Counted from the first letter of the stretch, positions 1 through 39,218 are shown. The stretch: 39,218 nt of DNA from Peptococcaceae bacterium (GCA_009778595.1 WRJI01000013.1:1-39218), one strand, 5' to 3'. Notes: generated from the letters alone by a model not told the origin. Made by a program: numbers and translations.

Positions 1-49
1 CCGGGACTAACTGTTCAATGCTTACCATTTCTATTTGTTCTGTACTCAT
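1..49 (-). CDS. IS1182-like transposase, N-terminal fragment (runs off window)
   Basis: A minus-strand start codon at 47-49 is preceded by a strong GGAGG ribosome binding site at 56-60. The 16 visible codons include the stretch EQIEMVSIEQLVP. From memory this resembles the conserved N-terminus of IS1182-type DDE transposases, where a short leader leads into an 'EQLVP..H..R' motif. Only 49 bases are inside the window, so no catalytic residue can be seen and the family call rests on this short similarity. If right, an insertion sequence borders the window on the left. Otherwise it is simply the start of an unknown gene. Confidence 0.5.
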   Translation of the reverse strand, partial: MSTEQIEMVSIEQLVP

Positions 50-189
50 TTTTTTCCTCCACACCTTTTTCCTTTACATTATACCATTTTGAGAGATCGG
101 CTTCCTCTTTTTTCAACACGCCCCTTTAACAACTAAAAACATAGTCCCTAGCTGAAACTCTGAAACAACAAGTATCTGTGGAGGAAGAA

Positions 190-1296
190 ATGACAAATCA
201 CTTTGAAAAGGCCATAACATTGCTACTCATAGGCATATTCTGTCTAAGTTTGCCTTCGTGCAATATTAGAGAGAGAAGCAATGGAGCTACATCGATACCA
301 TTTCTTTACGTGGTCAAAGACACGGATGACGAAGAAAGTGAAGCAAAAGTTATGATGGGCAAGTGGTCCCTTGCTGATGCGACACTAAGCTTTACAGACG
401 AAGTGTTATTCATTTCAGAAGAGACTGAATTATGGGGGATAGGGCCTATTATTTGGGATGGTGAAAGTTTTACCTTGGAAGCCTCCACATACAAGTCAGA
501 GACCATTGAGGTGAATCCCCATTTCCATTATGTCAAAAACAAAATCAATATCTGGGGCAAAAATTGCAAGCTGATTATTAACGAGTTGAATCCATACGAA
601 TATAGAATCGATTATTTGGATCAAGGCAATTTATTAACTAAAACAATCACAGTACCGGAAAGCTATTCTGTAAAGGATCATTTGTATGCAATTGAACCAT
701 TCATGGTCAATGCCATTAGCTATGAGAACAAGAGGCTTTCGTTTATTGTTACAGCTGCATCAGAAGAAAGAGTTATTATGCTGCTGGGGAATTGTGATGT
801 CGAAAGAGAAGAGCTCAATTGGACCGGCATAGAACTCGATGAAAGTATAATAGACCATTTTCCGGATGTGTACTTTCCTGATTCAAGCAGTTCGGTAATC
901 CTTGATGATAAATACTATTTCAAAATGAGACACAGCGACATAATATCCTGCGCGGATTTGAAGACTGGGAAAGTCAAACAATTGGACAGATTGTCTGAGA
1001 GATGCATGGCAATTCTTGTTGACGACAAGACTATTGTGAATAGCAAGGCTGATACATGGTTAGAAAAGAATTATCTTTCGGGGGTCTATAACAATACATT
1101 AATCTTTGGGAACACAGCCTACAATGGAGCGCACATCCTTGTTGCTGTGCAAAATGAGAAGATCTTGGGATCGATAGTCTTTGAAAACAATAGGATCAAG
1201 GTTCTGAATGCGAAAGATAAAGTTGTGTCCGATTATGATGATGAGGACTATTGGAGCTACGGTTTTCCGACATATTCTCGAAAATTGCCGTTATAG
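190..1296 (+). CDS. Putative lipoprotein, beta-propeller-like, unknown function
   Basis: The start is placed at the ATG at 190 because GGAGG lies 5-9 bases upstream; an in-frame GTG at 178 has no such site. The N-terminus is a lipoprotein signal: a hydrophobic stretch (ITLLLIGIFCLSL) ending in LPSC, so lipidation at Cys is expected after export. The remaining roughly 340 residues are hydrophilic, with repeated Tyr/Asp-rich beta-strand segments suggestive of a propeller-like surface protein. It resembles in style the lipoprotein at 4480-5523, though no clear residue alignment is visible. It has no obvious operon partner; the next gene starts 135 bases downstream. The function is not recognised. 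Confidence 0.75.
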   Translation: MTNHFEKAITLLLIGIFCLSLPSCNIRERSNGATSIPFLYVVKDTDDEESEAKVMMGKWSLADATLSFTDEVLFISEETELWGIGPIIWDGESFTLEASTYKSETIEVNPHFHYVKNKINIWGKNCKLIINELNPYEYRIDYLDQGNLLTKTITVPESYSVKDHLYAIEPFMVNAISYENKRLSFIVTAASEERVIMLLGNCDVEREELNWTGIELDESIIDHFPDVYFPDSSSSVILDDKYYFKMRHSDIISCADLKTGKVKQLDRLSERCMAILVDDKTIVNSKADTWLEKNYLSGVYNNTLIFGNTAYNGAHILVAVQNEKILGSIVFENNRIKVLNAKDKVVSDYDDEDYWSYGFPTYSRKLPL

Positions 1297-1431
1297 GGCC
1301 TATTCACCTGCAATTATCGTAAATGATTAGACCTCTGGGACACCATTTTTCCGGCCACAACTTGAAATCTTCGACCGCTCACCCTATTATAGTAGAGGTG
1401 AAGATATCTTTTGTGGAGGATTGGGTCGTTT

Positions 1432-3330
1432 ATGTTCAGAGAAAAGGGAGAGCTGTCAGAAAAAATCGAGGGGATTCTGCCCCGAGTCGCCAAACCCGGA
1501 CGCTATACGGGGGGCGAATGGAATATGATGGTGAAGGATTGGCGTTCAGTTGAAGGCCGGATGGTTTTTGTGTTTCCGGATGTGTATGAGGTGGGCATGT
1601 CGAATCTGGCTTTGCGCATCATTTATGGGCTGGTTAACGCCGATTCACGGTTTCTTTGTGAGAGAGCTTTTGCCCCTTGGCCGGATATGGAGGATTGTAT
1701 GCGGGACGAAGGGGTTCCTCTGTTTGCGTTGGAATCCAAGAGACCTGTGGCTTCTTTCGATGTGGTGGGGTTCACGCTGCAGTATGAGCTCTCTTATACC
1801 AATGTGCTGAATTGTCTGTCTTTAGCGGGGTTGTCTTTGAGAGCGGAGAATCGCAGGGGCGGGGATCCTTGGATCATTGCAGGAGGGCCTTGTGCCTGCA
1901 ATCCCGAACCGTTGGCGCCTTTTGTGGATGTTTTCTTTCTGGGGGAAGCGGAAGAACAGTTGCTTGTCTTGCTGGATATTCTGGCGGTGGGAAAGTTGGA
2001 ACAGAGAGCTGCCCGGGACGAGCAGGCCTGCCGGGTTATACGGCGGAAGACCCTTCGACGGGCCGTTGAGGTGCCGGGGGTATATGTGCCGGAATTCTAT
2101 ACGCACGGGCGCGGTTTGGAGGAGCCTTCAGGGATAGCGGAGAGAACCGGCGTAACAACATTAACCGGGCAACCGGCGCCGGAAGAATCAGATGTAATAC
2201 CGGCTGTAGCCGGAGGGGCACCGTATGTGGCCGAGGGGGCACCTGAGCTGGTGAAGAAGGCTGTGGTGCGGGATTTTGAGGGGGCGTATTTTCCGGATAA
2301 ACCTTTGGTACCATATCTGGAGATTGTACATGATCGGGGGTCTCTGGAGATTATGCGCGGGTGTGGGCGGGGTTGCCGGTTCTGCCAGGCGGGGATGATT
2401 TACCGGCCGGTGCGGGAACGATCTGTGGAGACATTGTTAGTCCAAGCGCGTTCGATGCTGGAGGCGACAGGTTATGACGAGGTGTCGCTGGTTTCGTTGT
2501 CGTCAGGGGATTACAGCCGGATCAATGAGCTTTTGCGGGGACTGATGGCAGAACTGGAACCGAGAAAGTGCAATGTTTCACTGCCCTCTTTGCGATTGGA
2601 TTCTTTTGATGTTCAGATCGCCCGGGAGGTTCAGAAGGTTCGTAAATCGGGGCTGACTTTCGCACCGGAAGCGGGGACTCAGCGGCTGCGTGATGTTATT
2701 AATAAAAATGTGACTGATGAAGATTTGTTCCGGGTGGCGGAGGAGGTTTTTCGGGAAGGGTGGCAACAGATTAAGCTCTACTACATGATTGGGTTGCCCA
2801 CGGAGACTTGGGAGGATCTGGAGGGGATTGTGGAGCAGGTGCGCGGGGTGCTGGCGGCGGCGAAACGGGCCGGACGGCGTGGGGCTCGGGTGACGGTGTC
2901 AGCGAGTTCGTTCGTACCGAAACCCCACACGCCTTTTCAGTGGGAGGCTCAGGATACGCCGGAGACGCTTTTGGAGAAACAGGCGTTTCTGCGGGCCGGG
3001 CTGAAGGTTATGAAAGTGAAGTTTTCCTACCATGATGTTTATATGAGCTGGGCGGAAGGGTTGCTGGCCCGGGGAGATCGGCGTCTGGCGAATGTATTGG
3101 AGAGCCTGGCGGCGGCCGGGGCGCGTTTCGACGGGTGGACGGAATACTTCCGTTCCGAGATGTGGCGGGAGGCGTTGGTTGAGGCAGGTGTTGATGGTGA
3201 TTGGTATACATCGCGGGTGCGGTCTGAGGAGGAACGGTTGCCTTGGGATCATTTGGATTGTGGGGTGCGGAAGGAGATTTTGTTGAGGGAAAGGGCGAAA
3301 GCTAACGCTCTGGTAGGGGGACAAGAATGA
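1432..3330 (+). CDS. B12-binding-like radical SAM protein (TIGR03960 family)
   Basis: A protein of about 632 residues with an N-terminal cobalamin-binding-like domain and a radical SAM core. The cluster-binding motif CGRGCRFC sits near residues 311-318 (Cys 311, 315, 318) and is followed by QAGMIYRPVRERS, typical of the TIGR03960 family. The N-terminal LPRVAKPGRYTGGEWN is also characteristic. The start is the ATG at 1432, with GGAGGA at 1415-1420; an in-frame TTG at 1411 is less likely. It overlaps the downstream DUF2344 gene by four bases (ATGA), so the two are translationally coupled. In many Firmicutes this pair precedes ribonuclease G and ribosomal protein L21 genes, but neither follows here. 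The exact reaction is unknown; a role in RNA or ribosome modification is often guessed from that context. Confidence 0.88.
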   Translation: MFREKGELSEKIEGILPRVAKPGRYTGGEWNMMVKDWRSVEGRMVFVFPDVYEVGMSNLALRIIYGLVNADSRFLCERAFAPWPDMEDCMRDEGVPLFALESKRPVASFDVVGFTLQYELSYTNVLNCLSLAGLSLRAENRRGGDPWIIAGGPCACNPEPLAPFVDVFFLGEAEEQLLVLLDILAVGKLEQRAARDEQACRVIRRKTLRRAVEVPGVYVPEFYTHGRGLEEPSGIAERTGVTTLTGQPAPEESDVIPAVAGGAPYVAEGAPELVKKAVVRDFEGAYFPDKPLVPYLEIVHDRGSLEIMRGCGRGCRFCQAGMIYRPVRERSVETLLVQARSMLEATGYDEVSLVSLSSGDYSRINELLRGLMAELEPRKCNVSLPSLRLDSFDVQIAREVQKVRKSGLTFAPEAGTQRLRDVINKNVTDEDLFRVAEEVFREGWQQIKLYYMIGLPTETWEDLEGIVEQVRGVLAAAKRAGRRGARVTVSASSFVPKPHTPFQWEAQDTPETLLEKQAFLRAGLKVMKVKFSYHDVYMSWAEGLLARGDRRLANVLESLAAAGARFDGWTEYFRSEMWREALVEAGVDGDWYTSRVRSEEERLPWDHLDCGVRKEILLRERAKANALVGGQE

Positions 3331-4085
3331 AGGTTAGGATGGCTTACACGAAGAAAGAGGCGGCCCGGTTTATTGCGCATCTTGATATGACGCGATTGTT
3401 TCAGCGGGCTTTTCGACGGGCGGCGGTGGAGATTGTGTATTCGGAGGGATTTAACCCTCATCCGAAGATTTCTTTTGGGGCGCCGTTGCCGGTGGGTTTG
3501 GTTGGGGAGCGGGAGTATGTGGATATTGAAGTTATGGATTTGAGGTTTGAACATATGCGGGAGGCTTTTGTACGGTTGAGTTCTCAAATGCCACCTGGGA
3601 TTGAGGTGTTGGCTTGGCAGATTCTGCCGGAGCGAACGCCCAAACTTATGGCGTTGTTGGATACGGCGGTGTATCGGGTTGAGGTACCGATTCGCAACAC
3701 GAAGGGTCAAGAGCGGGGCGTCGAGGTTCGAGAGCGGCTCAGCGTAATGAATGTGCAAACCGTCGATCATTGGCTTGCACAAAAGGGGATTCTCTGGGAG
3801 CGAAAGAAGGAGGGCAAGGTTGTGACTCTTGATATTCGGCCTTTTATTCGATCGATTTCGTTGGTGGGAGAAAGCCCGGCTGCCGATGCAGAAGGGAGCT
3901 CTGAGGTTGAGCTGGAGATTGTGACGGTTCTTGGGAACGCCGGGTCGGTGCGTCCGACGGAGATCTTGGGGGCGTTCGGGCGGGATGAGGGGGTGGCATT
4001 CGATCTGGATCGAGCGCGGGTCAAGCGGACGGGGGTCTATTGGATGGATGTTAAGGGGGAGAGGCGGGCGCCGGACGAAGTCTGA
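3327..4085 (+). CDS. TIGR03936/DUF2344 family protein, partner of the radical SAM enzyme
   Basis: A 252-residue protein beginning MKVRMAYTKKEAARFIAHLDM, followed by FQRAFRRA and SEGFNPHPKISFGAPLPVG, the signature opening of the DUF2344/TIGR03936 family. In some genomes this domain is fused to the C-terminus of the TIGR03960 radical SAM protein, which supports joint function. Here it is a separate gene, with its ATG inside the stop of the preceding gene. There is no signal peptide or membrane segment, so it is cytoplasmic. The biochemical role is not established. The C-terminal part (RPTEILGAFGRDEGVAFDL) also matches the family pattern of ending on a short alpha/beta segment. Confidence 0.88.
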   Translation: MKVRMAYTKKEAARFIAHLDMTRLFQRAFRRAAVEIVYSEGFNPHPKISFGAPLPVGLVGEREYVDIEVMDLRFEHMREAFVRLSSQMPPGIEVLAWQILPERTPKLMALLDTAVYRVEVPIRNTKGQERGVEVRERLSVMNVQTVDHWLAQKGILWERKKEGKVVTLDIRPFIRSISLVGESPAADAEGSSEVELEIVTVLGNAGSVRPTEILGAFGRDEGVAFDLDRARVKRTGVYWMDVKGERRAPDEV

Positions 4086-4479
4086 AGCGGTCTTCGTCAG
4101 AAGCGGGCTTCAGATAACCTGAAATCCCGTCCAGTGTAACTAGGGGTACCGCCGACAAAACGCAGAAAAAGTACGCTAAGGGAAAATCGATCCTGCAAAG
4201 TGATAGAATTGAACTGTGCAACGCAACACAATTTATAGCAATTATTGTAAATTCGAATGCAACACAATTGATAATGTAATAAGGATATGGAATACTGTTT
4301 ATTTGGCACAAGCAACCAAATATAGAAAATGCAATAAGCCGTTAAAACAAATCGAGGCTCTGAATGAATTACGACCTCTTAGGCAGTTTCCAGATGGAGG
4401 TGATATGATGGAAAACATATGAAACGGATTTTTTGAGCGTGGTGATGATAATTGAGTAGTTGCGAGGAGGCGAAGAGAA
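4086..4479 (+). other. Gene-poor interval with a hairpin and possible gene debris
   Basis: No convincing gene lies between the DUF2344 gene and the next lipoprotein. An inverted repeat of TCTGAAGC (4081-4088) and GCTTCAGA (4107-4114) overlaps the upstream stop region but lacks a T-run, so it is a weak terminator candidate. From about 4395 there is a well-formed ribosome binding site followed by ATG ATG GAA AAC ATA TGA, a four-to-five-codon reading frame that ends at once. This looks like the start of a deleted gene or a tiny leader peptide. The remainder is AT-rich, and an open frame at 4216-4422 there has no RBS or recognisable protein content. Confidence 0.5.
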
Positions 4480-5523
4480 ATGAGAAAACCATGTGTGACG
4501 CTTCTTGTAATATCCTTACTCATATTGTCAGGATGTTCTTTTTTTGATCAGCATGTTGAATTATCTCCAATTGATGTTAAGAAGCCTGGATCAATAATTG
4601 GAGATGTGCTGGATCCCAAGTATAATCCGTACAACTATACAACAGAATCAGACGAGGAATACGTATTTTACAGCGATGCGAAAGGTATTCACAAATGGCC
4701 TATTAAAGGTGGAAAGACACTATTAGTCTTATCAGAAGAAAAGGTAAGAGGAATTGCTCTTCATGGTGCTTATATCTATTATATTAAATTGGGTTTGGAA
4801 ACAACAGTCTATAGAATTGATAAGGACGGAACGAACAAAATTCCTCTCAAAACAAACCTTGAAGATCAGCGCATGTTTATAGAATTCATTTTTTGCTTAC
4901 AAGATACACTATACATTTGTTCAAATCTGGTCGATGACCCCAAAAAGGGTTTAGTTTACTTCCTGTCTCATATTGCGTTTGACCAAGATGAATTGGAATT
5001 TTTTGACGCTCCGGGAATCCCTACGTCAAGAGGAGCTTATTATAGTGCAATTGCTGAACCTAGTTCCCCAGACGCTGAAACAGCGCCATATACGCTTTAT
5101 CTCATTTCTGCAGATGACAATAATCGAGAATTGATTGCGGGCGAAATATGGGGTGAGCCGAAATATTTGATTACAGATAATTATGTTTTTTATATTAGAG
5201 GCATGTCAGAACACTCAGCACTTTGGCGTTGTGATCTATATGGTCAAAACCATGTTGAAATGATAGGCGGAAACAAGATTTATCTGATATTAAATTATGA
5301 TGATGATTGGATTTATGGATATGCTCAACAAGGAATTGTTTGCAGGATTAATCAAGAAACAGGGGAGGTAGAAGAATACCCGAATTGGCCGTTTCGATCA
5401 ATTCATCCCTATTTCAATCTAGTTGGTGAATATTTATACGGCTTTGACAGTGAACCCGTTTCCCTTAATGATTTCAGAATGAATATTGGTACCGGCAAAG
5501 TAGAATGCGCCACTTACCATTAA
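4480..5523 (+). CDS. Putative lipoprotein, DUF5050-like beta-propeller
   Basis: The ATG at 4480 follows GAGGAGG at 4464-4470. The signal peptide runs through a hydrophobic core (LLVISLLILSGC) with an LSGC lipobox, so the mature protein should be lipid-anchored outside the membrane. The body has repeating segments of the kind 'YVFYSDAKGIHKWPIKGGK', 'YIYYIKLGLETTVYRIDKDG' and 'YVFYIRGMSEHSALWRCDLYG', which match the DUF5050 propeller pattern of alternating readout strands and xxxxDGxxx turns. No enzyme motif is visible. It stands alone between non-coding stretches and is followed by a hairpin terminator. It may be a surface or sensory lipoprotein; the function is unknown. Confidence 0.8.
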   Translation: MRKPCVTLLVISLLILSGCSFFDQHVELSPIDVKKPGSIIGDVLDPKYNPYNYTTESDEEYVFYSDAKGIHKWPIKGGKTLLVLSEEKVRGIALHGAYIYYIKLGLETTVYRIDKDGTNKIPLKTNLEDQRMFIEFIFCLQDTLYICSNLVDDPKKGLVYFLSHIAFDQDELEFFDAPGIPTSRGAYYSAIAEPSSPDAETAPYTLYLISADDNNRELIAGEIWGEPKYLITDNYVFYIRGMSEHSALWRCDLYGQNHVEMIGGNKIYLILNYDDDWIYGYAQQGIVCRINQETGEVEEYPNWPFRSIHPYFNLVGEYLYGFDSEPVSLNDFRMNIGTGKVECATYH

Positions 5524-5544
5524 TTGACAACAGGCTTCTGCAGT

Positions 5545-5581
5545 GCGAAACGGAAAGATTTCCCTCATCTTTCCATTTCGC
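5545..5581 (+). terminator. Probable transcription terminator hairpin
   Basis: An imperfect inverted repeat pairs GCGAAACGGAAAGAT with ATCTTTCCATTTCGC across a seven-base loop, with a single C/A mismatch, 22 bases after the lipoprotein stop. The downstream sequence is T-rich (CTTTCTTTTGTTTTGG), although the run starts about seven bases after the stem. The position and stem length fit an intrinsic terminator for the lipoprotein gene. Confidence 0.6.
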
Positions 5582-5770
5582 TAACGCTTTCTTTTGTTTT
5601 GGTTTTACCAGATTGCCCTTTTGCTCGGACTCGCGCCAACATGCAGATATGACCAACGATACGACTTCGTGCGGTGACATCCGGCGCTTTTGCCGCCTGT
5701 CTCGGTTTATTATGGGTTAATTGTTACACTGGGCGAGAGTTCAGGCAGATAAAGCGTGTTTCGCCAGGAT

Positions 5771-7036
5771 CTACAGCCCGGCTTCGGCGCGGGTTACCTC
5801 ATACACAGACCCCCAGTCTTTCTGTGCGAGTCCGGTTTCAAGGCCTCGTTTCATCTTGTGTTGGATCGTTTCGGCGAACCCCCAGCGTACGCCGTTGCTT
5901 TCAGATGTGTTCACCATGAGGGTGACGTCTTTCAGGCCGCTTTGCATATCGAACCCCACATCATCGAAATCCCGATGCCAGATTCTGCTGGCGTATTCTT
6001 GCAAGACCGGTTGTGCCCACATCATCCTGAAGGACATATGCAGGGCTTCCAAAGGGATCCCGGTTTTTTCGCCGAAGGTGTAGATTTGCCCCATCAGGTC
6101 GATTATGGTGATGGCGGCGTAGTTCACCGCCAGTTTCGCGGCGCTGGCGATTTGGTGGTTTTCTCCAAGATATTGAATAAGCTTGGTGTAGCCGTCAAGA
6201 ACCGGACGGCTCGCTTCGCATACCGTTTGTTGACCGCAAACCAGGGTCATGAGCTCTCCCGCGTTGGCAGCGTCTGGTCGTCCGACGACCGGGGCGGCCA
6301 AATAGTCGCTGCCGTGTTCGGTGTGGGCTTTGACCAGGTGCCGGGTCATTTCCGGTGAGACCGTTGAGGCTCCGATATGAACCGCACCCGGTTCCAAACC
6401 GGCGAGGAGGCCGTCAGGGCCCTCAAGGACGGCTAAGACGGATGTGTCGTCCATGAGGGATGTGATGACATATTTGGCTGACTTCGCGGCTTGGGCGGGC
6501 GTAGAGGCTGCCTTGGCACCGGCTTCAACGAGGGGGCGCGTTTTGGATTCTGTGCGATTGTAGACTGTGACAGGGAATCCGTTTCTGAGAAGACTGTGAG
6601 CTATTCCCGAGCCCATTCGTCCCAAGCCTATGACGGCCACAGGGGGTTTATCCGCACCGGCGTCTGATGGTGTGCGACCTCGTATGACGTTGGTCAGGTT
6701 ACCGAACCATGCTGCCACGTCTCCGTTGCCGGCAATACTGACATCCCCGCGAGCTAGGGCTGACTGAAAAGCATCCGGGTCAGAGCTGCTGAGAACGTCC
6801 ACAGCGACAGACGGGGTTTTCCAGACGAGAGCGACGTCGGGATTGGCGAGTTGGCCGCGCCGGGAAAAGAGGTCTTTCCCGCAAAAGACAAAATATCGGG
6901 ATGTGGTTTTGTCAGCCGTGCGGATTTCGACGGTGTGGGTCCGGTTGTGTAACAGAGCCCGGACGGCCGGTTTCTTTGCATTGCGTTTGAGGAGCAGGGT
7001 GAGGCCAAAAAGCATCATGTCTAAGGAAGGTTTCAT
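5771..7036 (-). CDS. SCP2-like domain fused to a beta-hydroxyacid dehydrogenase (HIBADH family)
   Basis: A 421-residue two-part protein. Residues 1-120 resemble an SCP2 sterol/lipid-carrier domain: hydrophobic N-terminal helix, then FVFCGKDLFSRRG and the LARGDVSIAGNGDVAAWF pattern typical of SCP2 C-terminal strands. Residues 131-421 form an NAD(P)-dependent dehydrogenase of the 3-hydroxyisobutyrate/6-phosphogluconate type: Rossmann motif GLGRMGSG (137-144), substrate loop GASTVSPEM (222-230), a variant AAPVVGRPDAANAG, and the catalytic Lys301 in KLAVN. Single-domain HIBADH enzymes are usually about 290-300 residues, so the N-terminus is an added module. It is transcribed divergently from a MerR regulator, from a well-formed promoter at 7100-7128. 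The substrate is unknown, possibly a lipid-like or CoA-linked hydroxyacid. Confidence 0.82.
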   Translation of the reverse strand: MKPSLDMMLFGLTLLLKRNAKKPAVRALLHNRTHTVEIRTADKTTSRYFVFCGKDLFSRRGQLANPDVALVWKTPSVAVDVLSSSDPDAFQSALARGDVSIAGNGDVAAWFGNLTNVIRGRTPSDAGADKPPVAVIGLGRMGSGIAHSLLRNGFPVTVYNRTESKTRPLVEAGAKAASTPAQAAKSAKYVITSLMDDTSVLAVLEGPDGLLAGLEPGAVHIGASTVSPEMTRHLVKAHTEHGSDYLAAPVVGRPDAANAGELMTLVCGQQTVCEASRPVLDGYTKLIQYLGENHQIASAAKLAVNYAAITIIDLMGQIYTFGEKTGIPLEALHMSFRMMWAQPVLQEYASRIWHRDFDDVGFDMQSGLKDVTLMVNTSESNGVRWGFAETIQHKMKRGLETGLAQKDWGSVYEVTRAEAGL

Positions 7037-7080
7037 TTTTGTGGTCTCCTTTCAAGGCGAGTATTTTTGAAAACTGTTAA

Positions 7081-7128
7081 GTGACACTTGACAATATACA
7101 TTTTACATTGCTTTTTGTCTGGTGTCAA
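7081..7128. promoter_or_regulatory. Inverted-repeat operator candidate between divergent genes
   Basis: The 14-base segment GTGACACTTGACAA (7081-7094) and the reverse complement of 7115-7128 (TTGACACCAGACAA) agree at 11 of 14 positions. They form a widely spaced inverted repeat centred in the divergent promoter region. Each arm holds two TGACA-like words. One arm overlaps the -35 box of the minus-strand promoter. The arrangement suits a dimeric regulator, most simply the adjacent MerR protein, controlling itself and the dehydrogenase. Confidence 0.5.
7100..7128 (-). promoter_or_regulatory. Sigma-A promoter for the SCP2-dehydrogenase gene
   Basis: On the minus strand, TTGACA (7128-7123) is followed after exactly 17 bases by TAAAAT (7105-7100). 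This is a near-consensus housekeeping promoter, with its start site expected about 55-60 bases before the ATG at 7036. Confidence 0.7.
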
Positions 7129-7136
7129 GATATAAT
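7108..7136 (+). promoter_or_regulatory. Promoter for the MerR regulator gene
   Basis: TTGCTT (7108-7113) and a consensus TATAAT (7131-7136) are separated by 17 bases on the plus strand. The start site would fall about 25 bases before the regulator's start codon. It overlaps the divergent promoter, so the two probably compete or are co-regulated. Confidence 0.65.
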
Positions 7137-7167
7137 GAGAAATAATTTGTAAAGGGGGATGAGGCTG

Positions 7168-7842
7168 ATGGATCAGAAGTTGAAGATGAAAGACATAACC
7201 CAATTGACAGGGGTCAGCAAATCGACGGTTTTGTATCATCTTTCCTTGGGCTTGCTGCCGGAACCCATCAAAACCGCGAAGAACACAGCCTCTTATCCTG
7301 CATCCTATCTCAAAATTATTCCGGCGATTCGGTTTTTGCAAGAACACATGCATTGGCCGTTGGCGGTTATCAAGCAACTTATTGACAGTATTGGGTTTGA
7401 GAATTTTTCGGTTGAGCGGGCTCTTCATGATTATGAGACCTTTATGAAACCTCATCAAAGCGGCGATCGTGAAGCTGTCTACAGCAAAAAGGATCTTGGA
7501 GCGGCGTCGAATCTGGTCTTGGATGAAGTGAGCGAGTTAGAGACACGGGGTTTGCTCCTTTCCCTGGTGGGGGAATCCTATTATTATGAGGATTTGCTTG
7601 CTGCCAACGCCTATAAGAAATTGAAGGATTCAGGAATTGGGTTCTCTGAAGTGGAAGGTTTGTCAGGCAGCATTAAGGAGTTGGCGCGCCAGGCTCATGA
7701 ACTGTTTCATGAGAAAACGGATGCTTTGGGCTGGGAATCTGAGCAGGAGATCTCCTTGGCCATGCGTGAGGAGCTTCAAACGGTTTTCGAATACCTCATC
7801 AGCAAATATGTTCAGGGGATCTACAGGAGAGAGAAATCTTGA
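7168..7842 (+). CDS. MerR-family transcriptional regulator
   Basis: The N-terminal 70 residues carry a MerR winged helix: MKDITQLTGVSKSTVLYHLSLGLLPEPIKT, then a tyrosine-containing wing and AIRFLQEHMHWPLAVIKQLID. The remaining roughly 150 residues are helical and lack a recognisable metal-binding Cys pattern, so the effector is unknown. Two ATGs are possible, at 7159 and 7168. The GGGGG tract at 7154-7158 directly abuts the first but sits nine bases from the second, so 7168 is chosen. It is divergent from the SCP2-dehydrogenase gene and probably regulates it through the inverted repeat in the shared promoter region. Confidence 0.85.
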   Translation: MDQKLKMKDITQLTGVSKSTVLYHLSLGLLPEPIKTAKNTASYPASYLKIIPAIRFLQEHMHWPLAVIKQLIDSIGFENFSVERALHDYETFMKPHQSGDREAVYSKKDLGAASNLVLDEVSELETRGLLLSLVGESYYYEDLLAANAYKKLKDSGIGFSEVEGLSGSIKELARQAHELFHEKTDALGWESEQEISLAMREELQTVFEYLISKYVQGIYRREKS

Positions 7843-7915
7843 TTCCAATATTTTACATATGACAGATTTCAGAGGGATCTTATCGGATGTGACAGGATTA
7901 CCCGTTGACGGGGCA
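7843..7915 (+). repeat. Direct repeat, left copy, flanking the FkbM gene
   Basis: It begins directly after the MerR stop codon. The first 30 bases (7843-7872) are identical to 8940-8969 downstream of the FkbM gene. The following roughly 40 bases align with several substitutions up to a shared GTTGACG. Together the two copies bracket a single gene, suggesting duplication of an intergenic segment or insertion of the gene between repeats. Confidence 0.75.
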
Positions 7916-7994
7916 GTGGCGTATGCCGCATTATTGAAGTTGCCAAACAAAAGCGGATTCATAGCTTTCTCGGCAGAAAAGGAGTGAATGATCT

Positions 7995-8930
7995 ATGCCG
8001 GATATGGTTGTGGACAAAACCTTTCTTAGTTATATCGACTATGTAACCAATGGGAGTTTGGATAATATAGAGAATAATATGAAGAGAAACATGTCTATCA
8101 TCCGTTCCAACAATCCCCAATACTATGCGGATATTTTGCGATGTTATCAGACTTTCTATTATTGGGGAAAGCTTGATCCTGAGAATAACGTTTACGAGCT
8201 CCTTGAAAATCGCTCAAGAGCCTTGAAAGAGAACCACCATGATTTCTTATGGTTGTATGGCAGGCTTAGTGATTATCGTTCCAAAAGGACATTATTGGGC
8301 ATCGTTGAAAACTGGCTTACATTAAGCATGGTCAGTCTTAGTAGGATTATAGAAACCACCTTCAATCATTATTTTGACTTGGACGTTTTCAAGTGTCATG
8401 CCGATGAAGTTGTGGTTGATCTTGGCGCCTATATCGGCACCACGGTTAAGGACTATTTGGCCAGCTATACCGGGTACAAGAGAATTTATTGCTATGAGAT
8501 TGTCCCGGAGACCTTTCAGAAGTTGCAAGACAATCTTGCCCCTTATCCCAACATTGTATTTCGTCAAAAAGGCGCAGGGGATGTTAATGGTGTTATGTAT
8601 ATCACGGATCAGGAACCCGACCTATCCATGCACAAACTTTCCGACTCGGGGTCAGTTGAAGTCCCTGTGGTGAAAATCGACGATGATATTCTTGAGCCGA
8701 TCACCTTCATCAAGATGGATATTGAGGGCGGAGAACAACAAGCCATAATTGGTTGCAGAAATCACATTCAGACTTCACATCCTAAGCTGGCCATATCCGT
8801 TTATCACAATAACGAAGATATTTGGAAAATCCCGCGCATGATTGACGAGATGGATTCCAGCTATCGTTTTTATTTAAGATATAACGGAGGCCATTATTTT
8901 GCTTCAGAGTATGTGTTGCTAGGGGTGTGA
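7995..8930 (+). CDS. FkbM-family SAM-dependent methyltransferase
   Basis: A 311-residue protein whose C-terminal half has the FkbM methyltransferase pattern. The SAM-binding motif I is VVDLGAYIGTTVKDYL, followed by YCYEIVPETFQKLQDNL (acidic motif II), then FIKMDIEGGEQQAI (the typical D-x-EG-x-E motif) and HPKLAISVYH. The N-terminal half is helical and unassigned. AAAAGGAG at 7977-7984 sets the ATG at 7995. Enzymes of this family methylate hydroxyl groups of sugars or polyketides, often in glycan or antibiotic gene clusters; none is seen here, so the substrate is unknown. The gene is isolated, flanked by direct repeats, and its more AT-rich codon use differs from the MerR and mreB neighbours, hinting at later acquisition. 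Confidence 0.82.
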   Translation: MPDMVVDKTFLSYIDYVTNGSLDNIENNMKRNMSIIRSNNPQYYADILRCYQTFYYWGKLDPENNVYELLENRSRALKENHHDFLWLYGRLSDYRSKRTLLGIVENWLTLSMVSLSRIIETTFNHYFDLDVFKCHADEVVVDLGAYIGTTVKDYLASYTGYKRIYCYEIVPETFQKLQDNLAPYPNIVFRQKGAGDVNGVMYITDQEPDLSMHKLSDSGSVEVPVVKIDDDILEPITFIKMDIEGGEQQAIIGCRNHIQTSHPKLAISVYHNNEDIWKIPRMIDEMDSSYRFYLRYNGGHYFASEYVLLGV

Positions 8931-8939
8931 CTCTGAGGG

Positions 8940-9007
8940 TTCCAATATTTTACATATGACAGATTTCAGGCGGATCCTATAGGATACGACAGTATTAGGC
9001 GTTGACG
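8940..9007 (+). repeat. Direct repeat, right copy, flanking the FkbM gene
   Basis: Its first 30 bases match the left copy exactly. The copy then diverges and contains the perfect 12-base palindrome ATCCTATAGGAT, which the left copy lacks. It lies about 100 bases before the MreB-family gene and may contribute to that gene's upstream region. Confidence 0.75.
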
Positions 9008-9108
9008 AAAGGGCGCATTATTTAGTAGGGTTAACTTGTACAAAAGTATTTTTTCAGAGATCGCCGGGGATTTTTATTCATCGTGAGAGGAAAGAGGGGA
9101 TAGAGAGT

Positions 9109-10083
9109 ATGAATGTTGGTATTGATTTAGGAACAGTGAGCCTTCTTGTCTATGTCGAAGGTCGTGGATTGGTGATCAACGAACCCTCTGTGATCGCTGT
9201 TGAGAAAGAGAGCAGGAAACCGGTGGCTATCGGGCAAACAGCACGGGACATGATCGGCAGGACGCCGACTCATATTGAGACCATACTTCCTATGCGGGAT
9301 GGGGTGATTGCTGATGTTCGAGGGACAGAGATCCTGTTAAAATATTTGCTGAAAAAAGCCAATATATCCTCCAAACCTTTCTTCAAAAACCGTGTTGTTG
9401 TTTGTATTCCTTCAGGGGTGACGGATGTCGAGGAGCGGGCGATCCAGCAAGCGGCAATTCAGGCGGGGGCCAAGAAAGTGAAAATCGTTGAGGAACCGTA
9501 TGCGGCGGCTTTGGGAGCCGGGCTGGATATCATGGGAGCGGCAGGGAACCTGGTGGTGGATGTTGGCGGTGGTACGACGGATATCGCGGTGCTGAGTATG
9601 GGTGGAATTGTGTGCAAAAGCAGCATTCGCGTCGGCGGCAACAGGATGGACGAGGCGATTGTTAAGTATGTACGGCGTATCTATAATTTGGCCATTGGGG
9701 AGCCTACCGCAGAGCAGATTAAGAAAGAGATCGGTTGCGCGTTGCCACAGGGGCGTATGTCCGGCAGTATGAAAGTTAAGGGACGTGATCTTGTGACCGG
9801 GTTGCCTAAAACTATTTCGGTGACATCACAAGATGTATTCTTGGCTCTGGATGACCAACTGCAGAGTATTATCTCGGCTGTCAAGGACGTTTTAGAAAAG
9901 ACGCCGCCGGAGTTGGCCGGTGATATTGAGGATCGGGGCATTTTCCTGACAGGTGGGGGATCCCTGTTGCATTTGTTTGATGAGAGGCTTCAACGGGAAA
10001 CAGGGCTGAAGGCGACGCTGAGCGAGGACCCCGTCGGATGCGTGGTTTGGGGGACGGGCAAGGTTTTGAAACAGTGGGCATAA
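9109..10083 (+). CDS. MreB/Mbl-family rod-shape actin
   Basis: A 324-residue actin-like ATPase. The phosphate-1 motif is GIDLGTVSLLVYV. The segment VINEPSVIAVEKESRKPVAIG is characteristic of MreB. The phosphate-2 motif is VVDVGGGTTDIAVLS, and the adenosine motif is FLTGGGSLLHLFDERL near the end. The length is slightly below the usual 330-345. The start has AAAGAGGGGA upstream. There is no mreC or mreD next to it, so this is probably a standalone paralogue (Mbl or MreBH type) rather than the mreBCD operon copy. It should form membrane-associated filaments guiding lateral cell-wall synthesis. Confidence 0.87.
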   Translation: MNVGIDLGTVSLLVYVEGRGLVINEPSVIAVEKESRKPVAIGQTARDMIGRTPTHIETILPMRDGVIADVRGTEILLKYLLKKANISSKPFFKNRVVVCIPSGVTDVEERAIQQAAIQAGAKKVKIVEEPYAAALGAGLDIMGAAGNLVVDVGGGTTDIAVLSMGGIVCKSSIRVGGNRMDEAIVKYVRRIYNLAIGEPTAEQIKKEIGCALPQGRMSGSMKVKGRDLVTGLPKTISVTSQDVFLALDDQLQSIISAVKDVLEKTPPELAGDIEDRGIFLTGGGSLLHLFDERLQRETGLKATLSEDPVGCVVWGTGKVLKQWA

Positions 10084-10117
10084 GGGCGTGACAGCCCCTT
10101 TCATATGGTAAAAACAA

Positions 10118-10324
10118 TTGCACATGAATGGTAGCATCTCAGATTATCCCCACTTCTTTGACCTTGACGACCATCACCGCTTTATCACAGGGAAACCTAC
10201 GCTTGTCTGTGGAAATACGGCATCTATGCTTTCTAAGACTCGGTATGGTCAAGCATTCACAGTTCTAGGAGACCGCTCTGTACATTATGGAGTGTTTAAT
10301 AGCTGTAGAACCGGCAACGGATAG
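10118..10324 (+). pseudogene. Possible gene fragment in a 490-base gap
   Basis: An open frame of 68 codons without an RBS. Its central part (TGKPTLVCGNTASMLSKTR and then YGQAFTVLGDRSVHYGVF) has the composition and spacing of a folded protein rather than random sequence, but I cannot name the family with confidence. It begins with a TTG and has no upstream coding continuation. It is best read as a relic of a longer gene, or a chance frame. The rest of the gap to 10436 shows nothing recognisable. Confidence 0.3.
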
Positions 10325-10436
10325 CGGGGCAACGGATATAGCATGGGTTCCACGAAAAAGAAATTCTGAGTCAAAATATAAAGGGATCTGAAGATATTCG
10401 ACGAATACAGACAAAGAATGCCTTTAGTAACTTATA

Positions 10437-10527
10437 GACGCGAAGCGTCAATAAAAAAACAAGAAAATCCACATTCTGAATCCTGAATACTGAATCCTGG
10501 ATACTTGCGGGCAGAGCCCGCATTAGA
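10437..10527 (+). repeat. Dispersed heptad-plus-hairpin repeat, copy 1
   Basis: Structure in order: hairpin GACGC-GAA-GCGTC (10437-10449); an A-rich stretch AATAAAAAAACAAGAAAATC; CCACATT; four heptads CTGAATC, CTGAATA, CTGAATC, CTGGATA (10476-10503); CTT; then hairpin GCGGGC-AGA-GCCCGC (10507-10521) and ATTAGAG. The same architecture recurs at 14490, 17081 (inverted) and 38501. This copy lies about 50 bases before the start of the M23 peptidase gene. Confidence 0.85.
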
Positions 10528-10544
10528 GAGATCATCGGGGATAG

Positions 10545-13289
<2,745 letters not shown>

Positions 13290-13317
13290 AGAGAATTAAT
13301 TGGGAGGAGTGTTTTCC

Positions 13318-13881
13318 ATGAGCAAAAAAGGTGTTATTGGGTTGTCGGTTGTCTTGGTGCTAATAGTCTTGGCTTTCACCGGCTACAGGATTCATGATTA
13401 CCTGAAAGAAAAGCGTGCTGAAGATGAGTATTATAAAGCAGTTGAAATCGAATTAGCTTATGGTATTCAGAATGGTGCTTTCTTTGATCTCTATGGATAC
13501 CCCTACTATATGCCCTATAATAAAGACTTTGAGTATACCCTTCAAACCCACATTATTTTCTATACCAGAACGACTGAAAAAAACATCACATTAAAGGACG
13601 TAGAAACCTTCTTGTCAGTTCCAGAGAACCCAGATGGCACACCACGGATTTGGAAAGACGATGAGACCGGGATTATAATAGATTTTGTAGAGTGGTATAA
13701 AGCTGTTAACTCATGGGATCTGAGAGCCTATAAAATGAGCATGATGGATATCTTGGTGAACTATTGCATACAAAATCCAGAATGTCCGTATCTCTCTTTG
13801 CATAGGTTATCACCTGAGCAAATCATCGAACTGGATAAAAAATATTTGGATCCGGACTATGATCTTGTATTAGAGTGGTAA
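13318..13881 (+). CDS. Small single-span membrane protein sharing a C-terminal motif with the upstream protein
   Basis: A 187-residue protein with one N-terminal membrane segment (GVIGLSVVLVLIVLAFTGY), presumably with the rest outside the cytoplasm. GGGAGGAG at 13302-13309 supports the ATG at 13318 over the in-frame TTG at 13300. The last 45 residues (NPECPYLSLHRLSPEQIIEL, then DKKYLDP and a final EW) closely match the end of the 904-residue protein 29 bases upstream. The two genes therefore belong together, probably as an operon. No family is recognised. A binding, anchoring or immunity-like role next to a peptidase is possible but only inferred. A decayed duplicate follows at 14092. Confidence 0.78.
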   Translation: MSKKGVIGLSVVLVLIVLAFTGYRIHDYLKEKRAEDEYYKAVEIELAYGIQNGAFFDLYGYPYYMPYNKDFEYTLQTHIIFYTRTTEKNITLKDVETFLSVPENPDGTPRIWKDDETGIIIDFVEWYKAVNSWDLRAYKMSMMDILVNYCIQNPECPYLSLHRLSPEQIIELDKKYLDPDYDLVLEW

Positions 13882-13916
13882 GAAACCGCAACTTCGTTTT
13901 ACAAATAGGACTCTCG

Positions 13917-14036
13917 TGTAAGGATTTCCTTGCAGATCCAGATGATCCTGTTATCATGTACTTTCTCCAACCATGGGTATTTGAGTATTTTGATGAAAGT
14001 GGAAATTTTGTCAAAGAGAATTTGAATGAACTATGA
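13917..14036 (+). pseudogene. 3' remnant of an unknown gene
   Basis: About 40 codons without their own start or RBS read CKDFLADPDDPVIMYFLQ, then PWVFEYFDESGNFVKENLNE and a stop. The composition is protein-like. The stretch sits between the intact small membrane protein and its decayed duplicate, inside the duplicated unit. It is probably the tail of a gene whose front was lost during the tandem duplication. Confidence 0.4.
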
Positions 14037-14091
14037 GCGCGCGCTTTATATTTGAAGTGGTAAAGAGAATTAATTGGGGGGAGTATTTTCC

Positions 14092-14556
14092 ATGAGAAAA
14101 AATGGTGTTATTGGGTTATCGGTTGTCTTGGTGCTAATAGTCTTGGCTTTCACCGGCTATAGGATTCATGATTATCTGAAAGAAAAGCGCGCTGAAGATG
14201 AATATTATAAACCGGAAAAATCATCAAACTAAGCGACATTGAAGCCTTCTTATCAGTTCAAGCAAATCCGGACGGAACACCTCGGATTTGGAAAGATGAT
14301 GAGACGGGGAACATTATTGACTTTGTTAATTGGTATAAAGCCGGTAACTCAAGGGATCTGGAATTCTATAAGAGTGACCTGCAAGGATTATTGACAGCAT
14401 ATTATGGATCTCATCCTGGATGTCCGTATATAACCCTAGCAGCTCTTAGCCCTGAGCAAATCATTGAACTGGACAAAAAATATCTGGATCCACATTCTGA
14501 ATCCTGAATCCTGAATACTGGATACTTGCGGGGCGTAGCCCGCATTAGAGTGGTAA
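14092..14556 (+). pseudogene. Decayed duplicate of the small membrane protein gene
   Basis: The upstream region, ribosome binding site and first 42 codons nearly repeat those of the intact gene 774 bases earlier, including the end of the preceding 904-residue gene. After DEYYK roughly 46 codons are missing relative to the intact copy. One further base is lost near 14220, so the first frame stops at 14230-14232. The second part continues in another frame (LSDIEAFLSVQANPDGTPR, then RIWKDDETGN and SPEQIIELDKKYLDP). The last codons of the ancestral gene are replaced by a dispersed repeat element, after which the original ATTAGAGTGGTAA end resumes. It clearly cannot make the ancestral protein. Confidence 0.85.
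14490..14550 (+). repeat. Dispersed heptad-plus-hairpin repeat, copy 2 (inside a pseudogene)
   Basis: CCACATT, heptads CTGAATC, CTGAATC, CTGAATA, CTGGATA, then CTT and a hairpin with GCGGG/CCCGC arms, followed by ATTAGAG. Compared with the intact paralogue, it replaces about 15 bases of coding sequence between GGATCC and ATTAGAG. A degenerate partial copy (CTTGCGGCTGTAGTCGC) follows at about 14573-14602. Confidence 0.85.
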
Positions 14557-14714
14557 GGAATCGCAAACAGGATCCTGACTTCTTGCGGCTGTAGTCGCTC
14601 TATGCTATGCTTGTCTTAACCGGAAATGGAGAGGGGCGTGATGCTGAGAATATGATCAGGTTATCGCCGGTGATTCAACCGTATAGCTTAAATAAAGGGG
14701 GCAAAGATTACATT

Positions 14715-15914
14715 ATGAATGAAGTCGTTATTGTTAGCGCCTGCCGTACCGCAATCGCCAAATTCATGGGGAGCCTGAAAGATGTTCAGGCGAATGATTT
14801 AGCCATAACCGCCGGCCGTGCCGCTATGGACAGGATTGGATTGGAACCTGGGATTGTTGACGAATTGGTTTTGGGACAAGTTCTCCCTCACGGGCAGGGA
14901 TCTTTACCTTCGCGTCAAGTGGCTTTGGCTTTAGGATTGCCGGTACGCAGCAATGCGTGTAATGTCAATCAAAATTGCGCTTCCGGCATGAGAGCCCTTG
15001 AGATTGCCTGCAACAATATTGCTTTGGGGAAAACCGATATTGGGCTGGTTATCGGGGTGGAGAGTATGTCCAATATCCCCTATATTGATCTCAAAGCCCG
15101 TAAGGGTTACCGTATGGGTCCCGTCACCCTTGAGGACGCGATGTTATTTGACGGCCTTGAGGATAAAAACGTACCGGGTCATATGGGCATGACCGCCGAG
15201 AACGTTGCTGAAAAGTATGGTATCACTCGGGAAGAGTGTGATCAACTAGCTTTAACCAGCCATCAAAGAGCGACCAAAGCGGTGCAAGAAGGCATCTTCA
15301 AGCGGGAGATTGTCCCCGTGGAGGTGATAACCCGGAAAGCAACCCTGACCTTCGATACGGACGAGCATATGATCCCGGACGCCAGCATAGAATCCATGGC
15401 CAAACTGAAACCCGCTTTCAAAAAAGACGGTGTGGTTACGGCGGCTAATGCGTCAGGGATCAATGACGCGGCTGCCGCGGTGGTTGTGATGTCTAAGACC
15501 AAAGCCTTAGAATTGGGAATCGCCCCGTTAATGAAAATGATCACAATAACCGCTGAAGGTGTCAGTCCGGAGATTATGGGCCTGGGACCGGCAGTGGCCA
15601 TTCCGAAAGCGCTCAAACTGGCCGGGCTGAAGTTCGAGGAAATAGAGTATTGGGAAATCAATGAAGCTTTCGCCGCTCAATTCATTGGCGTATCCCGCAT
15701 GCTTGAGCAGGAGCATGGTTTGGTTCTCGATATGGACAAATGCAACCACAACGGGTCCGGTATCGCTTTGGGGCATCCGGTGGGATGTACCGCTTTGCGT
15801 ATTGTTGTTTCCTTGTATTATGAGATGGCGCGTTTAGGCTTGACTCTGGGGGGAGCTTCCATGTGCGTGGGCGGCGGGCCGGCCATGGCGTCCTTGTGGA
15901 CGCTTCAAATTTAA
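14715..15914 (+). CDS. Acetyl-CoA C-acetyltransferase (thiolase)
   Basis: A 399-residue thiolase. The acyl-accepting cysteine lies in NVNQNCASGMRALE. The NEAFAAQFIG motif and the catalytic His in GIALGHPVGCTALRI are present, as is the second Cys in GGASMCVGGGPAMA. The frame extends upstream to 14607, but family length and the typical MNEVVIVSACRTAIAKF start support the ATG at 14715, with GGGGG about 13 bases before it. It condenses two acetyl-CoA to acetoacetyl-CoA or runs in reverse during beta-oxidation. It is followed after 12 bases by an acyl-CoA dehydrogenase and then a CoA-transferase, consistent with a C4 acyl-CoA module. Crotonase and 3-hydroxyacyl-CoA dehydrogenase genes are not in the window. 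Confidence 0.93.
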   Translation: MNEVVIVSACRTAIAKFMGSLKDVQANDLAITAGRAAMDRIGLEPGIVDELVLGQVLPHGQGSLPSRQVALALGLPVRSNACNVNQNCASGMRALEIACNNIALGKTDIGLVIGVESMSNIPYIDLKARKGYRMGPVTLEDAMLFDGLEDKNVPGHMGMTAENVAEKYGITREECDQLALTSHQRATKAVQEGIFKREIVPVEVITRKATLTFDTDEHMIPDASIESMAKLKPAFKKDGVVTAANASGINDAAAAVVVMSKTKALELGIAPLMKMITITAEGVSPEIMGLGPAVAIPKALKLAGLKFEEIEYWEINEAFAAQFIGVSRMLEQEHGLVLDMDKCNHNGSGIALGHPVGCTALRIVVSLYYEMARLGLTLGGASMCVGGGPAMASLWTLQI

Positions 15915-15926
15915 GGAGGTGTTACC

Positions 15927-17066
15927 ATGGATTTTCGATTGAATGAAGAACAAGAAATGATTCGTGTTACGGCTCGTGATTTCGCCGATAAAGAAATTAT
16001 CCCATATTGTATCGAGTGGGATGAGACCCATACCCTCCCTCGGGACGCTATTAAGAAACTGCACGAGCTGGGATTTATGACCTGTGGCGTGCCGGAAGAA
16101 TACGGCGGATCGGGTTTGGATCATCTGTGTCAGGCTATTGTGGTGGAAGAAATCGCCAGAGGCGACGCGGGACTGGCCACAACATTGGCAGCCAGCACGC
16201 TGCTGGCTGCGGATCCGGTCTATGTGGCCGCGACCCATGAACAAAAAAAATGGTTCTACAGCCGTTTGGTGGACGGCGAGTTGGCCGGATTCTGTCTAAC
16301 GGAACCGGGGTCCGGTTCGGATGCCGCGTCTCTATCCACACGGTGTGTCAAAGATGGCGACAGCTACATTTTAAACGGCACGAAACAGTTTATCAGCAAC
16401 GGCGGCGTTGCCGGCGTTTACACGGTTTTTGCTACAATGGACAAGAGCCTGGGCCACAAAGGGATCTGTGCTTTCATGGTTGACCGCAACACTCCCGGCC
16501 TTTCTGTGGGAGCACCGGAAAACAAGTTGGGTATTCGGAGTTCGAATACCACTCAGGTGATCTTTGAGGATGTCAGGGTCCCGGCTGCCAATCTGTTGGG
16601 CAAAGAAGGCGAAGGTTTCAAAATATGCATGAAAACCCTGGATTTATCCCGGGCTGTTATTGCGTCTATGTCGGTGGGGATTGCTCAAGGAGCTTTCGAG
16701 TGTGCGTTGAAATACTCCCAGGAGCGCAATCAGTTCGGGAAACCTATAAGCAAATTCCAGGCTATCCAGTTTATTTTGGCTGATATGGCCATGAAAGTGG
16801 AAACCGCCCGGTTGTTGTATATGAAAACCGCAGCGAATCAGGATGCCGGTCTGCCTTTCACTCAGCTTTCGGCCATGGCGAAATGTTATGCCGCGGATGT
16901 GGCTATGCAGGTCGCTACAGATGCTGTTCAAGTCTATGGCGGTTATGGTTTTACCAAGGAGTACCCGGTGGAGAAATATTTCCGTGACGCTAAGATCATG
17001 CAGATCTTCGAAGGAACCGCTCAGATTCAAAGAATCGTCATAGCCGGAAATCTGTTAAAAGGCTAA
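15927..17066 (+). CDS. Short-chain acyl-CoA dehydrogenase (butyryl-CoA dehydrogenase-like)
   Basis: A 379-residue FAD enzyme of usual family length. It has the signatures LTEPGSGSDAAS, the FAD/ETF-side segment ERNQFGKPISKFQAIQF, and the C-terminal YGGYGFTKEYPVEKYFRDA with IFEGTAQIQRIVI. The Glu of IFEGT is the catalytic base in the short-chain branch. The start ATG follows AAGGAGG. The enzyme oxidises or reduces a short acyl-CoA with electron-transfer flavoprotein as partner; no etfAB genes are nearby. It is in the same orientation as the upstream thiolase, 12 bases away, so they are co-transcribed. An inverted copy of the dispersed repeat lies just after the stop. Confidence 0.93.
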   Translation: MDFRLNEEQEMIRVTARDFADKEIIPYCIEWDETHTLPRDAIKKLHELGFMTCGVPEEYGGSGLDHLCQAIVVEEIARGDAGLATTLAASTLLAADPVYVAATHEQKKWFYSRLVDGELAGFCLTEPGSGSDAASLSTRCVKDGDSYILNGTKQFISNGGVAGVYTVFATMDKSLGHKGICAFMVDRNTPGLSVGAPENKLGIRSSNTTQVIFEDVRVPAANLLGKEGEGFKICMKTLDLSRAVIASMSVGIAQGAFECALKYSQERNQFGKPISKFQAIQFILADMAMKVETARLLYMKTAANQDAGLPFTQLSAMAKCYAADVAMQVATDAVQVYGGYGFTKEYPVEKYFRDAKIMQIFEGTAQIQRIVIAGNLLKG

Positions 17067-17080
17067 CAGGAAAGAACTAA

Positions 17081-17156
17081 CGCGGTCTTCGACCGCAAGT
17101 ATCCAGTATTCAGTATTCAGGATTCAGAATGTGGATTTTCTTGTTTTTTATTGATG
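17081..17156 (-). repeat. Dispersed heptad-plus-hairpin repeat, copy 3 (inverted)
   Basis: Read on the minus strand: A-rich stretch, CCACATT, heptads CTGAATC, CTGAATA, CTGAATA, CTGGATA, CTT, then hairpin GCGGTC-GAA-GACCGC. The hairpin stem differs from copy 1 (GCGGGC/GCCCGC) by a paired change on both arms, which preserves base pairing. It lies between the acyl-CoA dehydrogenase and CoA-transferase genes, 14 bases after the former's stop, and may act as a transcript-end or stability element. Confidence 0.85.
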
Positions 17157-17191
17157 TTGTTGCAACCTAAGCGACTAAGGAGGAAATGAAT

Positions 17192-18541
17192 ATGGATTAT
17201 TCGAAAGAGTATAACAGCAAATTGGTTTCGGCTGAAGAGGCGGCCAAAGTTGTCAAATCGGGGGATATTGTGAAGTATGGCCATTTTGCTATGGCACCGA
17301 CCTATTTTGATGCCGAACTGGGAAAAAGAACAGATTTGAAGGGTGTTCGCGTCTATTCGATTACGTTTCCCGGATCGGCCCAAGTGGCTGCAAACGACCC
17401 GGAAAGCGATCATTTCATCTACAACAACTGGCATTTCAGCGGTGGAGACCGGGCCTTACATGATAAAGGGGTCTGTCATTATGTTCCCCTGTTGTATCAT
17501 GAGTACCATCAACTGAATCTGGATCATCCGGAAGTTCACGCCGGGGATGTAGCGGTTACGAAAGTAGCACCGATGGATGCTTTCGGGTTTTTCAATCTGG
17601 GCACATCCAATTCCGGTATTGCTCTGGATATGAAGATGGCCAAAAAAGTCATCGTCGAAGTGAACGATCAAGTGCCTTACGCTCTGGGCGGTTTCGAAAA
17701 CTGTGTTCACATTTCCCAAGTCGATATGATTGTCGAGTCGGATAACCAGCCCCTCCTCCAAGTGAAACCCGTCGAACCCACAGACGTGGACAAAAAGGTT
17801 GCCGCCTATGTTATGGAGCTGATAGAAGACGGCTCGAATATCCAATTGGGGATCGGCGGAATGCCCAACGCGGTGGGAACCATGATCGCTCAATCGGATC
17901 TGAAAAACCTGGGCGGTCATACCGAAATGTTGGTTGACGCGTATATGCATATGATTGAAGCCGGTGTCATGAACAATTCTTTGAAACCTTTTGACTCAGG
18001 CCGTATTGCTTACACTTTTGCGTTGGGCACTCAGGAGTTGTATTCCTGGATGCATATGAATCCCCAAATCGCCAGCTATCCGGTTTACTATACCAACGAT
18101 CCTGCAAGGATTTCCAGCTTGGATAAAGTTATCTCCATTAATAATGGTATTGAGATCGACCTGTTCAGCCAAGTGTGTTCCGAATCCAACGGACCTCGAC
18201 ACATCACCGGAACCGGCGGACAGTTTGACTTCATCTATTCCGCTTACCATTCCAAGGGGGGCAAAGGAATTCTTTGCATTTCGTCGGTCCATGAGAACAA
18301 GAAAACCGGGGAAAAGAAATCCCGCATCGTTCCGACCCTTGCCGCCGGCGGTATCGTCACCATGCCCAGAACGGCGGTTCATTATGTCATTACCGAATAC
18401 GGCATCGTGGATCTCAAGTCCAAGAGCACATGGCAGAGAGCCGAACTGCTTATCGGCATTGCCCATCCGGATTTCCGGGATGATCTCATCAAAGAAGCCG
18501 AGAAAATGAAAATCTGGGTGCCCAGCAATAAGTTGGTCTAA
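17192..18541 (+). CDS. Acetyl-CoA hydrolase/transferase family CoA-transferase
   Basis: A 449-residue enzyme of the 4-hydroxybutyrate/butyryl-CoA:acetate CoA-transferase group. Visible signatures are IQLGIGGMPNAVG, the catalytic-glutamate region SQVCSESNGPRHITGTGGQF, and the C-terminal VHYVITEYGIVDLKSKS with RAELLIGIAHPDFRDDL. AAGGAGG at 17177-17183 sits eight bases from the ATG at 17192 and only two from the ATG at 17186, so 17192 is preferred. It would move CoA between a short acyl-CoA and acetate, completing butyrate or similar acid formation or activation with the upstream thiolase and dehydrogenase. The exact acid cannot be told from sequence alone. Confidence 0.9.
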   Translation: MDYSKEYNSKLVSAEEAAKVVKSGDIVKYGHFAMAPTYFDAELGKRTDLKGVRVYSITFPGSAQVAANDPESDHFIYNNWHFSGGDRALHDKGVCHYVPLLYHEYHQLNLDHPEVHAGDVAVTKVAPMDAFGFFNLGTSNSGIALDMKMAKKVIVEVNDQVPYALGGFENCVHISQVDMIVESDNQPLLQVKPVEPTDVDKKVAAYVMELIEDGSNIQLGIGGMPNAVGTMIAQSDLKNLGGHTEMLVDAYMHMIEAGVMNNSLKPFDSGRIAYTFALGTQELYSWMHMNPQIASYPVYYTNDPARISSLDKVISINNGIEIDLFSQVCSESNGPRHITGTGGQFDFIYSAYHSKGGKGILCISSVHENKKTGEKKSRIVPTLAAGGIVTMPRTAVHYVITEYGIVDLKSKSTWQRAELLIGIAHPDFRDDLIKEAEKMKIWVPSNKLV

Positions 18542-18626
18542 AGGAAGCCAACACGAACGGTTCATACTGACGAAGATACGCCTGTCGTTTTGCGCATAGG
18601 GCGGATCTTGTAACCTGATGGTCAGA

Positions 18627-18679
18627 ATACCGTAGACCGCAGACGAAATAGAATTGCATTTCGTCTGTGTCTACGGTAT
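18627..18679 (+). terminator. Long inverted repeat between the CoA-transferase and aspartate kinase genes
   Basis: ATACCGTAGA and CAGACGAAAT pair with ATTTCGTCTG and TCTACGGTAT, giving two perfect 10-base helices separated by a small CC/TG internal loop and capped by an eight-base loop. There is no T-run afterwards, so it is not a textbook terminator. It could be a processed transcript end, a leader hairpin of the aspartate kinase gene, or a miniature mobile element. Confidence 0.5.
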
Positions 18680-18713
18680 TATCAATATAAAATTACAATT
18701 GGAAAGAGAAGAA

Positions 18714-20096
18714 ATGACAAAACGGAATGAACATATGAAAATTGCCAAGTTCGGCGGATCATCCCTTGCTGACGCGACCCATATCCGGAAAGTCTGCGAT
18801 ATTGTTCTTTCGGATTCCTGCCGCAGAGTGGTTGTGGTCTCCGCACCGGGCAAGGGGGAGAATGATCCGTATAAAGTTACGGATATGCTCATTGAAACGG
18901 CATCGGTTGCCTTGGCATCCGGGGTCAAGGATGCCCGGGCCTGTATGGATACCATTGTTGCGCGATTCGAGGGTATCGCCCGGGATTTAGGCGTTCCGGA
19001 AGCGGGGGAGGGTATCAAAGCTGATTTGTACGCTCTTCTCAACCCGAATGTGATCGAGAGAAGGGATTTTGTTGATACGATGAAGGCTGCGGGGGAGGAT
19101 AATTGCGCGAAGCTTGTGGCCGCTTATATCCTTTCTCTTGGTTGTAAGGCTGTATACGCAAATCCCGGTGAGTTCGGAATGTTGTTGTCGGATGAGTTTG
19201 GCAATGCAACGGTTCTGGAAAAATCTTTCGGTCTGCTGAAAGAGAAGCTGGCGTCAGTAGACGGTATTGTTATATTTCCCGGGTTTTTCGGGTGGACTGA
19301 GGCCGGCGAAATTGCGACGTTTCCACGGGGAGGAAGCGATACCACCGGCGCGATACTTGCTGCCGCTGTGGACGCTGATGTCTACGAGAATTTCACCGAT
19401 GTAGATTATGTTTATTCTGTGGATCCGAAGTTGGTTAATAACCCCGAACCGATTCAGATCGTGACCTACCGTGAGATGCGTGAGCTCAGTTACGCCGGGT
19501 TCCAGGTGTACCAGGAAGAAGCCCTGCTGCCGGTCTATAAAGCGGGGATACCGGTCAACATAAGATCTGTTAACAATCCCGGATGTCCGGGGACGCGCAT
19601 TGTCGCCCGGCGGGAAGAGAGAAGCGGGAGGGCGACCATAGCCGGCATCGCCTCGGATAGTGGGTTCACAAGTATATATGTAACAAAATATCTGATGAAT
19701 CGCGAGATCGGATTTGGCAGGCGACTGCTGACAATCATCGAGGACGAAGGGGTTTCTTACGAACATACACCCACGGGGATTGATGATGTGACCGTCATTT
19801 TACGTGATTCGTCTCTGACACACGGAAGGCTTGACCGGATTGTCGGACGTATCAAAACGGAGCTTCTTCCGGACGAAATTGATATCGTACGAGATTTGAG
19901 TCTTATTGTTGTTGTAGGCGAGGGTATGAAACATGGGATTGGTATTGCGGCTGCAGCTACGGCGGCATTGTCAAACGCGGGAGTCAATATCTCTATGATC
20001 AGTCAGGGGTCGTCTGAAGTGAGTATGATTTTCGCGGTTGAGAGCGACCAGGTTCATGCCGGGGTTCGGGCTTTGTACGAGGTTTTTTTTGGGTAG
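18714..20096 (+). CDS. Aspartate kinase
   Basis: A protein of about 460 residues starting just before the kinase signature KIAKFGGSSLADA. The central FPRGGSDTTGAILAAAVDADV and ENFTDVDYVYSVDPKLV motifs bind ATP and aspartate. The C-terminus holds two ACT-type regulatory domains (from ATIAGIASDSGFTSIYV, and then GIGIAAAATAALSNAGVNIS). It catalyses the first step of the lysine, threonine and methionine pathway, phosphorylating aspartate, usually under feedback control through the ACT domains. The start is the ATG at 18714, with a weak GGAAAGAGAAG site; an internal ATG at 18735 would also include the whole signature. It is not next to other lysine or threonine genes; a DnaA-like gene follows about 75 bases later. 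Confidence 0.92.
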   Translation: MTKRNEHMKIAKFGGSSLADATHIRKVCDIVLSDSCRRVVVVSAPGKGENDPYKVTDMLIETASVALASGVKDARACMDTIVARFEGIARDLGVPEAGEGIKADLYALLNPNVIERRDFVDTMKAAGEDNCAKLVAAYILSLGCKAVYANPGEFGMLLSDEFGNATVLEKSFGLLKEKLASVDGIVIFPGFFGWTEAGEIATFPRGGSDTTGAILAAAVDADVYENFTDVDYVYSVDPKLVNNPEPIQIVTYREMRELSYAGFQVYQEEALLPVYKAGIPVNIRSVNNPGCPGTRIVARREERSGRATIAGIASDSGFTSIYVTKYLMNREIGFGRRLLTIIEDEGVSYEHTPTGIDDVTVILRDSSLTHGRLDRIVGRIKTELLPDEIDIVRDLSLIVVVGEGMKHGIGIAAAATAALSNAGVNISMISQGSSEVSMIFAVESDQVHAGVRALYEVFFG

Positions 20097-20170
20097 GAAC
20101 GGAGCAGAACATGGAATGGTAAGGTTATTGGTTACCGTCCCTTAACTTGAGAACAGAAAGGAGTGTCGCC

Positions 20171-21112
20171 TTGGGGCAGCCAAATTTTTTCGTTGCGCCG
20201 AGCAACAGTCAGGCGTATCAGGTTGTGGCCAATCTCAATGTGGATACCTTGCCGCCTGCGACGCTGATTTATGGGACACAAGGCTCAGGTAAGACTTCGC
20301 TGCTTTTAATGCTGCAGGCAGAGCTGGCGCAACGGGGGCAGAAGGTTCTTTGCGTTGACGCCCTAGATTTTTCCAGACGGTATGCGTTTGCCGCGCAGAA
20401 GAGGATACTGCCGGCTTTTCGACATACCATGAGATCGAACTCTATCTTCTTATGTGACAATATGGAGAGGATCTGCGGAAAAGAAAAGTCTATGGAAGAA
20501 CTTATGTATACATGCGAGGGGATTTGGGTTAAGGGTGGTCATGTTATTGCAACACTGAATACGGAGCGGTTGACGCTTCGCGAGTTTGGCCCTCGTTTGG
20601 CTTCGAGACTCTGCGTGGGAATATCTGCCCATATCGAAAAACCGTCGCCGGAGGAGGTTCGTGCTTTTCTGGAATGGCGTCAGGAGAGGGGTTCGCCTGT
20701 GCGGGATTCGAGGTCGGGTTCTGAGGGGAATCATGAACCTGCGGACTGTTATCGGGGTTTGCATTTTGGCCAAATTGCCCGCTATCTGGATCGTTTGGAT
20801 GAGAGAGAAGAGTGGATTCCGGGCAATTTTGAAGAGATAACCGAACGGATGATGGCGATCTCATGGTATGGTTTTGGTGTTGAGGAGGACGAGCTTCGTG
20901 GGCCGTCCCGGGGCGTGAAGATTGTCCGTTTGCGTTCAATACAGTATACTATTCTCTATAACAAAGGGTATACCCAGCGCGAAATAGCATGTTATTACAG
21001 GCAAGGGAGAGATGCCGTTGCCCGGGGGTGTGCGCGGCTGAGAGCTAATTGGAGCGAATTTGAGGAGGATTATGATTTTTTTATAAATGAATTGAGGGGG
21101 TCTTTGATATGA
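20171..21112 (+). CDS. DnaA-family AAA+ ATPase paralogue (DnaA/Hda-like)
   Basis: A protein of about 313 residues laid out like DnaA domains III-IV without domain I. FFVAPSNSQAYQVV opens it, Walker A is GTQGSGKT (35-42), and Walker B is SIFLCDNM (Asp96), where DnaA normally has two acids but here the second is Asn. IATLNTERL follows as sensor 1, and RLASRLCVGISAHIEKPSPE matches the DnaA arginine-finger region (box VII). The C-terminal YTQREIACYYRQGRDAVARG imitates the domain IV helix-turn-helix (EIGxxFGGRDHSTV) in diverged form. The start is TTG at 20171, seven bases after AAAGGAG. It overlaps the next gene by four bases. It may be a replication-control or mobile-element ATPase. Confidence 0.75.
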   Translation: MGQPNFFVAPSNSQAYQVVANLNVDTLPPATLIYGTQGSGKTSLLLMLQAELAQRGQKVLCVDALDFSRRYAFAAQKRILPAFRHTMRSNSIFLCDNMERICGKEKSMEELMYTCEGIWVKGGHVIATLNTERLTLREFGPRLASRLCVGISAHIEKPSPEEVRAFLEWRQERGSPVRDSRSGSEGNHEPADCYRGLHFGQIARYLDRLDEREEWIPGNFEEITERMMAISWYGFGVEEDELRGPSRGVKIVRLRSIQYTILYNKGYTQREIACYYRQGRDAVARGCARLRANWSEFEEDYDFFINELRGSLI

Positions 21113-23535
21113 TGGATAGCATTCAAGAGTTTTTATTGAATCACTTCCCTGAAAGAAGCGAACTGTCTTTTGAGGATTTCACACGAGCAGGGGAAGAGGA
21201 TCATGGCTGGTCGGATAATTCTGTCGCCCAGTATGCTTATGACGGTGATTTTGAGTTGGAGAAACAGGCGTTTAACATGATAACGCAACCTTGGCCGGAC
21301 ATCGATTGGTTTCAGATTGGTGACGACGGGTATTTGATCCCGGGTTGTTTGAATATGAAGAGTTTTCTTCACGCGTTTCCGTCGTTGTTGTATCATTTGT
21401 ATCGTCAATCACAGATGGAACCCGGGGAAGAGCGGGAGCACGGCCGCTTGTTGACTGCCAATTTTATCGGGACATTAGATATGAATGCGCTGAAGCAGTT
21501 GGAAGACGATATCTATGGTGAGGGGACTTTTGACTGGAAAAGGAAGTATTATCATTCTTTAGACGATGATGTTAAGAGGTTTATTGGTTTGCTTCTGCGT
21601 ATGAGCGGAGGGACAGGAGCTTTGACAAGTTTTTGGGGAATCTTCCGGGACTATCTTAAGCCTCAGGGTGAAGATAAGAGTTCAGAGGTTCAAGCAGACA
21701 ACCCTCAAAAGGTGAAGGCCGCGGAGGCGGAAGCGGCCGCGGAGGCGGAAGCGGCCGCGGAGGCGGAAGAGGCCACGGAGGCGGAAGCGGCCATGGAGGC
21801 GGAAGAGACCGCGGAGGCGGAAGCGGCCACGGAGGCGGAAGAGACCGCGGAGGCGGAAGCGGCCACGGGGGCGGAAGCGGCCACGGAGGCGGAAGCGGCT
21901 GCGGAGGCGGAAGCGGCCGCGGGGGCGGAAGCGGCCGCGGAGGCGGAAGAACTGACAGGCGTGGAAGAAGAATCCGGGGTTCAGGCCGGGTTTAGAGATA
22001 AGATAAAAACGGGATGGAAAGATAAGTTCCTGAATAAGTTGACTGAAAAATCCGGAGAAAAGGAACCGAAACAAAAGTCCGAATCAGAGGGGACCCTACT
22101 TGATGGAACCAAACTTGCCGGGACCGTACCGGAGGGGACTATTCCGGAGGGGACCATACTGGAGGAGGCCAAAATAGAGAGGGCCGGCAGGGTATCCAAG
22201 GTGGGCTCCAATGCGGAATCCCAGGAAATGGATGGTTTTTCATTGTATGGTCTTGATATGGCGTTTCGTCGGATCGAAGCCGGTTGTTTCGTCATGGGCT
22301 CTGACGCCGAATTTCGGCCGATTCATATTGCCCACCCATTTTATATGGGTCAGTTTCCTGTGACTCAGGATCAATGGCTTAAGGTTATGGATGATAACCC
22401 TAGTTTTTTCGTGAGGGGCGGCGATTATCCTGTTGACAGTGTGGCTTGGGATGAGGTGTTGGCATTTATTGCGCAATTAAACAATCCGGCCTGGTGGAAA
22501 GATAAATCAAATGCCGGCCGGAAGTTTAAGCAATTTATCACGCGGTTGAACCAAGCTGAGGGGTTGGATGAGAATGAGGGGTATGTTCTTCGTTTACCTA
22601 CGGAAGCTGAATGGGAGTACGCTTGTCGGGCTTCGTTTGGGACGGACCCTGAATGTCCGACTGTTGATATGCAGCCATGGTTTTTTGGAAACCGAATGTC
22701 TGATCTTGAGAAATATGCCTGGTTCAACCGAAATTCGGGTGGTGAGACCCATCCTGTGGGAGAAAAGCGTCCTAATCCCTGGGGATTGTACGATATGTAC
22801 GGCAATGTGGAGGAGTGGACGTGGGATTGTTGGAGTGGTACGGGACCGGATGGTGATGTTGTAGCTACGGCTGAGCTTTTGAGTCCGGTTTGGGGGAGTT
22901 GTCGGCGCGGAGGAAGTTGGTTTACGCCGGGTCTTCAGTTGAGTTCGGCTTGCCGGTCGACAGATTTCTCGACCAGTTTGTGCGGGTTTGCCGGGTTGAG
23001 GTTGGTCATTGCGCCGCGTTTGCCTGCAGCGAAGGATACGTGTATGGAAGAGGTGTATGCTCAAGCTGACTTTTTGTTTGATTTGGGCTTTCATGATCTG
23101 GCCCGCAGGTTGTTTGTCTGTTTGGCGGAGGACAAGTATTCCGAGGCGTTGAATCGATTGGCTATTATTTATTTGGGTGGGTACGGCGTTAAGGTGAATA
23201 AATCCAGGGCGTTATCGTACCTTAAGAAAGCCGCTCGTTTACAGAATCCAATGGCGACGATGAATCTGGCGCTTTTCTATAAGGATGATTTGAAGAAGTA
23301 TCAAAGAGCGTTTCGTAGGTTCCGAAATCTGGAAAAAGATGAGAATTCAAAATATCGCGGTGAAGCCGCTATCGAAATGGCAAAGATGTATATGCAGGGG
23401 TTGGGGGTCAGAAGAAATGTTGGCAAAGCTCAGAAACTTCTTGATGATTTGATGAATGACGGGCCAACGTTGGAGGGGTTGTCACAAAGGACGAAGGAGG
23501 AGATTCTTCATCTTTTAAGGGCGGCTTCCCACTGA
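21109..23535 (+). CDS. FGE-sulfatase domain protein with N-terminal unknown domain, Glu-Ala linker and Sel1 repeats
   Basis: An 808-residue protein translationally coupled to the DnaA-like gene. Residues 1-185 form an unrecognised cytoplasmic-type domain. Residues 203-281 are a low-complexity Glu/Ala linker (AEAEAAAEAE type), followed by GT-x-PEG repeats (about 329-350). Residues 385-635 are a formylglycine-generating-enzyme-like domain: FVMGSDAEF, MGQFPVTQDQWLKVM, LPTEAEWEYACRA, WGLYDMYGNVEEWTWD and RRGGSWF, ending GFAGLRLVI. The last 150 residues hold Sel1-like helical repeats (ALNRLAIIYLGGYGVKVNKS, AAIEMAKMYMQGLGVRRN). Many such FGE-like domains are binding folds rather than sulfatase activators, and no sulfatase is nearby. 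Its task with the ATPase is unknown. Confidence 0.8.
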   Translation: MMDSIQEFLLNHFPERSELSFEDFTRAGEEDHGWSDNSVAQYAYDGDFELEKQAFNMITQPWPDIDWFQIGDDGYLIPGCLNMKSFLHAFPSLLYHLYRQSQMEPGEEREHGRLLTANFIGTLDMNALKQLEDDIYGEGTFDWKRKYYHSLDDDVKRFIGLLLRMSGGTGALTSFWGIFRDYLKPQGEDKSSEVQADNPQKVKAAEAEAAAEAEAAAEAEEATEAEAAMEAEETAEAEAATEAEETAEAEAATGAEAATEAEAAAEAEAAAGAEAAAEAEELTGVEEESGVQAGFRDKIKTGWKDKFLNKLTEKSGEKEPKQKSESEGTLLDGTKLAGTVPEGTIPEGTILEEAKIERAGRVSKVGSNAESQEMDGFSLYGLDMAFRRIEAGCFVMGSDAEFRPIHIAHPFYMGQFPVTQDQWLKVMDDNPSFFVRGGDYPVDSVAWDEVLAFIAQLNNPAWWKDKSNAGRKFKQFITRLNQAEGLDENEGYVLRLPTEAEWEYACRASFGTDPECPTVDMQPWFFGNRMSDLEKYAWFNRNSGGETHPVGEKRPNPWGLYDMYGNVEEWTWDCWSGTGPDGDVVATAELLSPVWGSCRRGGSWFTPGLQLSSACRSTDFSTSLCGFAGLRLVIAPRLPAAKDTCMEEVYAQADFLFDLGFHDLARRLFVCLAEDKYSEALNRLAIIYLGGYGVKVNKSRALSYLKKAARLQNPMATMNLALFYKDDLKKYQRAFRRFRNLEKDENSKYRGEAAIEMAKMYMQGLGVRRNVGKAQKLLDDLMNDGPTLEGLSQRTKEEILHLLRAASH
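21715..21951 (+). repeat. In-frame tandem repeat encoding a Glu-Ala linker
   Basis: About 13 imperfect units of 18 bases of the type GCGGAGGCGGAAGCGGCC encode E-A-E-A-A-A variants. The units differ by point changes (GCC to ACC, GAG to GGG) and sometimes GAG for GCG. Such tracts expand and contract by slippage or recombination, so linker length probably varies between strains. Confidence 0.85.
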
Positions 23536-23679
23536 TCTGTTGAAAGGCATGTTGATGCGGAGGATACCAAGGCTGTCTTCCCTATATTAATAATATTTAG
23601 TATGTTTTGAAGGAATGGGAAATAATAGAATAGAGATAATTCGTCACTGACGTGTTATTGAATTATTGGGGAGGATGGT

Positions 23680-24666
23680 ATGGAAAGAGTCCAACGGGTT
23701 GCTGTTTTGACCAGCGGTGGTGATGCTCCGGGCATGAATGCCGCTATTCGCGCGGTGGTGCGCAAGGGAATCGCTTGCGGGCTGGATATGTTTGGTGTGG
23801 AGCACGGGTTCCTTGGGTTGATTAAGCAAGAGGTCAAACGGATGCATCTCGGGTCGGTTGCGGATATTATTCATCGTGGCGGGACGATTCTTAAGACCGC
23901 CCGCTGCAATGATATGTTTACACCTGAGGGTGTGGCCCGGGCGGCCCAGACGTTGAAGGAGATTTCGATTCACGCCTTGGTGGTTATTGGAGGAGACGGG
24001 TCTTACCGGGGATCTCAGGCGTTGCATGAGCATGGGATCCATGTTGTGGGGGTTCCGGCGACCATTGATAATGATATTGTTGGTACAGATCGAACGATCG
24101 GGTTTGATACGGCGGTCAATACCGCTGTTGGGGCGATCAGTAAAATTCGTGATACAGCGAGTTCCCACGAAAGAGCGTTTCTCATTGAGGTTATGGGTCG
24201 GAATTGCGGTGATATTGCTTTGAGAGCCGGTTTGGCTATTGGGGCGGAATCCTTGCTTATCCCGGAGGTTGAGTACGATTTGGAGGATGTGGCGGATAAA
24301 ATGCTGCGAGGGTTTAAGAGGGGTAAAAACCACAGTATTATCATTGTTTCGGAAGGAGCTGGAGATATATGGCAAATCGCGGATACCTTGCGCGGCCTGA
24401 CGGGGTTTGACAGCCGAGTAACTATTCTGGGACATATCCAGCGCGGCGGCGCGCCTTCGGCGGAGGATGCGGTGTTGGCGGCTGCAATGGGAAGTAAAGC
24501 TGTCGATGCTGTTACTAACAATTCAAGAGAACAGGAAACGGCGATCAGCCTTATGGTGGCACAGGATTGTAATGATATTGTTTTGCGTCCTTTGGCGGAT
24601 GCTTTTGTGGGTGAACGAGGTTTTGATAGAGGGCTTTACGATCTGGCAGGAGATCTGGCGATTTAG
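23680..24666 (+). CDS. pfkA: 6-phosphofructokinase
   Basis: A 328-residue PfkA-family enzyme. The ATP-site motif TSGGDAPGMNAAIRAVVRKG is at the N-terminus. GGDGSYRGSQAL has the Gly that marks ATP rather than pyrophosphate use. The catalytic PATIDNDIVGTDRTIGFDTA carries Ala where many enzymes have Gly. EVMGRNCGDIALRAGLAIGA and LGHIQRGGAPSAEDAVLAA complete the family pattern. GGGGAGG before the ATG fixes the start. It phosphorylates fructose 6-phosphate in glycolysis. It stands apart from pyruvate kinase, its common neighbour, and is followed 50 bases later by an FtsA-like gene. Confidence 0.92.
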   Translation: MERVQRVAVLTSGGDAPGMNAAIRAVVRKGIACGLDMFGVEHGFLGLIKQEVKRMHLGSVADIIHRGGTILKTARCNDMFTPEGVARAAQTLKEISIHALVVIGGDGSYRGSQALHEHGIHVVGVPATIDNDIVGTDRTIGFDTAVNTAVGAISKIRDTASSHERAFLIEVMGRNCGDIALRAGLAIGAESLLIPEVEYDLEDVADKMLRGFKRGKNHSIIIVSEGAGDIWQIADTLRGLTGFDSRVTILGHIQRGGAPSAEDAVLAAAMGSKAVDAVTNNSREQETAISLMVAQDCNDIVLRPLADAFVGERGFDRGLYDLAGDLAI

Positions 24667-24715
24667 GCGCTGTTTGGTTTATCAAATCACAAAGACTGAG
24701 TAGGGGGGTTTTGTC

Positions 24716-26824
24716 ATGGAGGATCGTGTTTTTGCATTAGACATTGGGACACGTGTGGTTATGGGTTTGGTTATGACAAGAAAGGATGGGGTCTACTATA
24801 TTGAGGCTTCCGCTCGTTCTGAACATGAGCAGCGCTCGATGTTTGACGGCCAGATTCATGATGTGGCGAAAGTGGCTCAGGAAGTCAAGAGGATTAAAGA
24901 GGCGTTGGAGGAAAAGACGGGGATACCTCTTCCGCGGGTTTCGGTGGCGGCTGCGGGACGGGCCTTGAAAACCCAGGTGGCGAGAGCGACCCGGGAGGAG
25001 ATTTTGCCGATGCTCTGGCATCAGAGGGATCAAATGGCTCTGGAATTAGAGTCGGTGCAACGCGCTATGCGGGTTGTTTCTTCGGAAGCACGGGCAAATG
25101 ATCAAAACTATTATTGTGTGGGGTATTGTACGGTTCGGCAGGAGCTTGACGGTGTTTGTCTTGAAAATATTGTCGGTCAGCGGGGCAAATTAGCGACAGT
25201 GGAAGTTGTGGCGACATTCTTGCCCCGATTGGTCGTGGATTCGTTGATGTCGGTGTTGAGTCAGGCTGGGCTGGAGCTGGCGGGGTTGACGTTGGAACCG
25301 ATTGCCGCAGGTTTAGCGGCTATCCCGACAGATATGCGGCGGCTTAATTTGGCTTTAGTGGATGTGGGTGCCGGAACTTCTGATATTGCGTTGACCCGGG
25401 ACGGGAGTTTTTTTGCTTTTGGTATGGTTCCTGTGGCAGGTGATGAGGTCACCGAAGCGATTTGCGCTGAGTATTTATTGGATTTTGCCACTGGGGAAAG
25501 CTTGAAACGGTTTTCGGGTAAAGATGTAATTACAGTAGAGAATTTTTTTGGTGAGAAGGTTGTGCTGACCCAGCTGCAGGTTGCGGAACCGATAACCCCA
25601 GTAGTCAGCCTGGTGAGCGGGGAAATCGCCCGGGAGATTATGAGACTGAATGGGGATGAGCCACCTCAGGCAGTGATTTTGGTGGGTGGAGGTGTGACGA
25701 AGCGGTTATCAGAGGAGTTGGCTGAGGTTTTGAAGGTGCCTTCTGAGCGCGTGGGGATCCAGATACGGGAGCGACTCCAAAATGTGCGTGGGGATGAGAG
25801 CGTGTCGGGGTCGCATGTTATTACTGCGTTAGGGATTGGGATGGCCGATTTCGAGAATCGGACGCTTCATTATTATTCTGTTAGAGTTAATGGCGTGGTG
25901 GTATCTATTTTTGAGTTGCAGCTTGCTTCTGTGGCGGAGGCTTTGCTGGCGGCGGGGATTCAGCCGCGGTTCTTCTTGGGGAGGCCCGGTCAGGCGTTGG
26001 TGTACACCTTGAATGGGGAGATGAAAATTGTTAAGGGGGCACCGGGCATGAACGCCGACATTGTCGTGAACGGGGAACGGGCATGCCTTGAACATAAAAT
26101 CGCGCCTGGAGATGAGATTGAATTTTCCCCCGGAACAAATGGCGAGGATGCGAAGATTCGACTAAAAAGAGTTGTGTCACTCAACAAATCCAAAAAAATC
26201 TGGTATAATGGGCGTGAGGAGGCTTTTGTACCGCACGTGTGTGTGAACGGCGAGTTAGCTGATGTGAAGCAGTGGTTGTGTGATGGGGATGTTGTGAGTA
26301 TCCTGTCTAACGATACGTTGGAGGATCTTCTTCAGACCAAGGGGCTGAGCCTGAACGCTCCTAATGCGATTCATGTGTATGTTGACGGTGAGGAGAGAGT
26401 GTTTTCGCCGCGGCGGGATGTTCTGTTGAATGGAGAAACTGTGACCTATGACAGAGCACTGGTTGATGGGGATAGAGTCGATGTGAATTATGAGACGTTG
26501 TTATTGCGGGATCTTAATCTGAAGGCTGAGCCGTTGCCTTTGTACTTAAACAATCGCAGGTTTTTATTAAAACCGAAGCAGACAAGGGTGTTCTCTAAGG
26601 AGGGAACAGAGTTGACTGAGTCGAATCCTGTTGATGAGGGGATGGTTCTATCGGTGCAAGGGTTTGCGGAGGAGCCGATTCTATCGGATGTCGTTCCTTT
26701 TGTATCGGATATCCATGCAACGTCGAATGGATCCAGCCTGCGGCTGGAGATCAATGAGCATGAAGCCGGGTTTTCTTCACGGATTCATGAGGGTGATAGA
26801 ATTTTGATAGAGTGGGTGAAATAG
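24716..26824 (+). CDS. FtsA-like actin-fold protein with long C-terminal extension
   Basis: A 702-residue protein. The first roughly 400 residues have the FtsA/ASKHA fold: FALDIGTRVVMGLVM (phosphate 1), an FtsA-type insertion around SVAAAGRALKTQVARA, LALVDVGAGTSDIALT (phosphate 2) and AVILVGGGVTKRLSEEL (adenosine). From about residue 400 there are repeated beta-rich units with 'VNGExxxL...DGDxV' turns (for example HVCVNGELADVKQWLCDGD and HVYVDGEERVFS), resembling small beta-grasp domains. Similar long FtsA-domain proteins are known in Clostridia as a group distinct from division FtsA, which is about 410-440 residues. Its stop directly adjoins the GTG of the lgt gene, so the two are co-translated. 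The role is probably in the cell envelope, but unproven. Confidence 0.8.
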   Translation: MEDRVFALDIGTRVVMGLVMTRKDGVYYIEASARSEHEQRSMFDGQIHDVAKVAQEVKRIKEALEEKTGIPLPRVSVAAAGRALKTQVARATREEILPMLWHQRDQMALELESVQRAMRVVSSEARANDQNYYCVGYCTVRQELDGVCLENIVGQRGKLATVEVVATFLPRLVVDSLMSVLSQAGLELAGLTLEPIAAGLAAIPTDMRRLNLALVDVGAGTSDIALTRDGSFFAFGMVPVAGDEVTEAICAEYLLDFATGESLKRFSGKDVITVENFFGEKVVLTQLQVAEPITPVVSLVSGEIAREIMRLNGDEPPQAVILVGGGVTKRLSEELAEVLKVPSERVGIQIRERLQNVRGDESVSGSHVITALGIGMADFENRTLHYYSVRVNGVVVSIFELQLASVAEALLAAGIQPRFFLGRPGQALVYTLNGEMKIVKGAPGMNADIVVNGERACLEHKIAPGDEIEFSPGTNGEDAKIRLKRVVSLNKSKKIWYNGREEAFVPHVCVNGELADVKQWLCDGDVVSILSNDTLEDLLQTKGLSLNAPNAIHVYVDGEERVFSPRRDVLLNGETVTYDRALVDGDRVDVNYETLLLRDLNLKAEPLPLYLNNRRFLLKPKQTRVFSKEGTELTESNPVDEGMVLSVQGFAEEPILSDVVPFVSDIHATSNGSSLRLEINEHEAGFSSRIHEGDRILIEWVK

Positions 26825-28660
26825 GTGCATAAATATTGGTTTTCTTTGGGTGCTTATGAACAGGGGACCTACGGGACGATTCTGGTGTTGGCCTTTTTCC
26901 TGAGTATGGGTGTAGCTGTGTTCATGGCGCGAAGCGCAGGTCGGAAAGATCTGACGGTTCCGATAGTTGATATGTCGCTCTTTTCTATTTTTGGTGGGTT
27001 GATTGGTGCCAGATTGTGGCATGTGTTTGTGTTTAACTGGTCTTACTACAGCGAACATCTTTCAGAGATTTATAAGGTTTGGCACGGAGGGTTGTCTATT
27101 CAGGGCGGGTTGATCGGCGGTTTCCTGGTGGCGATTTTTTATTGTTATCGTAAGAAGGTTAGTTTTTGGTTGATGGCGGATGTGTGCGCACCGGCTTTGA
27201 TCTTTGGTCAAGGGATTGGGCGATATGCCAATCTTCTAAACGGTGACGGCTTAGCCAGTCCTACGGGAGGGGATTTTGGCGTCGTTTATCCACCCGGGAC
27301 GAACGCGTATGCCCAATATCAAGATCAGCCTCTTTGGCCGGCGGAGACGTGGGAAGGCCAGATTGATATTGTTATTTTTGCCCTGTTGCTTATTTTCCGA
27401 CTTCGTAAGTGGCCTTCAGGGTTTATTTTCTTGTTCTATGTTCTTATGTACAGTATGAATCGGTTTGGAATGGAGTATTTACGCGGCGATACGCCTCAAG
27501 TGGGACCTCTTACGGCAGCCCAATGGACGGCTGTGGCTTTAGCGGCGCTGGCGCTGGTTTTCTTGCTTGTGCGCCATAAGGCTCCTAAGGTGTTAGGGTT
27601 TGGGATCCAGCCGGATAATGATCCGGATAAAGGGCCGGATAGCGACAAAGGGGCAGGAAAAGGCAAAGACAAAGACAAAGGCAAAGACAAAGGTAAAGGC
27701 AAAGACGAAGGTAAAGGCAAAGACAAAGACAATGGCGACGGCAAAGGCAAAGACAATGGCGACGGCGACGGCGAAATAAGTACCGATAAGGGATTGGGTA
27801 AGGATTCCGGTAAAAGTTCCAGTTCTGATGATGGATCTCCGGATGTCGCAGGGAATCTTGGGGCGGCTGTAACGAGTGCTGGGTTTGTACCGGGTGAGCC
27901 TTTGCCGAAAGATATTCTGCCAAAAGAGAGTTCGTTTAAAACAGAGGATGTTTTGGTGAAGAAGGATTTGACGATGACTGAGGAGGATCTGCGGGCAGCG
28001 GGATGGATTGAGGTGCGTTCGGAGGAAACGACGACTGCGACAACTATTGTGCCGATTGCGGAGGATGCGCTTAAGCGTGAGTCATTGAAACAGGATGCAA
28101 TGAGACATGAAGCCCAGAAGCAGGAGATATTAAAACAAGATGCCCTGAAGAAGGAGGTACTCAGTCAAGAGGCTTTGAAGCAGGAGGCCCTGAAGCAGGA
28201 GGCTCAGAGGCAGGAGGCTCAGAAGCAGGAGGCCCTGAAGCAGGAGGCTCAGAAGCAGGAGGCCCTGAAGCGGGAGGCTCAGAAGCAGGAGGCTCAGAGG
28301 CAGGAGGCTCAGAGGCAGGAGGCTCAGAAGCAGGAGGCCCTGAAGCAGGAGGCTCAGAAGCAGGAGGCCCTAAAGCAGGAGGCTCAGAAGCAGGATGAGT
28401 CTGTAAGGAAAAAATGGGAACTTGTTGGTCAGGACGGTAGGAACGGGGAGAGTGTCGAATTCAACCAAGGAGAGCCCATGCACAGAAATCCAGTGAGTGG
28501 AAGGACTGCATATGTAAACGAGAGTACTGTGGGAGGTTCCAATGAATCCGTGAGCAACCCAAAGGACCCCATTGGAAAACCGATGGAGACACCAATGCCG
28601 ATCGAGATTCCACCACATGTCGATATTCCTGTTCTGAAAGATTCCTTTCACAACTCATGA
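26825..28660 (+). CDS. lgt: Prolipoprotein diacylglyceryl transferase with a long hydrophilic tail
   Basis: Residues 1-252 are a standard Lgt: several membrane spans, the VWHGGLSIQGGLIGG loop (85-99), and the Lgt signature GIGRYANLLNGDGLASPTGG (130-149), ending with YLRGDTP and a final span. It transfers diacylglycerol from phosphatidylglycerol to the lipobox cysteine of exported lipoproteins, for example those at 190 and 4480. The start is the GTG immediately after the FtsA-like stop. The unusual part is residues 253-611: a Lys/Asp/Gly run (about 272-318), a Ser/Asp-rich stretch, a Lys/Gln/Glu/Ala pentad-repeat segment (about 435-520), and a Pro-rich end. The family is normally about 250-290 residues. 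The tail should lie on one side of the membrane and is predicted to be disordered or coiled coil. Confidence 0.9.
   Translation: MHKYWFSLGAYEQGTYGTILVLAFFLSMGVAVFMARSAGRKDLTVPIVDMSLFSIFGGLIGARLWHVFVFNWSYYSEHLSEIYKVWHGGLSIQGGLIGGFLVAIFYCYRKKVSFWLMADVCAPALIFGQGIGRYANLLNGDGLASPTGGDFGVVYPPGTNAYAQYQDQPLWPAETWEGQIDIVIFALLLIFRLRKWPSGFIFLFYVLMYSMNRFGMEYLRGDTPQVGPLTAAQWTAVALAALALVFLLVRHKAPKVLGFGIQPDNDPDKGPDSDKGAGKGKDKDKGKDKGKGKDEGKGKDKDNGDGKGKDNGDGDGEISTDKGLGKDSGKSSSSDDGSPDVAGNLGAAVTSAGFVPGEPLPKDILPKESSFKTEDVLVKKDLTMTEEDLRAAGWIEVRSEETTTATTIVPIAEDALKRESLKQDAMRHEAQKQEILKQDALKKEVLSQEALKQEALKQEAQRQEAQKQEALKQEAQKQEALKREAQKQEAQRQEAQRQEAQKQEALKQEAQKQEALKQEAQKQDESVRKKWELVGQDGRNGESVEFNQGEPMHRNPVSGRTAYVNESTVGGSNESVSNPKDPIGKPMETPMPIEIPPHVDIPVLKDSFHNS
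27650..27775 (+). repeat. In-frame Lys/Asp/Gly-coding short repeats in the lgt tail
   Basis: Tandem 6- and 12-base units (GGCAAAGACAAA types) encode GKDKGKDKGKGKDEG-like sequence of alternating charge. The purine-only composition on one strand is striking and slippage-prone. Confidence 0.8.
28130..28396 (+). repeat. In-frame 15-base repeats encoding Lys/Gln-Gln-Glu-Ala pentads in the lgt tail
   Basis: About seventeen imperfect 15-base units (CAGGAGGCTCAGAAG and CAGGAGGCCCTGAAG types) encode pentads such as QEALK, QEAQK and QEAQR. A five-residue period of highly charged helix formers suggests a long single helix or coiled coil. Unit-to-unit identity is high, implying recent expansion. Confidence 0.85.
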
Positions 28661-28713
28661 CAATGAGTTGTACCTCATGACAATGAGTTGTACCTCATGA
28701 CAATGAGTTGTAA
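28654..28713 (+). repeat. Three tandem 20-base hairpin repeats at the lgt stop codon
   Basis: CTCATGACAATGAGTTGTAC occurs three times without interruption (the last ends AA). Each unit contains the stem CTCAT-GACA-ATGAG. The first is extended by the preceding ACAA to a nine-base perfect stem (28650-28671). The lgt stop codon lies in the first unit. It probably serves as a transcript end or RNA-stability element. There is no T-run. Confidence 0.8.
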
Positions 28714-28729
28714 TGCCGCTGTATTAGCT

Positions 28730-29095
28730 TTATTTTTTAAAAAAGACACCTAAGACACTGCCAAGAATTCCGATAAGAATATAAACAACGGTTTTAACCA
28801 AAAGGATTTCCAGACTGGGGGATCCTGGGTTGAGTAAAAAGTGGACAAGGAGGGTGACAACAACAAAAGTAGCCCCGATAATGAGCCCATAGATTAATCC
28901 ATGGGAATCGGCTCGGCGAGCGGCGACTGTGCTACCGGTTAGGATACCGGTTCCTGTGCACATCAGAGACAGGAAGAGACTTTCCTGCATTGATGTTAGG
29001 AAGTAGAGCAGGCTTAGGATTAGTGTAAGAACAAAGGAAACGATTATTGCGATACCTAAACCTCTGGATAAGAGCTTGAATTGTATGGTTTTCAC
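28730..29095 (-). CDS. TIGR04086-type membrane protein
   Basis: A 121-residue protein with four predicted hydrophobic spans (AIIVSFVLTLILSLLYFL; LFLSLMCTGTGILTGSTVAA; GLIIGATFVVVTLLVHFLL; VVYILIGILGSVLGVFF) and a conserved-looking AARRADSHGLIYGLIIG loop. The size and the 'GL..G...G' pattern fit the TIGR04086 membrane family common in Clostridia. GGGAGGT lies eight bases before a GTG start (29093-29095). It is convergent with lgt. No function is known. Confidence 0.75.
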   Translation of the reverse strand: MKTIQFKLLSRGLGIAIIVSFVLTLILSLLYFLTSMQESLFLSLMCTGTGILTGSTVAARRADSHGLIYGLIIGATFVVVTLLVHFLLNPGSPSLEILLVKTVVYILIGILGSVLGVFFKK

Positions 29096-29223
29096 TTCTC
29101 TGACCTCCCATTATATTGAGGTTACTAAGGGGTGTTATCTTGCAATCCATTTAAGTGATTTGGATTGGTCGAAGTACGAGTCTCTAGTAAGAAATATGCC
29201 TCAACTCTTTAAACTATGACAGA

Positions 29224-29244
29224 TCGAACATCGAATATCGAACA
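29224..29244 (+). repeat. Three heptads TCGAAYA before panB
   Basis: TCGAACA, TCGAATA and TCGAACA occur in tandem just upstream of the panB ribosome binding site. The unit length and TGAA/CGAA style recall the heptads of the dispersed repeat, but without a following hairpin. Confidence 0.6.
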
Positions 29245-29258
29245 GGCAGGTGAATTGA

Positions 29259-30092
29259 ATGAAGAAGACAGTGTTGGATTTCCGCAATATGAAGGAAACC
29301 GGCGTTGGGATCAGCATGATAACAGCATATGATTATCCGATGGCACATCTTGCCGAACGTGCCGGGGTCGATTGTATCCTTGTCGGGGATTCTCTTGGTA
29401 TGGTCGTTTTAGGATACGAATCGACAGTACCCGTGACAATGGAGGATATGTTACATCATACCAAACCTGTGTGTCGGGGTGCTGCCCAAACTTTCGTGGT
29501 GGCGGATTTACCTTTTATGAGCTATTCGAACGTTTCGGAGACATTGAGGAATTCTTGCCGACTGATCCAGGAAGGAGGTGCGGATGCCGTTAAACTGGAA
29601 GGAGGGCGATCCCAAGCTCATAAGGTGCGTGCGCTTAATCGTGCCGGGATTCCTGTGGTTGCCCATATCGGTTTGACACCGCAAACCGCGTCGCAATTAG
29701 GGGGGTTCAAAGTTCAGGGTAAGAGTCTGGATGATTCTTTGGTTCTGCTGGAAGACGCTAAGATCTTGCAGGAAGCAGGAGCTTTTATGATTGTCATTGA
29801 GGCTGTGCCGGAACCTCTTGGGCAAAAAATCACCAAGAGCCTGTCGATACCGACGATTGGTATCGGTGCCGGCAGAGACTGTGATGGTCAGGTCTTGGTG
29901 TTGCATGATATTTTAGGGCTGTTTGAACGGTTTCAGCCAAAATTTGTTAAGCAGTTTGCCAATTTAAGCCCTTTGATCATTGAAGCCGTTGCGTTATATG
30001 ATCGGGAAGTAAAATCGCGTCAATTTCCTGAAGAGAAGCATTGTTTCATGATGGATTCCGCTGTCGCGAAAAATCTTTTAGAGCAGTCATGA
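29259..30092 (+). CDS. panB: 3-methyl-2-oxobutanoate hydroxymethyltransferase
   Basis: A 277-residue enzyme of the usual family length. Signatures are MITAYDYPMAHLAERAGVD, ILVGDSLGMVVLGYESTVPV (metal and ketoacid binding), VADLPFMSYS, GGADAVKLEGG, VAHIGLTPQTASQLGGFKVQG and PTIGIGAGRDCDGQVLVLHD. It makes ketopantoate from ketoisovalerate and methylene-tetrahydrofolate, the first step toward pantothenate and CoA. Partner genes panC and panD are not adjacent: the 6S RNA and a tRNA follow. An AGGCAGGTG site precedes the ATG. Confidence 0.95.
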   Translation: MKKTVLDFRNMKETGVGISMITAYDYPMAHLAERAGVDCILVGDSLGMVVLGYESTVPVTMEDMLHHTKPVCRGAAQTFVVADLPFMSYSNVSETLRNSCRLIQEGGADAVKLEGGRSQAHKVRALNRAGIPVVAHIGLTPQTASQLGGFKVQGKSLDDSLVLLEDAKILQEAGAFMIVIEAVPEPLGQKITKSLSIPTIGIGAGRDCDGQVLVLHDILGLFERFQPKFVKQFANLSPLIIEAVALYDREVKSRQFPEEKHCFMMDSAVAKNLLEQS

Positions 30093-30166
30093 TACAGCAC
30101 CAAAAGAGCGCCCATAGAACCGATATATCCCAAAGTTTCCCAAGAGATTTTTTTCGGAATTCGTGT

Positions 30167-30172
30167 TATACT
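30167..30172 (+). promoter_or_regulatory. -10 element of the 6S RNA promoter
   Basis: TATACT lies seven bases before the predicted 5' end of the 6S RNA at 30180. The matching -35 region is poor (GAGATT near 30144), so the promoter is only partly supported. Confidence 0.5.
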
Positions 30173-30179
30173 AACGTTA

Positions 30180-30346
30180 ATTCTGCTCTGTTCGTGTATG
30201 GTCCTAGGTTTTGATCCTATTTCCTGACTGGGAGCCGAAGTGACATTTTGAGTACGTCACGCTTTTCCGGAAAGAAGGCAGAAAGAGGTGTCCAGGTGCC
30301 CACCTGCTTATGCGGGGTCAGAAAACCAGGATTTATACGGCAGAAT
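30180..30346 (+). ncRNA. ssrS: 6S RNA (RNA polymerase-binding regulator)
   Basis: The closing rod is visible base by base: ATTCTGC (30180-30186) with GCAGAAT (30340-30346); CGTGTA with TATACG; TCCT with AGGA; GGTTTT (30207-30212) with AAAACC (30322-30327); CTGAC (30224-30228) with GTCAG (30317-30321). Inside, GGGAGCCGA followed by a GTGAC/GTCAC hairpin and GCTTTTCC mirrors the GAGCCGA...GGCGCTCC arm of known 6S RNAs, and CAGGTG/CACCTG forms a terminal stem. Size (about 167 bases), a -10 box just upstream and an intrinsic terminator just downstream all fit. 6S RNA mimics an open promoter and sequesters the sigma-A holoenzyme in slow growth. The call was made by eye, without a covariance model. 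Confidence 0.8.
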
Positions 30347-30350
30347 GGAC

Positions 30351-30376
30351 AAAAAGGGTGCTTCGGCATCCTTTTT
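30351..30376 (+). terminator. Intrinsic terminator of the 6S RNA
   Basis: AAAAAGGGTGC pairs with GCATCCTTTTT around a TTCG tetraloop (11 pairs including one G-T), with the T-run forming the stem end. This is a textbook rho-independent terminator, five bases after the 6S closing stem. Confidence 0.85.
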
Positions 30377-30429
30377 GAATTTGACTTAGAGTTTTGAATG
30401 CGATAGAATTGTTTCTGGCAAAGACATAT

Positions 30430-30504
30430 GCCGATGTGGCTCAGCGGTAGAGCAGCTCACTCGTAATGAGCAGGTCGTCGGTTCGATTCCGACCATCGGC
30501 TCCA
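30430..30504 (+). tRNA. tRNA-Thr (anticodon CGU)
   Basis: A full cloverleaf: acceptor GCCGATG/CATCGGC, D arm GCTC-AGCGGTA-GAGC, anticodon arm GCTCA-CTCGTAA-TGAGC with anticodon CGT reading ACG, a five-base variable loop, T arm GTCGG-TTCGATT-CCGAC, and an encoded CCA. The pairs G1-C72 and C2-G71 agree with threonine identity. Confidence 0.96.
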
Positions 30505-30519
30505 ATTTATTTGTCTCGT

Positions 30520-31566
30520 TCAACGTGATTGATCCCAGTCAAGTTCGAACACTTCCGTGCATTTTCTTGTAACGGCAAGGGATGGAATGATGAGGGCGCC
30601 TTCATGGTTGATGATAAAAGTATTGTAGGTCCAGGCTGAACTTGTATTAATTAATATACTTGTATCGATGATCGCAAAATTTCGACTCAGGGTTTTTCCT
30701 GGGATGTTGTAATAGCGACATTCTATCTGAGCCTCAGTTAGCGATTTGATGGTGTTGGGGGTTGTTTCCAGGCACGCCGGATCAAGGAGGATTCGGACCT
30801 GGCAACCTCTTTTTTGTGCTGATATCAATGCGTTGATGATTTCTTCATCACCATTAATTTGTTGTGTCTCAATACGGATTGATTCCTGAGCGGATTCGAT
30901 GTGAGAGAGAATGAGGTGCTTCATGCCTATGGTTGATGATAGAGTGACCCTTTCGAGTTCTCTGGCAGTTTCTTGGGGGGTATAAAATGTGTCAAGCTCC
31001 AATGTCGTTGTGTAATGCCAGTCCCTCGCGAACAGATCCACAGCTTTTTGAACTGTGTCTCCCGTCATAATAAATGCGAGGGCCGACAAAGATGATTGAG
31101 AATCCGACCAAGGGACACTGACGAAAAGCACGGTTTTATTGTCGGATATGATGAATTTTTGACGATGGTACTGGCCTTTTTCAGTGGGGTAGTATTGAAC
31201 GGAGATATTGTTGTTTTTGAGTCGGTCGACGACAGGTTCATTTTCATGTTGCCATCGGTCAAGCAAGATCCTAATCTCGACACCTCTTTCGGCTTTCGCG
31301 ATGATTTCGTTGAGAATGACTGGATCAGCTAAAATCATTTGCTCAATATAGAGAGTATACTCGGCGTTTTTTATCAGGAGAAGGGTTTGTCTGTAAATGT
31401 CGTTGTCAATAAGAACGGCTTTTTCATTCAAAAGGGAAGGGGGCGGCTCGTACTTGAAAATTGTCGCAGCACAACCACCCATACAGATTGTACCCCAAAT
31501 AACAATACCGGCGAGGAGGGCGCTGTACCTTATGTGTTTTGTAGCTGTGTATATCTTTCTAATCAT
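30520..31566 (-). CDS. Membrane-anchored phospholipase D-like protein with one intact HKD motif
   Basis: A 348-residue protein with an N-terminal hydrophobic segment (ALLAGIVIWGTICMGGC) that ends in MGGC, suggesting a lipoprotein or signal anchor. The first PLD half has a proper active-site motif, HRQKFIISD (His134, Lys137, Asp142). In the second half the matching place reads LSRNFAIIDTSILINTSSAW, so His and Lys are lost while Asp and the following Asn/Ser are kept. PLD enzymes normally need two HKD motifs, in one chain or a dimer, so it may dimerise through the first half or be inactive. It is probably related to cardiolipin synthases. It overlaps nothing and ends 15 bases after the tRNA, on the opposite strand. 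Confidence 0.8.
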   Translation of the reverse strand: MIRKIYTATKHIRYSALLAGIVIWGTICMGGCAATIFKYEPPPSLLNEKAVLIDNDIYRQTLLLIKNAEYTLYIEQMILADPVILNEIIAKAERGVEIRILLDRWQHENEPVVDRLKNNNISVQYYPTEKGQYHRQKFIISDNKTVLFVSVPWSDSQSSLSALAFIMTGDTVQKAVDLFARDWHYTTTLELDTFYTPQETARELERVTLSSTIGMKHLILSHIESAQESIRIETQQINGDEEIINALISAQKRGCQVRILLDPACLETTPNTIKSLTEAQIECRYYNIPGKTLSRNFAIIDTSILINTSSAWTYNTFIINHEGALIIPSLAVTRKCTEVFELDWDQSR

Positions 31567-31686
31567 ACAATAATCCTATCTTTTATATGGCAGATGTGAC
31601 GAATGGCGGATGGGTGGAAACAAATTCCAATATCAACCATATCATAAATAGTATAGCGTTGAGATAACAAACAGGAGGTAAGGTTT

Positions 31687-31821
31687 ATGTTTTATGGACT
31701 GATTCCCTTTGGATTGGGGTTGGGTCTGGGATATGGAGTCGGCTCAATTTCTTCTCGTAGGCGCTATCCTTATCCTTACGCCTATCCTTATGCTCCGTAC
31801 TATGGCGGCTACTATTATTAA
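31687..31821 (+). CDS. Tiny Gly/Tyr/Pro-rich protein
   Basis: A 44-codon frame behind a very strong AGGAGGT (31672-31678, eight bases of spacing). It encodes a hydrophobic glycine-rich start (MFYGLIPFGLGLGLGYGVG), a basic SRRR turn and a tail of YPYPYAYPYAPYYGG repeats. A perfect 16-base terminator follows within 25 bases, so it is a complete transcription unit. The composition resembles small spore-coat or envelope proteins of Firmicutes, but no family is certain. The strong RBS, own terminator and absence of frame overlap make it a likely real gene. Confidence 0.7.
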   Translation: MFYGLIPFGLGLGLGYGVGSISSRRRYPYPYAYPYAPYYGGYYY

Positions 31822-31841
31822 TTAGGGATTAGCCGGCAATG

Positions 31842-31878
31842 AAAAATAGATATGGGGCTTGACCCCATATCTATTTTT
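31842..31878. terminator. Bidirectional intrinsic terminator
   Basis: AAAAATAGATATGGGG (31842-31857) pairs perfectly over 16 bases with CCCCATATCTATTTTT (31863-31878) around a five-base loop. T-runs exist on both strands. It ends the tiny Gly/Tyr-rich gene on the plus strand and can end typA on the minus strand. Confidence 0.88.
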
Positions 31879-32010
31879 CCTAATAACTTGGTGAACTATT
31901 CAGAGATGTGAAAAAGTCATTATTTTCTTATATTACCATATCATATGATTAAAGGCAATTAAGGGAAGCTTGGCTGCTTTTCATTTAACCGCTTTTCATT
32001 GGGCTGTTTT

Positions 32011-33828
32011 TCATTTGACTGCTTTTTCATATCTGGCCCGTGAGTTCTTGTCCAAGTGTTTTTTTCGTAGTCGGATGGACTGAGGGGTGACTTCAACGTA
32101 TTCATCGTCAGCGATGTATTCAAGGGCTTCTTCCAAGGTCATCAGAATTGGCGTTTCCAAGCGAATTGCATCGTCAGCGCCACTTGCGCGCATATTCGTC
32201 AACTGCTTTTTTCGTGCGATATTGACTTCAAGGTCTCTTTCGCGCGCGTTCTGACCGATGATCATGCCTTCATAGACTTTCACACCAGGCTGGATAAACA
32301 GTGTTCCGCGTTCTTGAATCTGATATATAGCGTAAGCTGTGGCGACGCCATCTTCGGAAGCAACGAGGGATCCGCGGTTTCGCTGGTTAATGGGGCCTTT
32401 GTGCGGGTGATAGGAATGAAAAACATGGGACATGACGCCCTCGCCTCGGGTTTCGGTCAAAAACACGCCGCGGAAACCGAGGAGACCTCTTGCCGGTACA
32501 ATAAATTCCATGCGGGTGACACCACCTGTTAATGTCGTCATATTGATGAGTTCCGCTTTGCGTGGTCCTAACAATTCGATGACCGACCCGACGGATGCAT
32601 CAGGGACATCGCAGGTTAGCACTTCGTTGGGTTCGCATGTGATTCCGTCAATTTCTTTGAGAATAACTTCGGGTTTTGAAACCTGCAGCTCGTAGCCTTC
32701 CCGTCGCATATTTTCTATAAGTATAGAAAGATGGAGTTCGCCTCGTCCGGATACTTGGAAAGCTTCTGTGGTTCCGGTTTCGTCCACACGAAGGCTGACA
32801 TTGGTTTCTAATTCTTTGTATAGGCGCTCGCGCAATTTGCGTGATGTTACATAGGTTCCTTCCGTCCCTGCGTAAGGGCTGTTATTAATCATAAAAGTCA
32901 TTGTAAGTGTCGCTTCGTCTATATCAATGGTCGGTAAAGGATCCGGCTGGGTTAAATCGGCTATGGTTTCTCCGATATTAATATTAGGGATACCGCTTAT
33001 GGCAACGATATCTCCTGCTGTGGCCTCCGCGACTTCCAGACGATCCAAGCCGTTAAATGTGTAGAGTTTAGATAACTTGACCTTTTCTAAACTACCGTCT
33101 CTTTTAATGACTGCAACTTGGCTGGCGGCTAATACCTTGCCGCGAACGATGCGGCCTAAAGCAATTCTTCCAACATAGTCGTCATAGTCCAGACTCGTCA
33201 CTAAGATTTGTAATGGGCTTTGAGTATCATCCGGGGGAGAGGGGATCTCTCTTATAATAGTGTCGAACAACGGGACCAAATTGGGATGCAAATCTGTTGG
33301 CTTTAGGCCGGCAATACCTTGGCGAGCCGAAGTAAAAACCACAGGAAAGTCTAATTGCTCGTCACTGGCTTCCAATTGCATGAAGAGCTCAAAAACTTCG
33401 TCAACGACTTCAAGCGCACGCGCATCAGCGCGATCAACTTTATTAATAACAACAATTGGTTTTAGATCTAATGCCAGAGCTTTACGTAAAACGAATCGTG
33501 TTTGAGGCATCGGTCCCTCAAAAGCATCGACCACAAGGAGAACGCCGTCAACCATTTTCAGGACGCGTTCAACTTCACCACCAAAGTCAGCATGTCCCGG
33601 AGTATCAACAATATTGATTTTTGTATCCTGGTAGGAAACAGCCGTGTTTTTGGACAGTATCGTTATACCGCGTTCCCGTTCCAAATCATTGGAATCCATA
33701 ATGCGTTCCTGAATGGTTTCATTGGTTCTAAAAATGCCGCTCTGATGTAGCATGGCGTCCACTAGGCTTGTTTTACCGTGATCAACATGAGCGATGATGG
33801 CAATATTGCGTAATTGAAGGGCAGTCAT
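32011..33828 (-). CDS. typA: Ribosome-associated GTPase TypA/BipA
   Basis: A 605-residue translational GTPase of the usual TypA length. G1 is [15 protein letters not shown], the switch I region ends in [13 protein letters not shown]3 is [16 protein letters not shown] and G4 is NKVDRADAR. The TypA-specific C-terminus includes [41 protein letters not shown] and [13 protein letters not shown]. It binds the ribosome and affects assembly and translation under stress or low temperature. It stands alone, with a weak RBS, and reads toward the shared terminator at 31842. Confidence 0.95.
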
Positions 33829-34187
33829 AAAAAATCTCGCTTTCTTTGTCTGTTCGGAACAACCAGTATATTATACTGAAGAATGATAAATTGCTCAAGT
33901 GAGTTAAACACAAAAATTGCAAGAGGGGACAATATTTTGGTATTTAGATCATAAATAGTAAATTAGTGGGAGCCGTGATGTATTTATTTGTTTTATTTAC
34001 TAAGGGGAAGAGCAATTTTAAAATTCTAGAATTGAATTTAATGATAAACATTATTTGGTTAAAAAGCGTATACTCAAACATAATTGGCTAATAATTAGAA
34101 TTAGAGGTTAATTAATCGCGAAACAACCGAAATCATATAATCATGTGACCATTAACCGATTATGAGTATGAAATTTTGAGGTTAAGA

Positions 34188-34304
34188 AGAGGGCCCCTGT
34201 TATCATACGCCACGTTTTCGAAACGGATAAAAGGTCACTTGAGCCCTATCAGCAGGGGATATGATGGCTCTAAGGACATCATATCAAAAACCGTGACCTT
34301 TGTC
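34188..34304 (+). ncRNA. Candidate structured RNA with crossing helices
   Basis: Several exact helices can be drawn: CCCCTG (34194-34199) with CAGGGG (34253-34258); CGTTT-TCG-AAACG (34213-34225); AAAGGTCAC (34230-34238) with GTGACCTTT (34293-34301); GATATGATG (34258-34266) with CATCATATC (34277-34285); and an alternative GAGCC (34241-34245) with GGCTC (34266-34270). The first and third cross, so a pseudoknot or switching between folds is implied. I recognise no known riboswitch core. The strand cannot be decided by pairing alone. Confidence 0.4.
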
Positions 34305-34928
34305 CAGTAGAAGGCCAAAATAATGCCTGTTTTAAGTTCTATAATAAATATTATGTAAAGCTGAAAGGAGGTATTATCTGATAATTTAAATTAAGCGGCT
34401 GAAGAATCCCTGTATCAGTTGCGAGCAAACCTCGGTAACGGGCCAATATAATAATTGTAGATAAAAATTGATGAATTGATGATTTCCGTACAGAAATCAT
34501 GCTTGTGGCTTTCCCGATCTGCGCGTTGAATTTACATGTTGAAACGTTAAGCGCGATATTGGATTTCAGATGCCGCAAAAGTTGCGGCTGGAGTCCTTCG
34601 TGGAATTTGCCCTGTCAAGCCTGTGCATAATCACTTGCGTCGCCTAAAGAAAACATTCGCCAAAATGCGGCCATAAGTATTTCTTATGGCATGGATACTA
34701 ATATTCCGATAAAGGATGAAAATGTGTAAATGACCCATGAAGTGATTTGCGAGCTCAACAAAATTAAAATTCCTATAACGGAACAAAAAACGGGTTGAAC
34801 CATAGAAGGCAATCCTTTCAAAATGGCCAAAGCGGCGTTAAAACTGCCGTTATTTTCCACTACCTGCCATCGTCTTTTTATGGTTACATAATCCCCGGTT
34901 TTTTGCTTTACATAACCTGTATCCGTGT

Positions 34929-34934
34929 TATAAT
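34929..34934 (+). promoter_or_regulatory. -10 box before the SPFH-domain gene
   Basis: A consensus TATAAT stands about 50 bases before the start of the SPFH gene. Candidates for -35 (TTTACA at 34908, spacing 15; TTGCTT at 34903, spacing 20) are off the ideal distance. Confidence 0.5.
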
Positions 34935-34979
34935 AGACTTCTAACTCAAAATTTCACAATGAAAGTGAGGCGCTGTATC

Positions 34980-35813
34980 TTGTCAAATCTTATCAATATC
35001 CCGGATAAAAAGAAAATTAAGCTTTGGATCCCGATATCGATTACCCTATTCATCTTGTTTGTCATACTGATATTCCAGATTGTTGTTATTATTCAACCAG
35101 GTTATTGTGGAGCTGTGATACAACTGGGAAAAGTGCAGGAATATGTATTTACAGAAGGCCTGCATGTCAAGATCCCATTCATTCAAAGTGTTAAGCCTAT
35201 GGAGGTACGCGTCCAAAAGATTGAGACGAAACAGAATGCTTCTTCAAGGGATCTACAGATTGTTAACACAATCATCGCTGTCAACTACCATTTGGACGCC
35301 AGTCGTGTCAATTGGCTGTTTAAAGAAGTCGGCGTCTTTTATGCCGAACGGGTTCTGGATCCGGCAATAGCTGAATCCTTGAAAGCTGTGACTGCGCAAT
35401 ACACAGCGGAAGAGCTCATCTCCAAGCGATCAGAAGTCAGCCTGAAAATCAAGGAGACTCTAGGCGCGAAATTAGAGACATATTATATGGTTCTTGATGA
35501 GGTGAACTTAACGGAATTCCAATTCAGCGCGGAATTTAACGACGCGATTGAGAAGAAACAAGTCGCGGAACAACAGGTGTTGAAAGCAACACTGGATTTG
35601 CAGCGTATCGAAATTGAAGCACAGCAAAAAATCGAGCAGGCCAAAGCAGAAGCTGAATCTCTGCGTCTGCAAAAACAGGAAGTTACCGCGGAGTTGGTTG
35701 AATTGCGCAAAATTGAAGCGCAAATGGAAGCCATTCGAAAATGGGACGGAAGGATGCCTACAGTTACCGGCGGCGCCATGCCTTTTATAGATATCAATAC
35801 ACTCACGAAGTAA
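34980..35813 (+). CDS. SPFH/prohibitin-family membrane protein
   Basis: A protein of about 277 residues with an N-terminal membrane anchor (IPISITLFILFVILIFQIVVII). An SPFH domain follows (PGYCGAVIQLGKVQEYVFTE, GLHVKIPFIQSVKPMEVRVQ, LDPAIAESLKAVTAQYTAEE), then a helical, Glu/Ala/Gln-rich coiled coil (EKKQVAEQQVLKATLDLQRI). This is prohibitin architecture at the usual length. These proteins form ring-like scaffolds in the membrane, often linked with proteases. A TTG at 34980 preceded by GTGAGG fits better than the ATG at 34959, which lacks an RBS; both keep the frame. It is convergent with the DUF3307 gene, only 10 bases away. Confidence 0.88.
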   Translation: MSNLINIPDKKKIKLWIPISITLFILFVILIFQIVVIIQPGYCGAVIQLGKVQEYVFTEGLHVKIPFIQSVKPMEVRVQKIETKQNASSRDLQIVNTIIAVNYHLDASRVNWLFKEVGVFYAERVLDPAIAESLKAVTAQYTAEELISKRSEVSLKIKETLGAKLETYYMVLDEVNLTEFQFSAEFNDAIEKKQVAEQQVLKATLDLQRIEIEAQQKIEQAKAEAESLRLQKQEVTAELVELRKIEAQMEAIRKWDGRMPTVTGGAMPFIDINTLTK

Positions 35814-35823
35814 TCTGAAAAAC

Positions 35824-36600
35824 CTACGGACCGGCTATTGTTGGGCTGGCTATTGTAATCAGTGCCACAATGCCGACAACGACCAAACTGAGAAATGTGC
35901 CGATGATATAGTATTCGGCACATTTTCGGTCGTCAAGATCTCGGAAACGCGCCAAGGATTTGGCGGCGACAACGAGTCCGATGGTGCTGAACTGTCCCAA
36001 TAAGAGTAAAAAGTAGACCAGCAACCGTTCGAGAATACCAATAATTTTGCCTCCGTTAGCAAAACCGGAATCAACAGTCGGAGTGATCTCGCAGACCCCT
36101 AATATCTTCTCAATAGCCAGCGAAGCGGGTCTGATAATGAATACAAACCCGGCTGCCACCATGACAGGATGGACGCTCCAGCCCATTTCAAGAGGTGTCA
36201 ACTCAACGAACCATAACCGTGGTGTAAGTTGGGCACTGAATAAAAATCCAAACAGGACCAGCAAGCCTATATGGAGGCTTTGATCGATAAAGAATAAATA
36301 TTCTTTTGCTGTTTTTTGTGGAATAACCGGTAGTCCGGAGGTTTTTTCCGCTTTGCGTTTTGCCATATCGACGATTAAATGTGTCATAAAAATCAGAAAG
36401 ATCAGCCCTAAAAGAACCATATTGAATTTGTATGCGATCAGAAGCAAAAACATCATACAAGTTGTATAGACAATAGCATGAGTCAGGACATAACGAGGAC
36501 TTTGCTCTTTCCTTTTTACGGCTTGCGAGCTTTGAAAATAGAAATCCCCTAAAGCATGTCCCAAAAGGAACAAAAAAATCAGCGCGCTCTCCCCCATCAT
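35824..36600 (-). CDS. DUF3307 membrane protein
   Basis: A 258-residue polytopic membrane protein opening with LIFLFLLGHALGDFYFQSSQ, the 'H..GDF..Q' pattern of DUF3307, followed by several hydrophobic spans and FLIFMTHLIVDMAKRK. The C-terminal half adds more spans and a short DLDDRKCAEYYIIGTFLS stretch. An AAAGAGGTG site precedes the ATG. It lies 26 bases after the SatD-like gene on the same strand, so they form an operon. SatD-like and DUF3307 genes occur side by side in other Firmicutes too, to my knowledge, but the joint role is unknown. Confidence 0.82.
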   Translation of the reverse strand: MMGESALIFLFLLGHALGDFYFQSSQAVKRKEQSPRYVLTHAIVYTTCMMFLLLIAYKFNMVLLGLIFLIFMTHLIVDMAKRKAEKTSGLPVIPQKTAKEYLFFIDQSLHIGLLVLFGFLFSAQLTPRLWFVELTPLEMGWSVHPVMVAAGFVFIIRPASLAIEKILGVCEITPTVDSGFANGGKIIGILERLLVYFLLLLGQFSTIGLVVAAKSLARFRDLDDRKCAEYYIIGTFLSLVVVGIVALITIASPTIAGP

Positions 36601-36626
36601 TGATTACACCTCTTTCGTCGTGTTTT

Positions 36627-38039
36627 CTATAGACTTGAACCAACAAGTATTGTTTCATTACTGCCCTGACTATCCTGACTATCCTGGCTGTCCTGGATGT
36701 CCTGTTTGAAGGCCAGGATCTGAGACATACGACTGGCTGCCTGAGCGGTTTGGGGATGCCGGGAACCACATCGGTTTTCAAAAATCCTCAAGGATTTCCT
36801 TCCGAAAACGGATGCTTTCTCCCAATCCTTCATGATGACATAGACATCAGCGACTTGACCGCAGGATTCCGCTGTGCGGGGATGGTCGGCCCCTAGGATC
36901 TTCTCATAAATAGTGAGAACATGGGCATAGGATTGCAATGCGTCAGCGTATTCTCCCCGTTTGATATACATGAGAGCCAGGCTGCTGTATATTTCAGCGG
37001 CAACAGGGTGTCCCAACCCTAGATTATAGTTGCAGAGGGACAGGGCCTCCGAAAAAAACTCGTTGGCGGCTTGGTATTCTGAGGTAAAGATTTTGATGCG
37101 CGCCAAGGCGTTAATAACTCGCGCTTTTTCCAAATGGCCTCGAGGTTGGGTGGATAGAACATTCAGAGCCTGATTGAGGGTTTCTTCGGCTTTATCGTAT
37201 TTTTCAAGGGATTCATGGATTTCGGCAATTTTGATATGGATGGCGGCAAGGTAGGGATGGTCATCCCCCAGTTCAATTTCCGCCCGTTTGAGAGCTCGCA
37301 TATAAAGGATCAGAGCCGGGGGAAGTTCGTTCTGCAGCTTCTTGTCTTTGGCTAGATTAAGCAAAGATGCAAAGCTCTGGCGTCCTGACTCTTCGCTCCT
37401 CAAGTCCAAATCGTATAGGTATTGTCTCAAAGCCTTGCAGGCTTGTTTATAGGCGCTGTAATCGGCTGCCTTAAGCTGTTTGGATATGGCGGCCGGTGAT
37501 ATGGCAAACTTCTGGGCGAGGATTTTCTGTTGATCGGCATAATGTTCCATGGCCCAAACAAGCTGGCGTTGGCGGTCTGTCCAAGAACGCGTAAACGCTG
37601 AAAGCAACGTTAATAAAGAATCCAGAAGTGGTTGAGCGTCACAGGGTGCTTGGATGGCAATACGCAACCAACCCTCCCCTCCCCTTTTTTTCATCTTGCT
37701 GAGCATATCGTTGGCATCGTGAAAAGCTGGTCCGTCAACAATATTGACATCTGCTGTATCGCCGACGATGGTTAATGCTCCCAAAACAATGCTGATGCGA
37801 ATGATGTGAGGGTGTAAGGTTTCAATGATTTCCATAGCAATTTGGGGTGCGTTGCAAGAAGACGTAAGAACACCTTCAAAAGCGTCCCCTCTCACTGTAG
37901 AGAACGGCACAAACATGTCGTCCTGATAGAGGGTGTTGATACAGTTGAAGGTTTTCAGGAGCGTTTGCTCCAGTTTGTTCCGTTGTTGAGGATCAATTTT
38001 TTTGGAATCGACAATATCACCAATCATCACACAATACAT
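36627..38039 (-). CDS. SatD-like regulator fused to TPR repeats
   Basis: A protein of about 470 residues in three parts. The first roughly 200 residues match the SatD family (MYCVMIGDIVDSKKIDPQQR; VRGDAFEGVL; ANDMLSKMKKRGGEGWLRIA), which has a cyclase-like opening. They end in a helix-turn-helix (QKILAQKFAISPAAISKQLK). Then come several kinesin-light-chain-type TPRs (LGDDHPYLAAIHIKIAEIHE, LGLGHPVAAEIYSSLALMYI, LGADHPRTAESCGQVADVYV). A short QDSQDSQDSQ tail closes it. GGGGGAG four bases before the ATG at 38039 sets the start. SatD proteins are usually about 200-220 residues, so the TPR part is an addition. It is cytoplasmic, probably a DNA- or protein-binding partner of the DUF3307 membrane protein. 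Confidence 0.82.
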   Translation of the reverse strand: MYCVMIGDIVDSKKIDPQQRNKLEQTLLKTFNCINTLYQDDMFVPFSTVRGDAFEGVLTSSCNAPQIAMEIIETLHPHIIRISIVLGALTIVGDTADVNIVDGPAFHDANDMLSKMKKRGGEGWLRIAIQAPCDAQPLLDSLLTLLSAFTRSWTDRQRQLVWAMEHYADQQKILAQKFAISPAAISKQLKAADYSAYKQACKALRQYLYDLDLRSEESGRQSFASLLNLAKDKKLQNELPPALILYMRALKRAEIELGDDHPYLAAIHIKIAEIHESLEKYDKAEETLNQALNVLSTQPRGHLEKARVINALARIKIFTSEYQAANEFFSEALSLCNYNLGLGHPVAAEIYSSLALMYIKRGEYADALQSYAHVLTIYEKILGADHPRTAESCGQVADVYVIMKDWEKASVFGRKSLRIFENRCGSRHPQTAQAASRMSQILAFKQDIQDSQDSQDSQGSNETILVGSSL

Positions 38040-38105
38040 AATACTCCCCCTGATCAAAGGTTTGAAGTCGAAATTCCCTAAACCGTTATAGCCTAATAAT
38101 ATAAA

Positions 38106-38132
38106 AGTATACCATTATTGGTTAATTGTCAA
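38106..38132 (-). promoter_or_regulatory. Promoter candidate for the satD-DUF3307 operon
   Basis: On the minus strand, a perfect TTGACA (38132-38127) is followed after 15 bases by TATACT (38111-38106), about 67 bases before the ATG. The spacing is shorter than ideal. A perfect palindrome lies 41 bases upstream. Confidence 0.5.
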
Positions 38133-38172
38133 CCTCCGTTTTGCCGGAGCGCGTACGCGCCTGTTGTAATCA

Positions 38173-38198
38173 ATAATTATGCACCAGTGCATAATTAT
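38173..38198. promoter_or_regulatory. Perfect 12-base inverted repeat upstream of satD
   Basis: ATAATTATGCAC and GTGCATAATTAT flank a two-base centre (CA). The symmetry, the AT-rich arms and the position just upstream of the satD promoter suggest a dimeric repressor or activator site. With a loop of only two bases it is less suited as an RNA hairpin. Confidence 0.5.
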
Positions 38199-38398
38199 AA
38201 GGAAGGACTTTGAGTATTGATGAATAAACATGCAACCTTTGGGCGCCTTCATGTAAGCGAGGAGGGTTATTGAGCAGAGGGTACAAAGGGTGTAATGTTC
38301 CTTAATAGGAATACTACAACGACGAAGGAACGAGGAATCAAGACCTATATAGGAATAATAGATAGTCCGAAATAGGAATGATAGTATGATAGGAATGA
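38199..38398. other. Intergenic stretch with scattered TAGGAAT words
   Basis: No gene is recognised. The heptamer TAGGAAT occurs at 38306, 38350, 38373 and 38390 on the plus strand, with narrowing spacing. Its meaning is unclear. The minus-strand open frame across it has no RBS and atypical composition. Confidence 0.4.
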
Positions 38399-38521
38399 TA
38401 TCTGAGCCTATCAAAAGATCTTGGGTATTATGATGCTTCCGACGCAGTTTCTCTTCTTGATGAAGTTAGCAAGCGACTGGAAGCATACACTCAAAGTATC
38501 CTGAATCATACTGAATACTGA
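38399..38521 (+). pseudogene. C-terminal remnant of a helical protein, four-helix-bundle-like
   Basis: Starting after a TGA at 38396-38398, the frame reads SKDLGYYDASDAVSLLDEV and SKRLEAYTQSILN, then runs into the heptads of a dispersed repeat and stops at 38519-38521. The 'A.DLGY......LL.EV...L.....SI' pattern recalls the C-terminus of four-helix-bundle (23S rRNA intervening-sequence) proteins, but the match is from memory and short. The front of the gene is absent. Confidence 0.4.
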
Positions 38522-38549
38522 ATACTGAATACTTGCGGGTGTAGCCCGC
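38501..38549 (+). repeat. Dispersed heptad-plus-hairpin repeat, copy 4
   Basis: CTGAATC, ATA, three CTGAATA heptads (38511-38531), CTT, then hairpin GCGGGT-GTA-GCCCGC (38535-38549), closing with a G-T pair. It follows the last codons of a gene remnant, as copy 2 does, and lies 14 bases from the hydrogenase stop codon. Confidence 0.85.
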
Positions 38550-38562
38550 ACTAGTGTTTGAT

Positions 38563-39218
38563 TCAATAAACGGTTGCTGTTGGTTGGTCGGATTCGTGCT
38601 TATCTGTTTCATGTTGCCAAGGTTTGATGTTCGTGTAATCCTCGTCCTTCTCTATACCTGGAATCCATTTCTGGGTGGCATATTTTGGACGTTCCTGGTA
38701 GTGGGTGTGAAGAAGATGATGGGCTTTTTCGCTGAGAGGATGATCAAGGTATTGTTCATAGAGGCGTTTGATATCGGGATTTTCGTGAGACTTATGCAAG
38801 GGAAGGTCTTTGCTTTCGGCGTAAAGCGCGTGTGCGCGTTTGGTTTGAAGATTCTCGTCCAAACCTATTCTTTGGGGACCGCTTATATGGGGTTGCCCGC
38901 CACCACCGACGCAACCGCCGGGACAAGCCATAATCTCAATGAATTGGTAATCGACTTCCCCACTTTTGACTTGTTCCAGAAGTTGACGGGCGTTGCTAAT
39001 GCCATGAGCGACAGCGACGTCAACGCTGCCCAATCCGGGGATATCCACATGGGCTTCACGAATTCCTTCAAGACCACGTAAGCTTAGGAATTTGACAGGA
39101 TCAGCATTTTTCCCGGAGGTCGTTTCGTAAATTGTGCGCAGAGCGGCTTCCATAACGCCGCCGGTTGCGCCGAAGTTGACACCGGCTCTTGAGCCGATAC
39201 CCATGGGTGCATCATAAT
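38563..39218 (-). CDS. [FeFe] hydrogenase catalytic subunit, C-terminal part (runs off window)
   Basis: The frame is open to the window edge, so the N-terminal majority is outside. The visible end begins YDAPMGIGSRAGVNFGATGG with VMEAALRTIYE, the H-cluster region before the last cysteine motif. The final ligand motif MACPGGCVGGGGQP supplies two H-cluster cysteines. The C-terminus (IKRLYEQYLDHPLSEKAHHL, LHTHY) is the small-subunit-like tail typical of HndD/HydA-type hydrogenases. It reduces protons to H2, or the reverse, probably with NAD(P)H or ferredoxin through partner subunits not in view. An extra hydrophilic tail of about 45 residues (from QERPKYATQKW) follows the usual end. Confidence 0.93.
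   Translation of the reverse strand, partial: YDAPMGIGSRAGVNFGATGGVMEAALRTIYETTSGKNADPVKFLSLRGLEGIREAHVDIPGLGSVDVAVAHGISNARQLLEQVKSGEVDYQFIEIMACPGGCVGGGGQPHISGPQRIGLDENLQTKRAHALYAESKDLPLHKSHENPDIKRLYEQYLDHPLSEKAHHLLHTHYQERPKYATQKWIPGIEKDEDYTNIKPWQHETDKHESDQPTATVY

Follow-up and report, generated by a model that had tools for sequence, protein, structure and literature searches.

The gene at positions 20171 to 21112, which with its orthologues we name dnaAL, encodes a DnaA-like ATPase. It is a member of a separate side-branch of DnaA that has been kept by vertical descent in two families of a single Bacillota order. The FGE/Sel1 gene that overlaps it is a recent, lineage-specific insertion between dnaAL and the phosphofructokinase gene pfkA, and lies outside the ancestral unit. 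From the residues that are kept and lost, dnaAL may be an ATP-binding, poorly hydrolysing partner of DnaA that joins its AAA+ oligomers and tunes initiation, a reading that we favor tentatively and place somewhat short of an even chance. The window, meaning the whole stretch of 39,218 nucleotides that was analysed, corresponds to contig C13 in the 2.83-Mb draft genome of a Peptococcaceae bacterium.

The two overlapping genes

The features of the window discussed here are all on the plus strand:

20157..20163, +, AAAGGAG, putative ribosome-binding site for TTG 20171, found by eye
20171..21112, +, dnaAL, DnaA-like ATPase with domains III and IV, 313 aa from TTG 20171
20273..20296, +, Walker A GTQGSGKT of dnaAL, residues 43-50 in the reading from 20147
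20456..20461, +, Walker B acids of dnaAL, with the Asp of E. coli D235 kept and Asn at the D236 position
20594..20611, +, box VII/arginine finger RLASRL of dnaAL, equivalents of E. coli R281 and R285
20840..21109, +, diverged DnaA domain IV of dnaAL with helix-turn-helix, borders approximate
21109..23535, +, FGE/Sel1 protein, 808 aa, overlapping dnaAL at ATGA and lying between dnaAL and pfkA
23680..24666, +, pfkA, ATP-dependent 6-phosphofructokinase, the usual gene after dnaAL elsewhere
24716..26824, +, FtsA/PilM-like protein of ~700 aa, after pfkA and kept across the two families

The initial annotation described two genes overlapping by four bases, and both are real, with open reading frames (20147-21112 and 21109-23535) that share the bases ATGA. 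The longest reading of dnaAL begins at 20147, and the TTG at 20171 is the better start, since it has AAAGGAG 7-8 bases before it and gives an N-terminus that agrees with those of relatives. The Walker A, RLASRL and PSPE motifs named in the annotation are all present in the sequence, and Walker B reads CDN, with the expected Asn in place of the second acid. DnaA domain I is absent, as had been claimed, and the window protein and nearly all of its relatives start at the N-terminus of domain III. The protein matches Bac_DnaA at 1.3e-14 and the DnaA model TIGR00362 at 1.3e-19, where its 70.6 bits fall below the NCBIfam cut-off of 343.9. Domain IV of the window protein received no Pfam call at E 0.01, and its description as a diverged domain IV is borne out by Bac_DnaA_C calls in 26/27 aligned family members and by the AF2 model of the window protein (pLDDT 86.8), which includes a C-terminal helical domain. 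Within this domain the Arg equivalent to E. coli R407 is kept and the DnaA-box readers His434 and Thr436 are lost. The ordinary dnaA of the same genome is on a separate contig (C10), and another contig (C63) carries an ORF pair that, read from the sequences, resembles DnaD and DnaI; the standard initiation machinery thus appears to be present.

Distribution and relationship of dnaAL

Almost all bacteria have DnaA, and usually only one. The census covered the window's family (f1, 25 genomes, the window's included) and a second family of the same order (f2, 46 genomes), taken as the Desulfosporosinus family; members of the two families include Desulfosporosinus. Ordinary dnaA is accompanied by dnaAL in 68/71 of these genomes, comprising 25/25 in f1 and 43/46 in f2, where the genomes without it (G048, G055 and G062) are drafts at 87-92% completeness. 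Two further families, f3 and f4, were also searched and hold only ordinary DnaA, and no dnaAL was found in the rest of the class. Orthologues are mostly 280-340 aa long. Among the matches listed for a sample of 398 Bacillota genomes, the scores of dnaAL members run from 218-430 bits, against 200 bits for the best other match; none of these listed matches is a dnaAL outside f1 and f2, the others being ORFs of at least 437 aa, and weaker, distant members may lie below the matches listed. A scan of named genomes placed the Peptococcaceae bacterium MAGs Nt197P3 nearest (54-65% identity), followed mostly by Desulfosporosinus; the isolate code hints at a termite gut. A literature search found no paper on this family, and the family models scanned give it no group of its own.

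The assignment to the DnaA family, made in the initial annotation, is upheld by profile, structure and tree comparison, which together rule out a grouping with IstB, DnaC or DnaI. In profile comparison the match to Aquifex DnaA, which covers domains III and IV, is at 9.5e-48, compared to 5e-07 for DnaI and 1.5e-4 for IstB, and across the family DnaA is matched by 27/27 members (to 8.3e-54) and IstB by 24/27 (to 3.3e-12). The top Foldseek matches are all DnaA, followed by Hda, with IstB far behind. In the tree, dnaAL forms one clade (100/100) apart from all sampled DnaA, and a tree constrained to unite it with the DnaA of these families is worse by 51 log-likelihood units and is rejected (p-AU 0.004). 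As the branches are long, dnaAL could still have arisen by an old duplication inside Bacillota. A mobile-element origin was rejected, with plasmids giving ordinary DnaA only and phages giving partial, weak matches.

The gene is under purifying selection, with dN/dS of 0.10-0.28 in eleven pairs; in these pairs pfkA is the more tightly constrained gene, by a factor of about two to six. To members of other genera the window protein is 21-29% identical. In its own genus dnaAL is strongly diverged, on a long branch, with Gly at sensor 2. A separate observation is a 643-aa ORF (L117:1549-3480; G006:C42:25800-30500) that joins BspA-type leucine-rich repeats to a complete DnaA domain III and IV (Bac_DnaA 205 bits, Bac_DnaA_C 98 bits). 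This fusion, which could be a draft-assembly error, falls with the true DnaA of f1, apart from dnaAL, and its genome also has ordinary dnaA and dnaAL.

Gene neighbourhood

In 33/41 loci pfkA lies directly downstream of dnaAL, on the same strand and within about 150 bp; the count includes one locus (L039) where pfkA reads in two pieces. As for the remaining loci, the window and G001, of the same genus, have the FGE/Sel1 gene in between; four f2 loci have pfkA 1.5-1.7 kb from dnaAL, with a PRC-barrel/MgtE_N/CBS gene between them where examined; one locus stops at a contig edge; and in G002, also of the window's genus, dnaAL and pfkA are on different contigs. The PRC-barrel/MgtE_N/CBS gene of L058, L059 and L062 occupies the slot taken by the FGE/Sel1 gene in the window. 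Since these two unrelated genes are found in the same slot, the gap between dnaAL and pfkA accepts insertions, and with insertions on at least two occasions and the detachment in G002 the link between dnaAL and pfkA is breakable. Upstream genes vary, with glutamine synthetase in f1 and LysR and cyclophilin in f2. DnaA boxes near dnaAL (14 observed, 9.5 expected) are consistent with chance, and a scan for promoters and terminators gave results near chance.

Other observations concern the surrounding genes. The FtsA/PilM-like protein (24716-26824) has weak ubiquitin-like (TGS/Mut7-C) matches. It is followed at 26825-28660 by an lgt-like ORF of 611 aa whose C-terminus is extended by a long stretch of low complexity resembling histone H1-like HC2; Lgt at the same place elsewhere is about 260-280 aa, and G001 has an ORF of 730 aa. 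Upstream of glutamine synthetase and dnaAL, 25 loci of f1 encode a ~177-aa protein with no Pfam match (L050:6458-6988 and relatives).

The FGE/Sel1 gene

The second gene has the composition given in the initial annotation: an N-terminal domain with no Pfam match, a Glu/Ala linker, an FGE-sulfatase domain (residues 389-633, 2.2e-30) and Sel1 repeats (678-712, 3.4e-12). The model of the N-terminal domain (pLDDT 37.5) is too poor for the fold to be read. The full protein is present in 2/121 related genomes, those of the window and G001, with 66% identity across its full length, and is missing from G002. The N-terminal domain occurs in the same two genomes only, among 83 genomes of the class. The gene adjoins dnaAL in 2/41 loci, both of one genus, and 66 further genomes have dnaAL without the FGE/Sel1 protein.

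The annotation had read the two genes as a paired system, and this reading is not supported: the co-occurrence search found the pair in a single additional genome, of the same genus, which is close to no conservation at all. Its remark that no described system pairs a DnaA-like ATPase with FGE/Sel1 is correct, because the pairing is not conserved. In the two genomes that have it, the FGE/Sel1 protein is conceivably a secondary, local partner of the strongly diverged dnaAL, as the overlap and its conservation in G001 would allow.

The best solved match to the FGE part is TvpA of Treponema denticola (2y3c, 1.3e-21). TvpA, PorK/GldK, PvdO and the formylglycine-generating enzyme share the FGE-sulfatase/C-type-lectin-like fold with it; unlike these proteins, it is joined to Sel1 repeats and to an orphan domain at the N-terminus. 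Inspection of the FGE part by eye did not reveal the catalytic Cys pair of a true formylglycine-generating enzyme. The match to TvpA raised the idea of a diversity-generating retroelement acting on the FGE domain, which was not supported: the candidate variable stretch has no second copy in the window genome, and a search there for a reverse transcriptase gave partial matches only.

Residues kept and lost in dnaAL

We aligned 41 dnaAL proteins (25 from f1, 16 from f2) with 20 true DnaA, E. coli DnaA and Hda. The Walker A Lys (K178) and the first Walker B Asp (D235) are each found in 41/41, and the second Walker B acid is Asn in 19/25 of f1 and Asp in 11/16 of f2. The sensor 1 Asp269 is present in 0/41 dnaAL compared to 21/21 DnaA, and the sensor 2 Arg334 in 3/41 compared to 21/21, being replaced by Lys in 19/25 of f1 and by Gly in the window's genus. 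Most dnaAL have Ala in place of the ssDNA residue V211.

In E. coli DnaA, R227, K243, R281, R285 and L290 form contacts between one domain III and the next (PMC5742627). In dnaAL these are kept in 41/41, 39/41, 32/41, 33/41 and 23/41, respectively, while the other 105 of 110 DnaA-invariant columns are kept in a mean of 12.9/41. The contact residues are thus kept more than other invariant columns (p 0.003 in a rank test and p 0.012 when the test is limited to charged residues), a statistic that is supportive and not decisive because the columns are non-independent and K178, D235, E248, E249 and R407 are likewise kept. In domain IV, the DnaA-box reader His434 is found in 16/16 of f2 and 0/25 of f1, and two genera, one represented by a complete genome (L053), lack the domain:

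L053:8178-8792 and L070:8690-9301, dnaAL without domain IV, ~203 aa, Hda-like domain make-up

Given these two AAA+-only genera and the loss of His434 in f1, it seems to be the AAA+ surface, and not the reading of DnaA boxes, that is kept.

Proposed role and alternatives

From the pattern of residues we infer ATP binding, poor hydrolysis, contact with DnaA and an effect on initiation. With an invariant Walker A Lys and first Walker B Asp, dnaAL is predicted to bind ATP. It would turn ATP over inefficiently, having no sensor 1, a missing or altered sensor 2 and often Asn as the second Walker B residue, and would still offer the DnaA-DnaA contact residues. Domain I of DnaA is responsible for helicase recruitment. 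A protein that binds ATP, cannot hydrolyse it efficiently and keeps the contact residues could insert into or cap the AAA+ oligomers of DnaA, where it would be a subunit that lacks domain I and stays ATP-bound for long. The simplest outcome, by analogy with Hda, which acts via the same domain, would be that initiation is damped or timed. A replication-linked role, as suggested by the initial annotation, is still plausible for the ATPase, while a joint system with FGE/Sel1 finds no support. The Bacillota initiation regulator YabA is present in most of the dnaAL genomes, which leaves no gap for dnaAL to fill and rules it out as a YabA replacement. Several points stand against a partner of DnaA: R227, K243 and the finger could serve homo-oligomers instead of contact with DnaA, the His434 kept in every f2 member may mean that DNA reading is important there, a clamp motif of the Hda type is missing, and the adjacency to pfkA may point to metabolism.

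That adjacency could reflect an ATP-responsive regulator of its own operon, with domain IV binding near pfkA/pgi to tune glycolysis to the ATP level and with no role at oriC. The closeness of pfkA in 33/41 loci, despite the differing upstream genes of f1 and f2, fits this, as do the Bac_DnaA_C calls in 26/27 members and the invariant His434 of f2. However, f1 has lost the DnaA-box readers and two genera the whole of domain IV, unrelated genes have entered the gap at least twice, dnaAL is detached in G002, and such a regulator would not need the DnaA contact residues to be kept; we regard it as unlikely but worth serious attention. The kept interface residues would be explained equally well if dnaAL assembled with itself, since all of them sit on one protein. 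A homo-oligomeric, ATP-bound filament on DNA with a job in repair, segregation or sporulation, unrelated to DnaA, would also suit the fact that f3, f4 and other Bacillota do without dnaAL, but the neighbours are metabolic and envelope genes, with none for repair or segregation, and two genera lack domain IV, which leaves this explanation improbable.

Far less credible is a dedicated two-gene system of dnaAL and FGE/Sel1 in signalling, conflict or defence. While the ATGA overlap suggests translational coupling, the pair is kept in G001 and dnaAL is strongly diverged in this genus (sensor 2 Gly, long branch), the full FGE/Sel1 protein in 2/121 relatives, its absence from G002 and the 66 genomes with dnaAL alone all argue against it. 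The defence role that had been thought conceivable gained nothing from PADLOC models, which gave partial P-loop matches only (best 1.6e-08) and no convincing one, from the housekeeping neighbours, or from phages and plasmids, where only ordinary or partial DnaA was found. The fast evolution of dnaAL and its truncation in two genera could also describe a functionless, decaying relic of a plasmid or second-replicon initiator; with purifying selection in all eleven pairs, retention in 68/71 genomes and an invariant Walker A Lys and Walker B Asp, we consider this extremely unlikely.

The partner reading can be extended to a new class of DnaA-derived regulator in Bacillota, ATP-locked and co-operonic with phosphofructokinase (sometimes phosphoglucose isomerase), which would join DnaA at the origin and tie initiation to glycolysis; we hold this fuller version to be doubtful. 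Links of carbon metabolism to replication timing have been reviewed (PMC10427196), and the adjacency to pfkA would give a handle on how carbon metabolism sets this timing. As dnaAL is found in cultured genera such as Desulfosporosinus, it can be tested.

Comparison with known systems

Compared to DnaA (TIGR00362, PF00308 and PF08299), dnaAL shares Walker A and B, box VII, the arginine finger, R227/K243 and the fold of domain IV. It differs in lacking domains I and II and sensor 1, in having mostly lost sensor 2 and often the second Walker B acid, and, in f1, in the loss of the DnaA-box readers; the window protein is far below the DnaA cut-off, and a normal dnaA coexists with it. IstB, DnaC and DnaI have a related AAA+ core and no DnaA box VII or domain IV.

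Hda is the best-known stripped-down DnaA derivative with a job of its own; it is proteobacterial and acts through DnaA, whose ATP hydrolysis it stimulates. Like dnaAL, Hda/HdaA (TIGR03420, PRK09087) is derived from DnaA, has no domain I and keeps the arginine finger, and the Asn in place of the second Walker B acid is seen in E. coli Hda too. The two truncated dnaAL genera are cut to a domain size similar to that of Hda. Unlike Hda, dnaAL retains domain IV in all but L053 and L070, scores better against DnaA than against Hda, and has lost the Asp of sensor 1 and nearly always the Arg of sensor 2, both of which Hda keeps. The N-terminal beta-clamp motif, QLSLP in E. coli Hda, is found in none of the 41 dnaAL, apart from two matches that lie inside the first strand. 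If the partner reading is true, dnaAL would be a second, separately derived form of initiation control, in Bacillota.
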